A stretch of 54,835 nt of DNA from a virus, in IMG/VR virus record IMGVR_UViG_3300029448_000055, positions 1 to 54,835 of that record. One strand, given 5' to 3'. The position numbers and the translations under genes are program-made. Under the pieces are notes generated by a model. That model was not told the DNA's origin. It made no database searches and worked only from the letters and a program-made list of their open reading frames with translations. Below are positions 1 to 54,835 of the stretch, piece after piece (the first letter of the stretch is position 1; every line of letters starts with the position of its first letter).

Positions 1-1100
1 GTGCTTTCTATAATTACTGCATCACCAGAACCTGTAGTAGATACTGTCAAAGGTGCAGATGGACTTGAAGTACCTATGCCTAATCCTGTTGAGTCTATGA
101 TTGCTCGTTCAGTACCACCAGTATCAAACCTGATTTTATCTTCGTCTGAGCTTTCTTCTACTTGTACTTTAGTATCGCCATCGGCATCAGAAAGTTGAGT
201 AGCTGTATTAATATTAGTCTGTGTTAGCGTTATGGCCTCTACCTTAGAGCCATTCGGTGGCGCTTCTGAAAACGTTAAGGTGGTGCCAGACACAGCAAAG
301 GTGTCTTTATTTTGATAAACCCCATCAATATAAACCTGGACATTGTTCTCGTTTATTGGATCTGCGGCCAAAGTTAAAGTGGTATCACTACCATCACCAT
401 CCATAGTTGAAATAGTAACGTTGTTACCAGAGACTGCGGACTTAACTGAATAAGCAGTAATAACTCTACTGTTCGCTGGAGCTGTACTAAAAGTTAAGGT
501 GGTGCCGGAAACACTATATGAGTTATGAGCCTGGAAGACACCATCAATAAAAACAAATAAATCGTTTTCGTTTTCTATTGATTGCGATAAGGTAAAAGTA
601 GTATCAGAACCATCCCCAGCAAAAATATCGGTAGAAAAAGTATTGGATCCGCCTAACGCGTTCCAAGCTGATGAGTAACCTTCAAACCGACCTGTACTAG
701 TATTGTAACGAAAGTCTCCAGCCGCAGCTGAACTAGATCTTTGTGCGGTAGTACCTGTGGGTATATTTACAGCAGTGTCAAATTCACGAATCGTTTTAGC
801 AGCTGGTAGTGTGCAAAAAACATCTTTAGTACCTGCACTAAAATCAACAGCACTATCGCTGTTAGAACTAGATAAGATTGTGGTACGGGAAAGCGTATCG
901 GGTGAGGCATCTGTAACAGTACCAATACCTACTTCAAACTCGGCAGTAGTTTGTCCAGCGATACAATAGTAAGTAGAATTACTGTTACCAACTCCAGCAA
1001 CAAAAGTTTCAAAACCTGTTGCTGCGCCACCAAGGTTAACAGTACCGGTTCCCGTAGTGGTGGTAGTCTCCTTTACTCTGTCGTTAAGGACGAAAGCCAC
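1..1100 (-). CDS. Tail fiber protein, C-terminus cut by window start
   Basis: The reading frame is open from a GTG at 1098-1100 to the window edge, giving 366 codons. The start follows a strong AAGGAGG. Residues 1-50 (RVKETTTTTGTGTVNL, then a YYCI) are an N-terminal module known from many phage fiber and virion proteins. Two copies of a beta-rich domain follow at about 162-218 and 234-290. They share GDGSDTT, YIDGV or FIDGV, and VSGTTLTF, which suggests an internal tandem duplication. Residues 325-366 (GTERAIIDSTG, GIGTSSP) match the segment that normally precedes a C-terminal peptidase S74 chaperone domain, as in the fiber at 53702. The role is inferred to be a receptor-binding or side fiber. 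The missing end should lie outside the window. Confidence 0.8.
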   Translation of the reverse strand, partial: MAFVLNDRVKETTTTTGTGTVNLGGAATGFETFVAGVGNSNSTYYCIAGQTTAEFEVGIGTVTDASPDTLSRTTILSSSNSDSAVDFSAGTKDVFCTLPAAKTIREFDTAVNIPTGTTAQRSSSAAAGDFRYNTSTGRFEGYSSAWNALGGSNTFSTDIFAGDGSDTTFTLSQSIENENDLFVFIDGVFQAHNSYSVSGTTLTFSTAPANSRVITAYSVKSAVSGNNVTISTMDGDGSDTTLTLAADPINENNVQVYIDGVYQNKDTFAVSGTTLTFSEAPPNGSKVEAITLTQTNINTATQLSDADGDTKVQVEESSDEDKIRFDTGGTERAIIDSTGLGIGTSSPSAPLTVSTTGSGDAVIIES

Positions 1101-1113
1101 AATGCTTTCCTCC

Positions 1114-1542
1114 TTACGCTATTCTGATAATAGCAGTAGAGGCAGCAGCAGCTGGGAAAACTATTGTAAAGTCACCAGCAGTTGAAGTTTTGTCTCCACC
1201 AAAATCAATGGTAGCTACTGATTTGTTACTATCAGTTGAGTTGTAAATCATACAGCCTCTAGCAGTAACAGTAGCAGTACCGAAAGTTAAATCTGAAAAA
1301 TCAGTAAAACCTGTAGTTCCGCCAGTAGTTGGATCCACTCTAGTTAGGTTTGAACCTCCTGAAGTATAGTTAGTACCTGAAGCTTGACCAGTTGTAACGA
1401 AAGCAGTTGTAGTTGCACCAAGTGTTGCAGAACTAGTGTACAAAGCTAACTTAAAAGTATCGCCGCCTGAGTTTTTAAAGTTGTGTACAGCTTCAAGTAA
1501 CTCTTTCTTGAAACTAGTTGTCAATGTAGATGTAATTGCCAT
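1114..1542 (-). CDS. Conserved phage virion protein, function unknown
   Basis: 142 residues, Thr/Ser/Ala-rich and probably beta-structured, ending in a hydrophobic strand (AAAASTAIIRIA). The N-terminus (TSFKKELLEAVHNF, then FKLALYTSSATLG) is a recurrent pattern in marine phage proteins encoded next to fibers. It lies 14 bases upstream of the fiber gene at 1-1100 in the same transcript, so a structural role close to the fiber is likely. I cannot assign a precise function. Confidence 0.7.
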   Translation of the reverse strand: MAITSTLTTSFKKELLEAVHNFKNSGGDTFKLALYTSSATLGATTTAFVTTGQASGTNYTSGGSNLTRVDPTTGGTTGFTDFSDLTFGTATVTARGCMIYNSTDSNKSVATIDFGGDKTSTAGDFTIVFPAAAASTAIIRIA

Positions 1543-1543
1543 G

Positions 1544-1843
1544 TTATATCCTTTTAATAATTTTTGCTAAGTCTTCATCGCCAGCTTCAATCAGCTCTTG
1601 AATCAAACTAGCTTTGTAAGATTTTATAGCATTTTTAATGTAAATCAAACAAACTTCTCTAATTGCGTCTCGATAGGCTTTTGCTTGCTCATTAATATGT
1701 GGCTCTTTAGTTTCCGAGTAACCTACTATTTTTTCAGTTAGCCGATCTGCCCAGTAATCTGGAGGGTGGCCACCAAAGTTTGTAGTTGCTACTTCAACAA
1801 CTCCCAATGCTGGCATTCCATCTGGAGTTATTTTTATTACCAT
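1544..1843 (-). CDS. Conserved hypothetical protein
   Basis: 99 residues. The N-terminal third carries GGHPPDYWADRL, and the rest is helical with a charged C-terminus (LIEAGDEDLAKIIKRI). It overlaps the stop of the upstream gene at 1837 by 7 bases and sits one base before the 142-residue gene, so it is translationally coupled inside the connector and fiber operon. I recognise the GGHPPDYW type from other marine phage late operons but know no function. No membrane segment or nuclease motif is visible. Confidence 0.65.
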   Translation of the reverse strand: MVIKITPDGMPALGVVEVATTNFGGHPPDYWADRLTEKIVGYSETKEPHINEQAKAYRDAIREVCLIYIKNAIKSYKASLIQELIEAGDEDLAKIIKRI

Positions 1844-2601
1844 TTTTTAGGTTCGTTTTTTCTATCGTTTATTAAATCGTTCATGTTTATTTTTTCGTCT
1901 TCGTTTCTGCCAACCAAGGTAGGTTCTGGCGTATAACTTTTATTTTCAAAGTCGCTTGTTTTTTTAACTGAAAGTTTTTTTTCTTGTTCGTCGTAAACTG
2001 GTATTAAAGGATCTGCTAAACGATGATAACCATAAAGTTTTTCATCATCTGGTACAGCTGTATCTAATAGATAAGAAGTTGCGGCCACACCAACTTCAAT
2101 GCCTTCTTTCATACAAAGTGCTAACCAATATTCACAACAAGCTCTACCAGCTTCAGCAAAATACAAATTACCTTTGTAACCAAAATCTATGCCAAATAAA
2201 TGTATAGCACCAACTTTATGCCAAAAAGCAAAAGCAATAGCATAAGCCACCGTATTGTTTAAATAATGACAATTGGTTTCTTCGAGTATTTCTTTGATTG
2301 GATATTCAACCAAGCCTGGACATCTTTCATCTAACTCACAAGTATAAATAGGGCCTTGATGTTTTTTTAACATTTCTTGCGCGCCTTCAGTTTGAAAACC
2401 AGCATCATCAGTATCAAAAAATCTTGAAGCTGGGTCCATCATAAAAACACGATCATGATAAATAACATTACCAACAGCATTGATTACCCAAATCTCATCA
2501 AACTTAGTACCATTGGTTCTAGCTAAAGCAAATTCAAACCAACTTTTGCCTAAGCCTACGATGGCAATTTTCTTGCCCTCTAAATCTTTTATTTTTTCCA
2601 T
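1837..2601 (-). CDS. Rossmann-like protein, possibly DUF115/sialyltransferase-like
   Basis: 254 residues. It begins with a nucleotide-binding-type strand and loop (KKIAIVGLGKSWFEFAL, about 10-26), followed by a strand with DEIWVINAVGNVIYHD. A second strand reads VGAIHLFGIDFGYKG around residues 131-145. This order (GLGKS, then WVIN, then HLFGIDF) resembles the MptE/DUF115 and GT42 sialyltransferase-like fold. The C-terminal 50 residues are charged and probably disordered. It is coupled to the adaptor gene upstream (stop and start share one base). In phages such proteins sit unexplained among head-tail genes. Glycosylation of a virion component is possible but unproven. Confidence 0.55.
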   Translation of the reverse strand: MEKIKDLEGKKIAIVGLGKSWFEFALARTNGTKFDEIWVINAVGNVIYHDRVFMMDPASRFFDTDDAGFQTEGAQEMLKKHQGPIYTCELDERCPGLVEYPIKEILEETNCHYLNNTVAYAIAFAFWHKVGAIHLFGIDFGYKGNLYFAEAGRACCEYWLALCMKEGIEVGVAATSYLLDTAVPDDEKLYGYHRLADPLIPVYDEQEKKLSVKKTSDFENKSYTPEPTLVGRNEDEKINMNDLINDRKNEPKKW

Positions 2602-3275
2602 TAAGTTACTTGTGATCTTAACGAATCGTAACGATATTCGTCTCTCCTACCTCTTGCTTCTGCTCTGTTTTTTAATCTAGAAATTTCTTGTTGAAATCTA
2701 TTTTCATATAAAGTTATCAAATCTGGTTCGCCTTTTAAAAAAGTGTAAGCTTCTACCAAGGCTCCATACAATAAAGTATTTCTAGCGTTGGTTGATAGCC
2801 AGGTGCCAGTGGTATCAGTAACTAAACTAGTTGGTCTGTATAAATAGTGTAACTCGACACTGTAGTTTGCATCTGGCACTGGAGCAACAATAATAGTTGA
2901 ACCACTATTAGATCCTGAAGATAATTCTTTATCAAAGTCTGCGTAGTATAAAGGCTTGGATCTCAAACTAGTATCAGAAACATCAACACTATATTCTTGC
3001 ATAAAGCTTGAATGTTTCTTTAGTAAAAATTCATAGTCATTATTAGCATCAATAACTGCTAGAGAAAAACTACTAATAAAATCAGTTGGACAAGTTAAAA
3101 ATCTATTACCAGCAACTAGATTACCTTGCACATTTTTTCTAAAATAATCTGATTGTACTAATTCAAATATTCTATCTTCAGCATTTTTAACAAAGTCAGG
3201 AATAGTACTGGTAAAAGTTGTTTCAGTACTCTCACAAAAATTTTGAATTAGTGTTGTTAGTTCTGCGTAAGTCAT
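2601..3275 (-). CDS. Head-to-tail adaptor protein (SU10/T7-like)
   Basis: 224 residues. The N-terminus TYAELTTLIQNFCE, followed by FVKNAEDRIFELVQ, is the helical start typical of podovirus adaptor proteins. A central beta region (YYADFDKEL, IIVAPVPDANYSVELHYLY) and a long C-terminal helix (TLYENRFQQEISRLKNRAE) complete the pattern. Such proteins form a dodecameric ring under the portal. Its place in a run with the 101- and 223-residue genes supports a neck role. It overlaps the upstream gene by 4 bases. The family identity is from pattern memory only. Confidence 0.65.
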   Translation of the reverse strand: MTYAELTTLIQNFCESTETTFTSTIPDFVKNAEDRIFELVQSDYFRKNVQGNLVAGNRFLTCPTDFISSFSLAVIDANNDYEFLLKKHSSFMQEYSVDVSDTSLRSKPLYYADFDKELSSGSNSGSTIIVAPVPDANYSVELHYLYRPTSLVTDTTGTWLSTNARNTLLYGALVEAYTFLKGEPDLITLYENRFQQEISRLKNRAEARGRRDEYRYDSLRSQVT

Positions 3276-3577
3276 GTCGTAATTGTAACATCCCCAATAG
3301 AGGCTGTTAATTTATTTCCCTTGATTTCAGATCCTATAGGGTCTTCAGTTGTTGTTACTTTACCTTCGTTTACTTCAAAGTCAGTATTTGGTCTAGGATC
3401 TAATAAAGCTTCAGCATCAGCAACATGTCTTTGTGGATCCAATTGTGGATGTTTAGGACTCCATTGATCTGGGCCAACTAATAAACCGTCCCAAGTTTTT
3501 TTCATATCTTTTAATTTATAACGAAAACCACTTATGTCACATATTCCATAAGCGTATTTACCTGATGTCTTAGCCAT
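3272..3577 (-). CDS. Conserved neck/structural protein
   Basis: 101 residues. It contains KYAYGICDISGFRYKLKDM and WDGLLVGPDQWSPKHPQLDP, a pattern found repeatedly between adaptor genes of marine and cyano-podovirus-like phages. It overlaps the downstream adaptor by 4 bases and shares one base with the upstream 223-residue gene, so the three are co-translated. The tail (residues 65-101) is polar and beta-rich. A small connector component is the likely role. There is no enzymatic motif. Confidence 0.6.
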   Translation of the reverse strand: MAKTSGKYAYGICDISGFRYKLKDMKKTWDGLLVGPDQWSPKHPQLDPQRHVADAEALLDPRPNTDFEVNEGKVTTTEDPIGSEIKGNKLTASIGDVTITT

Positions 3578-4248
3578 TAGTAACCCTGGGTGTAAGGTAC
3601 TATTCTTAATGAGGCTCGATCTCCGTCTTGATCGGCTGCTCTTCTAAATTCTTCTTCGTATATTTCTTTTAATGGTAGAGTTCTTTCTGGGGCTCGTTTC
3701 ATTGATAAGTAGTAAGCTAAACCTGCAACAAAGCAAGGATAAAAACGAAAAGGCATGTCCATGGTGTCGATAGCTGAATCAGCATCGTCCATTCTAACTA
3801 TTTTATTAAATACCAATACATCCGTAGAGTTCTCTGGTGCTGGCCATATCTTTAAAACTGGAGTATTTAATTTATCTAAAAAGAATTGTGTTGGTCTAGC
3901 TTTAGTAGTTTTATTTGGAATGTTGGTATATTCACTGCGACTAACTCTATCCATACTAATATCGGTTTGTACTTGATTGGTTGTTCTTCTAACTACTACA
4001 TCAAGAACATCAATGATGTTGGCATTTAAAGTGTAATCAGTTGTACCTTCAGTAACAGTTTGTGTTGCTTGTTCTATAGTCCACTGATTCAAGCCACGAT
4101 TGGCCCATTCGGCTAACATTAAATTAATAGATCTTCTAGCTGTTTTTAAGTCGTAACCTGTTCTTAATTCTACGCCACAACGTTCGAACGCTTCTTCAAT
4201 AAACTCGGTAACGTTTGGTTCAAAATTAGTACTACCTGAAGTTGCCAT
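3577..4248 (-). CDS. Head-tail connector/adaptor-like protein
   Basis: 223 residues. The N-terminus FEPNVTEFIEEAFERCGVE, then TARRSINLMLAEWANRGLN, is a helical pattern widely seen in podovirus connector genes. The second half has a beta segment (PTQFFLDKLNTPVLKIWPAP) and a C-terminal helical bundle (YEEEFRRAADQDGDRASLR). In T7- and P22-like phages this position holds the gatekeeper or tail-tube A type protein. It abuts the conserved 226-residue gene (stop at 3577, upstream gene from 4249). Confidence in a neck role is good, but the exact homologue is uncertain. Confidence 0.6.
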   Translation of the reverse strand: MATSGSTNFEPNVTEFIEEAFERCGVELRTGYDLKTARRSINLMLAEWANRGLNQWTIEQATQTVTEGTTDYTLNANIIDVLDVVVRRTTNQVQTDISMDRVSRSEYTNIPNKTTKARPTQFFLDKLNTPVLKIWPAPENSTDVLVFNKIVRMDDADSAIDTMDMPFRFYPCFVAGLAYYLSMKRAPERTLPLKEIYEEEFRRAADQDGDRASLRIVPYTQGY

Positions 4249-4929
4249 TTAATCATCCTCGTCATATAAATTATTGAAAGTTATCTTTGGATCTAAATAA
4301 CTTTCGTGTCCTTCAGCTGAGTGAACCCATTGTGATGGCATAAAATTTGGAGCACCTTCTCCAGTTCGCCATAAGGCTGGGCTTGTTGCTCTAACTCTAT
4401 TGTTAGGTAAAGCAACAAAGTTGCCTGTCCACTTGCCAGCGTCAGTTAAATATAACACATGTGATTGTTTATGTTGAGCGGGATCATCAGCTATTTCGTT
4501 GTTTGTATAATCAACTGTAAATAAATATTTGCCCGTATAGAACTCGCCATCTATTTTACAAACCCAAGGACTAGAGCTGACTCGATCCATAATGATTACT
4601 GAGTGATCTCTTGATTCACAATCCCAAGGTTGAGCAATGTGATCTTCCATTGGCTCTGGCCATTGTTCTACTGGGATATCGGCAACCAATGCTTGAATGG
4701 GCATTCTAGCCCACATAGCACCGCCATGGATGTTGCCCTCTTGCCAATCTTCGTCATCAATTTCACAACCAGTAAATACTACCTGGAAAGATAAAGATCG
4801 ATCTGGAATGGTGTTAACAGCAATAGCATAGGCATGAATAAACTCACCATGATAATCGGTATGATTACAGGTGAACTCTCTCCTTACCCAACACCTAAAA
4901 TATGGGACGTTACTAATTAAGTTTGGCAC
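4249..4929 (-). CDS. Conserved late-operon protein, function unknown
   Basis: 226 residues. The opening NLISNVPYFRCWVRREF, then HAYAIAVNTIPDRSLSFQV, marks a well-conserved but uncharacterised marine phage family. Other fixed features are MWARMPIQALVAD, QPWDCESRDHSVI and ALPNNRVRATSPALW. It is rich in Trp, Asp and His with no known catalytic motif. It lies between the basic repeat protein and the connectors. It may be a virion protein or an assembly factor. Confidence 0.65.
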   Translation of the reverse strand: MPNLISNVPYFRCWVRREFTCNHTDYHGEFIHAYAIAVNTIPDRSLSFQVVFTGCEIDDEDWQEGNIHGGAMWARMPIQALVADIPVEQWPEPMEDHIAQPWDCESRDHSVIIMDRVSSSPWVCKIDGEFYTGKYLFTVDYTNNEIADDPAQHKQSHVLYLTDAGKWTGNFVALPNNRVRATSPALWRTGEGAPNFMPSQWVHSAEGHESYLDPKITFNNLYDEDD

Positions 4930-4932
4930 TAA

Positions 4933-5181
4933 TTATTTTATATTTTTTGCTGCTTTTTTATTTCTTTTTCTGGTTTTAGAAGCTAATACAGTTCTAGCAT
5001 ACGCTCCTAATTTGCCTCCAGCTTTTTTAGCTACACCACCTTTGGCGTACCCTTTAGTACCTTTAGCCATGCCACCTTTGGCATAACCCTTAGTTTTTTT
5101 TGACATACCGCCTTTAGCGTAGCCTTTGGTTTTTTTTGCCATGCCACCCATGGCGTAACCTTTTGTTTTTTTATAAACCAT
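4933..5181 (-). CDS. Lys/Gly repeat protein with GYAKGG motifs
   Basis: 82 residues. The first 55 are five near-identical blocks of 12-13 residues of the form KKTKGYAKGGM, followed by a basic tail (SKTRKRNKKAAKN). The net charge is strongly positive with almost no acidic residues, so it may bind packaged DNA or line the capsid. The same [FYM]AxGG unit occurs singly in the proteins at 35880 and 39169. The repeats are visible in the DNA at 5040-5170. The start has a good AGAGGTG upstream. It lies between capsid-associated genes and the 226-residue gene. Confidence 0.7.
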   Translation of the reverse strand: MVYKKTKGYAMGGMAKKTKGYAKGGMSKKTKGYAKGGMAKGTKGYAKGGVAKKAGGKLGAYARTVLASKTRKRNKKAAKNIK

Positions 5182-5191
5182 TTAACACCTC

Positions 5192-5599
5192 TTATGCGTA
5201 AGTTTTAACTAACTCTAAAATTATCGAATAAGTGTTACCACTACTAGCACTAACTGTAGTGAAATCTATATCACCAGTTTTACCAGATCCTGCGTTGTTT
5301 GGGATCCCAGTAAATACTTCGTCGTAATACTCATCGCCTGTGCTATCTGCTGGTAGGCCAGTTATCAAGACATTGGTAGAAGCATCAAATTCGATGTTTA
5401 CTCCCATGCCTCGACAAGCCCACCAAATCTTAGCTACTTTAACACCAGTGCAAGCAGCACCTTGGCTATTAGAAGCTAAAGCAGATACATCGACTTTTTT
5501 TACTGCCGATTCACCACTGCCATCGCTGACATTGGTGAATTTTAAAATTGCGATCCTATCACCATCGGCTATGGTTTGTGACGTTACTGTATCAGCCAT
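5192..5599 (-). CDS. Phage structural protein, capsid-associated
   Basis: 135 residues. The start ADTVTSQTIADGDRIAILKF, then FTNVSDGSGESAVKKVDVSAL, is a widespread marker of small beta-rich structural proteins encoded just after the capsid in marine phages. The remainder is Gly/Ser/Thr-rich (GVNIEFDASTNVLITGLP). It lies 13 bases after the 168-residue gene. Cement, decoration or neck use is inferred from position. I have no direct evidence for one of them. Confidence 0.65.
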   Translation of the reverse strand: MADTVTSQTIADGDRIAILKFTNVSDGSGESAVKKVDVSALASNSQGAACTGVKVAKIWWACRGMGVNIEFDASTNVLITGLPADSTGDEYYDEVFTGIPNNAGSGKTGDIDFTTVSASSGNTYSIILELVKTYA

Positions 5600-5612
5600 A
5601 ATTTACTCCTGA

Positions 5613-6119
5613 TTATGCGTCAGCAAATGGTGTAACTATAGTGCCTGAGCCTAAGATTAAACCTTCGACAGCATATTTGTTATCAGCGATTGCAGTAACT
5701 TTTACGATACTACCAGCTAATCCGCCTTTAGTAGAACCGTTCATAGTAATGACATCATTAGAAGCGCCAGAGATAAAAGTTTTACCTGTAGCATCGTCTA
5801 CACCTGTGTAGAGACCACCAACAAATTTGTCAGTGCCATCAGTCAAGATGTCCATATCAGTCGCTGCTGTTTCTACTACAAAGAAATAAGTAGCCCCTAA
5901 ATTATTTAATTGATTAGGATCTGTAGGATCGCTAGGACTAGTTGCTACGATGGTAGGTAAAGTAAATTTACCATCAGCGTCGTTAGTCGTTAAAATTTTA
6001 CCAGCGTGAGCTTCAACAGTTAAAGTTGTGTCTGCCGTCAGACTGACTACTGATGAACTACCAGCTGAGATAAATCCAGCAAGTGATTTTACTGGTCCTG
6101 AGAATGTGCTTTTTGCCAT
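5613..6119 (-). CDS. Capsid decoration-like protein
   Basis: 168 residues. MAKSTFSGPVKSLAGFISAG is a recognisable N-terminus of small beta-rich proteins next to marine phage capsid genes. The body is low in charge and rich in Thr, Gly and Asp, with a final TAIADNKYAVEGLI that resembles head-fiber or decoration folds. It is the first gene after the terminator at 6213-6242 and has its own candidate promoter, so it may be made in amounts independent of the capsid protein. The start has CGGAGGAAATT upstream. Confidence 0.65.
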   Translation of the reverse strand: MAKSTFSGPVKSLAGFISAGSSSVVSLTADTTLTVEAHAGKILTTNDADGKFTLPTIVATSPSDPTDPNQLNNLGATYFFVVETAATDMDILTDGTDKFVGGLYTGVDDATGKTFISGASNDVITMNGSTKGGLAGSIVKVTAIADNKYAVEGLILGSGTIVTPFADA

Positions 6120-6142
6120 AATTTCCTCCGTTGGAAATAAGT

Positions 6143-6172
6143 TTTATAGTCTTGGCTTGTCTGCTAGGTCAG
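6143..6172 (-). promoter_or_regulatory. Candidate promoter for capsid-associated gene set
   Basis: On the minus strand CTGACC (6167-6172) is followed after 18 bases by TATAAA (6143-6148), about 24 bases before the start at 6119. It lies directly downstream of the terminator at 6213-6242, so it would restart transcription. The assignment is from sequence only. Confidence 0.4.
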
Positions 6173-6212
6173 TCTATAAAACAATTGTTATCCTAGTGCT
6201 TTCGATTATAAC

Positions 6213-6242
6213 AAAAAAAAAGGGGTAAACAACGTTTACCCC
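6213..6242 (-). terminator. Rho-independent terminator after major capsid gene
   Basis: On the minus strand GGGGTAAAC, a 3-base loop and GTTTACCCC form a perfect 9-bp stem (6222-6242), followed by nine T (6213-6221). It lies about 60 bases past the capsid gene stop. This is the clearest terminator in the window. Confidence 0.85.
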
Positions 6243-6302
6243 CTATTTTAATCTCACTGAGTTATAAAGTAGAGATTAAGACTTCTTTAAGATCTGTTAG
6301 AA

Positions 6303-7211
6303 CTATGCTCCTGGTGAGCCAAAGATCGCTCTTGGATTAGAAAATCCAAAAGAATATCTTTCTCTCGCCTTGAAACGCATGTTGCCAGTATCGAAATCAC
6401 CTTCCATTGCAGTTGACAAAGGAGTTCTTTCAAAATGTTTAAACCCATCAGGGCAATCAGTTTTGATAAAGAACGCATCTGTATCTGTTAAGAAGTGATT
6501 TACGACGTAGCCTTCAGGAACCATACCCATGTTTCTTACTGCATTGATATCGTTATCTGAAGTGCCAACTCTTCCTGGAGTGTCCATAAGCCTATCAGCA
6601 ACAAACTGTAGATTTGTAGGAACGATAAGTTTCATACCTCTAAGAGCCAAGATCATGTCTCGGTCATCTTTGAAGTTAGCTATATCGATCAATGAATTTT
6701 CTAATGAAGTTTCATTCAAATCAGCAGCTGTGCTTAGCTCATTGGATAACGTGCCACCACTAGCTAGTGGGTGGTCAGTAGCACAAAGCTCCTTACCATC
6801 ACCACCAGTAAAACTAGAATTAAAGGCGTTGTTTAAGATTGATGCAGCTTTAACTTGTTTTGTGTGAGCCATACTTCTAGCTAATGCTTTAGTATATCTC
6901 GCACCAAGTCTGTCATATAAGTTATCTTCGATAGCTTCCTCAGTAAGAGCAAATGCTAAAGCAATTGTCTCATGAGTGTATCTAGCACTATATGACTCTG
7001 AAGCCGTATCAAAACTTACGCCTTGGCCTTCTACTTTTGTAGGGGCGTTACCAAAACCAACGAGTAATACATCTTCTTCAAACGCTCTGTCTGAAGAAAC
7101 TGTGTCGTAGATTTCGGCGTGCTCGTTTTCGTATCTTTGATACTCCATTCCGAAAAGCGCGTTCAAACCAGGCTCTAATTCTTTCGCTAATTGTGCTCTA
7201 GATATTGCCAT
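6303..7211 (-). CDS. Major capsid protein (HK97 fold, Mu gpT-like)
   Basis: 302 residues. MAISRAQLAKELEPGLNALFG is a typical marine phage capsid N-terminus. The segment FEEDVLLVGFGNAP, followed by YTHETIALAFALTEEAIEDNLYD, matches the Mu gpT-like capsid family. LIVPTNLQFVADRLM and the C-terminal FKARERYSFGFSNPRAIFGS are also characteristic. It follows scaffold and three small genes and is ended by a strong terminator, as expected for the most abundant virion protein. No separate protease is encoded nearby and no N-terminal cleavage domain is evident. Confidence 0.88.
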   Translation of the reverse strand: MAISRAQLAKELEPGLNALFGMEYQRYENEHAEIYDTVSSDRAFEEDVLLVGFGNAPTKVEGQGVSFDTASESYSARYTHETIALAFALTEEAIEDNLYDRLGARYTKALARSMAHTKQVKAASILNNAFNSSFTGGDGKELCATDHPLASGGTLSNELSTAADLNETSLENSLIDIANFKDDRDMILALRGMKLIVPTNLQFVADRLMDTPGRVGTSDNDINAVRNMGMVPEGYVVNHFLTDTDAFFIKTDCPDGFKHFERTPLSTAMEGDFDTGNMRFKARERYSFGFSNPRAIFGSPGA

Positions 7212-7223
7212 GTGTTAAACCTC

Positions 7224-7811
7224 TTACGCTAATCCAGCGCTTTTCTGACCCATAACGTGATTCTGAATAACCACAATGACGTTAGTGCCAACGCTAGACG
7301 TATCGGAATTTTCTGGATCTTGAGAAATATCAATAGCTTTCAACGGTAAAGTCGCTGTCGTATTACCAGTTGATGTGTCTAATTGCATATTAGAAGTTCC
7401 AGATTTAGTATCACCAACAGGTGATGATTCTACGACATCAAAATTACCAAACAAATCAGTGACGGGGAAAGCCTCGTCCGATTGAATGCTAAATTCGACC
7501 ATAGGATCATCAATTATGTTAGCAACGATGTCGCTTGCAGCAATACTACCAGGATAATAGTTTTTAAATACTTGTTCACCAGTCGTAGGGTCAGTATATG
7601 AAACACCATTAAAGACACCAACGATAGGTACAGTACCACTTGCAGCATGTCTGCCTATAGTTCCGCCAGTGAGTTGAGTTACCAAATCACCTTGGAAAAT
7701 AGCAGTAGTCGCGCCACTCGCGATTCTGTATCTTTGTTGGCCACCAGTATATGGGGCTCCACCGACTTTACGGACAGGAACTAGACCTATTTTTGTAGTT
7801 TCGTTTGCCAT
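7224..7811 (-). CDS. Capsid-associated structural protein
   Basis: 195 residues, beta-rich, immediately upstream of the capsid gene. The pattern GLVPVRKVGGAPYTGGQQRY, then IFQGDLVTQL, then VPIVGVFNGVSY recurs in proteins beside marine phage capsid genes. Its position and low charge fit a decoration or capsid-stabilising protein. The 43-base gap before it (7812-7854) has no recognised signal. The start has a weak ribosome site. Confidence 0.6.
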   Translation of the reverse strand: MANETTKIGLVPVRKVGGAPYTGGQQRYRIASGATTAIFQGDLVTQLTGGTIGRHAASGTVPIVGVFNGVSYTDPTTGEQVFKNYYPGSIAASDIVANIIDDPMVEFSIQSDEAFPVTDLFGNFDVVESSPVGDTKSGTSNMQLDTSTGNTTATLPLKAIDISQDPENSDTSSVGTNVIVVIQNHVMGQKSAGLA

Positions 7812-7854
7812 GTTTTTTCGACGTTAAATTCCAAACGGTTAATATTAAGAGATA

Positions 7855-8325
7855 CTATTTAGTACCTCCACCAAATGTTACCTTGCTCTTTCTATCTCTA
7901 GAGATAGGCATAGCAGGATTTTCTTCACGCATTAAGTCGTTATCTACAGCTGTCATTTGATTTGCAGTTTGTTGTTGATAATACTGATCTCGTTGTTCGA
8001 CAACATCTTCGTCTATTTTGCAGAGTATCAACCCACCGACACCGACAACCCCAGCATGACGACCTTCATCAATTGTAGGGTAATCGTAACCAGGAACCTC
8101 TTCCGGTCTGACTGGCTCCCAACCTTCTCTAAATCTTTTAGAGACGTTGCTTCGATCATCAAAACCTAGGACCTCAGCTCTGATCCAACGATACTTAACC
8201 CCAGGGGGTGGATCATTTGGAACAGCGAGCATACTTGGGGGAGCCCAAGGTTGCTTAGCTTTTTTAGTTGCCCTAGTTTCTTCCGATCTAGGAGTTTTGT
8301 TTACTTTTTTAGTTTCCTTATTCAC
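7855..8325 (-). CDS. Conserved protein between scaffold and capsid
   Basis: 156 residues. The N-terminus is Lys/Thr-rich and probably disordered (1-30). The conserved core reads PPPGVKYRWIRAEVLGFDD, FREGWEPVRPEEVPG and GLILCKIDEDVVEQRDQYY. The C-terminus is polar. It overlaps the scaffold stop through an ATGA junction. Its fixed place between scaffold and capsid suggests an assembly role, perhaps a minor scaffold or portal-proximal protein. No catalytic motif is seen. Confidence 0.6.
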   Translation of the reverse strand: MNKETKKVNKTPRSEETRATKKAKQPWAPPSMLAVPNDPPPGVKYRWIRAEVLGFDDRSNVSKRFREGWEPVRPEEVPGYDYPTIDEGRHAGVVGVGGLILCKIDEDVVEQRDQYYQQQTANQMTAVDNDLMREENPAMPISRDRKSKVTFGGGTK

Positions 8326-9326
8326 GATTTTTGTAACCTCGCTTTTTGTATTGCGTAATCTTTAAATGAAACGCCTAAACGTTTCGCCAATCTTTGCTCG
8401 CTTGGAGAAAGCTCCACTCGATTACTAGGTTTGCGTCCACTTGATGTAGTGCGTGATGGTGAAGCAACCGTCTGGACGGGTTTTTGGTCAGCTTCCACGT
8501 TTTTAAATTTGTTAGGCAATTCTTGTTTTAGCCTATCGTCGAGTTCATTGTAGTACTCATCTGAATTTAAATCAAAACCTTCGTTCGCCAAATTCTCATG
8601 AATTGATAAAGCAACGTTGGTCATAATACGATCTTGCCCAAACCAATCGTTCTTACTAGCCCAAGATTGTGCCTTGGGTGAGGGTTGAGCATACTCATCA
8701 ATTTCTGGTTGTTCTTCAGAAATTGGCAGTTCTTCTGCTGGAGAAGTTTGAATATTATCCATTCTGGATCTTGCTTCACTTGCTTCAATGTATTTCTTTT
8801 CAGCAATGGCAGTACTCAAAGCTTCAGTTGCTCTAGCGATTGAATCAGCATCGTTAGACTCAATGGCCTGTTTGTGTGCTTGTTTCGCTAGTTCAATTGC
8901 AGCTTCAGTCTCGCCTTTACGACTTTCAAACATATCTTTTTCAAAAGTCTGTTTGCTGGCTTTTAGTAAATCGTTTTCTTCTTTCAGAGTTTTAGCATAT
9001 TGTACTGCCATCAACTCACGACGTTGAAAATCTTTGGCTTGTGCTACTGCTTTGTTAATTCTATTTTGAGCAACAGCAGCTTTTTTCTCTACTTCAGATT
9101 TTTCTTTAGTATCTTCAATAACTTTGGGACTAGTCTCAAAATTTTCTTGAATCGTATCTTCTTGCAGAGGCTTCAAGCCATCCTTGTTTTCTTCCAACTC
9201 AATGTATTTAGTTTCTTCAGAAGTCTCTTCGTCTGCTCTTTTGCCAACTGGCATAGCAGCTTTTTCAATTTGCTCTTCAGAAATATCTGGAAGTTCGTAT
9301 TCTTGTCTCTGTTCTTGTTCAGCCAT
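8322..9326 (-). CDS. Head scaffolding protein
   Basis: 334 residues, very rich in Glu, Lys and Ala. The first 80 residues are acidic and disordered. A long coiled coil spans about 80-190 (KKAAVAQNRINKAVAQAK, YAKTLKEENDLLKASK). The C-terminal part has SWASKNDWFGQDRIMTNVA, a motif seen in scaffold-like proteins of similar phages, and ends with a basic HTH-like helix pair (SEQRLAKRLGVSFKDYAIQK) that could bind the capsid protein. It lies between co-chaperonin and capsid genes, the normal scaffold position. Confidence 0.75.
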   Translation of the reverse strand: MAEQEQRQEYELPDISEEQIEKAAMPVGKRADEETSEETKYIELEENKDGLKPLQEDTIQENFETSPKVIEDTKEKSEVEKKAAVAQNRINKAVAQAKDFQRRELMAVQYAKTLKEENDLLKASKQTFEKDMFESRKGETEAAIELAKQAHKQAIESNDADSIARATEALSTAIAEKKYIEASEARSRMDNIQTSPAEELPISEEQPEIDEYAQPSPKAQSWASKNDWFGQDRIMTNVALSIHENLANEGFDLNSDEYYNELDDRLKQELPNKFKNVEADQKPVQTVASPSRTTSSGRKPSNRVELSPSEQRLAKRLGVSFKDYAIQKARLQKS

Positions 9327-9336
9327 ATAATTTTAC

Positions 9337-9801
9337 CTATAAAGTTTTGATGTCATCAGGATCCGCAATGGTACCAATAATTTCATCGTCATTAATTATT
9401 CTCACTTCATGGTTGTCTTCGAGACGAAACTTCGCCCCAGAATAACGCCCAATCAATACCCAGTCTTTTGGTTTGCACCAAACCTCACCCTCAAATTTTT
9501 CTTTATCCTTATACGCAGTTGGGCCTACTTTTAAAACGTAGGCAACTACGGTTGCTAAAGATTCCCGATCTAAGGTTGAGTCTGTTAAGTGAATACCGCC
9601 TTCGGTTACGCCCTTACCACGGTAAGGTAAAACCAATAAACGCCACCCAGTAGGTGTCGGCATTCGATCTAATAATGATTTGTCTAGCAGGGTTGGATCT
9701 AAGACCCTGTCTTCTGCTTTGATATAGGCTTCATCAACTTTTTGTTGTGCAGCTTTTCTGTCTTCGTCTGCGATGTGTTTTGGAACCACTAGTTCTGACA
9801 T
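9337..9801 (-). CDS. GroES-like co-chaperonin (gp31-like)
   Basis: 154 residues. Residues 45-60 (DRMPTPTGWRLLVLPY) start a Cpn10 beta-barrel. RGKGVTEGGIHLTDSTLDRE (61-80) takes the place of the mobile loop that docks on GroEL. VAYVLKVGP, KPKDWVLIGRYSGAKF and INDDEIIGTI match the remaining Cpn10 strands. The 40-residue helical N-terminus is an extension absent from bacterial GroES. T4 gp31 is the known phage example and supports capsid folding by host GroEL. Placement two genes upstream of scaffold and capsid fits the same job here. Confidence 0.78.
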   Translation of the reverse strand: MSELVVPKHIADEDRKAAQQKVDEAYIKAEDRVLDPTLLDKSLLDRMPTPTGWRLLVLPYRGKGVTEGGIHLTDSTLDRESLATVVAYVLKVGPTAYKDKEKFEGEVWCKPKDWVLIGRYSGAKFRLEDNHEVRIINDDEIIGTIADPDDIKTL

Positions 9802-9804
9802 CGA

Positions 9805-9990
9805 TTATTCCTCTGTTTGCAGCACCTCTTTTATTTCCGCCTCCAGAGAGCGAAGTGCTGTTAGCTCTCCTATGTGGAATCGGTAATCTTCAATGGATTG
9901 TATATTACCTCCACCTAAACTTTCAAGGATATCTTGTTCTCTTTGACGAATTTTTTTTAACAGCCATTCAGCTAAATTTATTGCTTCCAT
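9805..9990 (-). CDS. Small coiled-coil protein after portal
   Basis: 61 residues and fully helical: AEWLLKKIRQREQDILESL, then DYRFHIGELTALRSLEAEI. This helical type with a GN(I/V) turn is common after portal or terminase genes in marine phages, and its function is unknown. The ATG at 9990 has no Shine-Dalgarno. Instead the 3' arm of a 9-bp inverted repeat ends about 10 bases before it, so translation may depend on RNA structure or coupling to portal. Confidence 0.55.
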   Translation of the reverse strand: MEAINLAEWLLKKIRQREQDILESLGGGNIQSIEDYRFHIGELTALRSLEAEIKEVLQTEE

Positions 9991-10000
9991 ATATTTTTTG

Positions 10001-10056
10001 AGTCAGTGCAAGTCCTATCGGGGAGATTGGAGAGATATGAATAACTGGCACTGACT
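10001..10056 (-). promoter_or_regulatory. Inverted repeat between portal and next gene
   Basis: AGTCAGTGC (10001-10009) and GCACTGACT (10048-10056) are perfect 9-bp complements separated by 38 bases. They fill almost the whole gap between portal and the 61-residue gene. No T-run follows on either strand, so it is not a standard terminator. An RNA-stability or translation-control element is possible. Confidence 0.45.
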
Positions 10057-10057
10057 A

Positions 10058-12529
10058 CTAATCCCTCTGTTTAATTAATAATTCTGCTTGTTTAATTCTA
10101 TTGGAAGCGGCCAAACGATCGCGTCCTAAATCATCTTTTAGACGTGCTATCTCTTCAGTAACATTTAATTTTTGTTTAGCTAGTTCCAATTGTTGCATGG
10201 TTCTTTGCGCATCAAAGTCTTGACGGACCATAAACTCTTCACGTTTTCTTTCTACGTCTTGAGCTTTGATATCTAATTCTTTATCACGTAAAGCCACTAA
10301 TGGATCTGGTGGCGGCATAGGTGGCATAAAGGCTTGATTGACTTGTGCCATTAACCCCGCTTCAACTTGGGCTACATCTTTTGCTACAGCTTCGGATAAT
10401 CTTTGCATCATCATTTGCGCTTGTTCTGGTGGCATCTGTTGAAGCATTTGTATGGTTTGTAAATATTCAGGATCTTGACTGTTTTGCATTTCAACTAGTT
10501 CGGCAGCTCGTAGTGACACGTGCTGATAAACGTGAGCCTGCACGGCACCCATCACGACTGGATTAGCCATGACACTGCTAGTAGCAGCAAATGATAAATG
10601 CACATTGATGTGAGCATCGTGATCTTGGCCAGGAAAGGCTTGCACCGGTTGACCGTTTAACAGCAAAGAGTTTTCACTAGCTGGATCAGTTGGCATGGGT
10701 TGCGGCGGTGGTGGTAACAAACGTTCAACATTTTGCACACCCATCGCTGAATACATACGACGGTAACCTTCGTAAATACCTTGTGGACCATGGATCTGTG
10801 GATTTGAATTTACTACCGTTAAAATTTCTTGGGCCAACATCACCCGTTGACTCATCGAGAATATATTCGGATCTGAAACTGGGAGGACATCAACTCGATT
10901 GTCAAAGTCCATGCTCTTAATCATGGCATCGCCATTGGCAGTCATGTAAGGATATTCGGCTGGTAGATACTCAGCAAAAACTTTTGCTAATAAAGTAAAT
11001 TCAAAACGTTGGGAAGAATGCAAACGTTTGTGAATGGCTGACATAACTTTGGTGCCACGTTCTAGTAAAGCTACGGTGGTACCAACTGGCATGTTGGAAT
11101 TAGCATCGCCAACTTGCGTATCAGCCAAAGCAGCAAACCGACGACCGCTATCAACTAAAGTGCCGAGTAAATTTAATAAAGTACCCGATGGTTCTTTGTA
11201 AGGCAAAGAAACAAAAGCATCACGCAAGTTACCACCAGGTGCGTCCATATCACGAAACTCGCCTGGTTGTAACGGTTGATCGTCATTACGAATACGAATA
11301 CCACGAGCTTTGAACCCAGCGGGTAAGTTGCTTAACGTTCCAGCATCAATTAATTGTCGTAGTATCGAGGTTGACGCTTTTGACAACCCACCGATCATAT
11401 GCGTCAACCCGAACCCGTAAAAACCTAAGCCTGGTAAAAATTTATAGTGGACAAAATAATTTATTTTTTTCTTATTTGGATCAGTCGCTCGATAATTACG
11501 ACGGATAGCTAGGATCTCACTGGAATCACTAGATAAAGTAATCACATAAGGCAACTTAATACCTGTGGGTTCACCTTCAGCATCCATGTCCTCATAGCCT
11601 GGTAAATCTAATTCAGTGTGTATTTCTAAAACATTACAGGTATCGCTTTCGCCATAACTAGGTTCGATACCTTGCAACTCATCAATTTCATCTTGTACCT
11701 CGCTATAGTCTTCACTAATAATAGCTGCGGTAGATATTTCAACGTCACGATAGAATCCAGCTTTTTGTAATTTACGAATGTCGTTCATTGACATTTCAAT
11801 TTGGTGAGTAATCCTAGTAGCACTATAAATATCGGTAGTGGCATAAGGTACGATCAAATCTTCAGCTGGGATAAATCTAGATACAGCTCGATTTAAATTT
11901 TGATCGTAATAAACTTTACGGAAAGCGGAACCAGAAAGTGGTAAATAAAATAATAGTTGATCGGTCTCACTATCGTACTCTTCCATGACCGTCATCAACT
12001 GGTAATTCATAAATTCACGCACTCGATCAGCTTGCGCATCACTGTCTGGCGTAGTTGCCCCCATGACTTGAGTACGCACTGGACCGTTTGAAGGAATTAA
12101 TTCTTTGTAAGCTTGTGCTTGGAACTGAGTAACTGACTCAGCCAAGAGTGGGTGCATGACTCCAGAGGCACCATCAAATGGTTGCGAACGCTCTTCGTAG
12201 TTCATGCCTAAAGTTTCTAGGCCTTCTTTGTAAGTATTTTCCCAGTTTTGACGCGAGGCTCGATCACCTTGAACAGCATCAACTAAGTCGTTATAAATTA
12301 CATCCAAAGCATCGTCTTCTATGTACTCAGCTAAGTTATCGTTAAATTCTTCTTGAATGTCTGGCGTTAAGACCGAACCAAAAGTAATAGTACCGTCTTC
12401 TTGAGTTTCAAAATTACTTAAATCTAGCTCGCTGTCTTCGGGGACACTGACTTCAATTGACTTGTCTTTGTTCTCAACTTTTAACTCAGCTTGATCAGCT
12501 GCATCTATTGCTTTGTCTATATCTGCCAT
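10058..12529 (-). CDS. Portal protein (P22-type, podovirus)
   Basis: 823 residues, in the size range of P22-like portals (about 725). The N-terminus is acidic. The core has YEERSQPFDGASGVMHPLL, QAQAYKELIPSNGPVRT, LFYLPLSGSAFRKVYYD and SRFIPAEDLIVPYATTD, a pattern I recognise from marine podovirus portals. The C-terminal 200 residues are Gln/Met/Pro-rich and then helical (MPPEQAQMMMQRLSEA, LAASNRIKQAELLIKQRD), which could be a barrel-like extension into the capsid. It forms the dodecameric DNA channel that TerL docks on. It is encoded between xseB and small helical genes, with TerL two further genes upstream. Confidence 0.88.
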   Translation of the reverse strand: MADIDKAIDAADQAELKVENKDKSIEVSVPEDSELDLSNFETQEDGTITFGSVLTPDIQEEFNDNLAEYIEDDALDVIYNDLVDAVQGDRASRQNWENTYKEGLETLGMNYEERSQPFDGASGVMHPLLAESVTQFQAQAYKELIPSNGPVRTQVMGATTPDSDAQADRVREFMNYQLMTVMEEYDSETDQLLFYLPLSGSAFRKVYYDQNLNRAVSRFIPAEDLIVPYATTDIYSATRITHQIEMSMNDIRKLQKAGFYRDVEISTAAIISEDYSEVQDEIDELQGIEPSYGESDTCNVLEIHTELDLPGYEDMDAEGEPTGIKLPYVITLSSDSSEILAIRRNYRATDPNKKKINYFVHYKFLPGLGFYGFGLTHMIGGLSKASTSILRQLIDAGTLSNLPAGFKARGIRIRNDDQPLQPGEFRDMDAPGGNLRDAFVSLPYKEPSGTLLNLLGTLVDSGRRFAALADTQVGDANSNMPVGTTVALLERGTKVMSAIHKRLHSSQRFEFTLLAKVFAEYLPAEYPYMTANGDAMIKSMDFDNRVDVLPVSDPNIFSMSQRVMLAQEILTVVNSNPQIHGPQGIYEGYRRMYSAMGVQNVERLLPPPPQPMPTDPASENSLLLNGQPVQAFPGQDHDAHINVHLSFAATSSVMANPVVMGAVQAHVYQHVSLRAAELVEMQNSQDPEYLQTIQMLQQMPPEQAQMMMQRLSEAVAKDVAQVEAGLMAQVNQAFMPPMPPPDPLVALRDKELDIKAQDVERKREEFMVRQDFDAQRTMQQLELAKQKLNVTEEIARLKDDLGRDRLAASNRIKQAELLIKQRD

Positions 12530-12714
12530 CAGTGTATTGTCTCATTTTCCATTGACATTTGTGCAAACATTAAATCTGTTAGCTCGCCAACAATTGTTAA
12601 GCCCATAGTATCTGCTATTTCTTGAGCAGAAGCAAAGTCTGGAGCACAAATACTTGGTCCTTCATAAATTTTTTTATCCAACCAAGCGGTGTATTCTGTT
12701 AAAAAAAGTTTCAT
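12529..12714 (-). CDS. Small conserved hypothetical protein
   Basis: 61 residues. LFLTEYTAWLDKKIYEGPSI, followed by ASAQEIADTMGLTIVGELTDL, is a compact alpha/beta pattern that recurs near portal genes in marine phages. It overlaps xseB upstream by 4 bases (ATGA) and shares one base with the portal start, so it is tightly coupled to both. The function is unknown. Confidence 0.6.
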   Translation of the reverse strand: MKLFLTEYTAWLDKKIYEGPSICAPDFASAQEIADTMGLTIVGELTDLMFAQMSMENETIH

Positions 12715-12932
12715 TCTTCATTATCGTGTTCGGCTAATATTGATTCTATCTTTTTTTTACTAGAAGCCAATAGTTTTTGTGAATGATTAGTCAGTCTTAC
12801 CCCATAAGTGTAGGCATTGATGCTTTCTTCTAAGGGGAGGTCGCCTGTTTCTAAGGCTTTAACAACTCTTTTTAATTTTTCTAAGCTTTCTTCAAACTCT
12901 AAATGATCTACAGCTGGTAGATTGTCTTTCAA
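12711..12932 (-). CDS. xseB: Exonuclease VII small subunit homologue
   Basis: 73 residues, close to the 80 of E. coli XseB. The alignment by eye is strong over residues 12-66: EFEESLEKLKRVVKALETG, then DLPLEESINAYTYGVRL, then a helix with KKIESIL. The E. coli protein has FEKALSELEQIV...LESGDLPLEEAL...FERGVQLA. In bacteria XseB helices wrap the XseA nuclease that degrades single-stranded DNA. No XseA-like gene is present in the window, so the phage subunit would have to act on host XseA or alone. It sits in the packaging operon, coupled to the 61-residue gene, not in the replication region. Confidence 0.8.
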   Translation of the reverse strand: MKDNLPAVDHLEFEESLEKLKRVVKALETGDLPLEESINAYTYGVRLTNHSQKLLASSKKKIESILAEHDNEE

Positions 12933-13352
12933 TTATTTTTTCTTTTTAGAGTTTAAATAATCTTTTAAATTAGTAAAGCCAGCTTTTTTTATTTGGTCTT
13001 TAGTTACCGTGCTGTACTTTTTACCTTGGTAAGTAAAAGTAGAATTAGGACCTTTGCTTTTCCTGGCTTTTTTAAAAGCGTCACCAAAAGATTTTGGTTT
13101 GTTACGTAAAGCATTAGCTCCAGTTATGACTGTACCAATACCAGCAGCAAGCAAGCCAATTCTGCCTTTTGGTATTTTTTTTGCAACAGGTTTTTTAGCT
13201 ACTAGTTTTTTAGCCGCTGCACTTTTAGGCAGTTTTTTTGAAACAGCTGTAGCTTTTTTAGGTTTTTTTCTTGTAACAGCTGTAGTTTTTTTAACTACAG
13301 GTTTTTTAGCAACTGTGGTTCTCGTGCCTCTTCTGGTTTTTTTAACAGCCAT
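12933..13352 (-). CDS. Lysine-rich virion protein with FxxAFxxAR motif
   Basis: 139 residues. The first 65 are Lys/Ala/Pro/Val repeats (KKP, AKKPVAKK) like histone H1 tails. A short hydrophobic helix follows (GLLAAGIGTVITGANAL, about 68-84), then SFGDAFKKARKSKGP and FTYQGKKYSTVTKDQ. The F-x-x-A-F-x-x-A-R...F-x-x-x-G-K-x-Y motif is a recurrent C-terminal element in phage virion proteins. DNA binding and membrane insertion during ejection are both possible. It lies between terL and xseB with a good ribosome site (AGAGGATT). Confidence 0.65.
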   Translation of the reverse strand: MAVKKTRRGTRTTVAKKPVVKKTTAVTRKKPKKATAVSKKLPKSAAAKKLVAKKPVAKKIPKGRIGLLAAGIGTVITGANALRNKPKSFGDAFKKARKSKGPNSTFTYQGKKYSTVTKDQIKKAGFTNLKDYLNSKKKK

Positions 13353-13361
13353 AATAATCCT

Positions 13362-14819
13362 CTAATAATAAATATTCTGTCTTGGCTCATTATCTTCCAT
13401 AATTTCATCGGAATCAAGCGTGATGAAATTACCTTGACGAAAACGCATCAAGGCTTGGGTCATGGAATCTACCAAGTCATCGTTCTCGCTATAAGGAAAA
13501 GCCGCGCACTCTTCAATCAGTTCATCAGCAAAACCCATTTCTGGAGCCCAAACCATACCCGCTTCAAACATTGGTGCCACTGAGTGCATCCTGGTGACTT
13601 TGTCATTCCCACGCGAAGGTCGGAAGTTAATCACTGGGATCCCCATCATTCTGAGTTCTTGCGTCAAAGGAGTCCCACTCGATTGAGCTTCAATCAAGAC
13701 CATGTCGGGGCTCCAACTTTGATATTCGTCGTAAGCAATGGTTTTTAATTCAGGAAAATCCCACCGGCCTTTTTTAGAATCCAAAAGAATGATTGATTCG
13801 GGCGCGTCATCGGTCGGTTGAAACACGCCCCAAGTAGTAATCGCCGAGTAGTCAGCGGATTCTTTTTTAGAAAAAGCCGTATCGTAAGATTGAATGATGT
13901 ACTCTACTGGCGGTGGTTCTTCGTGTTCCCAAATCTGCCACCACTCACGGCGGACAATGGCACCTTCTTCACTGGTGGGATTCTGCATGTACTGAGCGTT
14001 CCACTTAGCGACAGGAATTGACGCTTTCACTGCTTCAAGCTCTTCTAGCTGCCAGTATTCAGGCCAAAGCGGTTTGCCAGAATCTAAAATCGCGGGCAAT
14101 TCTAGGACCTCCCATTGATCGGCGTTGTCTTCGCCCATGCGTTTGATTAATTTAGAGGTCAGATCCAGCGTGCTCCAACGGGTCATGACGATGACAATCG
14201 TGCCGCCTGGTTGCAAACGTTGTCGCGGCCCAGAGGAATACCACTCCCAAGCACTTTCTAAGGCTGACGGAGAAAGAGCATCTTGTTCTGAGTGCGGATC
14301 ATCAATAATTAACAGATCGGCACCACGCCCCGTGATCGCTCCGCCCACTCCAGCAGCAAAATACTCACCGCCTTTGTCAGTCTCCCAACGCCCTGCCGAC
14401 TTGGAATCGGCGGAGAGGCCAACATTATCAAAAATTTGTTTGTATTCGTTCTGATCCATAAGGTTCCTAACCTTTCGACCGAAACGAACGGAGAGTTCAG
14501 CGGTGTGAGTGGTCTGCATTATCTTGGTGTTTGGTTTGAGTCCCATAAACCAAGACGGAAAGAACACTGAAGCAAACTCAGACTTGGTGTGTCTGGGTGG
14601 CATATTGACAATTAATCTTTTAATTTTGCCTTGGGCGACAGCTTCTAACTTACTGGCAAACAAACGGTGGTGTTCACCTTCAACAAACTCAGGCCAGACA
14701 TGTTTCACATAGTCCAAAAAGGATTCTTTGGATTTGTTTTTAGTTTCCATAACTTTCAAACGATCTTGAATCATTAAGATCTCTTTTATGGTGTCGTCGT
14801 TTAGATGGTCAAATGACAT
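13362..14819 (-). CDS. terL: Terminase large subunit
   Basis: 485 residues. The ATPase half has MPPRHTKS (73-80, Walker A-like) and LLIIDDP (169-175, Walker B), with VMTRW after it. The nuclease half has SYDTAFSKKESADYS (Asp313), LIEAQSSG (Glu377) and NDDLVDS near 446-452, the expected RNase-H-like acidic triad. It packages DNA through the portal. It is the first large gene after the promoter at 15065-15115. The terS candidate is about 5.5 kb away at 20295, which is unusual but known for marine podoviruses. Confidence 0.93.
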   Translation of the reverse strand: MSFDHLNDDTIKEILMIQDRLKVMETKNKSKESFLDYVKHVWPEFVEGEHHRLFASKLEAVAQGKIKRLIVNMPPRHTKSEFASVFFPSWFMGLKPNTKIMQTTHTAELSVRFGRKVRNLMDQNEYKQIFDNVGLSADSKSAGRWETDKGGEYFAAGVGGAITGRGADLLIIDDPHSEQDALSPSALESAWEWYSSGPRQRLQPGGTIVIVMTRWSTLDLTSKLIKRMGEDNADQWEVLELPAILDSGKPLWPEYWQLEELEAVKASIPVAKWNAQYMQNPTSEEGAIVRREWWQIWEHEEPPPVEYIIQSYDTAFSKKESADYSAITTWGVFQPTDDAPESIILLDSKKGRWDFPELKTIAYDEYQSWSPDMVLIEAQSSGTPLTQELRMMGIPVINFRPSRGNDKVTRMHSVAPMFEAGMVWAPEMGFADELIEECAAFPYSENDDLVDSMTQALMRFRQGNFITLDSDEIMEDNEPRQNIYY

Positions 14820-14865
14820 TTTTTTTATAAAATTTTTGTGGCCTCAATAGGGGTCCCTTAGATAA

Positions 14866-15024
14866 TTAATTACCGGACTCCCAATCTTTCAGAGCCTTCC
14901 AATATAGTTTTATGCCTTTCACAAATTTTTTTCGCATAATAACAACTTCTCTTGAATAATTATTATCTATATAAATGATCAAAGCACATAAACCTAAAAC
15001 AGCTATTAGATAGAAATCTTCCAT
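14866..15024 (-). CDS. Small single-pass membrane protein
   Basis: 52 residues, beginning MEDFYLIAVLGLCALIIYID, which is one membrane helix. A basic amphipathic tail follows (MRKKFVKGIKLYWKALKDW). The layout matches the 39-residue protein at 44869-44988 (short N-terminus, helix, basic tail with Trp), so both may be lysis or envelope factors. No clear Shine-Dalgarno is present. It is the first gene after the late promoter candidate, 46 bases before terL. Confidence 0.45.
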   Translation of the reverse strand: MEDFYLIAVLGLCALIIYIDNNYSREVVIMRKKFVKGIKLYWKALKDWESGN

Positions 15025-15064
15025 TATTTTTTATCATTTTGGTCTTTGTTTTCATTTTCTAAAG

Positions 15065-15115
15065 ATTATATATGTGAAATGTTATTTTATATATAGATAT
15101 ATACGCGTGCGACAA
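15065..15115 (-). promoter_or_regulatory. Candidate late promoter for terL/head operon
   Basis: On the minus strand TTGTCG (15110-15115), 18 bases and TATAAA (15086-15091) form one promoter. A second, perfect TATAAT lies at 15065-15070. The patch is very AT-rich (repeated TATA) and lies just past the terminator at 15135-15162. The stretch 15025-15184 holds no gene, only these signals. Confidence 0.45.
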
Positions 15116-15134
15116 AAAAGGGGGGGCGGTAGCC

Positions 15135-15162
15135 AAAAAAAAACCCGCCAAAAAATGACGGG
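15135..15162 (-). terminator. Rho-independent terminator upstream of late promoter
   Basis: On the minus strand CCCGTCA, a 5-base loop and TGGCGGG form a 7-bp stem with one G-T pair (15144-15162), followed by nine T (15135-15143). It ends the transcript of the two genes at 15185-15723 and separates them from the head operon. Confidence 0.75.
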
Positions 15163-15184
15163 CTTTTCAAAGGAATTATTTTTT

Positions 15185-15346
15185 TTATAAATCTCTTAAC
15201 ATTCCCATTAAGAAAAAACTTAAACCCATACCATATAAGATAGTGAGTAAATATTGAACGATAGAGTAGTAGTAACTTTTATCGAACAATATAAATAATC
15301 CCAACAGACAAAAACAAAATCCAAATCCTAATATAAAGTTTTTCAT
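15185..15346 (-). CDS. Small two-helix membrane protein
   Basis: 53 residues with two hydrophobic segments: FILGFGFCFCLLGLFILF (about 4-21) and IVQYLLTILYGMGLSFFLMG (about 29-48). They are joined by a short polar loop (DKSYYYS), and the end is basic (MLRDL). Start and upstream stop share one base (TAATG), so translation is coupled to the 125-residue gene. The two-helix architecture fits a holin or superinfection-type membrane protein, but a holin candidate is also present at 40133. The function is not known. Confidence 0.5.
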   Translation of the reverse strand: MKNFILGFGFCFCLLGLFILFDKSYYYSIVQYLLTILYGMGLSFFLMGMLRDL

Positions 15347-15723
15347 TATCTGTAATCCTCCACTTGTAGATTTCTATAAACCACTACAGCTTTTCTAGGT
15401 TTTGATTTATGAACATCAAAAGATATTCCCTCGCCATCATTAAAGTAATGATGCACTTTGTAGCCTTTGGTATTACCAACAACAGAATCAGAAACAGTTA
15501 AGTTCTGTTTTTTCCATTCTATTTCTATGGCATCGCTAGGTACTAATAGACCATGGGGCGTCAATTTAAAATCAAGAACTTCTTTAAGTTCTTTTTTATA
15601 GGCATTGACTGTCTTTTCTTGTGCGTTGATTTCTTTGCAATGCACAATATAAGCATGATCAGATTTTAATTTAGTCAATTTTGCTAACGCTTTCTTGACT
15701 TCGTAAGGTAATTTTTTATTCAT
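15346..15723 (-). CDS. Hypothetical protein
   Basis: 125 residues. A basic helical N-terminus (YEVKKALAKLTKLKSDHAY, then AQEKTVNAYKKELKEVL) is followed by a beta-rich half (IEIEWKKQNLTVSDSVVG, GYKVHHYFNDGEGISFDVHK). It is divergent from the plus-strand gene at 15839. Its leader AACTTTAGGAGG is shared with three neighbouring genes. I recognise no family. The head-tail layout of coil plus beta domain could suit a small nucleic-acid-binding protein. Confidence 0.5.
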   Translation of the reverse strand: MNKKLPYEVKKALAKLTKLKSDHAYIVHCKEINAQEKTVNAYKKELKEVLDFKLTPHGLLVPSDAIEIEWKKQNLTVSDSVVGNTKGYKVHHYFNDGEGISFDVHKSKPRKAVVVYRNLQVEDYR

Positions 15724-15780
15724 TGTTAAACCTCCTAAAGTTATTGTTGAATTAAAATTATAAATAATTTTATACTATTA

Positions 15781-15809
15781 TTTACTTTTTGTATAGTGCC
15801 AGGTATAAT
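15781..15809 (+). promoter_or_regulatory. Sigma70-like promoter
   Basis: TTTACT (15781-15786), 17 bases, then a perfect TATAAT (15804-15809). It lies 30 bases upstream of the start at 15839, with the shared leader ACTTTATGGAG between them. Confidence 0.55.
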
Positions 15810-15838
15810 TTAATTTTAACTTTATGGAGATAATAAAA

Positions 15839-16027
15839 ATGATAAAACCAAACTTTCAAATAATAACCTTTCTTCAAGGTTGTATATTAGATACGCTTTT
15901 TTTTGACACTGAGAAAGAAGTAGAAGAAAAAGAAAAAGATTTAAGAGCCAGTGGTTATATTCTTTATTCTGAGCTTATCGGGGACGAAGAATTAAATTAT
16001 GTTGTTTATGATTATAGATCTGAATGA
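15839..16027 (+). CDS. Small early hypothetical protein
   Basis: 62 residues (MIKPNFQIITFLQGCILDTL, then EKEVEEKEKDLRASGYIL). An upstream in-frame ATG at 15824 is part of the ATGGAG ribosome site, which aligns with ACGGAG in the leader of the gene at 16798, so 15839 is the better start. It is mixed alpha/beta with an acidic coil in the middle. It is transcribed from the promoter at 15781-15809. No family is recognised. Confidence 0.5.
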   Translation: MIKPNFQIITFLQGCILDTLFFDTEKEVEEKEKDLRASGYILYSELIGDEELNYVVYDYRSE

Positions 16028-16130
16028 GATCCCAGATCCAGCTCTGATAGATCTTCCCCAAACAAATAAGACTGGCCACCTCCAGGATTTAACAACTCGC
16101 ACTTAATTAAATCGCAATAACTCGCAGACC

Positions 16131-16156
16131 AAAAAAAAGGGCAACCGAAGTCGCCC
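16131..16156 (-). terminator. Rho-independent terminator with TTCG loop
   Basis: On the minus strand GGGCGAC, TTCG and GTTGCCC form a stem with one mismatch and a stable C(TTCG)G loop (16139-16156), followed by eight T (16131-16138). It lies 18 bases after the stop of the gene at 16175. Confidence 0.75.
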
Positions 16157-16174
16157 TTTCCCTTACGACTAAAT

Positions 16175-16708
16175 TTAATTTATTTCAAAACCTCCACAAT
16201 ATTTAAGAAATCTAATCCACTCTTCCACGTGCTCTTGTGAAAAAGGATAACTATCTCGACTATCACGCTTTGAATAAAGAGCATTCCATTCATCATGCAA
16301 ATCTTCTGGATAGTCTTTTGGCACCAAGTTATCTTTGCCTGTAACTTTGGCTACTTTTTTCTTCAATGCTTCAAATTCTTTTTCAACTTTGGCATTGTTC
16401 TCTTTGGCTACCTTGATGCTCTCATCAATTTCCTTTTGATACTCAGCAAGCAAGCCTTCATCAATAGACCATTTCAAACGCTGTACTAACTCTCGGCAAT
16501 CTTCATCAGTTTCAAGCCCTTCGCCGTCGTTACAATGTCCCGACTCGAAAAGTTCTTCTGAAATTAATTGATTGGCGTTTTTTTGTTCAGCATAAAAACG
16601 ATCTATCTCAGCAGTGTAGTTCCATAAAGGACGCCACCACCATATGTTGCTTCTAAAGTATTCGCCTATTTCTTTTTCAGGCTCTCTTCCGTACACATCC
16701 ATTCCCAT
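16175..16708 (-). CDS. Conserved phage protein, GMDVYG type
   Basis: 177 residues. The N-terminus GMDVYGREPEKEIGEYFRSN, followed by WWWRPLWNY, is a well-conserved signature in unrelated phages and some bacteria, with no known function. A long helix follows (EIDESIKVAKENNAKVEKEF). The C-terminus EEWIRFLKYCGGFEIN is also conserved. It has the shared leader AACTTTAGGAGG and its own terminator at 16131-16156, so it is a single-gene unit. Confidence 0.65.
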   Translation of the reverse strand: MGMDVYGREPEKEIGEYFRSNIWWWRPLWNYTAEIDRFYAEQKNANQLISEELFESGHCNDGEGLETDEDCRELVQRLKWSIDEGLLAEYQKEIDESIKVAKENNAKVEKEFEALKKKVAKVTGKDNLVPKDYPEDLHDEWNALYSKRDSRDSYPFSQEHVEEWIRFLKYCGGFEIN

Positions 16709-16742
16709 ATTTACCTCCTAAAGTTTTAATTGTTAATAGATA

Positions 16743-16771
16743 CTGTTATTTTACTTAAAGTCTAGTATAAT
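16743..16771 (+). promoter_or_regulatory. Candidate promoter with perfect -10
   Basis: TATAAT at 16766-16771 with CTGTTA 17 bases upstream (16743-16748, poor -35). It lies 26 bases before the start at 16798 and shares the ACTTTACGGAG leader with the unit at 15839. Confidence 0.45.
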
Positions 16772-16797
16772 GCAAGTATAACTTTACGGAGATAAAT

Positions 16798-17193
16798 ATG
16801 AAATTATTAACAATAGATAATGCGAGAGGAATCCTGGAAAAGGGAGAAATATATCGCATAGGTACGAACGCTTTGAATGTTCTTGAATTTACTTATGAAC
16901 ATAAGGGCTTTAAAAAAAACAATCCAACATATAAAGACTCGCCTTTTTTAAAAGACGCAGAAACTTTATATTTAAATGGGGCAATCAATTGGCTTGACAT
17001 TGAAATGGAAGAACAAAAAACTGACTTTCGTTTTCATGCTGTTAAAAAACCAAATGCCGAAGACAAACGTTTTGAATGGGGTGTCTTCTGTGCTTGGAAT
17101 GGCGAGCCACTTTGGTTGTTAGATGATTACGAAACTACTGACGAAATCATGCTTGAATGGGAGAATGAAATGATGCTCCCCGATTACGAATAA
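16798..17193 (+). CDS. Hypothetical early protein
   Basis: 131 residues, acidic, with many aromatic residues. Segments include LLTIDNARGILEKGEIYRI, KRFEWGVFCAWNGEPLWLL and an acidic end (EIMLEWENEMMLPDYE). No signal, membrane segment or known catalytic motif is visible. It is a single-gene unit with its own promoter, ahead of the large non-coding stretch. Small acidic early proteins of phages often bind host enzymes, but nothing here says which. Confidence 0.5.
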   Translation: MKLLTIDNARGILEKGEIYRIGTNALNVLEFTYEHKGFKKNNPTYKDSPFLKDAETLYLNGAINWLDIEMEEQKTDFRFHAVKKPNAEDKRFEWGVFCAWNGEPLWLLDDYETTDEIMLEWENEMMLPDYE

Positions 17194-17203
17194 AAAAAAC
17201 AAG

Positions 17204-17244
17204 CTCCTGGTTTATTAGTCCCAATCACACACTAAAACCAGGAG
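17204..17244 (-). terminator. Long hairpin with T-run on minus strand
   Basis: CTCCTGGTTT-AT-TAGT (17204-17219) pairs with ACTAAAACCAGGAG (17231-17244): 14 pairs with a two-base bulge. On the minus strand the stem is followed by CTTG and eight T, so it would stop minus-strand transcription leaving the non-coding region. On the plus strand no T-run follows. Confidence 0.5.
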
Positions 17245-17653
17245 TCCCCAGGCAAGTAAGCCGCAAGTTACCGGAACAGGCCGCAGTTTGAGACAGCTCT
17301 ATAAGATCTAACAAATCGCAGTTTATTTTGCTCTGGCAATTTTTTGTATTAAGATACGCAAGTCGACTCTCTCGACTACTTTACTTCTCCTAAAGTGAAA
17401 GTCCCCAGGTTAACGCCTGGGGCATTCAAAAAAAATCGCACGAACTCGCAAATTTCCAGATCGGGATTTTAATTTTACAGATCCGGATCTCTTGCTCAGA
17501 TCTAAACAAATCGCAAATCAACGGCCACAAATCGCAAATCGCCAGACGCATTTTCATTTTGAAAACATTTCGCAAGGTTGGGCGAGAGGGGGGAAGTCAT
17601 ATTAACCATTTAAAATAAGCACTCATCAAAAAAATTACTTAACTTGTATTATC

Positions 17654-17682
17654 TTGATAGCTTATGTAATTATTTGTAAATA
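17654..17682 (+). promoter_or_regulatory. Candidate early promoter
   Basis: TTGATA (17654-17659), 17 bases, TAAATA (17677-17682), within the AT-rich end of the non-coding stretch and about 70 bases before the first gene of the small-gene chain. Other TATA-like words nearby make the exact site uncertain. Confidence 0.3.
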
Positions 17683-17750
17683 TCTGTGCATAAATTTTAA
17701 AAATATGTAATAATTTACATATAAGTTAAATAATTTTAGGAGAAAAAAAT

Positions 17751-17918
17751 ATGAATACTTACGAGTTAGAAAAAATTATAAGCTGTCAAAAAGAACTAGA
17801 ACGTTTATTAAAAACAGTTAAAAAAATTGATTTATCGAACACCTCTCTTAAACGAGCAGATGAAATTTCTATATCTGTTATCTATATTAAAGAAAGTTTA
17901 GATAAAATTATTAATTAA
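17751..17918 (+). CDS. Small helical early protein
   Basis: 55 residues, all helical (YELEKIISCQKELERLLKTV, then SISVIYIKESLDKII). A good TAGGAG lies 8 bases before the ATG. It is the first gene of the plus-strand chain after the candidate origin. The likely structure is a two-helix coiled hairpin. No family is recognised. Confidence 0.5.
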   Translation: MNTYELEKIISCQKELERLLKTVKKIDLSNTSLKRADEISISVIYIKESLDKIIN

Positions 17919-17939
17919 TAAAAATACAGGAGTAAAATT

Positions 17940-18362
17940 ATGAGTAAATTTAAAAAACAATTAGAAGCAGAAAAAGAACTTGCCATGATTAAGGGAGAGA
18001 GTTGGGAAGATTACTACGCAGATTTGGATATTCCAGAAGGTTGGGAGAATGTTTCTTATGGGAATGATGCTTTGCCAAGTTTCTTATCTGTGACCAAAGA
18101 AAATTGGGAAGATGAAAAGGCTTATCATATTTGGATAGATAGTCCTGACCCAGAAATCAGAAAACAAAATTCACTAGATATTTTTGGAGTTGAATATTCT
18201 CCAAGATTTTGTGTGACTATGTGTTATGGCTATGGTCCAACGCCAAACCCAGATAGTGAGTTTGGTTTATTCTCTTCTGATGATTGGCATGAAGTTGTTG
18301 AATGGATTAATAACAATCCAAAATCGCTAGAACAAATTGAAGAAACAAAGGAGTACTTATAA
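17940..18362 (+). CDS. Hypothetical early protein
   Basis: 140 residues, acidic, Trp- and Tyr-rich (SWEDYYADLDIPEGWENV, then FCVTMCYGYGPTPNPDSEF). The N-terminal 20 residues form a charged helix. It is followed with no gap by the next gene. Nothing marks an enzyme. It belongs to a chain of nine small genes running to 20015. Confidence 0.5.
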   Translation: MSKFKKQLEAEKELAMIKGESWEDYYADLDIPEGWENVSYGNDALPSFLSVTKENWEDEKAYHIWIDSPDPEIRKQNSLDIFGVEYSPRFCVTMCYGYGPTPNPDSEFGLFSSDDWHEVVEWINNNPKSLEQIEETKEYL

Positions 18363-18572
18363 ATGAAAAAATACAAAGTAACAGCATACGCACTTAACCA
18401 TGTTTGGTATCGTGAAGAATGGCTTATAGAAGCAGAATCGCAAGAAGACGCAATTGCAAAAGCTGAATCGCAAGAAGGCGATTTAATAGAAGAAGGCAAA
18501 GGAGATATTGAAACTTGTCGAGCAAGGTTTGACTTTGACCATATAGAAGAACTTGAAAAGGAGGAAGCATGA
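18363..18572 (+). CDS. Small protein, possibly DpnD/PcfM-like
   Basis: 69 residues. KKYKVTAYAL, then WLIEAESQEDAIAKAESQEG, resembles the small beta-beta-alpha fold of DpnD/PcfM-like proteins (a strand, a strand, then an AES-x-E-AI helix). The similarity is weak. An internal AESQE duplication is visible. It ends in EKEEA, whose codons form the first AGGAGGAAGCATGA junction (18559-18572) that also starts the next gene. Confidence 0.45.
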   Translation: MKKYKVTAYALNHVWYREEWLIEAESQEDAIAKAESQEGDLIEEGKGDIETCRARFDFDHIEELEKEEA

Positions 18573-18901
18573 ACATAGCAGTATTAGAGCCATATTCGGA
18601 TAGAGATGAATTTGAAGAATTTAAATGGGATATAAAAAAATGTTTTGAAAATTATTTAGGTAGAAAAGTTTTAATATACTCTGATAATCATGGTTGGAAT
18701 AATGACGAAGTATCTTATGAATTTATTTTAGATTGTCCTTACGATATCTTTTGGAAGATAATACCTAACTCTGATTGGAGTTTTAGTATAGGAACTTTGA
18801 ACGGCAAAAAAGACGAGCATTTATTTGAAGCAAAAGTTAGTTGTCATGACGGAACTAGCACATATAAATTACAGATAATTAATCAAGAGGAGGAAGCATG
18901 A
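18569..18901 (+). CDS. Hypothetical early protein
   Basis: 110 residues, mixed alpha/beta, Asp- and Trp-rich (FEEFKWDIKKCFENYLGRK, then IPNSDWSFSIGTL). It starts inside the first 14-base junction and ends in QEEEA inside the second (18888-18901), so it is translationally coupled on both sides. No family is recognised. Confidence 0.5.
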   Translation: MNIAVLEPYSDRDEFEEFKWDIKKCFENYLGRKVLIYSDNHGWNNDEVSYEFILDCPYDIFWKIIPNSDWSFSIGTLNGKKDEHLFEAKVSCHDGTSTYKLQIINQEEEA

Positions 18902-19167
18902 GCCAACCAAAACAAAAAGATATAAACCAAATCGCAGAAGCATTGAACGAGCATTACGGAGGTTTTGAAATAACAGAAGACCATTTATACAATGTAATTA
19001 TCCTAGATAACTATGTTCCAGATAGTCCTGGTTGGTGTGGAGATATCGCACTTGTTGTTCATGGAGTATCTTGTTGCAAAGATATTCTTTACAGAATAGA
19101 GGATAAATGGACATGGGTTGAAAGCATGAACGAAGGCGAATACAACCACAACAAAGAATTAATTTAG
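18898..19167 (+). CDS. Hypothetical early protein
   Basis: 89 residues. The N-terminal part (DINQIAEALNEHYGGFEIT) is helical. The centre has NYVPDSPGWCGDIALVVHGV and two adjacent cysteines (SCCKD). It starts in the second junction and ends in TAG just inside the third (19166-19179), so unlike its neighbours it is separated from the next start by 8 bases. No family is recognised. Confidence 0.5.
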   Translation: MSQPKQKDINQIAEALNEHYGGFEITEDHLYNVIILDNYVPDSPGWCGDIALVVHGVSCCKDILYRIEDKWTWVESMNEGEYNHNKELI

Positions 19168-19175
19168 GAGGAAGC

Positions 19176-19352
19176 ATGAGTAAAGGTTGTTGCAATAAAT
19201 GTGGCTATAAAGCTGATTATATTATTGATAATAATAATTATGCAGATAGTGGCTACAAAAATTTAGATGATGTACCAATAATCAAAATGTTATGTGGTGC
19301 TTGTTATGAAGAAGAATCAGATGCTTATAAAACAATAAAGGAGGAAGCATGA
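19176..19352 (+). CDS. Small zinc-ribbon protein
   Basis: 58 residues. It has CCNKCGYKAD near the start and MLCGACYEE in the middle, i.e. two C-x-x-C knuckles about 36 residues apart, as in zinc ribbons. It begins in the third junction with AGGAGG 5 bases upstream and ends with TIKEEA and the ATGA of the fourth (19339-19352). Small zinc-ribbon proteins of phages often bind nucleic acid or RNA polymerase. The target here is unknown. Confidence 0.55.
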   Translation: MSKGCCNKCGYKADYIIDNNNYADSGYKNLDDVPIIKMLCGACYEEESDAYKTIKEEA

Positions 19353-19561
19353 CATTAAAAAAGTTACAAGCAAAAATAAATGATATTGAAAGTAAATATT
19401 ATAAAGGGTGGCGTCAATCAGAAGAATGGTGGCGGATTACCGGTAATATCGAATCATCTGATAGGGAGTTATGGATTAAATACAATGATTTATATTACAA
19501 AAAATATAAAAGAAAGTTGGGCAAAGAAGCAGTTAAATTTTTTATAGAGGAGGAAGCATGA
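19349..19561 (+). CDS. Small basic helical protein
   Basis: 70 residues, Lys/Tyr/Trp-rich (LKKLQAKINDIESKYYKGWR, then LYYKKYKRKLGKEAVKF). It ends FIEEEA in the fifth junction (19548-19561). It is predicted helical with a basic surface and could bind nucleic acid. No family is recognised. Confidence 0.5.
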   Translation: MTLKKLQAKINDIESKYYKGWRQSEEWWRITGNIESSDRELWIKYNDLYYKKYKRKLGKEAVKFFIEEEA

Positions 19562-19827
19562 CTCAATATAAATCCGAAGTTGAACAACAAGCAATTCTAT
19601 TAGAACTTGAGGCTTGGGCAAAAGAAACTAAGTCTTACCATTTTCACAACCTTTCTAATATGTGGTATGACGATAGGCCACAAGATACAAAAGATGGCAA
19701 ATATGTTAGAGATACCATTTATAATAATGGCTTAGTGGAAAGAGTCTTAGAGAATAGTAAGGTTATTATCATGGGCAAAAAACTATCGACTCAGGATCTG
19801 TTAGAAAAATATTTAAAAGGAGAATAA
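19558..19827 (+). CDS. Hypothetical early protein
   Basis: 89 residues. An N-terminal helix (EVEQQAILLELEAWAKETKS) is followed by a basic C-terminal half (VIIMGKKLSTQDLLEKYLKG). It is the last gene using the identical AGGAGGAAGCATGA start. The next gene uses AAAAGGAGAATAATAATG. No family is recognised. Confidence 0.5.
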   Translation: MTQYKSEVEQQAILLELEAWAKETKSYHFHNLSNMWYDDRPQDTKDGKYVRDTIYNNGLVERVLENSKVIIMGKKLSTQDLLEKYLKGE

Positions 19828-19829
19828 TA

Positions 19830-20015
19830 ATGTTAAACAAAAGAAGAAACTTAACCTACGAAGGTTATGATGAGATCCTAGCCCAGGTTAGAGGTATCAT
19901 TGAAAGACACGCTACTTCGCCAGAGCAATACGATACTTTAATCCAACAGATAGATAATCTTGAAGTTGAGATTGAAGCTATGCTAGAAGGTCGCAATAAT
20001 CTATTAGAAGAATAA
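19830..20015 (+). CDS. Small coiled-coil protein
   Basis: 61 residues, helical (YDEILAQVRGIIERHATSP, then LIQQIDNLEVEIEAMLEGR). A good AAGGAG lies before the start, 2 bases after the previous stop. It probably forms a helical hairpin. It ends the compact chain, and a hairpin (20025-20057) follows. Confidence 0.45.
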   Translation: MLNKRRNLTYEGYDEILAQVRGIIERHATSPEQYDTLIQQIDNLEVEIEAMLEGRNNLLEE

Positions 20016-20024
20016 CACGCAAGT

Positions 20025-20057
20025 CCTATCAAGTTGATGTTTCGATTACTTGATAGG
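20025..20057. other. Intergenic hairpin in early operon
   Basis: CCTATCAAG (20025-20033) and CTTGATAGG (20049-20057) form a perfect 9-bp stem with a 15-base loop. No T-run follows, so it could be a processing or stability element between two early genes. Confidence 0.4.
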
Positions 20058-20083
20058 CGCTCGCACAACAAAGGAGAAATAAT

Positions 20084-20338
20084 ATGAATATAGTAGAAGC
20101 AATCGAGTTACTCGAACACAAACTTTTTGATCAAGGCAGATCCGAACAATACACTGCTTACGACAAACTAATTGATGATGCCTGGGATTTACTCAAAAGC
20201 AAACTTGATCTGACTGATGATGAGTTCAATCAAATCTTTGCTCAAAGCAGTTACTATCGACCTGAAGTAACGAAGATACTACGCAAAAAAAATATTACCC
20301 AGGATCCTGATCTTCCTGATTCTGATGTTGGTTGCTAA
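20084..20338 (+). CDS. Hypothetical early protein
   Basis: 84 residues, acidic and helical (NIVEAIELLEHKLFDQGRS, then SKLDLTDDEFNQIFAQSS). The TDDEFNQIF stretch is reminiscent of small phage early proteins but I cannot name a family. The last 44 bases overlap, tail to tail, the end of the terS-like gene on the other strand. The ribosome site AAAGGAG is good. Confidence 0.5.
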   Translation: MNIVEAIELLEHKLFDQGRSEQYTAYDKLIDDAWDLLKSKLDLTDDEFNQIFAQSSYYRPEVTKILRKKNITQDPDLPDSDVGC

Positions 20339-20798
20339 CCTCCTTGAGATTAACTACTTCGCCTTCGATAACTCGCACTTGGTTTTGTTCCAAGAGTTCA
20401 TTCAAACGCTGTTCCAATTGTTCTCGACTCATGCCATCGATCTTACCAAATCGCACTTCCTTCCTATCCACCATTAGGCCACCGAGTTTAGCTCGTGCGA
20501 TTTCAGCATTCACTGCTGGTCCATAAGAGCCATCAGCCGCAGCGGCATCCCTAATTACTGCTAATTTTCTAGCCACGTTCTCAAAATTAATATCATACTT
20601 CTTACGTTGCAACGCTTTCATCTGTTGAATACGCTCTTGAACATGCAGATATTCTGGATTGTTCATCATGCGACTGGCAATTACCTCCGGATTCTTAAAC
20701 CCAGCTCGATGAGCACAATCGGTTTGCGTTAGATCTTGATACACCATGAGATTGACAAACACCTCTTGCATCTTAGTAAGTTTCTTTTTTCTAGCCAT
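20295..20798 (-). CDS. terS: Terminase small subunit-like protein
   Basis: 167 residues. RKKKLTKMQEVFVNLMVYQD, then TQTDCAHRAGFKNPEVIA, then a helix ending in VQERIQQM, is the Terminase_2-type DNA-binding N-terminus (LT-x-x-Q-x-x-FV...T-x-x-A-x-x-AG). The middle helix (INFENVARKLAVIRDAAAAD) resembles the oligomerisation part, and the C-terminus is a polar tail (EGEVVNLKEVSNQHQNQEDQ). TerS selects DNA for packaging. It is about 5.5 kb from terL and in the early-type region. An early regulatory HTH protein is the alternative. Confidence 0.62.
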   Translation of the reverse strand: MARKKKLTKMQEVFVNLMVYQDLTQTDCAHRAGFKNPEVIASRMMNNPEYLHVQERIQQMKALQRKKYDINFENVARKLAVIRDAAAADGSYGPAVNAEIARAKLGGLMVDRKEVRFGKIDGMSREQLEQRLNELLEQNQVRVIEGEVVNLKEVSNQHQNQEDQDPG

Positions 20799-20997
20799 TG
20801 ACTGATTTTACTCCACGTCTTTGCAATTCGTTAAGCAATTTATTTTTATGTTTGTTTTTACCTTCTGCCAATTCTTTCTGGATCTCTTCAGTCGTTGCTT
20901 GTTTCAGATAGTAATGTTTCCAACGCCACATCCTGGTCGGTCTACCATTACCATCCTTGATGTATTCTTTTTGTGAAGGTTTTATTTTAGCTGGCAT
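20791..20997 (-). CDS. Conserved small phage protein, KHYYxK type
   Basis: 68 residues, basic. PAKIKPSQKEYIKDGNG, then WRWKHYYLKQATTEEIQKEL, then LLNELQRRGVK, is a pattern I recognise from marine phages of several types. Its function is unknown. It has a strong AAGGAG before the ATG and overlaps terS downstream by 8 bases. Confidence 0.6.
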   Translation of the reverse strand: MPAKIKPSQKEYIKDGNGRPTRMWRWKHYYLKQATTEEIQKELAEGKNKHKNKLLNELQRRGVKSVNG

Positions 20998-21091
20998 TTT
21001 TTTTCTCCTTTTTTCTTGTTAACTTTTGCTTAGGCTTTTTTAAATTAGCCACTAGCTCCATGTGTTCTTTCATTGTCATTACTTTTTTCAT
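20987..21091 (-). CDS. Possible small basic peptide
   Basis: 34 residues (KKVMTMKEHMELVANLKKP, then a lysine-rich end). It overlaps the next start by 11 bases. No Shine-Dalgarno precedes the ATG, and the reading competes with the 44-residue frame at 21045-21179. Confidence 0.3.
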   Translation of the reverse strand: MKKVMTMKEHMELVANLKKPKQKLTRKKEKKNAS

Positions 21092-21179
21092 TCATTTTTT
21101 TATATTTAATTTTTATATTCGTTAAAGTTTTCTCTGTCAAATATCCATTCTCCCTAATCTTACACTTTTCTTTTTTCAT
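21045..21179 (-). CDS. Possible small basic peptide
   Basis: 44 residues, Lys- and Asn-rich (KKEKCKIRENGYLTEKTLT). AGGAG lies 6 bases before the ATG, which overlaps the stop of the frame at 21176-21424 as ATGA. Real coding is uncertain. The composition fits a small DNA-binding peptide but could be chance in AT-rich DNA. Confidence 0.3.
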   Translation of the reverse strand: MKKEKCKIRENGYLTEKTLTNIKIKYKKMNEKSNDNERTHGASG

Positions 21180-21424
21180 TCATTTCTCCTTTTTATTTTT
21201 TCTATTATAAGTGGGATGAGAGGGGGTGGGGATGTGGGTTTACATACCCACTCATTCCCCTTCTTATAGAAGTGCACAACTGCACAACTGCACAGCCCAG
21301 TAAACATAAGGGTTTCAGAGCACGCTGTGCGCATGTGCAGGCATGTGCACTTGCACAACTGCACAACCATAAAGGTATTGATTTTATTGACTTTTTTCAG
21401 ACGCTGTGCAAAATCGCTAATCAT
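21176..21424 (-). CDS. Doubtful Cys-rich reading frame over repeats
   Basis: 82 codons, coupled by ATGA to the methyltransferase stop. The product is odd (LCKCTCLHMRTAC, then KPTSPPPLIPLII). Its Cys/Val runs come directly from the TGCACAAC repeats and its Pro run from the G-rich patch. I think the DNA elements are primary and the frame is probably incidental, but coupling at both ends keeps it possible. Confidence 0.25.
   Translation of the reverse strand: MISDFAQRLKKVNKINTFMVVQLCKCTCLHMRTACSETLMFTGLCSCAVVHFYKKGNEWVCKPTSPPPLIPLIIEKIKRRNE
21213..21238 (+). other. G-quadruplex motif
   Basis: Four G-runs on the plus strand: GGG (21213-21215), GGGGG (21222-21226), GGGG (21228-21231) and GGG (21236-21238), with loops of 6, 1 and 4 bases. 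This meets the G3+N1-7 rule, in a genome that is otherwise AT-rich. An imperfect GGGT/ACCC hairpin follows at once. Confidence 0.55.
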
Positions 21425-21435
21425 CGTTGCACAAC
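21271..21435. repeat. TGCACAAC direct repeats
   Basis: The octamer TGCACAAC occurs at 21273-21280 and 21281-21288 (tandem), 21352-21359 and 21360-21367 (tandem), and 21428-21435. GTGCGCATGTGCAGG-type and ACGCTGTGC copies lie between them. The pattern looks like protein-binding iterons and reaches into the 3' end of the methyltransferase gene. Confidence 0.6.
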
Positions 21436-22371
21436 CGTTTTTTCACAAAAAAGCCCTAATTCTTGTTCCATTCTTGCTTCCATAATTTCTACATATTCAG
21501 CATTTAATTCTATTAATACTGCCCTTCTTTGAAACATTGCTGCGACAATACCTGTCGTGCCACTACCAGCAAAAGGATCCAATACTGTGCCACCTTCAGG
21601 ACAACCTGCTAAGATGCAAGGCTCAATCAGATCTTTCGGATAGGTAGCAAAGTGAGCTTCTTTAAAAGGTTTTGTTGTCACTGTCCAGACGGATCTCTTG
21701 TTACGTTTTTCCAGAGCACCTATTTTGCTTAGTCCTTCTCTTATCTCCATACCCTTCATGCCTTTGCCTTTTTTAATATTTTGTGGGCTATCAGGCCCAT
21801 TTGGATATTTAGCTTCTTCTTTAATCGCTTCGTTGTCGTAGTAATATTTAGCCTGTTTACTCAATAAAAATATGTATTCATGTGCCTTTGTGCACCGATC
21901 GGTACAGCTCTCAGGCATGGGATTCGGTTTGTGCCAGATGATATCTTGTCTAAGATACCAACCATCTGCTTGTAAGGCCAAGGCTACCCTCCAGGGGATC
22001 CCAGCCAAATTCTTAATCGGCAACCCAAAGTTAACTTTGACATCGCCTAGTTCTGTTTGCATATCTTTGACTCTATTTGTTCTGCCTTTGGCTTTGTTTG
22101 TGTTAAAGCCTGAGCCTTGTTGCTGTCCATAGGTATCGCCTAGATTCAACCACAAAGTACCATCGTCTTTTAAGACACGCTTTACTTCTCTAAATACTGC
22201 AACCATATTTGCTATATAAGTTTCTGAGTCTGTTTCCATACCAAGCTGTTCCGCTTCATCGTTGTAGTTACGTTGCGCCCAGTAAGGTGGACTCGTGACA
22301 CAAGTATGCACTGATTGTTCGGGCAATTCCTTTAATTTATTCAAAGCATTGCCAATGTGAATATCAATCAT
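21421..22371 (-). CDS. DNA methyltransferase, N4/N6 beta-class
   Basis: 316 residues from the ATG at 22371. A longer frame to 22410 exists but adds 13 unlikely residues and would overlap more of the upstream gene. Catalytic motif IV is TSPPYW (26-31) and the SAM motif I is DPFAGSGTTG (265-274). The order IV before I marks the beta class. SPPY is typical of N4-cytosine enzymes, though N6-adenine enzymes with it exist. No restriction endonuclease partner is visible, so it may protect phage DNA from the host or mark its own. It overlaps the PAPS-reductase-like gene by 8 bases. Confidence 0.88.
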   Translation of the reverse strand: MIDIHIGNALNKLKELPEQSVHTCVTSPPYWAQRNYNDEAEQLGMETDSETYIANMVAVFREVKRVLKDDGTLWLNLGDTYGQQQGSGFNTNKAKGRTNRVKDMQTELGDVKVNFGLPIKNLAGIPWRVALALQADGWYLRQDIIWHKPNPMPESCTDRCTKAHEYIFLLSKQAKYYYDNEAIKEEAKYPNGPDSPQNIKKGKGMKGMEIREGLSKIGALEKRNKRSVWTVTTKPFKEAHFATYPKDLIEPCILAGCPEGGTVLDPFAGSGTTGIVAAMFQRRAVLIELNAEYVEIMEARMEQELGLFCEKTVVQR

Positions 22372-23206
22372 GACAAAAACACGACATCGCATCGTCCTCA
22401 AACATATCATCCATCACTGGGTTTTCAGCTTCCTTCAAGAGTTCCACATAAGGTGGGCGATCCGACCTAAAGGTTGCCCCAGTACCCTCGCCGATTCTAT
22501 TTTCCTGGGCTATCCACCAGGTCGTTAGATCCGGACGTTCTTTAATTAGTTTAGTCAAAGTCTTGCGCCCTTTTAAGAAACATAGATCACAATTGCCAGC
22601 CAATGTTTGTCCATCGATACTCGGCAAAGTCAAATCAAAGTTTGCTTTCTGCCAAAACTCCAAGACATCTTTGACTGTGTGCTTAGCGTCATACATGGGC
22701 ATTAAATTACCCCAACGCTCTCGATCAGAAGCATTTCTTGATGAGCTCACGCGTCTCGGCTCGTCGTAACGTAAGCCTAAGACATTATCCCAATGCTTAT
22801 AGCCTTGCATTTTCCACATGAAATCTTTCATGCGTCGAATCTTTAACTCAGCAGTACAGAATCTAGCCACTGGGTTCGGCAAGTAGGATCTGCGTCCAAT
22901 CAAGGCCTCGAAAGGTTTGCCGTCTCTACTAGCAGTTTCATAAGTAACTTCTTTTGTACGATAAACCGGACGCTCATCAGCCATTTCTAACTCTAGCCAG
23001 TGTACCTTTACGTCCCAGTGCTCGCTACAAGCTTGGACAAAGTCCAAAGTCTCAGGCATTTCTTTACCAGTGTTAGCAAAGGTCACGTAAATATCATCGG
23101 GTAGCGTGCCCCCGTGAGCGTCAATAATTTGTTTCAACATGAACGCTGAAGTTCTACCTCCACTAAAGCTTATCAGTGCTGGGCCTTCAATCTTGTACGG
23201 ATTCAT
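22364..23206 (-). CDS. PAPS-reductase/PP-loop family protein
   Basis: 280 residues. The PP-loop is SFSGGRTS (13-20), followed by NTGKE (45-49). Cys117 (RFCTAEL), a CxxC near 210 (GNCDLCFLKG) and the final CFCHD give enough cysteines for an iron-sulfur cluster, as in DndC- and CysH-like enzymes. GLRYDEPRR is also conserved in phage homologues. It could activate or transfer sulfur, or modify a nucleotide or base. Coupling to the DNA methyltransferase gene favours a DNA- or nucleotide-modification job over sulfate assimilation. Confidence 0.75.
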   Translation of the reverse strand: MNPYKIEGPALISFSGGRTSAFMLKQIIDAHGGTLPDDIYVTFANTGKEMPETLDFVQACSEHWDVKVHWLELEMADERPVYRTKEVTYETASRDGKPFEALIGRRSYLPNPVARFCTAELKIRRMKDFMWKMQGYKHWDNVLGLRYDEPRRVSSSRNASDRERWGNLMPMYDAKHTVKDVLEFWQKANFDLTLPSIDGQTLAGNCDLCFLKGRKTLTKLIKERPDLTTWWIAQENRIGEGTGATFRSDRPPYVELLKEAENPVMDDMFEDDAMSCFCHD

Positions 23207-23417
23207 TGATACGTTTGTAATGAGTTCTAATAAAATACTTTCTTATGATAGCAAATACTGTTAGCACTGCTACCTGGGTCGCTGAGATAATAAAGGCATT
23301 GTCAAAAGCTAAATACAACATCGTTGCCAATACTGCGTACGACAACAACCAATTGATCGGCAGACCAAGAAAGGTATCGATGCAAGCTTCTTTGAGTGAG
23401 GGCCAATCTAGTTTCAT
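23187..23417 (-). CDS. Two-helix membrane protein, DUF7220-like
   Basis: 76 residues from the ATG at 23417, which overlaps the primase-helicase stop as ATGA and has GGGAGG upstream. A longer start at 23429 lacks this. WPSLKEACIDTFLGLPINWL, then a hydrophobic stretch, then FAIIRKYFIRTHYKRI, matches the small two-helix phage membrane family often seen next to replication genes. The function is unknown. It overlaps the PAPS-reductase-like gene by 20 bases. Confidence 0.6.
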   Translation of the reverse strand: MKLDWPSLKEACIDTFLGLPINWLLSYAVLATMLYLAFDNAFIISATQVAVLTVFAIIRKYFIRTHYKRINESVQD

Positions 23418-25423
23418 TCTGCCTCCCAAGGTTTACGGCTTTGATTATCAAAACGATAGTGCCAAGTTTGTTTACCAGGAATCGCTTTCGTCTTGACTAC
23501 ATCGCCTAAGTATTTTTGCACGTGACTCACAGCATAACGGGCTGCTCGCTCGCCACTCGGTAAGTTATTTGCTTTCAGTGCTTCACGCGCCAATAGTTCT
23601 AATTCTTGTCTAGTGTAAAACTTAACTCTGTCCATAGCATTTGCTACTTTTTGTGCAATCTCTACTTCGTCTGGACCTTCATCAAAGTCCACCATATCCC
23701 AATAACCTTTCTCAAAATCAAACCTAGACAAATGCGTGTCAGGTTCTTTGGCATTACGTGCTTCATAAAACATTGTTACATTCGGACGTTGTCCCATCAG
23801 TTTGATACCAGAGTCCATCCACCCAGCAAAAGCTGAGCCTCCACGGGCTGACATGAACGAAGCATCATCGGCTCGTTCTTTACCCGTGTGATGGGCAATG
23901 ATTACTGCCACGCCAAAGAGTTCAATCAGGCGATCGATTCTGGATAGCAAGCTGTGGATTTCTTGGTTGCTGTTCTCTTCACCATCAAAGAAATTAATAA
24001 TCGGATCAATCATGACAATGTCAGGTTGATGATAATCAATACTCTCAGCAATTGCGTTGATGTCTTTGTCACGCATGATGTTCTTTCTGAGTCGGCCAGT
24101 TGGAATTAAGTTTGCATGTCCCAAGGCCATCAAGTCTGGATCGTGTCGGTACGGTTCGTAGTACAAATCGATTCTATTTTTTAAGAACTCTTGAATGATC
24201 TCAGCTTGTAGCCACATGACTTTGCACGGTTTGGTAAAAGGCATACCCATAAACTGTTGACCAGTTGTGGCTGCTGCTGCAAACGCTCCCAACCAATGCG
24301 ACTTACCTATCTTTGGTTTACCAATCAATAGACACCTAGACTGTTCAAAGATAAAACAATCACCCCAATACTGTTCGATCGTACCAGGTTCAATGCCTGT
24401 CCAGAATTCATCGTTGTAACTTTTTAAATTGAGTGGGTCGGTCTTGTTGTCTTGTACCTTTTTAACTTCGATGGGATCTTCTTGATCCAGTATTTCTTTG
24501 AGCTCTTCGCCTAGATCTATCTGCCATTCGCTCGTCTTCCAAGCCATGATTCCAGCATCTACATCTTCTGGATTACGCTTGACATGACCCTGGGTAATCG
24601 ACATGGTTGTTTGTAAAACCTCTGGCAAAGGCAGTGGGGAAGGCAATGTTTGGTTCCAATCGAAAGCCTTAATTAAAACTTCACGATAGCCCCAGCCTTC
24701 ACGAATCCATTTGCCTAAGAGTCTTGCCAAGGTATCGTTACGTTGACCGACAGCGACAGGATCTGTCGCTACTTTTGTTCCTAATGATAACGGCTGTACC
24801 TTTCCTGATTGATTGTATTCGTGTATTGAATTCAAATCATTCATGTTTAACATCGGCAGATCCATCATGTCATTGACCGAAGCACCTTGTGCTAATTCAA
24901 AACCATATTTGAGTGAAGGCGAAACCATGACATAACCACCTTCGCCTCTGACATCTAAGTTGCCAGTCATGTTACGAACATTCAAGCCTTCGTTGACTTG
25001 ATAAAAATAATGATAACCACCACGTGGGGTTTTTTGTTTCAGAGGCGATCGAGTTACTTGACCAGACTCGACGAACTCAACCGCCTCGGTGCTATCACAA
25101 TCTAGTACTACAAAAGTTATACCGGTGATAGCTGCCCAGTTAGCTCCTGGATATCGGACTAACCACTCTCTCAATTCTTCTTGGGTGGGCTGTCTTCGTT
25201 GATAAGTTTCCCACTTTACTCTAGGGGTCTTGGCCCATTTCGCTGCTAAGACTTCATCACTTTCAAATGGATGACGCTTGCGAAAATATTCTGGAATAAT
25301 TTCTTTACGTGACCCACACGGAATCAAATGAAAGCCTTCTTCCCAAAACGACCAAAGCATTTCGGCTTTGGCTTCGTCAGAAAAATTCTCTAACTGCGAA
25401 TCAGCATTCAGTACTAAGGGCAT
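23414..25423 (-). CDS. Primase-polymerase/RepA-like helicase fusion
   Basis: 669 residues. The Prim-Pol domain covers about 20-200, with FVVLDCD (104-110, metal-binding), GGYHYFY (135-141) and LDVRGEGGYVMVSPS (156-170). A RecA/RepA-like ATPase covers about 335-540, with GKPKIGKS (368-375, Walker A), IVMIDP (469-474, Walker B) and IIAHHTGK (508-515). The C-terminal 100 residues look like a winged helix. It should unwind and prime phage DNA. It is the only replication-initiation enzyme in the window, next to the HTH repressor and close to the TGCACAAC repeats. Confidence 0.85.
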   Translation of the reverse strand: MPLVLNADSQLENFSDEAKAEMLWSFWEEGFHLIPCGSRKEIIPEYFRKRHPFESDEVLAAKWAKTPRVKWETYQRRQPTQEELREWLVRYPGANWAAITGITFVVLDCDSTEAVEFVESGQVTRSPLKQKTPRGGYHYFYQVNEGLNVRNMTGNLDVRGEGGYVMVSPSLKYGFELAQGASVNDMMDLPMLNMNDLNSIHEYNQSGKVQPLSLGTKVATDPVAVGQRNDTLARLLGKWIREGWGYREVLIKAFDWNQTLPSPLPLPEVLQTTMSITQGHVKRNPEDVDAGIMAWKTSEWQIDLGEELKEILDQEDPIEVKKVQDNKTDPLNLKSYNDEFWTGIEPGTIEQYWGDCFIFEQSRCLLIGKPKIGKSHWLGAFAAAATTGQQFMGMPFTKPCKVMWLQAEIIQEFLKNRIDLYYEPYRHDPDLMALGHANLIPTGRLRKNIMRDKDINAIAESIDYHQPDIVMIDPIINFFDGEENSNQEIHSLLSRIDRLIELFGVAVIIAHHTGKERADDASFMSARGGSAFAGWMDSGIKLMGQRPNVTMFYEARNAKEPDTHLSRFDFEKGYWDMVDFDEGPDEVEIAQKVANAMDRVKFYTRQELELLAREALKANNLPSGERAARYAVSHVQKYLGDVVKTKAIPGKQTWHYRFDNQSRKPWEAE

Positions 25424-25613
25424 TCTCTTCTATGGGTCCGTAAATATCTTCCCAGGTCATAGCGTAACCTGTCATAAGTATTAATTTTTTTGCTTGCTTT
25501 GGCCTTGGTTCGCGGTTGCCGTAACGCCAAGATTTTACTGTGTCAACTGAGACTCCTAAATCTTTAGCCAAAGGACCCTCACCTCTTTTGATAATATATT
25601 CTTTTAATGTCAT
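25401..25613 (-). CDS. HTH repressor, Cro/CI-like
   Basis: 70 residues. GPLAKDLGVSVDTVKSWRYG (about 13-32) is a classic helix-turn-helix, with REPRPKQAKKLILMTGYAM after it. It is short like Cro. The TACAAT -10 box ends 7 bases before the ATG and no Shine-Dalgarno exists, so the mRNA is probably leaderless. It overlaps the primase-helicase by 23 bases and faces the recombination operon across a shared promoter region. It is likely to control the early switch. Confidence 0.8.
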   Translation of the reverse strand: MTLKEYIIKRGEGPLAKDLGVSVDTVKSWRYGNREPRPKQAKKLILMTGYAMTWEDIYGPIEENALSTEC

Positions 25614-25620
25614 GCCATGG

Positions 25621-25649
25621 ATTGTAAATTATTTTTTGCTAAAAGTAAA
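25621..25649 (-). promoter_or_regulatory. Repressor promoter (leaderless)
   Basis: On the minus strand TTTACT (25644-25649), 17 bases, TACAAT (25621-25626). Transcription should begin at or within a base or two of the ATG at 25613. Confidence 0.5.
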
Positions 25650-25657
25650 AATATTTC

Positions 25658-25686
25658 TTGACATTTATTTTTCTTTCGCCAATACT
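25658..25686 (+). promoter_or_regulatory. Early operon promoter facing repressor
   Basis: A perfect TTGACA (25658-25663), 17 bases, AATACT (25681-25686). An 8-bp palindrome AAATATTT (25649-25656) lies between this -35 and that of the divergent repressor promoter, and is a candidate operator. Confidence 0.55.
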
Positions 25687-25704
25687 ACGCTCAGGAGTAA
25701 AGTT

Positions 25705-26154
25705 ATGAAAGAGAATATTGTAGAAGAGTTCGACGACCTCGCCGACTTATTATCAAGAAAGAAAAACAACTTAGCTATGCAAGCTAGGTTACGAGATGAA
25801 AGTAAAGACTTAGATATTGCTATCGCTCGTCACCCTCGAGTAGCTGAAGAAGTGAAGCTGACTAACAACACTGGCGGTGCAACTAGAATAGATTTCACTG
25901 AGTACGATTTTGATATCAAAGTTGATTATCGAGTCAAACGTGAATGGGATCAAAGCAGGATCTCAGACATCTACGAAGCCGGTCAGATCCCAGAAAAACT
26001 TTTTCCCTTTAGCGTAGAGTTTAAAGAGAACAAGAAAGATACAACAGCTCTTGCTGAACAACACCCCACAATTTATCAAAAATTAAGCGAAGCATTGACG
26101 ACTAAGATTTCCGATCGGCCTTATGTTTCGTTTTTAGACAAGAGGAAAAAATGA
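25705..26154 (+). CDS. Conserved protein upstream of Sak4-like ATPase
   Basis: 149 residues from the ATG at 25705, which has CAGGAG upstream. A longer frame would run through the repressor gene and promoters. FDDLADLLSRKKNNLAMQARL is helical. The C-terminal part (ALAEQHPTIYQKLSEALTTK) is a conserved signature of small proteins encoded before recombination ATPases in siphoviruses and marine phages. It overlaps the Sak4 start by 4 bases. A role as recombinase partner is likely. Confidence 0.6.
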   Translation: MKENIVEEFDDLADLLSRKKNNLAMQARLRDESKDLDIAIARHPRVAEEVKLTNNTGGATRIDFTEYDFDIKVDYRVKREWDQSRISDIYEAGQIPEKLFPFSVEFKENKKDTTALAEQHPTIYQKLSEALTTKISDRPYVSFLDKRKK

Positions 26155-26927
26155 GTATATTAGATGAAATCGAAACAGGCATGAACCCTGGCCCAATAAA
26201 AATGAACATAGCTGGCACCGATGGGATAGGTAAAACTACCTTTGCTGCGGGTGCCCCTAACCCTATATTTATTAAGACTGAAGAAGGCACTAGATATGTC
26301 AACACTTCTTCCTTTCCATTGTGCGAATCGTTTGAAGATTTAATGAAACGATTAAAACAATTGGTACAAGAAGAACATAATTTTAAAACTGTAATCCTTG
26401 ACACCACCGACTGGGCAGAAAAATTAATTCAAGAAGAAGTCTGTCGTCAAAAGAATGTGTCTTCCATAGAAGACATCGGCTTTGGTAAAGGTTACACCAT
26501 GACAGCTGAAGGCTTTCAGAAGATCTTCAGAGCCCTGGATGTCTTGAACGACAAAAAGAATATGAACGTGATTTTATTATCTCACGTTGCCATCAGAACA
26601 TTTGCAGATCCTGAGCGTGAGCCTTACGATCGTTGGGAACTTAACCTACATAAGAAGGTCAGTTCTAAAATCAGAGAGTGGGTTGACTTCAATCTATTTG
26701 CAAATCATCAGATTCGTGTTACTAAGTCGGGGCAGGGCTTTAATGAAAAGTCACGTGCACTTGCCATGGGTGAGCGTATGCTTTTTACAAAGTTCTCCGC
26801 GGCTTTCGATGCGAAGAGTCGAGTTCCTCTTCCCGATAAGATAGAGCTCAAATGGGATTCGTTTATCGACGAATATAAAACAGCAACTAAAAAACTAATG
26901 AGCACTAGCAGTGTGCAAGGAGATTAA
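26151..26927 (+). CDS. Sak4-like RecA-fold recombination ATPase
   Basis: 258 residues. Walker A is GTDGIGKT (22-29) and Walker B VILDT (81-85). The layout with FIKTEEGTRYV and a helix-rich middle matches the AAA_24 group that includes single-strand annealing proteins of the Sak4 type. VILLSHVAIRTFADPEREPYD is a conserved late strand. It should promote annealing or strand invasion with the SSB two genes downstream. The product ends 1 base before the TTG start of the zinc-ribbon gene. Confidence 0.78.
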   Translation: MSILDEIETGMNPGPIKMNIAGTDGIGKTTFAAGAPNPIFIKTEEGTRYVNTSSFPLCESFEDLMKRLKQLVQEEHNFKTVILDTTDWAEKLIQEEVCRQKNVSSIEDIGFGKGYTMTAEGFQKIFRALDVLNDKKNMNVILLSHVAIRTFADPEREPYDRWELNLHKKVSSKIREWVDFNLFANHQIRVTKSGQGFNEKSRALAMGERMLFTKFSAAFDAKSRVPLPDKIELKWDSFIDEYKTATKKLMSTSSVQGD

Positions 26928-26928
26928 T

Positions 26929-27045
26929 TTGTGTAAAAAATGTGGGAGGCCAGCTGAAGTGATTGTGAAATCCAATGGTTGGTTTGGACCATTAAACAAA
27001 AAAATCTACCTGTGCACTACTTGTGTTCTGGAGACAAAAAAATGA
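26929..27045 (+). CDS. 38-residue zinc ribbon with TTG start
   Basis: TTG at 26929 with AAGGAG 6 bases upstream. The product is MCKKCGRPAEVIVKSNGW followed by a second knuckle YLCTTCVLE, so C-x-x-C twice with 26 residues between pairs. It ends in the ATGA that starts the SSB gene. The frame is invisible to ATG-only calling. Its place between recombinase and SSB suggests a nucleic-acid-binding cofactor. Confidence 0.6.
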   Translation: MCKKCGRPAEVIVKSNGWFGPLNKKIYLCTTCVLETKK

Positions 27046-27545
27046 CAGATGAGTTTGATATAGACTTAACAAGCGTGGAAGAGGAAAATGATTTCTCACC
27101 TATCCCTAACGGGAACTATGAAATGGTGGCAAATCAATGGAATCAACACACCTCAAAAGCTGGTAATCAATCTATCAAAGTCGAGTTTGATGTGGTAGGT
27201 CCGAGTCATGCTAATAGAAAGATATGGGAATATTTTACTGTGCAAGGCAACGCCGTCCAAGTCACTGCAAGACGCGTCAAAGCTTGGCGTAAATCGATGG
27301 GTTTGAATCCAGACGTTAGCTTCAATCGTGAAGCCTTAGATGAAATGATGAATGTACCATTTACAGCTAAGGTTAAGATTGAGCCTGGTACTGATGGCTA
27401 TGCCGACAGCAATAAAATCAACGACTTTGTAAGCAAAGGTACAAGCACACCAGCAGAGGAGAAGTCTGCGCCCGTGCAAGATCCAGCTGAAGTTGAAGCT
27501 GCGGAGAAATCTACCGGCGAGCAAGATTATGATTGGATGAAATAG
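27042..27545 (+). CDS. DUF669-like ssDNA-binding protein
   Basis: 167 residues from the ATG at 27042. An upstream frame from 26979 only reads through the zinc-ribbon gene. The core DFSPIPNGNYEMVANQW, then QSIKVEFDVVGPSHANRKIW, then FTAKVKIEPGTDG is the DUF669 OB-fold-like pattern common next to phage recombinases. The tail is acidic (PAEVEAAEKSTGEQDYDWMK), as in SSBs that recruit partners through the C-terminus. Confidence 0.75.
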   Translation: MTDEFDIDLTSVEEENDFSPIPNGNYEMVANQWNQHTSKAGNQSIKVEFDVVGPSHANRKIWEYFTVQGNAVQVTARRVKAWRKSMGLNPDVSFNREALDEMMNVPFTAKVKIEPGTDGYADSNKINDFVSKGTSTPAEEKSAPVQDPAEVEAAEKSTGEQDYDWMK

Positions 27546-27649
27546 GGCTTTCATCCATACCATCCACCTACCACCAAGGGTGGAAATCAAGCGAGACCTA
27601 AGCACGTCTTTAAACTGCTTAACTAAATAATAATATAAAGAGAGACGAC

Positions 27650-27841
27650 ATGAAAAGAAAAACACTTAATCTTAATGAAAAAGATTTAATATCAAATACC
27701 GAAAAGGTTATTGAACAAGTACATAAGCTTTGGCGCAATGAAGATAGCTTATTTAATCCAACCCTGGTTCAGGCTGTAAAAGATACTGAGCTCAGCATTT
27801 TAAACATAGGATATGACAATGAAAGAAAATTTAAAAAATGA
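27650..27841 (+). CDS. Small hypothetical protein
   Basis: 63 residues (LNEKDLISNTEKVIEQVHK, then FNPTLVQAVKDTELSILN), helical. AGAGAGACG precedes the ATG. The 104-base gap upstream (27546-27649) holds a 5-bp GC stem (CCACC/GGTGG) and no clear promoter. It overlaps the next gene. No family is recognised. Confidence 0.5.
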   Translation: MKRKTLNLNEKDLISNTEKVIEQVHKLWRNEDSLFNPTLVQAVKDTELSILNIGYDNERKFKK

Positions 27842-28106
27842 TTTAGAATTAGAGCTGTCAGATCTATTAAGAAAATATTCTAAAAGAAAAGATTTTGACG
27901 CTGGCAAATTTACTGCAGCACTCAATCATTTTTCTATGCGTCTGACTTATGAAATGACTCACAACACCATCGCTGCCACTGGCTTAATTGCTGTGTGTTT
28001 AAACTCAGTGCTTTCTGATTTAATGGATGCTCAAGAAAAAGAAATAGTCTTTGAAGCAGATGCAAGACTAGATGATGAAGTAAATACTAAGAAGACGAAA
28101 CATTAA
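27819..28106 (+). CDS. Small helical hypothetical protein
   Basis: 95 residues from the ATG at 27819. AGGA lies 7 bases before this ATG and only 1 base before an in-frame ATG at 27813, so 27819 is preferred. It begins KENLKNDLELELSDLLRK, has helices around HFSMRLTYEMTHNTIAATG and an acidic end. It shares one base with the helicase start. No family is recognised. Confidence 0.5.
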   Translation: MKENLKNDLELELSDLLRKYSKRKDFDAGKFTAALNHFSMRLTYEMTHNTIAATGLIAVCLNSVLSDLMDAQEKEIVFEADARLDDEVNTKKTKH

Positions 28107-29776
28107 TGGATCTCAGGCCCTATCAAGAAGACGCTGTCACATCGCTCTTCGATTGGTTTGGTAGCCAATCAATTACCGACCACCCGTTGTTAAGCTTACC
28201 TACTGCTTCTGGCAAGACGGTAATCTTTTCTACTTTTATCAAGCGACAGATTATGTCGTACCCAGATACTAGGTTTTTAGTTTTGGCGCATCGGCAAGAA
28301 TTAATTGAGCAAGCTGAGAGCAAAATAAAAAACGTTTGGCCTCAAGCACCAGTTGGTGTTTTATCTAGTAGTTTAAAGAGACATGAGTTAGATGCTCAGA
28401 TCCTGGTTGCTTCCAGAGATACTCTAGCTGCTGGAGCTAGGTTAGAAAAAGTTGGTAAGTTTGATTACATTATTATTGATGAAGCTCACAATCTTTCGCC
28501 AGACGATCAAACCAGATATCAAAAAATTATTACCGAGCTGTCTGCTGAACATGCCACTAGAGTTATGGGCGTTACTGCTACGCCTTATCGCATGGGTCAA
28601 GGTTATATTTATGGTAAACGTAAAGATCATTTCTTTTCTGACGTTGCTTATCAAGCGAAGATCCCAGATCTTATTGACCAAGGTTATCTAGCAAGAATAG
28701 TATCTTACCAGGTAGCTGACGAAACCATCATTGATGCTAGTAAAGCCAAATTAAAATTCAAAGGTGGAGATTACAAAGAATCAGATTTAGAGAAGTTAGC
28801 TTTAGATGAACAAACTATTCTGGCCATCATTGCTGATTGGTCAGACAAAGCTTATAGCAAAGGTCGAACTGCTACTGTCTTCTTCTGTGTCTCAGTATTG
28901 CATGCTATGAAGATGAACATGTTCTTAGCCAAGCAAGGTATCAAATCCAAACTACTTACCGGTGAAACTCCAGGCGACGAAAGAAGGCAGATCCTAACAG
29001 ATTTTGAGTCAGGCGAGCTAAACGTCATCTGTAACGTTGGTGTCCTCACAGAGGGCTGGGATGCGCCTAAAACAGATTGTATTGCTATGCTTAGACCTAC
29101 ACAAAGCTTAGGCCTATATGTGCAAATGTGTGGTCGAGGCATGCGTGTTTACCCAGGCAAAAATAATTGTTTGTTATTAGACTACGGCGAGAACATTGCT
29201 CGACACGGGTGCATTGATACAGCTCAACCCAATCAAGAATTTAAAGTTAGAAGACCAAAAATTTGTGGCGAGTGTTTAGCTATAAGTCCACCTCATGCTA
29301 AGAAGTGTATTGAGTGTGGTGCTGAGTTTCCAATCTCAGAGTTTTCTACTTACTTAGTACCAATAGAAGAACGTAAGGTTGCTAAACAAACCAAGGCAGC
29401 TAGTGGGGCTGTGATTTCTGATGAGAAACCAGGAGTTAAAACCAAAGATGAAATAGTCACTAGCACTTCAGCAACCTTGGCCACCTCTAAAAACGGCAAC
29501 GATTACTGTCGAGTTTTCTTTCAGATAGAAGATAGTTTTTTACCTAGATCCTTACCGCTTATGTTTGAGCATCCTAGAATGAGTGGTCTAGCTATCAACC
29601 AATGGTGTAGAATTGTGGATGCAAAGAAGTGGGGAGTACCGCGTCGATCTGAAGATGCCGTCCGTAAAATTAATCAAGGTGCTATGCAAGACGTAAACAA
29701 AATAACTGTCAAGAAAGAAGGCAAATATTTTAATGTTAAAAGAGTAGTTGTCACCAATAAGGAGATTTATATATGA
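28106..29776 (+). CDS. SF2 DEAD/DEAH-box helicase with zinc ribbon
   Basis: 556 residues. PTASGKT (32-38), DEAH (125-128), TATP (157-160) and QMCGRGMR (340-347) are motifs I, II, III and VI of superfamily 2. The C-terminus adds a zinc ribbon with CGEC (387-390) and CIEC (401-404), and a beta-rich tail. Such UvsW/SSL2-like phage helicases act in branch migration, origin melting or recombination. It starts on the previous stop and its own stop overlaps the nuclease start (ATGA). Confidence 0.88.
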   Translation: MDLRPYQEDAVTSLFDWFGSQSITDHPLLSLPTASGKTVIFSTFIKRQIMSYPDTRFLVLAHRQELIEQAESKIKNVWPQAPVGVLSSSLKRHELDAQILVASRDTLAAGARLEKVGKFDYIIIDEAHNLSPDDQTRYQKIITELSAEHATRVMGVTATPYRMGQGYIYGKRKDHFFSDVAYQAKIPDLIDQGYLARIVSYQVADETIIDASKAKLKFKGGDYKESDLEKLALDEQTILAIIADWSDKAYSKGRTATVFFCVSVLHAMKMNMFLAKQGIKSKLLTGETPGDERRQILTDFESGELNVICNVGVLTEGWDAPKTDCIAMLRPTQSLGLYVQMCGRGMRVYPGKNNCLLLDYGENIARHGCIDTAQPNQEFKVRRPKICGECLAISPPHAKKCIECGAEFPISEFSTYLVPIEERKVAKQTKAASGAVISDEKPGVKTKDEIVTSTSATLATSKNGNDYCRVFFQIEDSFLPRSLPLMFEHPRMSGLAINQWCRIVDAKKWGVPRRSEDAVRKINQGAMQDVNKITVKKEGKYFNVKRVVVTNKEIYI

Positions 29777-30624
29777 AGAAGATAAATGAAATGATTGACC
29801 ATGTTATGTTGGAAGAGCCAGCTAGTTATCGCCCTTACTTAGGGATGAGTCAGATTGGTAATCCAGACGAGCGTATGCTTTGGTTAAACTTTCGTTGGTG
29901 TTTGCCACCCAATAGTTTTGAACCTAGAGTTTCAAGGATCCTGGATCTGGGTCAACATTTAGAAGATATCATTGTTGACTATTTAAAAAAGGCGCAAGGC
30001 TTTGAAGTGTTTGAGAAAGATAAAAATGGTAAACAATACACAGCTTCCTTATTAGGCGATCATTTCTCTGGCCACATTGATGGGGTAATAAAAGGTTTAC
30101 CAGATATAAAAGCACCATCGATCTTAGAAATTAAAACCGCGAACGATAACCGTTTTAAAAATTTAGTTAAACAAGACAGTTATGAACGTTGGTCTATGGA
30201 ATACGAAGCCCAGGTGCATTGTTATATGGGGGCTTTTAAATTAGATAAATGTTTGGCTTTGGTTTACAACAAAAACAATTCAGATATCTACACCGAAGTT
30301 ATTAACAAAGACGAAGAGATCTTTCAAAGTATGTTGACCAAAGCTAAACGAGTTATTACTTCAGAGAATCCGCCAGAGAGTTTGATACCTGAAACAGATT
30401 GGCGGATTAAAAATTTAGCTGAAGAATCTAAGGATGTTTATATGCAAAGAGCCTATCCAAAAGAAAAGAATTGTCGTAATTGTAAATACAGCAAACCTTT
30501 AATAGATGTTAGCGGTGCTAGTTGGCTCTGTCACAAAGGCCAAGAGATCTCTAATCCAGAAATGCAGAAGCGAGCTTGTCAAGATCATGAGTGGATCACA
30601 GGTTTAACGCCACTACCTTTTTAA
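29773..30624 (+). CDS. PD-(D/E)XK nuclease, Cas4/lambda-exonuclease-like
   Basis: 283 residues. GHIDGVI (about 96-102) and ILEIKT (about 115-120) give the D...ExK core, and the helix with YEAQVHCYMGAF supplies the usual Gln. Four or more cysteines in the last third (NCRNCKY, WLCHKG, RACQDH) could bind zinc or an iron-sulfur cluster, as in Cas4/AddB-like enzymes. It likely resects DNA ends for the Sak4-like annealing protein. It closes the recombination operon. Confidence 0.75.
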   Translation: MKKINEMIDHVMLEEPASYRPYLGMSQIGNPDERMLWLNFRWCLPPNSFEPRVSRILDLGQHLEDIIVDYLKKAQGFEVFEKDKNGKQYTASLLGDHFSGHIDGVIKGLPDIKAPSILEIKTANDNRFKNLVKQDSYERWSMEYEAQVHCYMGAFKLDKCLALVYNKNNSDIYTEVINKDEEIFQSMLTKAKRVITSENPPESLIPETDWRIKNLAEESKDVYMQRAYPKEKNCRNCKYSKPLIDVSGASWLCHKGQEISNPEMQKRACQDHEWITGLTPLPF

Positions 30625-30628
30625 AATA

Positions 30629-30658
30629 TTGTAAGTTTTTGTAAAATCATAGTATAAT
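30629..30658 (+). promoter_or_regulatory. Promoter for RHH gene
   Basis: TTGTAA (30629-30634), 18 bases, perfect TATAAT (30653-30658), in the gap after the nuclease gene and 34 bases before the GTG at 30692. Confidence 0.5.
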
Positions 30659-30691
30659 TTGACATATTCCTTGTAATGAAAGGAGGTCAAC

Positions 30692-30907
30692 GTGAAAAAT
30701 TTATGTGATTTTGAAGACCCTTTTATAGAAAGATCAGGCTGTAAACCTGTTTGGATTAACAGAGCTACGTTTGAGTCTTTAAATAAATTTGCTTCAGACA
30801 ATGAAAAAGACGTTAAAAACATAATAGAGTACTTGGTGGTATTAGCTTTGAACAACCACGAAAGAAAAATTGAGGAAAGAATTAATTTCGATTTAGAAAG
30901 CGTTTAA
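30692..30907 (+). CDS. Small RHH-like regulator, GTG start
   Basis: 71 residues from the GTG at 30692, with AGGAGG 6 bases upstream. WINRATFESLNKFASDNEKD, then a helix VKNIIEYLVVLALNNH, has the strand-helix-helix order of ribbon-helix-helix DNA-binding proteins. It has its own promoter. Its stop abuts the stop of the HNH gene on the other strand with no gap. Confidence 0.5.
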   Translation: MKNLCDFEDPFIERSGCKPVWINRATFESLNKFASDNEKDVKNIIEYLVVLALNNHERKIEERINFDLESV

Positions 30908-31402
30908 TTAATTTTTACTTTTAAAGTCTATTATATTTTTACACCACCAGAAGAACATGTCTTCCGATAGATTGTGCTTCATAATGTTGACTCTGTGTGC
31001 CACCAATTGTATGTTCCCAACTATGTAACCTTCATGTGGCAGGATCCTATCTAAAGAAGCATTGAGTTCTTTCTTACCTTGACCATCTTTAGCATGCGTC
31101 ATTAAGACGCCAGACAAGGCGCACCGGCCCTCTTGTTCATCCCAGATATCAATCACATCATCCAGGGTAATAGCCCACTTCAGATCGGGTCTTTTCTTTT
31201 TTCTGGAACTTTTTAATTGCGTGAATATTAGGGCTAAAAATTTGTAGGGATCTTGAGTTACATTCTGGTAACGTTTTTTTTGGTAACAACTTCGACAGGT
31301 CTTCCGATAAGAGATAGTACCTGTCGGTCTTACCTTGGGCTCAAACTGTTCCATAGGTTTACTCTTCCGACAGACGGAACAAGTCTTTTTGTCTTGGGTC
31401 AT
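30908..31402 (-). CDS. HNH/endonuclease VII-like nuclease
   Basis: 164 residues. The N-terminus has a zinc finger (CSVCRKSKPMEQF, then TCRSCYQKKRYQ). The HNH part is GRCALSGVLMTH, ASLDRILPHEGYIVGNIQLV, then a helix with NIMKHNLS. The arrangement matches phage HNH enzymes of the endonuclease VII kind, used in branch resolution or packaging. It may also be a homing-type free-standing HNH. It lies directly after the DUF1064 gene. Confidence 0.7.
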   Translation of the reverse strand: MTQDKKTCSVCRKSKPMEQFEPKVRPTGTISYRKTCRSCYQKKRYQNVTQDPYKFLALIFTQLKSSRKKKRPDLKWAITLDDVIDIWDEQEGRCALSGVLMTHAKDGQGKKELNASLDRILPHEGYIVGNIQLVAHRVNIMKHNLSEDMFFWWCKNIIDFKSKN

Positions 31403-31403
31403 C

Positions 31404-31736
31404 TTATTCTCTAGGAGAAGATACGATCTGTATTATCAAGCCTGGGTACAACGCTTCCACCAATTTCTTTTTGAGTTTGAAGACATCAGTTTGCACTCCT
31501 TTGGTATCTTCCACCACCTCCTCGCCATTAGCGTTTTTGTATTTAAAATCTGCCTTGTATAAACAAATCTTTTTACCTTCGATAAAACATGGATAAGGTG
31601 GGTGTACCTCTATATCTGATACGGCACCAGCTCTTTCTAATTCTTTTAAGAACTTATATCTGGCTGCTTCCAGTTTGCTATCAAAGACATAACCATCTAG
31701 CTTTACTTTGATCGCACCGTATTTGTTATATGCCAT
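31404..31736 (-). CDS. DUF1064 PD-(D/E)XK protein
   Basis: 110 residues. FDSKLEAARYKFLKELE, then YKADFKYKNANGEEVVEDTK (Asp in DFKY, E-D-T-K) and DVFKLKKKLVEALYPG, are the DUF1064 signature, a small restriction-endonuclease-like fold thought to act in recombination. There is no Shine-Dalgarno, and a -10 box lies 5 bases before the ATG, so the mRNA is probably leaderless. Confidence 0.72.
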   Translation of the reverse strand: MAYNKYGAIKVKLDGYVFDSKLEAARYKFLKELERAGAVSDIEVHPPYPCFIEGKKICLYKADFKYKNANGEEVVEDTKGVQTDVFKLKKKLVEALYPGLIIQIVSSPRE

Positions 31737-31751
31737 ATTTTATTATACAAT
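31723..31751 (+). promoter_or_regulatory. Promoter for RHH gene at 31799
   Basis: TTGTTA (31723-31728), 17 bases, TACAAT (31746-31751). It overlaps the divergent minus-strand promoter at 31742-31770. Confidence 0.4.
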
Positions 31752-31770
31752 TATTTATCAAAATTAAGAA
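31742..31770 (-). promoter_or_regulatory. Leaderless promoter for DUF1064 gene
   Basis: On the minus strand TTCTTA (31765-31770), 17 bases, perfect TATAAT (31742-31747), ending 5 bases before the ATG at 31736. Confidence 0.45.
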
Positions 31771-31798
31771 ACACTTAACATACTAGGAGAATTAAACT

Positions 31799-31975
31799 AT
31801 GACTCATGTTACCATAGGAGTTAACAAAGAAACCCATAAAAAACTTAGCGAACTTGCTTCATTAACACACCGTACCAGGGCTAATACTGTCGAGTGGTTG
31901 GTTGATAGAGCCATAAGCCAGATTAAATTAGCTGAAAAAAACGGCAACGCCGAGCAAATTAAATTTGGCCTTTAA
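31799..31975 (+). CDS. Ribbon-helix-helix regulator
   Basis: 58 residues. HVTIGVNKETHKKLSELASL, then a helix NTVEWLVDRAISQI, is the standard RHH fold (one strand, two helices). AGGAGAATTAAACT precedes the ATG. Its end overlaps, tail to tail, the last bases of the 1299-residue internal protein gene. It is likely a repressor for nearby promoters, because the divergent promoters at 31723-31770 lie just upstream. Confidence 0.6.
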   Translation: MTHVTIGVNKETHKKLSELASLTHRTRANTVEWLVDRAISQIKLAEKNGNAEQIKFGL

Positions 31976-34900
31976 GATCCTCCTACTAATTTATCTAGTT
32001 CTTGCTGTCTTAATACTTGAGATCCTAAAGATTCTAAGAATGGAGCGTTTCTTCTTGGATTTTTAAATGAACCTTCTAGCTCTTGATCTCTTAATAAATA
32101 TTCAAGATCTTTAAAATCAAAGTAATTTACTGGAGCGCCACCTTCAACTGCTTCATTTATTTTCTCACTGGTTATCGGTATTGGCACAAAGGAACCTCTT
32201 AAAACTTCATTGTAATTACTAATTTTTGCTCTTTTTAGTGTATCTATTATTTCAGGTTCGTTTAAACCTAAAAGTCTAGAATCGTTTATATTTGTGTATA
32301 AATCTCTTAAAACTCTGTATCTATCTTCATTTTGATTAATGTAAGCTTGAATATATTTTTTAGCATCATCTTCGTTCATAGTTTCTAAAGCGTTGTTAAA
32401 AGCAAGAGAACTATCTCTAATAGCTCTATTGGCTTCAAATCCAGAATAAAGAAGAGCTCGCTGCATATCAGGTTTTATTGTTTTTACTCCAGACAAAGCT
32501 TGAATTACTGTCTCACCAGCATCAAGTTCTTTACCTGTTTTGCCTTTAACTGGCTCGCCATTTTTAGTTCTGCCAAACAAAGCTTTAGGCCCATCTTTTA
32601 ATCTAATATCTATATAAGAATCTTTTCCAGGCAAAAGACTAGTGCCAGACGGATCTACCACCGGTCGAAAAGGCATACCTGCTGGATTAATAGTATCTAA
32701 AACATAAACAAAACCTTTTAAAGCCCGATCTCCTTGAGTATCACTTTCACGCCATATTTTTCTACCCGTACCAGTTTCTCCATTAACTGCCTCTAACACT
32801 GAATTTAAACCAAATGCTGGCTCAACAAATGGAGAGGTAAACTCTGTTAAAGCTCCACCAAAAGAATCCACTGCTATTTTAGTTAAACTTTCTTCATTTC
32901 TATTGCCTTCTTCTATCTCAGTTAAAATTCTATTAGCTGGTCTTTGAAATAAATCATAAGGATTCATATAACTAAAATTAAAAAACTCTGTCGGATTTCC
33001 TAAACCATCTGAGCCAACTGGTACCAAGGTTGCTGTCTTGTCCCACGGTGCTCCAGCAGATCTTTTATAAGCATCTATTTTATCTTTGCTAACACCAGTT
33101 AAATAAGAACCTAAAGCAACCAATCCACCAGATAAGAAACCTCCTGTGGTAGCGACTCCCGTTAATCTTCTCATTCCAATTTTTTGTATTTCTGGATTTG
33201 CACTAGCTAATTCTTTAATGCTTCTGTGCAAAGCATTTACACCATTTCTTGTTACCTCAGCTGGGAAAGCAGTGAAGTTACCTACTGGCAATTTACTAAT
33301 TATTTCTCTGACTATTGGAACAACTCTTTTATAATTTTGAACTGTGTTTAAAGTTAACTCTGCCATTTCACTCCTAGTAAAAGCCTCTAAACCATCTATT
33401 GTTTTTTTATTTTTTGAGTCTAGTGGATTTTCTCTAACTTTAATATTTTTTAAATTCCTAACATCTATTACTGGGCCGCCATTTTTACCAACTTTTATTA
33501 TCTCTTTAAATCTTAATATATTTTTTGAAGATTCTATTGGCACCTCATAGGCTTCTGCTTTTAGATTAGGATTATCTAAAACATTTTGCAGAGCTGATTT
33601 AAATCTTATTTTTTCATTTTCATAAGCATAAACTCTAGCTGTATCATCAGTCATTTTATAAACATCTTCAGAAAATTTAGTTACGTTTTTAACTCCTGGT
33701 ATATTTGATACGCCTTTAATAGCTCTATCTACTCCTCTATTTTGAGAGGCTATTTTTGCATTTTCTAACACCTCTCCTAATTGAGAAGCACCACCTCTTT
33801 GCATAACTCCTTCAACTAACAACTCATCTAGTTTATCTTTTCTTAAAAGTTGACTTGAAGGATCTAATAACCCAGCAAAAGTATTTGCATAAGAGTCTTT
33901 TAGTCTTCCTGTTGAACCGACTAAACCATTTAACATGGCAAAGAACGGCACTGAAGTATTGTTCCTAACTTGTGCTAATGGAGATAATACAGTTTTTCCG
34001 TATTGAGTTGCTGCTTTAACAGATAAAAAAGGTTTATAAAAATCCATTAGAACTGAACCGTTTGCTTCTAAAGAAGTAGTGGTTCTTAACAAAGCATCAA
34101 AATAATCTGATCTGGCGTACATACCATCTAATTGTCCGTGTTCTTGATTGAATTGTTTATATATAACAGGATTATTATCTTTATCAAAAACAGTTACAGT
34201 ATTTATGTCATTTATTTTTTTAACTTCTTTTCCTTTTGCAAAATCTGGATCTTTTAAAAATTTCTTTTGATTTGTTCTTATGGCTAGGTTATCTAACTCT
34301 TTTATATCTCTAAACATTTTAGTTTTACCTATTAAAGAAGATAGTTTGTTTACAGTAGTTGCAGCTTTTAAAGCCGTGTTAGCCATAGCTTTTTCTGGAG
34401 TGCTTTCTAAAAATCCAGCTACCTCGCCTAAAGCCCTTCTAACTTTTGGCAAATCATCTAAAGTTTTTCCTTTTAAAATATCTTTATTTTTTGCTAAACC
34501 ATCCAATACAAATTCACCTGTTTCAAAACCAAAATAATCTTTATTAGTCGGTGTCTTTCTGGCTATAAGATTAAAAATATAATTAGCATCTTGAGCATCA
34601 ACTCCAATAATTTTTTGAATTTCATCCTCTGCAAATTTTCTAAGATTTGGGTCTATAGGTATATTAGAATCTAAATAAGTTTTGTAGGATCTGGTGCCAT
34701 ACAAACCCATATTGCCTGAGATAACTTCGTGTAAATCTTTTTGAATTAATAAATTACCAAAACCATCTGCTTCGCTTCTAGATAGTTCTAAGACTTGTCT
34801 AGATAAACTATCGGCTTGATTTCTAACGTTCTGAGTTAAAGTAGATATCTTAGCGTTATCTTCTATACCAAAAGATTTGTAATTTATTTTTTTTTCTAAA

Positions 34901-35871
34901 TCTTTTATATTTTTATTTGCTTGTGTTTGTATTTTTTCAGCCAAAGCTCTTTGTCCTTTTAAATCTAATTTTGGTTTTTGAAAGTTTACTTTTATCATTG
35001 GAAACAAACTGTCTTCTATGTCCCTAGATAATTGCAAAGCGTTAGTTTGGCTTAAGCCGCTTTGACCTAATTTAGTTATGGTGTTCTGAATTATAGAAGT
35101 GTTTCTATTTACTTCTTCTAAGTTTTGTAAAACTTCTGCTGTTTTGACATGTGACAATTGTGCTACATATTCGTTAGGCTTGGCTAATCCTTCGGCACCA
35201 ACACCTTTGGTACTAAAATAATTTTTAGCTCGATCAAATAATTTTAAATTTGTTTCTTCAATATCGTCGCCTGCTTTTTGAATACTTTTAGATTTGTTTC
35301 CTAACTGTGTTTTTGCTACAGCTTTAGCAAATATTGGAGCTAACGCTTCATCGACAATTGCTCCACCAGTATAGCCAACTGCTTTTAAAGCGTAAGGCAA
35401 ACCAAAAATAAAAGAACTGGCTTCTGCTGCAACATTTGCTCTTTCTAATAATCTTTCGTAAGCAGCTTCTGAACCTCTCAACCTAGCCAAACGCTCTTCA
35501 TCTGAATCGTTATCAACAAAAGTGTCCAACAAGGTAACAGTATCATCAGTCGCAACTGCCCCATCAACAGCGCCAAAGACAGCTGCCTTTTGAATGTTGC
35601 TTAATTTATTAACTCTGTTTAAAACTCCAGCTGCACCAAAACCTGGTAAACCAAATTGAGTTATGAAAGAAGCTATCTCGCCAGCTGTAGTCTCTGGTTT
35701 GTCTGTTTGTCTTTCGTCAAAAAATCTTTTTAAATCAGCAGTTAAATCTGTGTCTGCAAATAAATCTATTGATGATGCGCCAAGCTCAGCTACTCCTCTA
35801 ATTGCTTGAGAGGTACCAAACTGTACTCCTTGTGCTATGTCTCCGAGTATTCCTACTTCTTTTTTTGCCAT
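31972..35871 (-). CDS. Very large internal virion protein
   Basis: 1299 residues, the largest product in the window. The N-terminus is alpha-helical with Gly/Ala-rich segments (FITQFGLPGFGAAGVL, FIFGLPYALKAVGYTGGAIV). The middle is a helical coil region. Around 880-930 there is NFTAFPAEVTRNGVNALHR, then MRRLTGVATTGGFLSGGLVAL, a conserved segment in giant podovirus internal proteins with a hydrophobic stretch. It should be ejected with the DNA or form the trans-envelope channel, like T7 gp16. I see no lysozyme motif. It is the last gene of the late block. Confidence 0.7.
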   Translation of the reverse strand: MAKKEVGILGDIAQGVQFGTSQAIRGVAELGASSIDLFADTDLTADLKRFFDERQTDKPETTAGEIASFITQFGLPGFGAAGVLNRVNKLSNIQKAAVFGAVDGAVATDDTVTLLDTFVDNDSDEERLARLRGSEAAYERLLERANVAAEASSFIFGLPYALKAVGYTGGAIVDEALAPIFAKAVAKTQLGNKSKSIQKAGDDIEETNLKLFDRAKNYFSTKGVGAEGLAKPNEYVAQLSHVKTAEVLQNLEEVNRNTSIIQNTITKLGQSGLSQTNALQLSRDIEDSLFPMIKVNFQKPKLDLKGQRALAEKIQTQANKNIKDLEKKINYKSFGIEDNAKISTLTQNVRNQADSLSRQVLELSRSEADGFGNLLIQKDLHEVISGNMGLYGTRSYKTYLDSNIPIDPNLRKFAEDEIQKIIGVDAQDANYIFNLIARKTPTNKDYFGFETGEFVLDGLAKNKDILKGKTLDDLPKVRRALGEVAGFLESTPEKAMANTALKAATTVNKLSSLIGKTKMFRDIKELDNLAIRTNQKKFLKDPDFAKGKEVKKINDINTVTVFDKDNNPVIYKQFNQEHGQLDGMYARSDYFDALLRTTTSLEANGSVLMDFYKPFLSVKAATQYGKTVLSPLAQVRNNTSVPFFAMLNGLVGSTGRLKDSYANTFAGLLDPSSQLLRKDKLDELLVEGVMQRGGASQLGEVLENAKIASQNRGVDRAIKGVSNIPGVKNVTKFSEDVYKMTDDTARVYAYENEKIRFKSALQNVLDNPNLKAEAYEVPIESSKNILRFKEIIKVGKNGGPVIDVRNLKNIKVRENPLDSKNKKTIDGLEAFTRSEMAELTLNTVQNYKRVVPIVREIISKLPVGNFTAFPAEVTRNGVNALHRSIKELASANPEIQKIGMRRLTGVATTGGFLSGGLVALGSYLTGVSKDKIDAYKRSAGAPWDKTATLVPVGSDGLGNPTEFFNFSYMNPYDLFQRPANRILTEIEEGNRNEESLTKIAVDSFGGALTEFTSPFVEPAFGLNSVLEAVNGETGTGRKIWRESDTQGDRALKGFVYVLDTINPAGMPFRPVVDPSGTSLLPGKDSYIDIRLKDGPKALFGRTKNGEPVKGKTGKELDAGETVIQALSGVKTIKPDMQRALLYSGFEANRAIRDSSLAFNNALETMNEDDAKKYIQAYINQNEDRYRVLRDLYTNINDSRLLGLNEPEIIDTLKRAKISNYNEVLRGSFVPIPITSEKINEAVEGGAPVNYFDFKDLEYLLRDQELEGSFKNPRRNAPFLESLGSQVLRQQELDKLVGGS

Positions 35872-35879
35872 GAGTTTTT

Positions 35880-37628
35880 TTAATCAAGACCAAGCCTTGC
35901 TCTACCTTTTGCATTAGGTCTAACTCCTACATTAGTTAAATCCAACGTTCCACCTGCTTGAACGATAGAACCAATTTGAGTTCTACCAATTCGTTCTAAT
36001 GCTTTATCGCCTGACAAATAATAAAGTTCTAAATCGCTAGGTCTTAAATCTGCTTTTGCATATTCTGGATTGCTATCTAAAGCATCTTGTATGGCTCCTC
36101 GATACAAAGCATTTATATCTTTATCTTTACCTAAAAGTTCGGCAAGAGTTCCACCAGCAGCAGCTTGACCTTTTAAATAAGCATCCATTTGATCAGGGTT
36201 TTGTTGCAAGTATTCTAAAAGTTGTTGATCGGCTGACTTAGTTTCTTCCAAAGCTATATCTGCTCCTAAGTAACCTTGAGTAAATTCACTTAAACCCAAT
36301 GGACTAAAACCTACTGGGCCTTCTTTTGGCATAGTCATAGCAGAAAAACCTGCCATCATTTTCTTAGCAAAGTCAGGATCTTCTGAAACTTTTTCTAAGT
36401 AACCACTACCAAAACCTTTTACGTAATCTAAGAAGGTAGGTCTACTACCATCTTTATCAGTTAATTTGCCAGTAGCAGGGTCATAATTATATTTAGGATT
36501 TCCTGCGTCGTCTTTCATTTGTCTAAGAACACCCAAAGTATATTTGCCAACATTATCTCCTTTAACACCAGATAAATCTTCCGGAGCAGTTGCTAGTTGA
36601 TTGCTTGCAAGAGAACTAACTTGAGTATTTAATTTTCTTAAATCATCGAGATTAGATAGTTCTTCTCCACCGTCAAATGACGTAGTGGCACCAAGAGTTA
36701 TTGCTGCAGGAAGAGAGCCATATCTAATAGTATTTCCTAAAAAACCAGAACCTTTGCTTGCAATCTCTCCACTGCCAGCTTCAACCACATCAGAGTCTTT
36801 TTTAGGAGCGTCTTTCTTCTTGTCTTTTTTAAAAATATTTTTATATAAATTTAAAAGAGCTCCTCCTTTTGCATAACCACGAATAGGTACACCACCGTCT
36901 GCCATGTTTTGTACTTCTTCTTTAATTAATCCAGGTGCTTCAGCTAGTTCTCTACCTAAGTAATATTTAAAATAATTTTTTATTGCTTTGTCATTTGCCT
37001 CTGGCAATAAAGAGCCAATGCCCCTTACTATTTTGCGTCCACTGTTTGCAATCTTAGCCGTGGCTGCTGCAGGTAATCCTACTCCAGTGGCTGCTACTCC
37101 TGCTATACCCAGATCCACTGGATCTTGAGGGTCAAAAATAACATCAGTAAAATCTCTAACATTTAATCTTTCGTCATCTTTTCTCAATTGTTCTCTAAGT
37201 AATTCTAATAAACCTTCGCCCATTGGACCGCTACCTAATTTTCTATTTTGTATATCCATAATTGCTGAAGCTATACCACCTGTTTTAAATTCTAAAGGCA
37301 CTTCATCTATCATTTCATACCCGCCAGTTTCAGGGTCAAATCTTTTACCAGCTTCTTGTTCTATTCTTTTATCTCTAGCTGTAATTTTTTTAGTTTCTAA
37401 TCCTTTCGCACGTAAAGCTGGGCTCATTTTTTTAACTTTATCAAGTTCGAGTTTAAAGTCTAAGTCTGCTCTTAATCTATCGTCGACTTGTTGTAATTCA
37501 TCATAAAATTTTCGACCGTATTTTTCTATAACAGCTCTAGGTCCTTCTTGTCTTAACAAACTTAAAGCATCTTTAGCACCAGATACTGCATCAAATAAAA
37601 TTGGTATTGCTGCTTTTGCCTTTGCCAT
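35880..37628 (-). CDS. Internal virion protein with AxGG motifs
   Basis: 582 residues. The N-terminal third is helical and charged. Two short motifs, FKTGGIASAIMDIQNRKLG and NMADGGVPIRGYAKGGALLN, sit about 130 residues apart and repeat the GG motif of the 82-residue protein at 4933. The middle is Lys-rich (FKKDKKKDAPKKDSD). The C-terminal half is helical with DADI-type repeats and ends in a basic tail. By position it is part of the ejection set with its two neighbours. Confidence 0.6.
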   Translation of the reverse strand: MAKAKAAIPILFDAVSGAKDALSLLRQEGPRAVIEKYGRKFYDELQQVDDRLRADLDFKLELDKVKKMSPALRAKGLETKKITARDKRIEQEAGKRFDPETGGYEMIDEVPLEFKTGGIASAIMDIQNRKLGSGPMGEGLLELLREQLRKDDERLNVRDFTDVIFDPQDPVDLGIAGVAATGVGLPAAATAKIANSGRKIVRGIGSLLPEANDKAIKNYFKYYLGRELAEAPGLIKEEVQNMADGGVPIRGYAKGGALLNLYKNIFKKDKKKDAPKKDSDVVEAGSGEIASKGSGFLGNTIRYGSLPAAITLGATTSFDGGEELSNLDDLRKLNTQVSSLASNQLATAPEDLSGVKGDNVGKYTLGVLRQMKDDAGNPKYNYDPATGKLTDKDGSRPTFLDYVKGFGSGYLEKVSEDPDFAKKMMAGFSAMTMPKEGPVGFSPLGLSEFTQGYLGADIALEETKSADQQLLEYLQQNPDQMDAYLKGQAAAGGTLAELLGKDKDINALYRGAIQDALDSNPEYAKADLRPSDLELYYLSGDKALERIGRTQIGSIVQAGGTLDLTNVGVRPNAKGRARLGLD

Positions 37629-37631
37629 TAT

Positions 37632-38678
37632 CTAAAAACCTCCAGCTATAGTTGCTACTTGTCCTAATGTGCCAATACCTCTTTGTAAAGAACTAGGCAT
37701 GCTGTAAGTTTGTGGTTGATACATTTGAGCGCCAGTACCACCAGATATACCGCCCATTGGCAATCCAGCTAATAAGGCCTGCCCTCTTTGTAATCTAGTA
37801 AATGGTTCGTCAGCTAAGACATCAGCTGCTCTAAATCTTCTACTGAGAGCATCTTGAGTAATACCTCTTTGTGCTTGTCCTAGATTTTCAAGCGTGCCTA
37901 TTTGACCAGTTAATAAGTCTTGACCCGCTGCACCTATGGAACCAAGTTGTGAACCTAAGCCAGAAATACCTTGACCAAGTGTGCTGTAAGCTAAACCAGC
38001 CGTACCCATGCCTTGACCTAAAGATCCTAATTGACTGACTTGTTGAGCAGCAGCATCTCTAGCGCCTTGAAAACCTTGAGATCTAATACCGCCGACGGCT
38101 TCTAACAAACCTCTACCCAGTGCTTCTTGTCTTTCAGTTTCTTGCAATCTGCCTCGGCTACCGCCAAATGCTCCAGCGCTAACTGCACCAGCACGATTAG
38201 CTATGCCTTGCTGTTCTGATTGTTCAGTTATATCTCTAATAGCTTGTTGAACGACTTGTTGTTCAAATGGATCGCTAAAAGTTTTAATCGCTTCGCTAGG
38301 ATCTCTGGCCAATCTAGCTGCTTCTGCTAAATTAAAAGTGCCTTGATCTAATTGACCAATACCAGCTCTAGCAGCATCTATACCTTCTCTGGTAACGCCA
38401 GCTGCTTCTGGTATGTATTCACCAAACTGTCCTAGATTGCCAGATAAAGTTCTAGCCTCTCTTTCCAAATCTGTTAAATCAGCAGTGCCTTCAATAGGTA
38501 TATCTCTTTCTTGAGCTATTAAACCTTCATATTCTCCAGGCGAACCAAAGTAAGAAGATAGTATTCTTCTGCTAATATCCTCTGCGTAAGGATCAATAAA
38601 CTGATAACCAGTTTGTGGTAGCTCAAGAGATTCAGCTTCAACTTTTTCTATTTTAGGTTTTTTACAAGTACAACCCAT
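37632..38678 (-). CDS. Internal virion protein, helical
   Basis: 348 residues. The start is MGCTCKKPKIEKVEAESLELP, with two Cys near the N-terminus. The conserved core is FEQQVVQQAIRDITEQSEQQ, then IANRAGAVSAGAFGGSRGRL, a signature of marine phage internal proteins. The C-terminal half is Gly/Gln/Leu-rich with repeated LGQG and GLG motifs. It is probably an ejection or core protein, encoded between the GNAT gene and the 582-residue gene. Confidence 0.65.
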   Translation of the reverse strand: MGCTCKKPKIEKVEAESLELPQTGYQFIDPYAEDISRRILSSYFGSPGEYEGLIAQERDIPIEGTADLTDLEREARTLSGNLGQFGEYIPEAAGVTREGIDAARAGIGQLDQGTFNLAEAARLARDPSEAIKTFSDPFEQQVVQQAIRDITEQSEQQGIANRAGAVSAGAFGGSRGRLQETERQEALGRGLLEAVGGIRSQGFQGARDAAAQQVSQLGSLGQGMGTAGLAYSTLGQGISGLGSQLGSIGAAGQDLLTGQIGTLENLGQAQRGITQDALSRRFRAADVLADEPFTRLQRGQALLAGLPMGGISGGTGAQMYQPQTYSMPSSLQRGIGTLGQVATIAGGF

Positions 38679-38683
38679 TATTA

Positions 38684-39172
38684 TTACCTCAAATCGTTGT
38701 AATAAGTTCCACCAATTTTATGAAACCCATTTTTAAAAAATAACTTTTCTGCTTTTTCAATGCTAGTAATATTATAGATACCCATAACTATAGGCTTGTT
38801 TTTTTCTTTAGCATAAGCCATAGCAGTTTTTAATAAAAGATCTGAAGGCTTTTCACCATCAGTAATTTCTCTGTGTTTAGGCAATACATAAAACCAAGAG
38901 TCACCTAAAAAATTTTCATTAGACCACCAATGATCGGTTTCTTCTAAACCCACACTGCCAACTATATTGCCATCTGTATCTCTCACTACAAAAACAATAC
39001 CATCTAAAAGAACACTGTTTATTTTATGTGAAACTCTACCCCAATGTAGTTTTGGTGATTTGCCATTAATTGAAAAAGAATGTTCTTTATGAAAATTATC
39101 AGCTAAAAATTCAGCTATCTCTTTACCATCTGCTTCACAAAATTTTAATTTATCTACCGTAAATTCACTCAT
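38684..39172 (-). CDS. GNAT-family acetyltransferase
   Basis: 162 residues. The pattern FVVRDTDGNIVGSVGLEE, then SWFYVLPKHREITDGEKPSD, then LLLKTAMAYAKEKNKPIVM, then EKLFFKNGFHKIG, is the strand and helix order of GNAT enzymes. The acetyl-CoA loop is degenerate here (KHREITDGEKPSD, not the Q/R-x-x-G-x-G/A form). The substrate is unknown. It overlaps the previous gene start (ATGA). Such enzymes in late operons of marine phages may acetylate virion or host surface proteins. Confidence 0.68.
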   Translation of the reverse strand: MSEFTVDKLKFCEADGKEIAEFLADNFHKEHSFSINGKSPKLHWGRVSHKINSVLLDGIVFVVRDTDGNIVGSVGLEETDHWWSNENFLGDSWFYVLPKHREITDGEKPSDLLLKTAMAYAKEKNKPIVMGIYNITSIEKAEKLFFKNGFHKIGGTYYNDLR

Positions 39173-40128
39173 GACATTGATCCCATGTAACCTTCAGCCG
39201 CTTTTTGTAAAGCGTACATTTGTTTTGCGCCTTCCATTCTTTGTGCAAATGGGTCATCAGCTGGCGCACCAGCTAAGGCACCGATACCACGTACTGCTTT
39301 AGCGTTGGTAATAAATTCACCATCACTCAACATGGCTGGTATTTTATCGTCACGTTCTCCACCAGGACCAGTTACTAAATCATCCCGATCTGGAAACATT
39401 TGACCATCTACCATCATGCCGTCGGCTGCGTATAGTTGACCTGCAATTCTTCTAGGCTTTAAATTAAATTGCACTCTTTCTTCTGGGGCTGCAGCCATAG
39501 GGTCAAACTTACCAGGTCTGCCAACATTGTAAGCCTTAGTAACCTCTGAATAATAAGGTCGATAGATAGCTTTAAGAGGAGAACTCTCATCAATGTATTG
39601 AGCAGAGTCTGGAGTATATTGTTGAGCTCTTTGTAAATCTAATATAGCTTTTTGTAATTCTCTATCGCCACCACTAAGACCTGGAAAAGTATCAATTAAC
39701 TTTTTTAATTCATTATCTAGTTCAGAAATACCACCATCAGCCATTCTAGTTATTGATGGAATGTTTGGTCTGTTTAAAGGACCAATGCCACCAGATGTTA
39801 ATCCTTGAATGTCTGTCATTTCTTCAAATTGACTTAATTTTTCAGAAATTTTATCGCTTTCTTCTTGATCGAATTTAAGATCTTTTATTTTGTCTTTTAA
39901 TTTTTCTAACATATCAGCAAATCCACCAGAGGCAAAACTCTCAATACCTTGTTTTTCTTTGAATACTTCCATTGCCATGTCTGGGTCCATAGCCATACCA
40001 CCAGCTTCTAACATAGCCACTCCACCAGCAGCAAAACTATCTGGATCGTAGCCCATTTTTTCTACGACATCAGGTCTCTTATTTGCTAGAGACATTAAGC
40101 CTTCTTGATTTGGTTTTATGTCTTTCAT
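39169..40128 (-). CDS. Virion protein with AxGG and LSDGEF motifs
   Basis: 319 residues. Four GG motifs occur in the first 140 residues: SFAAGGVAMLEAGG, SFASGGFADML, LTSGGIGPLN and RMADGGISEL. The C-terminus contains VTGPGGERDDKIPAMLSDGEF, then ITNAKAVRGIG, a motif conserved across many phage virion proteins. The end is helical with DPFAQRMEGAKQMY. The function is unknown. It is encoded next to the holin and ejection genes, so internal-virion or assembly use is likely. Confidence 0.65.
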   Translation of the reverse strand: MKDIKPNQEGLMSLANKRPDVVEKMGYDPDSFAAGGVAMLEAGGMAMDPDMAMEVFKEKQGIESFASGGFADMLEKLKDKIKDLKFDQEESDKISEKLSQFEEMTDIQGLTSGGIGPLNRPNIPSITRMADGGISELDNELKKLIDTFPGLSGGDRELQKAILDLQRAQQYTPDSAQYIDESSPLKAIYRPYYSEVTKAYNVGRPGKFDPMAAAPEERVQFNLKPRRIAGQLYAADGMMVDGQMFPDRDDLVTGPGGERDDKIPAMLSDGEFITNAKAVRGIGALAGAPADDPFAQRMEGAKQMYALQKAAEGYMGSMS

Positions 40129-40132
40129 ATAA

Positions 40133-40528
40133 CTATTCCTTTAAATTACTACGTGCGACAGATTTAGACTTTTCCCAGCTACGCATACCACCAAGTCCTA
40201 GTAAACTCATAGTTAAAGTTAACAAACCTTCGGTTGCTATTTCTGGTATTGGGATATCAGATCCTGAAACCATTAAGCCCCAATTCAATATAGGTCCTAT
40301 AAAAAAAGACCATAACAATCCTAAACAACACACCCACATAATCGCTGGTCTAGCACCGGCGACAAACATGGACGGGTTTTTAGCTTGTTCTTTATTAACT
40401 TCTATTTGAGCTAGATTTGCATTGTGTAATTGCATATCCAACTCATGCTGTAACTTAGCTTTCAAATCTTTGTCTTCAACAAACTTGTCTAAAACTTTGC
40501 CAGCTACACCTACTACTGAATCTAACAT
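40133..40528 (-). CDS. Holin, GTA-type three-helix family
   Basis: 131 residues. The N-terminal 50 are helical and charged. FVAGARPAIMWVCCLGLLW and PILNWGLMVSG, then EGLLTLTMSLLGLGGMRSWE, give the hydrophobic segments and the W-P-x-x-x-W pattern of the 3TM holins of gene transfer agents. The C-terminus is basic. It should form the lesion that lets the endolysin at 40578 reach the cell wall. Confidence 0.75.
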   Translation of the reverse strand: MLDSVVGVAGKVLDKFVEDKDLKAKLQHELDMQLHNANLAQIEVNKEQAKNPSMFVAGARPAIMWVCCLGLLWSFFIGPILNWGLMVSGSDIPIPEIATEGLLTLTMSLLGLGGMRSWEKSKSVARSNLKE

Positions 40529-40577
40529 AATTCCTCGTGTAAGTTATCAAAAGTCATCATAAGATGCGCCATGTTGT

Positions 40578-41048
40578 TCATACTATTCTATATGTACTTC
40601 CGTCAAAAGTCATGGCTATCTTCCTATTATCTTCTGGGTTTGCATAAGAGACATGTACCCAGCCACTATTAGGACTAACGCCATCGTAATATTCTAAAAT
40701 AATCTGATCGTACTCTAAATTTTCTATAATGTAGTTAAACAAACTTTCGTTATCAACAGTTGGTATTTCTATGTCTACTGCTTGCCCTAAACAATGTTGA
40801 CTTTTTGCTGAGCCACCTATGGCTTTGTTTAGTTCTGGGGATCTATAACCACTATTAGGACTAAAAGCAATTTTGTAGTGATCTCTAATTGGTTGTACTA
40901 CATTTTCACAAAGATTAATTAAATTGTTAAGTATTTCTTCATCTTGAATAGAATTATCTATTTCTTTACGTTTAGCAGTTTGACTTTTAACAAACTCACG
41001 GATTGTAAAGTTCTTACTAAGTTTAGTATTTTCGTCCCAATCGTTCAC
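40578..41048 (-). CDS. M15-type peptidase endolysin
   Basis: 156 residues from a GTG at 41048 that overlaps the previous stop as GTGA. A TTG at 41093 would add 15 residues of weak coding. Zinc ligands are His85 and Asp92 in SQHCLGQAVDIE and His132 in WVHVSY, the M15_3 D-Ala-D-Ala carboxypeptidase-like set. GYRSPELNKAIGG is typical. It cleaves peptidoglycan cross-bridges to release progeny. It follows the basic-protein cluster and precedes the holin. Confidence 0.82.
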   Translation of the reverse strand: MNDWDENTKLSKNFTIREFVKSQTAKRKEIDNSIQDEEILNNLINLCENVVQPIRDHYKIAFSPNSGYRSPELNKAIGGSAKSQHCLGQAVDIEIPTVDNESLFNYIIENLEYDQIILEYYDGVSPNSGWVHVSYANPEDNRKIAMTFDGSTYRIV

Positions 41049-41401
41049 GAGTAACTGGTTCTTTTTCTGCGATTTGACATAACTGCGCCACAACCTTTGT
41101 TTAAGCGCGTAACAATACCGCCATCTTTTTTTTTGACAATCGTTTTTACATTGGTTGGTTTACCACCAACGCCTTGAGGCTTGGCTCTTTTTCTAGCTAC
41201 CGCACTTTTTCTTTGAGCTGCTGTCATGCTGTTGGCTTTGGCTCTGGGCACACACTTAGGATATTTTCTTTTTGAACCTTTGACCTTGGCTCGACCACAG
41301 CTTTGAAACTTGCCATCTTTTTTAGGTGCACCGATATCTACCCAATCACCTTTAGGGCCTTTACCAAACCATTCTGTTAAACCGCCCGTAGGTTTTGCCA
41401 T
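41045..41401 (-). CDS. Basic protein, DUF5872-like
   Basis: 118 residues, strongly basic. GLTEWFGKGPKGDWVDIGAP, then FQSCGRAKVKGSKRKYPKCV, then NSMTAAQRKSAVARKRAKPQ, is a conserved marine phage signature that I recall as DUF5872-like and shared with some algal giant viruses. KKKDGGIVTRLNKG carries a GG motif. It may bind DNA in the virion. Confidence 0.6.
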   Translation of the reverse strand: MAKPTGGLTEWFGKGPKGDWVDIGAPKKDGKFQSCGRAKVKGSKRKYPKCVPRAKANSMTAAQRKSAVARKRAKPQGVGGKPTNVKTIVKKKDGGIVTRLNKGCGAVMSNRRKRTSYS

Positions 41402-41682
41402 TACTTGTACCCACCACCGCGTTTTTTATAAGTTCTAACCAACCAAGCATTAGCATAAGCTGAAGGATAAACTTTAAATTTACGTTTGGCTTCAGCTTTT
41501 ACTCTAGAGTACAGAGCTGGATTAGTTGGCTTAGCACCGCTTTTCTTTTTCTTAACGCTACCACCTTTTTTTAATTTAAGAGCGGCCAAGCTTCTAGCTT
41601 GTTTAGCATGTGCGTTACTAGCTTTTTTTAAAGCTTTTGTAACTTTTTTTACCGTTCTTTTTACTTTTTTTCTAGCTACCAT
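41401..41682 (-). CDS. Basic protein with PSAYANAW motif
   Basis: 93 residues with a net charge above +25. The Lys-rich first half includes LKLKKGGSVKKKKSG. The second half reads NPALYSRVKAEAKRKFKVYP, then SAYANAWLVRTYKKRGGG, a motif found in many marine phages and some giant viruses. It shares one base with the 118-residue gene. A DNA-binding virion protein is the likely reading. Confidence 0.58.
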   Translation of the reverse strand: MVARKKVKRTVKKVTKALKKASNAHAKQARSLAALKLKKGGSVKKKKSGAKPTNPALYSRVKAEAKRKFKVYPSAYANAWLVRTYKKRGGGYK

Positions 41683-41997
41683 TTAACACCTCCATCTTTT
41701 TCGTGCTTGTCTTAATCTAGAATTAGGATTCTTTGCTGCCTTTGGAAACTTTTTCATTTGTCCAGCGGATCTAGCACAAAAAGATTTACGACGTTTGGCT
41801 GCTTTGCTACCTTTTTTTACCTTGCCAGTTACTGCTGTTTTTAATTTAGATCCTGGGTTTAACTTTCGATAAGCTTTGACTCCAGCTTTAGTCATACCAG
41901 CACCAGATTTTGTCGCACGAAAATTCTTTTTATTTCTAGCTGGCATCTTGCCTTTCTTTCTAGTCGTCTTTGCCATTTGTGCTCTACTGATTGCCAC
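41683..41997 (-). CDS. Basic protein, DUF6321-like
   Basis: 104 residues from a GTG at 41997, or from an ATG at 41976. The start MAISRAQMAKTTRKKGKMP repeats the capsid protein N-terminus (MAISRAQLAKE). The core GVKAYRKLNPGSKLKTAVT, then KRRKSFCARSAGQMKKF and SRLRQARKRWRC, matches a family I recall as DUF6321. Cysteines are conserved. It forms a trio of basic genes with its two neighbours. Confidence 0.58.
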   Translation of the reverse strand: MAISRAQMAKTTRKKGKMPARNKKNFRATKSGAGMTKAGVKAYRKLNPGSKLKTAVTGKVKKGSKAAKRRKSFCARSAGQMKKFPKAAKNPNSRLRQARKRWRC

Positions 41998-42144
41998 TTA
42001 TTTGTTTCTTATTTTTATAAATGTTTTGCGTCCCAAGGCTTGATTTCTTTTCATCTTGTTTTCTGCTTGTTCTAAAGTAGCATTACGCATAATTGGTATT
42101 TCTACCCCATGTTGAAAAACATCATATTTACTTTCTTCGGTCAT
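41998..42144 (-). CDS. Small basic protein
   Basis: 48 residues (EESKYDVFQHGVEIPIMRN, then a basic end). Coding is supported by a gap of only 9 bases to the upstream gene and by direct adjacency to the next. The ribosome site (GAGGAATAAT) is fair. The function is unknown. Confidence 0.4.
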   Translation of the reverse strand: MTEESKYDVFQHGVEIPIMRNATLEQAENKMKRNQALGRKTFIKIRNK

Positions 42145-42153
42145 ATTATTCCT

Positions 42154-42486
42154 CTATGAAATTGTAACGCTAATAGCTCCTAAGCTAGAAGTCATTTGTG
42201 GACTAAATTTAACTTTGCTATCAGCAACAGTAAGTATAGCAAATGGTTCAGTAATGTCGGCAAAACCAACACCATCAAATACTTGCAATGAATTAGTCGT
42301 GGTATTAAAAATAATAGTACCAGCGTTAAAATTTGATTGATCTCTTTCTGTCGTAGTAAATTGTTCAGTATTAATAGGATCAAACTCGCCTAAGTTTAAT
42401 TCTAATAATCTAACCAAACGATTGAATAAATCCGGCGTTACCAAACCATTAGCAATAGGTAATCTAGTGCCTAATAGTTTTGCCAT
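42154..42486 (-). CDS. Small tail-associated protein
   Basis: 110 residues, beta-rich C-terminus. The start AKLLGTRLPIANGLVTPDLFN is followed by NFNAGTIIFNTTTNSLQVF, a pattern of small virion proteins that occur beside tail nozzles in marine phages. Start and upstream stop share one base with the 711-residue gene. It may be a nozzle or needle component. Confidence 0.55.
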   Translation of the reverse strand: MAKLLGTRLPIANGLVTPDLFNRLVRLLELNLGEFDPINTEQFTTTERDQSNFNAGTIIFNTTTNSLQVFDGVGFADITEPFAILTVADSKVKFSPQMTSSLGAISVTIS

Positions 42487-44621
42487 TATCTTCTGCCGTC
42501 AGCTTGAATATCGTAACGAGTTGCCCCTAAACGCCAACCTACACCTAAATTGCCATTGTTACCATCGTTAGACGCTAAACGTACTACTGCTTGTCTGCCT
42601 CTAGCTCTAATGTGGCCTTGTTTAGTGCTTGGTGTAACAGTTGAAGTTTGCCCAGAACTCAACGTATCGCCTGGGAAGTCTCTAGTTTTAGTAACTATAT
42701 TAACGTTAGAAGCTGCATCATCATCTAAAAATTTCACATCTGGTATAACTTTTTTTAGAAAAGAAAAACTATCGCCGTCGCCTAAATCAAAATCAGATGA
42801 CTCAATAAAAACATTGGTCATTTCAGCACCATCATTATCAAAGCCAAACTCATGCTGGTAAAGATAATTACTACCAACAGCTTGTGGGTATTCTTCAATA
42901 TTAGAATCTAACCAAGCAGTTCTATTCAGTTGTCCGTAATACCAAACTTGTTCTTGATAATTGTAGATTACATATCTGTCTATTTCAGTGGCACTAGCAG
43001 AAGGATAGAACCAACCTACTTCAGAATGTTTATTGTTACTAAAGCCGTGTATTTTAAAACCTTGCTCTTGGTTGATATCACTAAAAACATAGTTTCTAAC
43101 GGTGCAAGGTAATTGTTGCACTGTACCATTGTATAAATAGAAAGAATCGTAACTCATAAAGAAGACACCGCTAGGCGCAGTAATCGCTGCTTTAGGTCCT
43201 ATTAGCCCAGTGTTTTCATTTATTAAATTTAAACCAAAGGTAAATGGTGGCCCAATAAATTGCATACTGTAAATGGCAGTATCAGTAAAAACAATTATCT
43301 CTTGTCTGGCTTTTACTGCACCAATAATCTTAGAACCAGAGGATAGTCTTAGTGACCCAGCTGTATTGGTTGTTAAGGTTCTAAAATCTAATGGGTTTTC
43401 TTGATCACTAAAAGCAATAAGCATGGGATCTATCTCGCCAGATCTCGAGTCGTTAACAATTGGATCTGTGCCAAAAACAATTAAATGTCGATCGGTTTCT
43501 GAAGTTAAAACTTGTAAGCCTACTGTTGGCACTTGATTTGCGCCTGTTTGACTACTTAGCTCAACTGCTCTATTGCCTGTACCATTATTTTCAACCCAAC
43601 GATAAACACCACCACCTCGAACATTTAAAATTAAATCTTCACCGTAGTTGTCATGACTCCAAAGTCTTAAATTATTTAATGAAGTTTCTACTCCAGAAGT
43701 TGCAGCCACACCCCAACCATTAAAGTCATTAGCAGCATCAGCATTGCCTGTAACTAATTGCACAGTGGCACCATCACTATGTGCTGCTGCTGTAGTTCCT
43801 TGCACGCCACGAGTACAACTGCTCAAAGTATTTGTAGAAACTGACCCGATAGTTATTAATTCTTCACCTATTAAAATAGTATCATTAGCTACAAAGCCAG
43901 TAGCACTGGTTAATATTATAGTGGTGTCAGAATTAGAGATACCACCAGAATCATTTAAAGTTGTAGTCAAAGCACCATCTGTATTACCGCCCCAAAGTCC
44001 AGCACCCCAACCTGTAGACCTAACTACAATATCTAAACCAGTATTTATTTGATAAGAACCATCTGTGCCTGAGCCACTATTACCTGTATCACTACTATTA
44101 GCGGTAACCGTACTACCAGAAGTATCTTTAGCGGTAATAGTATAAGTATTACCATCAATAATATTTGTTATCTGATATTCTTGATTTAGGACAGTAGCTG
44201 TAATTAAACCACCTAAAGTAGCTGCTCCAGAAATAGTAACAAAATCATTTACTACTGCTCCGTGCGAAGCATCTGTTACTGTTAAAGTTGATGAGCCATT
44301 GGTGGCAGCAAAAGTTATTGAATTGGTGCTGGTTTTTCTAATCGGTGTAATGTCGTTGTAGGCATTGTTGTTCTCAACTACGTAATATTTTAAATGTGTG
44401 CCTATTCCTAAATATTTAACCCCAACTAAAGATACAAAATTATGCAAGGCCCTAGCTGTGCCTTGATAAGTAGAAGTTAAAAGTTTTTGCCAGCCACCAA
44501 ATTTTTCAGGCAAGCCCATGCGAAAACGAATTAAGTTGCAATCAAACCAACTGCTACCATTATCGTATGAAGTACCTTCACGATTTATTCCAGGTTGAAA
44601 AGTTATTTTTTGTAGAGCCAT
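42486..44621 (-). CDS. Tail nozzle-like protein
   Basis: 711 residues. QKITFQPGINREGTSYDNGS, then RFRMGLPEKFGGWQKLL, is the N-terminus of a conserved podovirus tail protein of the T7 gp12 or P22 gp10 kind. Around residues 95-160 an inserted Ig-like module (SSTLTVTDASHGAVVNDFVT) is visible. LIVFGTDPIVNDS and SMQFIGPPFTFGLN belong to the propeller-like body. The C-terminus is basic. It forms the hexameric end of the tail tube. Confidence 0.7.
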   Translation of the reverse strand: MALQKITFQPGINREGTSYDNGSSWFDCNLIRFRMGLPEKFGGWQKLLTSTYQGTARALHNFVSLVGVKYLGIGTHLKYYVVENNNAYNDITPIRKTSTNSITFAATNGSSTLTVTDASHGAVVNDFVTISGAATLGGLITATVLNQEYQITNIIDGNTYTITAKDTSGSTVTANSSDTGNSGSGTDGSYQINTGLDIVVRSTGWGAGLWGGNTDGALTTTLNDSGGISNSDTTIILTSATGFVANDTILIGEELITIGSVSTNTLSSCTRGVQGTTAAAHSDGATVQLVTGNADAANDFNGWGVAATSGVETSLNNLRLWSHDNYGEDLILNVRGGGVYRWVENNGTGNRAVELSSQTGANQVPTVGLQVLTSETDRHLIVFGTDPIVNDSRSGEIDPMLIAFSDQENPLDFRTLTTNTAGSLRLSSGSKIIGAVKARQEIIVFTDTAIYSMQFIGPPFTFGLNLINENTGLIGPKAAITAPSGVFFMSYDSFYLYNGTVQQLPCTVRNYVFSDINQEQGFKIHGFSNNKHSEVGWFYPSASATEIDRYVIYNYQEQVWYYGQLNRTAWLDSNIEEYPQAVGSNYLYQHEFGFDNDGAEMTNVFIESSDFDLGDGDSFSFLKKVIPDVKFLDDDAASNVNIVTKTRDFPGDTLSSGQTSTVTPSTKQGHIRARGRQAVVRLASNDGNNGNLGVGWRLGATRYDIQADGRR

Positions 44622-44657
44622 TTTTTTATTTTACACAAAAAAAATAAACTACATAAG

Positions 44658-44867
44658 CTAGAAGAGTGATGTTTTTATCATAAAGCCAGTAATAGTTAGC
44701 ATTAGAGTACCAAAAAAAACTAGCCCAGCTCTAATGCTTTTGTTTATTGATTTTACTTCGGTTTCAATTGTTTCTAATCTACGCCAGTTTTCACGCCATC
44801 TAACTTCGCAAGCTGCCTCATGTGCTGATAATCGTTTATCTATTTCTGCAACAGTTGCTCTAGCCAT
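44658..44867 (-). CDS. Small membrane/coiled-coil protein, spanin or XhlA-like
   Basis: 69 residues. A coiled-coil first half (ATVAEIDKRLSAHEAACEVR, then LETIETEVKSINKSI) leads to a single membrane helix AGLVFFGTLMLTITGFMI. This order resembles XhlA-type lysis accessories. The preceding 36 bases are AT-rich with no terminator. Confidence 0.5.
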   Translation of the reverse strand: MARATVAEIDKRLSAHEAACEVRWRENWRRLETIETEVKSINKSIRAGLVFFGTLMLTITGFMIKTSLF

Positions 44868-44868
44868 T

Positions 44869-44988
44869 TTATTCGTTAAACCAATTTTTTAAATTGTATT
44901 TAATTTGTTCGTATTTACTAGGTGAAAATTTTCTCAGAGCAACCACCCCTAAAATCACTATGCCTAAAATTACTATTAATGTTTCCAT
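44869..44988 (-). CDS. Very small membrane protein
   Basis: 39 residues: METLIVILGIVILGVVAL, then basic and aromatic residues (KYEQIKYNLKNWFNE). AGAGGTAG precedes the ATG. Only 1 base separates its stop from the next start. The shape matches the 52-residue protein at 14866. Confidence 0.5.
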   Translation of the reverse strand: METLIVILGIVILGVVALRKFSPSKYEQIKYNLKNWFNE

Positions 44989-44990
44989 AT

Positions 44991-45287
44991 CTACCTCTTG
45001 TTTATTGATATTAAAGGATTACCACTATCATCTTGTTTTTTCTGTATGGCATCAACTTTATCTTGCAAAGCTTTTATTTCTGTTTGTAGTACTAAAATTT
45101 CTTTTTCTATGACTACATCAGTATCAGTTAAGGCTTGTAATTCTTTTTTATAAGAAACACCTGAACGCTTTTCAACTGCTTCTAACCTAGTCACATACCC
45201 AGCACCAGTATAACCAAAACCAGCAATAGTACTAACTAAAGCAGCCACTGCGATTAATTGTCCTAATTTTCCTTTAAGCCATTCCAT
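44991..45287 (-). CDS. Spanin-like inner-membrane protein
   Basis: 98 residues. The N-terminal helix LIAVAALVSTIAGFGYTGAG (about 11-30) is followed by a long coiled coil (IEKEILVLQTEIKALQDKVDA) and a polar end. This architecture (short cytoplasmic start, membrane helix, periplasmic coil) fits an inner-membrane spanin, but no outer-membrane lipoprotein gene is seen overlapping it. Confidence 0.5.
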   Translation of the reverse strand: MEWLKGKLGQLIAVAALVSTIAGFGYTGAGYVTRLEAVEKRSGVSYKKELQALTDTDVVIEKEILVLQTEIKALQDKVDAIQKKQDDSGNPLISINKR

Positions 45288-45288
45288 A

Positions 45289-47196
45289 TTATAAATTCGG
45301 TTGTGTTGCTTTTATTTTAACAAGATTTTGATAATTTGCATCAAACATTTGTATAAAAGCAGACTCATTATCAAGTATTATGTTATCAGTATAAATGGCT
45401 TTAGCTTTGTACCAATCCATCTTATTAGGTAATTTCGTAGTTCGATAAGCATCAAACCCAGGTACGTAGTTTATGTAGTTAATTATTTTTTCTTCTTCAC
45501 CGTATTCGTTATTAGCAACTCTTTCTTCAACAACTTGGTCAGCTTGATCTTCTAAATTTTGAGCAATAATATTATCAGCAATTGTATCTGCTTCTGATTT
45601 TTCTATTTGTTGAACGTTATCCATACTGTTTTGATCTGTGGTATCTGCATTAATACTAACAACAGTTGTCACAATACTTTCAGATCCTATATCTGTAATA
45701 TTTTGTGTGCCAGTATTTACAGAATCCATATTCATAGTATCAAAGCTCACACTCATATTGGCGTTTGTTTGTCCAGAACCACTACTACCAATTGCATGTA
45801 TATCATTTCCAGCGGTAGTGCCACTAACACTATTAGCTGCAGCACTAACTGTTTGTGCCACTACGTCTAATTGAGTCTGCGTGATACCAGATTTTTCATC
45901 TATTTTACCTATTGCTATAGCTTCTACTTCTATTTCTACTACTTCTTCTATTTCTGGTTCTTCAAGCTCTACTATTATTTCTTCTACTTCTTCTTCGTAC
46001 TGTGGTTCAAAATACTCTTCTATTATTTCTTCTAACTCTTCTATAAAAATTTCTTCTTCGATAAATTCTTCAGAAAAAAATTCTTCTTCTAAACGCATAG
46101 TTAATTCAAAAGGTTGTTCAAAAGGTGTTAAAGCTATAAGTTCAATTGGTAATTCATATAGTTCTGGTAGTGGATCTAACTCAAACACGGTTTCTTGACG
46201 AAAAGAATCTTCTATGAATACAGGTTGAAAATATGATTCCTCTACACGCATAGGTTCAAAAAATACCTCTTCTTCATAAAAGAAAAATTCTGGTTCTTCA
46301 ATAAAAGTACCCATTGCCATAAGCTCTTGTTCATCAATAAAACCATAATCAAATTCTTCTTCTTGCACAAAATAACCAATGTCTTGTTCAAATCTATAGC
46401 CAGCACAAAACGGAGCATATTGCGGATCTATGTCACATTGTTGATCGTCAAAAGCTTCCCAATAGCCAGGGCAACTCATATCATTAAGTGGGTTAGAACA
46501 ATCAATACTGCTACCGTTACCGGAGCCAACCCCATATAAAGAGCCACCATTTTCTAAACCAGAGTTTGCTATAGAGTTATTCCAATCAACAGTTACGCAA
46601 GTGCCTGAGTTAGTGGTACCCGTGCTACATTCATCATAAAATAAATACGTATATTTTTCTGTGCTGTTACCAGCTTCACCAATAAGTACATCATGTGTTT
46701 GTATATCTAAATCACCATATCTGTACTCAAAAGTATTATTAGGCCACAGTATTATTTCAAAACTATTGTCACTACCACTACGATTGTATTCACGCAGTTC
46801 ATACCAACCAAAAATCATTTTGCTTGAGTCTCCCCAAGATTTCATTCTTGCATTGCTATCTCTAATTAAGTCTGTCCAAAAAGGGTACATGGTATAAGTA
46901 TGTTGACCGGTTAATGGATCTGGCGTGTAATCATTACAATAAGCGCCACTAGTTTTAAAATGCAAACAACCATTGGTGGCCATACGCGCTTGACTAAAAG
47001 TTTGATCGTAAAAAGTAAAATTAAAAGATAAGTCTATAGCTGGTGAAACACCATCATCTGCTACTTCATAAGCTAGTTCGCCTTCAAAATTATTGGCGTT
47101 AGTTTGTAGTTGATATAAAGGTTGGTTTGCTTCTGGGATGTAGTTGCTAAAAATAAAACTACTAAATAAAGCCAGACTAACTATACTCTTTTTCAC
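45289..47196 (-). CDS. Exported protein with nidogen-like domain
   Basis: 635 residues from a GTG at 47196. The signal peptide is MKKSIVSLALFSSFIFS (about 1-22). Residues 50-190 carry the nidogen-like pattern: RMATNGCLHFKTSG, MYPFWTDLIRD, then YRYGDLDIQTHDVLIGEAG. From 280 to 440 the chain is Glu/Phe-rich with repeats such as EEEVFFEP and IEELEEIIEEY, probably an acidic stalk. The end is Asn/Ser/Thr-rich, then mixed. It should be secreted or surface-bound from the infected cell, or built into the virion tail. It overlaps the upstream gene by 20 bases. Confidence 0.6.
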   Translation of the reverse strand: MKKSIVSLALFSSFIFSNYIPEANQPLYQLQTNANNFEGELAYEVADDGVSPAIDLSFNFTFYDQTFSQARMATNGCLHFKTSGAYCNDYTPDPLTGQHTYTMYPFWTDLIRDSNARMKSWGDSSKMIFGWYELREYNRSGSDNSFEIILWPNNTFEYRYGDLDIQTHDVLIGEAGNSTEKYTYLFYDECSTGTTNSGTCVTVDWNNSIANSGLENGGSLYGVGSGNGSSIDCSNPLNDMSCPGYWEAFDDQQCDIDPQYAPFCAGYRFEQDIGYFVQEEEFDYGFIDEQELMAMGTFIEEPEFFFYEEEVFFEPMRVEESYFQPVFIEDSFRQETVFELDPLPELYELPIELIALTPFEQPFELTMRLEEEFFSEEFIEEEIFIEELEEIIEEYFEPQYEEEVEEIIVELEEPEIEEVVEIEVEAIAIGKIDEKSGITQTQLDVVAQTVSAAANSVSGTTAGNDIHAIGSSGSGQTNANMSVSFDTMNMDSVNTGTQNITDIGSESIVTTVVSINADTTDQNSMDNVQQIEKSEADTIADNIIAQNLEDQADQVVEERVANNEYGEEEKIINYINYVPGFDAYRTTKLPNKMDWYKAKAIYTDNIILDNESAFIQMFDANYQNLVKIKATQPNL

Positions 47197-48076
47197 AGGT
47201 GCGTCGGCTCTTTCTTACGCCTTTATGATTCTTGCTTCTAGTGCAACTTTGCATAAATTTATCTTTGCGCTCTAAGTAATCTGGTCGATCTAATTTATTA
47301 TCAATCCAAGCAGCTGAAGCATCTTCACCTATTTTGCCCATGTAAGGACAAGGCGTACCAGCCATTTCCATAGCCTTAAATACTCTAGAGTCCTGACAAA
47401 GAATTGCTACCGAAGCTACTTTCATACCCGTATCGTATAAATATTTTGATAGTTTTAAACGCTCACAGTTTTCGTCTCTAACCGCTTTACCGCCAGACAA
47501 ACCAAAGAGCTGGCCTTGAAATGCGCCTGATACTCCAGTCGTACAAAGATCTTGCGAGTAAGACATAATGCTAGGCGCGATAGCAGAAGCTGGTGGCGAG
47601 TTTATATCTTGTTCAATTTTTTGTGTAGAAGTAGAAGTGTTGTTATTAGTATTAGTAGCAGTGTTGTTATTGGTATTTACATTTTGATTGTTAGTGCTAA
47701 CAGAACTAGTGCTATTACTAGTATTATTACTGGTTGAATTATTAGTATTATTATTAGTATTGCTATTTGTTACAGTTTGAGTAGCAGTAGAATTAACATT
47801 ACTAGTGCTAGTACTAACATTAGTATTTGAATTGGTGTTGGTATTTGCATTAGTAGAAACATTGGTATTGGTATTATTATTGGTATTGGTATTGGTATTT
47901 GTGTTGTTATTAGTATTATTGTTGGTATTAGTATTTGTTGTAGTAGTACTGTTAACAGTATTTAAACTATTACCTTCACAGTATTGAGATCCCATAGTGC
48001 AATCGCCAGTTTGTGCTGCTTGCAAATAGCTGGTTATTAAAAAAAGGGCACCAATAAAAATCAAGCGTTTTAACAT
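47177..48076 (-). CDS. Exported protein with Asn/Thr-repeat stalk
   Basis: 299 residues from the ATG at 48076, which overlaps the upstream stop (TGATG). A longer start exists but lacks a reason. Signal peptide LKRLIFIGALFLITSYLQA, then GDCTMGSQYCEG. Residues 40-151 are almost only Asn, Thr and Ser. The C-terminal domain (SQDLCTTGVSGAFQGQLFGL, AILCQDSRVFKAMEMAGTPC, then YMGKIGEDASAAWIDN) is conserved in marine phages, Cys-containing and of unknown function. It is likely the stalk and head of a surface or virion-tip protein. Confidence 0.6.
   Translation of the reverse strand: MLKRLIFIGALFLITSYLQAAQTGDCTMGSQYCEGNSLNTVNSTTTTNTNTNNNTNNNTNTNTNTNNNTNTNVSTNANTNTNSNTNVSTSTSNVNSTATQTVTNSNTNNNTNNSTSNNTSNSTSSVSTNNQNVNTNNNTATNTNNNTSTSTQKIEQDINSPPASAIAPSIMSYSQDLCTTGVSGAFQGQLFGLSGGKAVRDENCERLKLSKYLYDTGMKVASVAILCQDSRVFKAMEMAGTPCPYMGKIGEDASAAWIDNKLDRPDYLERKDKFMQSCTRSKNHKGVRKSRRTCEKEYS
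47624..47957. repeat. Asn/Thr trinucleotide tract
   Basis: About 334 bases of AAT/ACT/ACC-type triplets encode residues 40-151 of the exported protein. Runs such as (AATACC)n could expand or contract by slippage while keeping frame, so allele length may vary between related phages. Confidence 0.65.
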
Positions 48077-49188
48077 CAGGCCGTCCTTTTCCACATATAA
48101 ACAACTATGTATGGGTTCATAATAGAGAAACTAGAGCCACTACCAGTAGAACCTGTGGTTCCACTTACACTGCCACTAAAACCGTGAGTGTGACTAGAAG
48201 TAAATGTTGCAGTATTTCCACTTAAAGCAGCTTCCTCTAAAGTGTTACGACCAGCAGTAAAATTATCAGCAGAGTAGTTAGGAAATTTACCAGTGGTAAT
48301 TGTTGCTGTACCAGCATCTGTAGTACCGCTAAAGCTGGCGCTAAAGCTGTGATCATGCGAAGGTAAATTTGAAGTAGATAAGGTAACTGTTGAATCTCCA
48401 CCTGTACCACTAAAAGATCCACCTGAGCCAACCATAACTCGACCAGCACCAAAAGCTTCCCAAGTTCCAAAACCTAATAAACTAGATGGATTAGTACTGC
48501 TAGTTGCATTTACATAAATTGAACCTACTGGATAAACTCCTGCTAGTGCCGCAGCTAAAGTAGTTTTAGTATCTATCTGAGTTTGTATAGCTGAAGTAAC
48601 GCCATCTAAGTATTGAAATTCGGCGCTACTAACAGAGCCATTAGCAATTTTAGCAGCATCAATTGCTGCCGCAGATTTTATATCAGCATTAACAATGTTA
48701 GTGATTGTGTTGTTATCAGAGTCAATTGATTTGTTTGTTAAAGTTTGCGTGCCAGTTAGATCTACTAAACTTAAATCGTAAACTGCAGCTCCAGAACCAG
48801 CACCATCGGTAGCAACAACTTTTACTGCGCCATTTGGTATTTGTACGTTAGCGCCACTACCTTGAGAAATATTAATTGCTTGACTACCACTAGTGCTATT
48901 TTCAATAATCCAAACTTTAGAAACTGTATTAGGTCCTAATGTTAAAGTTCTAGTAGCACTTAACGTGGCTGAGGAAGTTACTTTTAAATATAATTTTCTA
49001 ATTTCATCAGTAGCACCATCTGCCATAGTTTCAGTGGCATCGGCATCGGAACTAAAACAATCTTTAGTACCACGGGCAAACCCCTCAGCAACTAATTCCA
49101 AATTAGTGTTGGTTGAAGTACCCCAGGTTCCTGATTCGTCACCTGTACTAATTTCTTTTAACCTTAAATCGTTAACGTAAGTTGCCAT
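48076..49188 (-). CDS. Fiber with T4 gp10-like C-terminal collar domain
   Basis: 370 residues. N-terminal TYVNDLRLKEISTGDESGTW is a known phage fiber start. Residues 80-210 are beta-helical-like. The C-terminus has YPVGSIYVNATSSTNPSSLL, GFGTWEAFGAGRVMVG, TSNLPSHDHSFS, FTSSHTHGFSG and MNPYIVVYMWKRTA, the pattern of T4 gp10/short-fiber collar domains with histidine-rich loops. It is a tail fiber or adhesin candidate. Confidence 0.75.
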   Translation of the reverse strand: MATYVNDLRLKEISTGDESGTWGTSTNTNLELVAEGFARGTKDCFSSDADATETMADGATDEIRKLYLKVTSSATLSATRTLTLGPNTVSKVWIIENSTSGSQAINISQGSGANVQIPNGAVKVVATDGAGSGAAVYDLSLVDLTGTQTLTNKSIDSDNNTITNIVNADIKSAAAIDAAKIANGSVSSAEFQYLDGVTSAIQTQIDTKTTLAAALAGVYPVGSIYVNATSSTNPSSLLGFGTWEAFGAGRVMVGSGGSFSGTGGDSTVTLSTSNLPSHDHSFSASFSGTTDAGTATITTGKFPNYSADNFTAGRNTLEEAALSGNTATFTSSHTHGFSGSVSGTTGSTGSGSSFSIMNPYIVVYMWKRTA

Positions 49189-49197
49189 GTTGTTCCT

Positions 49198-50091
49198 CTA
49201 TGCTACATCCTCCCAATCTGGTGTTTGTGTTTCAGTTATTTCAGACCAGCCTGGAGTTTGTGTTTCAGTAATATTACTATAATTTGGTGTCTGTGTGCTA
49301 TCAAACTCAAACCAAATTATTAAATTTTCATTAAGTGAGCTAGTAGCACTAACTCCTAATAAAGTAACATTTGCTTCAGCATCTGGAGTTATTGAACCAA
49401 CGCCACCTGTTGCTGTTTGACCCGTTGGAATAATATTTGCTTTTCCAACAATAGTTAAAGTACCGACACCACCTGTCGCGGCTTGCCCAGTCGGAACTGT
49501 GTTGGCTTTGGCAATTGTGCTAACAGATCCTAATGCTGAGGTACCAACCTGCGTGGTAACTGTGACATTGGCTTCAGCGTCAGTGGTAACACTAACTGAG
49601 CCGACAGTACTAACTAGAGTTGGTAAAGTGGCAACTGCTTGGGCATTGACCCCGACACCAGCAATTTGTCCTGTGGCTGTTTGTCCAGTTGGAATTACAT
49701 TGGCTTTACCAATAATACTTGGCGTACCAAGGCCACTGGTAACTGTTAATCCAGTAACTGTAACATTACTAGCTGCATCAATTGCAATCGTGCCTAACGC
49801 AGAAGTACCAACTTGACTGCCTGGGGTTACATTAGCTTCAGCATCGGTGGTGACGCTAACCGAACCAACGGTACTGACTAAAGTAGGGAGGGTGGCTATA
49901 GCTTGCGCGTTGACGCCAACGCCAGAAACGGCACTAGTGGCCGCTTGTCCAGAAAGAGTTTGATTGGCTTTACCTACTTGAGCAGTAGTGCCAAGTGCTG
50001 AGGTTCCAGCTAAACCAGAAAGCGTAACTTGTACGGGAGTGCCACCTAAAGACGCAAAGGGCGATTGCGAAAAGGCGGTTATCCCAAACAT
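49198..50091 (-). CDS. Repeat-containing fiber-like protein
   Basis: 297 residues. MFGITAFSQSPFASLGG is typical of virion proteins with fiber repeats. GVGVNAQAIATLPTLVSTVG and its copy at 145-176 differ by one residue over 32 (57-88 versus 145-176), and shorter GKANxIPTGQTATG units recur. The C-terminus has three TQTP-x-W/Y units. It is probably a trimeric fiber element. A second copy of a fold unit is visible, with diverged codons. Confidence 0.6.
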   Translation of the reverse strand: MFGITAFSQSPFASLGGTPVQVTLSGLAGTSALGTTAQVGKANQTLSGQAATSAVSGVGVNAQAIATLPTLVSTVGSVSVTTDAEANVTPGSQVGTSALGTIAIDAASNVTVTGLTVTSGLGTPSIIGKANVIPTGQTATGQIAGVGVNAQAVATLPTLVSTVGSVSVTTDAEANVTVTTQVGTSALGSVSTIAKANTVPTGQAATGGVGTLTIVGKANIIPTGQTATGGVGSITPDAEANVTLLGVSATSSLNENLIIWFEFDSTQTPNYSNITETQTPGWSEITETQTPDWEDVA

Positions 50092-50092
50092 C

Positions 50093-50317
50093 TTAGTCCT
50101 CGGCTATTTCTTTGGTTTCTGTCTCTTTAGGTTCTTGTAAAGAAGTTTTTAAATTATTTTCTAAAACAATTAAAGCAGCCACAATTACATCTAAAGCTTT
50201 TTGTGTTTTAAATTTTTCTTCTTGCTGTTCTTTAATTAAGTTATAAAAATATTTCTGTTGATCAGACATTTCATCAACAGGATATTCTTTATCATCAATA
50301 AGCAGTTTTTCTGTCAT
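50093..50317 (-). CDS. Small coiled protein, DUF6447-like
   Basis: 74 residues. LIDDKEYPVDEMSDQQKYFYN, then a helix with ALDVIVAALIVLENNLK, resembles the small DUF6447-type proteins found next to phage fibers. It has an acidic tail. One base separates it from the gene downstream. Confidence 0.5.
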   Translation of the reverse strand: MTEKLLIDDKEYPVDEMSDQQKYFYNLIKEQQEEKFKTQKALDVIVAALIVLENNLKTSLQEPKETETKEIAED

Positions 50318-50321
50318 ATTA

Positions 50322-51026
50322 TTACTCCTGTATTTCTTTTGGTTGTGCTGGCATATCCCAACAATTTAAGTTAGAGGCTATTGTACGCCTTTCGCCTTCA
50401 CCTTTGAATGGATAAACCATATGTTGTAACCAAGAAGGAAAAACTAATAATTTTCCTACTTCTGGTTTTATAACGAAAGATTGTGGGGGTCTTAATCTTT
50501 CCGTATTCATTAATTCATTACGTCCATATTGAAAAGCGATATAGCCATCGCAATCGCCTGACGCTTGATACAAAGAATAATTTTGTGAACCAGCTGTTGG
50601 TTGATCTAATATTTGTTGCGGTACTTTAGTCCAGCCAGTCGTAGATATACCCATAATAGTTTTAGTGCCGTGATCGTGTATAGGGTTGTAATCGCCAGCA
50701 TAACTATGTACGGACCAAGTTTCATCAACGGCTACTGCTTTTGGATGATTTAATTTAGTGCCAGTGTTTTGGCTGAAAAAATTTATATAATCCGCACCTA
50801 ACGAACAAATAAAATCGGTATATTCTTTAATGCGTTTATCGCCATTGTCTAACAATAATTGTTCGCCTTGGGTTATTTGTCCGACTAAAGTATCAGCTAA
50901 AGATTTTTTATCTTCCGTCTCTTGATATTCGTCTAAATAATCGTTTATATCGTTTACCATACTTAACGGCATTTCTGTTTCCATAACAAAAACAGAAGGC
51001 ATATTATGTACAGTTACTTCTGCCAT
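50322..51026 (-). CDS. 2OG-Fe(II) oxygenase
   Basis: 234 residues. HxD-type metal ligands lie in YNPIHDHGTK (about 115-121), with His202 in WLQHMVYPF and an Arg in GEGERRTIASNLN (about 213) for the 2-oxoglutarate. LLVFPSWLQHMVYPF is typical of the 2OG-FeII_Oxy_5 (TIGR02466-like) phage family. It could hydroxylate a virion protein or host target. It sits within the fiber cluster and is coupled to the 106-residue gene. Confidence 0.75.
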   Translation of the reverse strand: MAEVTVHNMPSVFVMETEMPLSMVNDINDYLDEYQETEDKKSLADTLVGQITQGEQLLLDNGDKRIKEYTDFICSLGADYINFFSQNTGTKLNHPKAVAVDETWSVHSYAGDYNPIHDHGTKTIMGISTTGWTKVPQQILDQPTAGSQNYSLYQASGDCDGYIAFQYGRNELMNTERLRPPQSFVIKPEVGKLLVFPSWLQHMVYPFKGEGERRTIASNLNCWDMPAQPKEIQE

Positions 51027-51346
51027 TAACTAGGTACGCTAAACGCTTGGTCGGGGGTACTTGCTACTGGCGGATTAGTAATAACTGAATCTACTTGACT
51101 AGCAAAAACTGTATCCCAGTGTGAAACAGGACAGATAGCTACTAAATCTGCATTTGACCAACTGCTTTTAGCTTTTAACGTAAAGCCATTTACCGATTGC
51201 TCAACTGTAGTGCTAAAAGTAGAAGTGTAATAGGTTGCATCACCTTCACTACCATTTTCATATTTCATTTCTATATCCCATTTATCAACTTTGCTACTGC
51301 TGTTAACGTATGGGGTACATTTTGTTATAGCTTTTGTTACTGCCAT
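51026..51346 (-). CDS. Small beta-rich fiber-cluster protein
   Basis: 106 residues. VDKWDIEMKYENGSEGD, then TLKAKSSWSNADLVAICP, is of a kind that recurs in fiber clusters. Its counterpart at 53356 has a different sequence but the same size class and position after a fiber gene. The function is unknown. Confidence 0.5.
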   Translation of the reverse strand: MAVTKAITKCTPYVNSSSKVDKWDIEMKYENGSEGDATYYTSTFSTTVEQSVNGFTLKAKSSWSNADLVAICPVSHWDTVFASQVDSVITNPPVASTPDQAFSVPS

Positions 51347-51356
51347 TTTTTACTCC

Positions 51357-53351
51357 TTAGTTTAATTTATTTTCTAATTCATCAACTTTTGCTGATAATT
51401 CTTGAATTGCTTTAATTGCCATAGGTAACATAGCACTATAAGCAGCTTCTAGTTTTTCAGGATTATCCTCTAAAACTAATTGATGTTGGTCGTTATTACC
51501 AAGTTCTAATAATTCTTGAGCAATAAAACCATTTCTAGTTTTACCTTGATGTGGTGCATTATTTTGCGTTCTTAAATTCCATTTAAATTGTACTGGTCTA
51601 GTACTATTAATAAAATCTAAACCATAAGGTAAATCAATTATATCTGTTTTATCTCTAACATCAGATAAAGATGAAATACTATTAACATTACATCTAAGAG
51701 CAGAAATGTTCCCGTCTCCTAAAGTAAAACTGTTATTTGAATCAACTCCTGCTGTATCTGATGCTCTACCTATACAAGTATTATTACTTCCAGTGGTAGT
51801 TGAGTCTCCTGCTTCACAACCTATAAAAGTATTATTATCACCTGTAGTAACTGCAAGTCCTGCGTCTTTACCTACAGCAGTATTTTTATCACCACTTGTA
51901 GAAGCTGTTAAAGCTTGGTGTCCTACTGCGGTATTATTATCCGACTGTAAATTTGCATCTAAAGCGCTAGTTCCTATCGCTATATTATTGCCACCTTGGG
52001 TATTAGCTATTAAAGCATTTACACCCATAGCAATATTATTAGAGCCTGTAGTAGTTGCTTGTAAAGCATTACCACCAACTCCTATGTTTGCTGTACCAGT
52101 AGTGCTTGACATTAAAACAGCGTCTCCGACAGCTGTGTTATCGGATGAAGTTGTGAGTGTAGATAAACAAAGACGACCAATCGCTACGTTAGAAGAACCA
52201 GTGGTACACGCTTTTAAAGCATCTTTACCTGCTGCGGTGTTGTTACTTGCTGTGGTGTTTGCCAGTAAAGCATTCTGACCAACTGCTGTGTTATTATGTC
52301 CTGTAGTATTAGCATTTAATGACCTTGAACCATAAGCTGTGTTGTAATTACCTGTTGTATTAGCAGATAATGAAACTAATCCAAAAGCAGAATTTTCTGT
52401 ACCTGTTGTATTAGCATCAAGGCTTTCATGTCCAAAAGCACTATTGTAAACACCTGTAGTGTTTGCAGCTAATGAGCTTTTACCAACTGCTGTATTTTCA
52501 GAGCCAGTACTGTTTGCTGCTAAAGCATCTTTACCAACTGCTGTGTTGTTAGATGCTGTAGTGTTAGCACCAAGAGCATCTCGACCAACCGCTGTATTAG
52601 AAGCTCCAGTAGTAGTTACATTTAAAGCTGCAAAACCAACTGCGGTGTTATCATCTGCGGTAGTAGCATTTTCTAAAGCAGCTGTACCAAGTGCTGTGTT
52701 TTGAGACCCTGTTGTGTTAGCTGGTAATGAGTTTTTACCTAATGCAGCATTATTTGTTCCTGTAGTGTTTGCTCCTAAAGAAGCATAACCAACTGCAGTG
52801 TTGTTAGATGCTGTGGTGTTGGCATCAAGAGCTGTAGAACCTATTGCTACATTATTTGCTCCTGTAGTAATTGCTAATAACGCTGAATTTCCAATTGCTG
52901 TGTTATCAGCGCCAGTAACAGCTGTACTACCTGTTGCTCCTAAAGTAGCGTTACCTACTGCTGTGTTATTTGAACCTGTTGTTAAATTTTGAGCAGCATA
53001 AGAACCAACTGCTACAGTGTTAGAACCTGTAGTTAAACCCACTCCAGATGAAAAACCTAACGCTGTGTTATTGTCACCTGTAGTTAAAGCTGCAAAGACA
53101 TCTACACCTACACCTGTATTGTAGTTAGCAGCATCTATAGTACCTGTAGCATTATCACCAATCATTATTGATGAAGTACCAAAAGTCTTGCTGGTTATGC
53201 CGTTATAGCTTGCTGCTGTAGAAGCACCCGTTACAGCTAAATCCCCACCTACCGAAACATCCTCAGAACTATCAATAGTAATAGCAGTAGCATCAGAACT
53301 GTCCGAAATACCTGTATTTAATAAGCCTCTTGAGATTTTTGTTAGTGCCAT
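51357..53351 (-). CDS. Trimeric YadA-like fiber with S74 chaperone
   Basis: 664 residues. The N-terminus NTGISDSSDATAITIDSSED is shared with the fiber at 53702. Residues about 76-540 are some 27 copies of a 17-residue unit of the form NNTAVGxxALxANTTGx, as in YadA-type left-handed beta-roll heads. The end has SDVRDKTDIIDLPYGLDFIN (from 563), then NGFIAQELLEL, a peptidase S74 intramolecular chaperone that trimerises and cuts itself off, and a coiled-coil tail. It is a long fiber or spike. Confidence 0.82.
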   Translation of the reverse strand: MALTKISRGLLNTGISDSSDATAITIDSSEDVSVGGDLAVTGASTAASYNGITSKTFGTSSIMIGDNATGTIDAANYNTGVGVDVFAALTTGDNNTALGFSSGVGLTTGSNTVAVGSYAAQNLTTGSNNTAVGNATLGATGSTAVTGADNTAIGNSALLAITTGANNVAIGSTALDANTTASNNTAVGYASLGANTTGTNNAALGKNSLPANTTGSQNTALGTAALENATTADDNTAVGFAALNVTTTGASNTAVGRDALGANTTASNNTAVGKDALAANSTGSENTAVGKSSLAANTTGVYNSAFGHESLDANTTGTENSAFGLVSLSANTTGNYNTAYGSRSLNANTTGHNNTAVGQNALLANTTASNNTAAGKDALKACTTGSSNVAIGRLCLSTLTTSSDNTAVGDAVLMSSTTGTANIGVGGNALQATTTGSNNIAMGVNALIANTQGGNNIAIGTSALDANLQSDNNTAVGHQALTASTSGDKNTAVGKDAGLAVTTGDNNTFIGCEAGDSTTTGSNNTCIGRASDTAGVDSNNSFTLGDGNISALRCNVNSISSLSDVRDKTDIIDLPYGLDFINSTRPVQFKWNLRTQNNAPHQGKTRNGFIAQELLELGNNDQHQLVLEDNPEKLEAAYSAMLPMAIKAIQELSAKVDELENKLN
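51730..53126. repeat. 51-bp repeat array in fiber gene
   Basis: About 27 tandem copies of a 51-base unit encode the YadA-like roll. Copies are diverged at third positions but close enough for recombination to change copy number. The array also makes false frames on the plus strand. Confidence 0.65.
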
Positions 53352-53355
53352 AATA

Positions 53356-53700
53356 TTATTCTATAGTTTTTTGTACGGATGTTGGCGTTACTTTTTCAGC
53401 TATTGTCGCATCCAGACCAGTTTTCATTTCTGTTACTTTATCAGACGTTAAAGCTGCTTCGACCCAACCCTGCACTGCTGCAGCATCGAGACTAGCAAAA
53501 GCGGTAAAGCTTGATAAGTCTGAAGTATCTAAACCCTGAGACCCATAGACTGTTGCAGTTTGCGCATTGCCGTCTGCATCATTATTAGTGTCATCAGTAG
53601 CTGTTAGTCGCCAGTGCACATTATAAACTACGTCAGACTTAGAGTCTTTAGTAGGATAAGTGTCCACAGTTTTTACATCCCATGCGTATGATATTGCCAT
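53356..53700 (-). CDS. Small DUF7936-like protein
   Basis: 114 residues from the ATG at 53700, which has GGAGGTGACTAAA before it. A longer start at 53748 would add 16 residues inside the upstream gene. AISYAWDVKTVDTYPTKDSKS, then VYNVHWRLTATDDTNND, is the pattern of small beta-rich proteins found with phage fibers. Its counterpart at 51026 lies after a similar fiber gene. Confidence 0.6.
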   Translation of the reverse strand: MAISYAWDVKTVDTYPTKDSKSDVVYNVHWRLTATDDTNNDADGNAQTATVYGSQGLDTSDLSSFTAFASLDAAAVQGWVEAALTSDKVTEMKTGLDATIAEKVTPTSVQKTIE

Positions 53701-53701
53701 T

Positions 53702-54820
53702 TTAGTCACCTCCTTTGAGTGTGTTAATTTCAGATTGTAAGGCTTCAATCTGTGTTTGTTGTTCTTGGATTGCTTTGGTTAAAACTGCTGTTAAGTGTCC
53801 ATAAGACATACCTTTTTGTTCATCTCCATCTGGGGTTACATCTGTGTTTACAATTTCAGGTACTAAAGACTCAACTTCTTGTGCAATAAATCCAATTTGT
53901 TCATCGTCATTTAATTTCATTTTATACTTTCTAGGTTTTAAAGCCTTCACTGTATCTAAACCATAACTAATATCTTCTATATCTTTTTTTATTCTTTCAT
54001 CTGAAGCATCATTGAATGCACCTGCTTGGTCTATATATCCTTGATTACTACCATTGTAAAAAAATAAATTTCCTGAACTTGATTGATAAATTTGTCTGTA
54101 ATAATTAGCAGGAGCACCAGAGTAAGTAATACCCACACCACCATCTCCTACACTTAGCATAGAACTGTTAATTTGTGCAGTTAGTCCAATATAAACTTGA
54201 CCAGCAGAGGTAATTCGCATTCTTTCATTAGAACCTAATGTATCTCCGTTGCTAAAAATAAAAGCTGAAGTGCCTCTATCGTAACCAAAAGACACTTCAT
54301 TTGTTGCACCAGAAAAATTAATAAAAGCATCATGGGAGTCAGAAGAAACTAATGATAATTTTACATCACCTCCACTTGAAACCATTTGTGCGTGTATAGA
54401 ACTACTATCTAAGATATGAAATTTAGAAGTAGGAGTTCCACCAATTCCAACATTACCAGAAGAATCTATTCGCATTCTTTCATTACCATTACTGTAAAAC
54501 TGTAAAGCATCAGAAGAATGGGTATAAACTAAAGCACCTTTAAAATTGCTATCTTCGTCACCAAATCGTACTTGACCAAGACCTGTTGATGCCGAAGCAA
54601 AATAAAGTTCAGTATTTGCGTTATTTTCAAGAGTTAGAGTTGAGTCAGTTCTTGATTGAAATCCTGTTAAAGCGTTTTTTGTAAAATGACCTTTTGTTTG
54701 TGGACTTGTAGTTCCAATTCCAACATTTTCAGAGCTATCTATAGTAATTGCAGTGGCATTACTTCCATCAACAATGCCAGGGGTACTTGATAACTCTACT
54801 GGGATCTTAGTATTAGCCAT
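53702..54820 (-). CDS. Fiber with S74 chaperone
   Basis: 372 residues. The start SSTPGIVDGSNATAITIDSSE parallels the 664-residue fiber. Residues 30-260 are beta-rich (GFQSRTDSTLTLENNANTELY, GNERMRIDSSGNVGIGG). The S74 domain begins at SDERIKKDIEDISYGLDTVK (273), with QIGFIAQEVESLVPEIV and a coiled tail. The upstream end carries TGGAGGCACTAGAAA as ribosome site. It is a receptor-binding candidate, one of three related fiber genes. Confidence 0.8.
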   Translation of the reverse strand: MANTKIPVELSSTPGIVDGSNATAITIDSSENVGIGTTSPQTKGHFTKNALTGFQSRTDSTLTLENNANTELYFASASTGLGQVRFGDEDSNFKGALVYTHSSDALQFYSNGNERMRIDSSGNVGIGGTPTSKFHILDSSSIHAQMVSSGGDVKLSLVSSDSHDAFINFSGATNEVSFGYDRGTSAFIFSNGDTLGSNERMRITSAGQVYIGLTAQINSSMLSVGDGGVGITYSGAPANYYRQIYQSSSGNLFFYNGSNQGYIDQAGAFNDASDERIKKDIEDISYGLDTVKALKPRKYKMKLNDDEQIGFIAQEVESLVPEIVNTDVTPDGDEQKGMSYGHLTAVLTKAIQEQQTQIEALQSEINTLKGGD

Positions 54821-54835
54821 TTTCTAGTGCCTCCA

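Follow-up and report, generated by a model that had tools for sequence, protein, structure and literature searches.

By gene layout, the closest described systems to the locus reported here are the two-component spanins of the lambda Rz/Rz1 type, whose inner-membrane member (i-spanin) has one N-terminal transmembrane (TM) segment and a periplasmic, often coiled-coil domain (PMC6139136). Exported proteins of SAR11 phages have also been described in the form of pelagiphage curli (type VIII secretion system, T8SS) modules, which are spread across phage families and carry low-complexity polar repeats (PMC9599517, PMC9004378). At the level of single proteins, two further entries are relevant: phrog_20531, which one of the proteins considered here (A) matches and which covers it only, with no link to its partners recorded, and RemA of Flavobacterium johnsoniae, which shares only its N-terminal domain with a second (B), the stalk and tail of B being phage-specific.

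Here we describe a fixed set of three genes, A, B and C, common to several unrelated marine phage families and analysed from a 54,835-base virus record (the window, meaning this whole stretch of DNA). Like two-component spanins, the set combines an N-terminal TM segment and putatively periplasmic coiled coil (in C) with exported partners encoded beside it, and lies in the late region, often near lysis genes; unlike them, it has three conserved genes, a large multi-domain B and a C with a conserved NPL end; sequence searches gave no spanin family. The coding strands of the window contain no lipoprotein ORF, hence no canonical o-spanin, and because this lipoprotein partner is missing we do not file the module as a spanin. 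The likeness to curli modules (exported proteins, spread across families, polar repeats) is offset by a different gene set. We think it quite possible, though short of probable, that A, B and C form a late, co-translated, envelope-spanning, spanin-like complex that putatively disrupts the outer membrane in lysis.

Locus layout and genomic neighbours

The cluster runs along the minus strand in the order fiber, A, B, C, a 39-aa ORF and a 69-aa ORF (Table 1). The fiber and A overlap by 1 base, A and B by 20 bases (exactly the overlap of A stop and B start given in the initial annotation of this DNA, which had singled out A and B as a secreted pair), and B and C are separated by 1 base; spacing at all three junctions is as in a co-translated cluster. 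The neighbours are likewise those the annotation had named, with a Gp10_C fiber upstream and small membrane or coiled-coil genes downstream. Since only some loci (5 of 25 of the window type) have a sequence relative of the 69-aa protein in the vicinity of A, we rank this protein as a neighbour and not as part of the core module. A promoter and terminator scan of the window returned nothing above chance, and a search of the phage collection found no close DNA relatives of it. By protein A, the cultured phages closest to the window are Pelagibacter phages, so the host is likely to be a member of SAR11, the dominant ocean bacteria.

Table 1. Coordinates of the A-B-C module and its neighbours in the window (aa, amino acids).
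Feature	Position	Strand	Remarks
Upstream fiber with Gp10_C domain	48076..49188	-	Stop overlaps A start by 1 base; Pfam and PHROG matches
Gene A, 299 aa	47177..48076	-	ORF; phrog_20531 match
A signal peptide	48017-48076	-	
A Asn/Thr/Ser tract	about 47624-47971	-	
A Cys-rich helical head	about 47180-47605	-	Four Cys invariant in a family of 83 sequences
Gene B, 635 aa	45289..47196	-	GTG start inside A, 20-base overlap
B head, residues 18-225	46522..47145	-	Beta domain related to RemA N-terminus
B acidic stalk, residues 270-440	45877..46389	-	52 Glu of 170
B tail, residues 531-635 plus stop	45289..45606	-	Helical; conserved WY..K.IY.....DN motif
Gene C, 98 aa	44991..45287	-	N-terminal TM segment, coiled coil, C-terminal NPL; i-spanin-like
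39-aa single-TM protein	44869..44988	-	Directly 3' of C
69-aa protein	44658..44867	-	Coiled coil and C-terminal TM segment (XhlA-like arrangement)
Candidate endolysin, Peptidase-M15-like	40578..41093	-	About 4 kb downstream of C; candidate by sequence (M15 family test covered relatives only)
Holin, phrog_3427	40133..40528	-	E 4.4e-27

The position of A and B, flanked by fiber genes on one side and a virion structural gene on the other, together with a repetitive stalk and swappable head that resemble tail accessories, raises the alternative that both are virion parts (tail or fiber accessories) in which the N-terminal hydrophobic segment stays uncleaved. We regard this as improbable: the upstream fiber matches a virion PHROG, whereas for A and B there is no hit among tail or head PHROGs; their signal-peptide pattern is conserved, with a lipobox in some; their partner C is a predicted membrane protein; and in the myophage Mosig the trio adjoins primase and a ribonucleotide reductase gene, not structural genes. 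The papers searched yielded no virion proteome of a phage that carries the trio.

Three other minus-strand proteins of the window carry features of their own. A phrog_3287-type structural protein (42486-44621; 711 aa against a 524-position profile) seems to contain an inserted domain of roughly 190 residues, and has matches to other structural or fiber families at residues about 220-310. A large fiber (51357-53351) consists in part of many NTAVG..AL.ANTTG.NN-type repeats and ends in a C-terminal Peptidase_S74 chaperone domain. Among the fiber genes, the protein at 50322-51026 has an HxD...H-like pattern and looks like a putative 2OG-Fe(II) oxygenase.

Architecture of the three proteins

The coordinates of protein A assume a start at the ATG that overlaps the stop of the upstream fiber (the mechanical ORF starts at the GTG at 48094). 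By inspection, signal peptides are present in both A (MLKRLIFIGALFLITSYLQA^AQTG) and B (MKKSIVSLALFSSFIFS^NYIP). A simple hydropathy rule was used to judge signal peptides and TM segments throughout; under this crude n/h/c-region test, leaders were called in 48/54, 40/58 and 49/52 of the A proteins and 35/41, 27/27 and 42/43 of the B proteins of three clades, against 1-8 calls per set in a shuffled control of the first 60 residues. That A and B are exported, as first annotated, is thus supported both by inspection and by conservation in three clades. A lipobox such as LLSGC occurs in 16 of 58 HTVC-type A leaders, and some lineages probably make A as a lipoprotein; in the window, neither A nor B has one.

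The mature part of A comprises a 127-residue tract, of which 48 residues are Asn, 37 Thr and 19 Ser, and a head in which four Cys are invariant across 83 sequences (motif D-NCERLKL...GMKVAAVAILCQD.RVF.AM..AGTPCP). An AlphaFold2 model of a head construct is a helical bundle (residues 50-149; pLDDT mostly 70-90, pTM 0.47). Sequence and profile searches found no convincing relatives of A in the PDB, fold comparison (Foldseek, VIA-align) gave nothing decisive (best Z 2.4), and the structure search otherwise matched uncharacterised viral proteins only. A matches phrog_20531, a family of function unknown, in the window (E 3.4e-15) and in all clades tested. Several other matches were set aside: those of A in Pfam (HCMV_UL116, Presenilin and others) as low-complexity artefacts, and those in GTDB as a clue to the host, the latter lying on contigs from marine MAGs or single cells of unrelated taxa, which are probably phage contigs. 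The GenBank label "OmpA family" on A of roseophage CRP-810 looks unsupported.

In protein B, the signal peptide is followed by a nidogen/RemA-like beta domain, a Cys-rich segment, an acidic stalk and a helical tail. Residue counts and alignment bear out the Asn/Thr tract and Cys-rich head described for A, and the acidic stalk described for B, on first reading. In the predicted structure, the beta domain (residues 18-225) has a pLDDT mostly of 70-90 and the acidic stalk is disordered. A profile of B built from 39 relatives matches, over residues about 11-160, the N-terminal domain of RemA (PDB 8gl6, E 1.7e-11). Pfam NIDO is absent for the window B and appears only sub-threshold in 2 of the 39 relatives (best E 0.0096). 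Because NIDO stays below the curated Pfam cut-off and the RemA N-terminus is matched instead, the term "nidogen-like" of the initial annotation is a fair name for a distant resemblance and does not stand as a family assignment. MRE11 and Septin also gave low-E matches to the B profile; these lie within the acidic stalk, and we rejected them as composition artefacts. The structure search with B gave no PDB match below 0.001 (best Z 5.2, against sugar-active enzymes, nothing decisive), and tblastn of the window B against cultured phages gave no match.

Protein C (98 aa) has an N-terminal TM segment, a heptad-rich region and an NPL end, the last of these present across all three clades. In each clade C combines one N-terminal TM segment with coiled-coil-type matches, which is the layout of an i-spanin; its sequence pattern suggests an anchor in the inner membrane, with the coiled coil and NPL end on the periplasmic side. 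No spanin family was matched by C in Pfam, PHROGs or NCBIfam, spanins being highly diverse and often unannotated (PMC6139136). Profile comparison (controls near zero) makes C of the window and HTVC types homologous (probability 97%), and is borderline for window against roseophage C (23%, E 0.0009 for the single comparison). The GenBank label "lysozyme" on roseophage C looks unsupported, C of CRP-207 having no such Pfam match; the entries with doubtful labels in roseophages CRP-810 and CRP-207 are L007:4833-5588, L007:6219-6641 and L008:3292-3873. HTVC-type C (L006:9044-9367 and others) carries a His-rich insert in the coiled coil, e.g. HNHDFDHTHD, a possible metal site which window-type C does not have.

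Conservation and exchange of the module in marine phages

Three query proteins were used to gather relatives of A from IMG/VR (461, 547 and 92 confirmed, 80 kept per query); loci were chosen by similarity to these queries, so the counts describe those clades, and testable loci are non-redundant with at least 3.5 kb downstream of A. The A-B-C order is kept in 94 of 102 testable loci across the three clades. A B-like gene follows A in 36/36, 22/22 and 43/44 loci, and both B and an NPL-ending C follow in 34/36, 22/22 and 38/44; several of the eight exceptions retain the NPL gene and miss only the automatic B call. Conversely, a search based on B found A upstream wherever the contig was long enough. 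The co-occurrence of A and B, for which the initial annotation had suggested a search, is therefore found in these loci, and the two do belong together as first annotated; the unit, however, is a trio that includes C, the first of the genes then called spanin-like. The module is present in the Pelagibacter podophages HTVC023P, HTVC115P, HTVC202P, HTVC033P and Baldr, in the myophage Mosig, in the Autographiviridae phage S28-C10 and in roseophages CRP-207 and CRP-810. (The late region of HTVC115P also holds a gene, L002:14294-14743, annotated as toxin-activating lysine-acyltransferase.)

A is homologous across all three clades (profile comparison, probability 99-100%). B keeps its predicted layout across clades and not its sequence: hhalign gave a probability under 3% between clades, a short WY/FY..K.IY..DN-like motif being all that could be aligned, and in other clades B has a differently built head labelled "carbohydrate binding". 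Searches of Pfam, PHROGs and NCBIfam and of the open-access literature found no described function for the A/B pair, in agreement with the initial annotation, and name the module nowhere, although a description outside open access is possible. The module stays together in different phage families and includes an A that is strongly conserved and of unknown function, which makes it a concrete test target.

Values of dN/dS for A and B range by region from 0.03 to 0.41, and this purifying selection identifies both as real genes; the A head (0.03-0.12), B head (0.06-0.23) and C (0.07-0.22) are all constrained. Individual comparisons reveal mosaicism within B: relative to locus L013, identity is 96% for the A head, B head and C and 61% for the B tail, while relative to locus L028 it reaches 95-96% for the B tail and C and 60% for the B head. 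Across 35 non-redundant loci, pairwise identities of the B stalk and B tail correlate with those of C (rho 0.69 and 0.61), whereas the B head does not track C (rho 0.17) and the A and B heads correlate weakly with one another (rho 0.23) despite their overlapping genes. These values are suggestive of a core made of the B stalk, B tail and C, with a B head exchanged independently; since shared descent of the genome backbone can raise rho and may contribute, the tracking is no proof of contact.

A freely exchanged head is also what would be expected of a ligand-binding domain, and the initial annotation had proposed that A and B coat the infected cell, block adsorption of rival phages or mediate aggregation. 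On such a reading A would be fibre-like or amyloid-like, B would bind a ligand and C would act as the anchor of an adhesin or coat on the cell surface. The similarity between the B head and the adhesin RemA in its N-terminal domain, the differently built "carbohydrate binding" heads of other clades, the Asn/Thr tract of A and the lipobox of some HTVC-type A leaders all speak for this, as do published pelagiphages with curli secretion genes, for which sibling capture and superinfection exclusion have been hypothesised (PMC9599517). Set against them, Sec signals by themselves lead to the periplasm, and the strictly linked partner C is a predicted inner-membrane protein, pointing inward. The CsgG pore is absent from the window and from ten relatives, on which ground we rejected an identity with curli/type VIII secretion, and A of the three clades has no Curlin_rpt match in Pfam at E 0.1-1, a search that short repeats can escape. 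The proposed coating, blocking and aggregation thus found no direct support, and we judge a surface role to be possible but unlikely.

Lysis genes and a putative envelope-spanning complex

The favoured reading, a spanin-like complex, draws in addition on the surroundings of the module. Peptidase M15 lies directly after C in HTVC023P; MW202481 groups A and B with a holin match and a lysozyme; and in HTVC033P a lysozyme lies upstream of the module and an amidase downstream. In the T7-like S28-C10, the trio has a two-TM gene on one side and the terminase genes on the other, and the equivalent stretch in five relatives of this phage holds lysozyme, two-TM and TM-coiled-coil genes. A seed search placed an endolysin within 8 kb downstream in 8 of 25 window-type and 10 of 16 HTVC-type loci, but near the trio in none of 22 roseophage-type loci, where terL was found instead in 17; in HTVC202P the M15 gene is far from the module. 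As proximity to an endolysin differs by clade in this way, we consider the link between module and lysis to be moderate.

The weak proximity in one clade, the spread of the trio over very different phages and its variable genome position would also fit a module that remodels the envelope or alters host physiology in a manner unrelated to lysis, e.g. by stabilising the periplasm or changing uptake. In most records, however, the trio lies in the late region beside fibers, lysis or packaging genes, and we consider a role outside lysis to be unlikely.

We favour a spanin-like complex because the gene order is fixed, C has the i-spanin layout and the B tail and stalk track C, and because some A proteins have a lipobox and lysis genes lie nearby. 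From gene order, the export signals of A and B, the anchor and coiled coil of C, conservation and covariation, we infer the localisation, contacts, timing and activity of the three proteins. In outline, Sec would export A and B into the periplasm; C would be anchored in the inner membrane, its coiled coil and NPL end projecting into the periplasm, and would offer a docking site for the B tail and stalk; and A and the B head would make up the outer-membrane side, A perhaps being lipidated in some lineages. Disruption of the outer membrane by this envelope-spanning complex would follow once the murein had been cut by the endolysin, as with spanins. Known o-spanins are far smaller than B, which counts against a spanin identity. 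It is also conceivable, if rather doubtful, that the module is an undescribed three-component envelope-spanning system of phages infecting abundant marine alphaproteobacteria, in which A, with its conserved disulfide head, B, as a stalked periplasmic protein that is exchangeable and binds a ligand, and C, as the coiled-coil anchor in the inner membrane, would open the outer membrane by a route other than that of known spanins. Should the trio prove to be a lysis device that operates without a classical lipoprotein spanin, it may partly explain those Gram-negative phages (91 of 677) in which no spanin has been found (PMC6139136).

In HTVC115P and several HTVC-type loci the trio occurs alongside other TM-coiled-coil genes, and is therefore no simple replacement for them. 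Separately, we observe that another TM-coiled-coil protein, 119-121 aa long, recurs in pelagiphages together with a 70-aa protein encoded after it (L002:8558-12230, L292:7141-7715 and L295:5974-6548), occupying a terminase-side slot in T7-like pelagiphages and elsewhere lying next to or inside A-B-C; these two genes are an unannotated candidate spanin-like pair.
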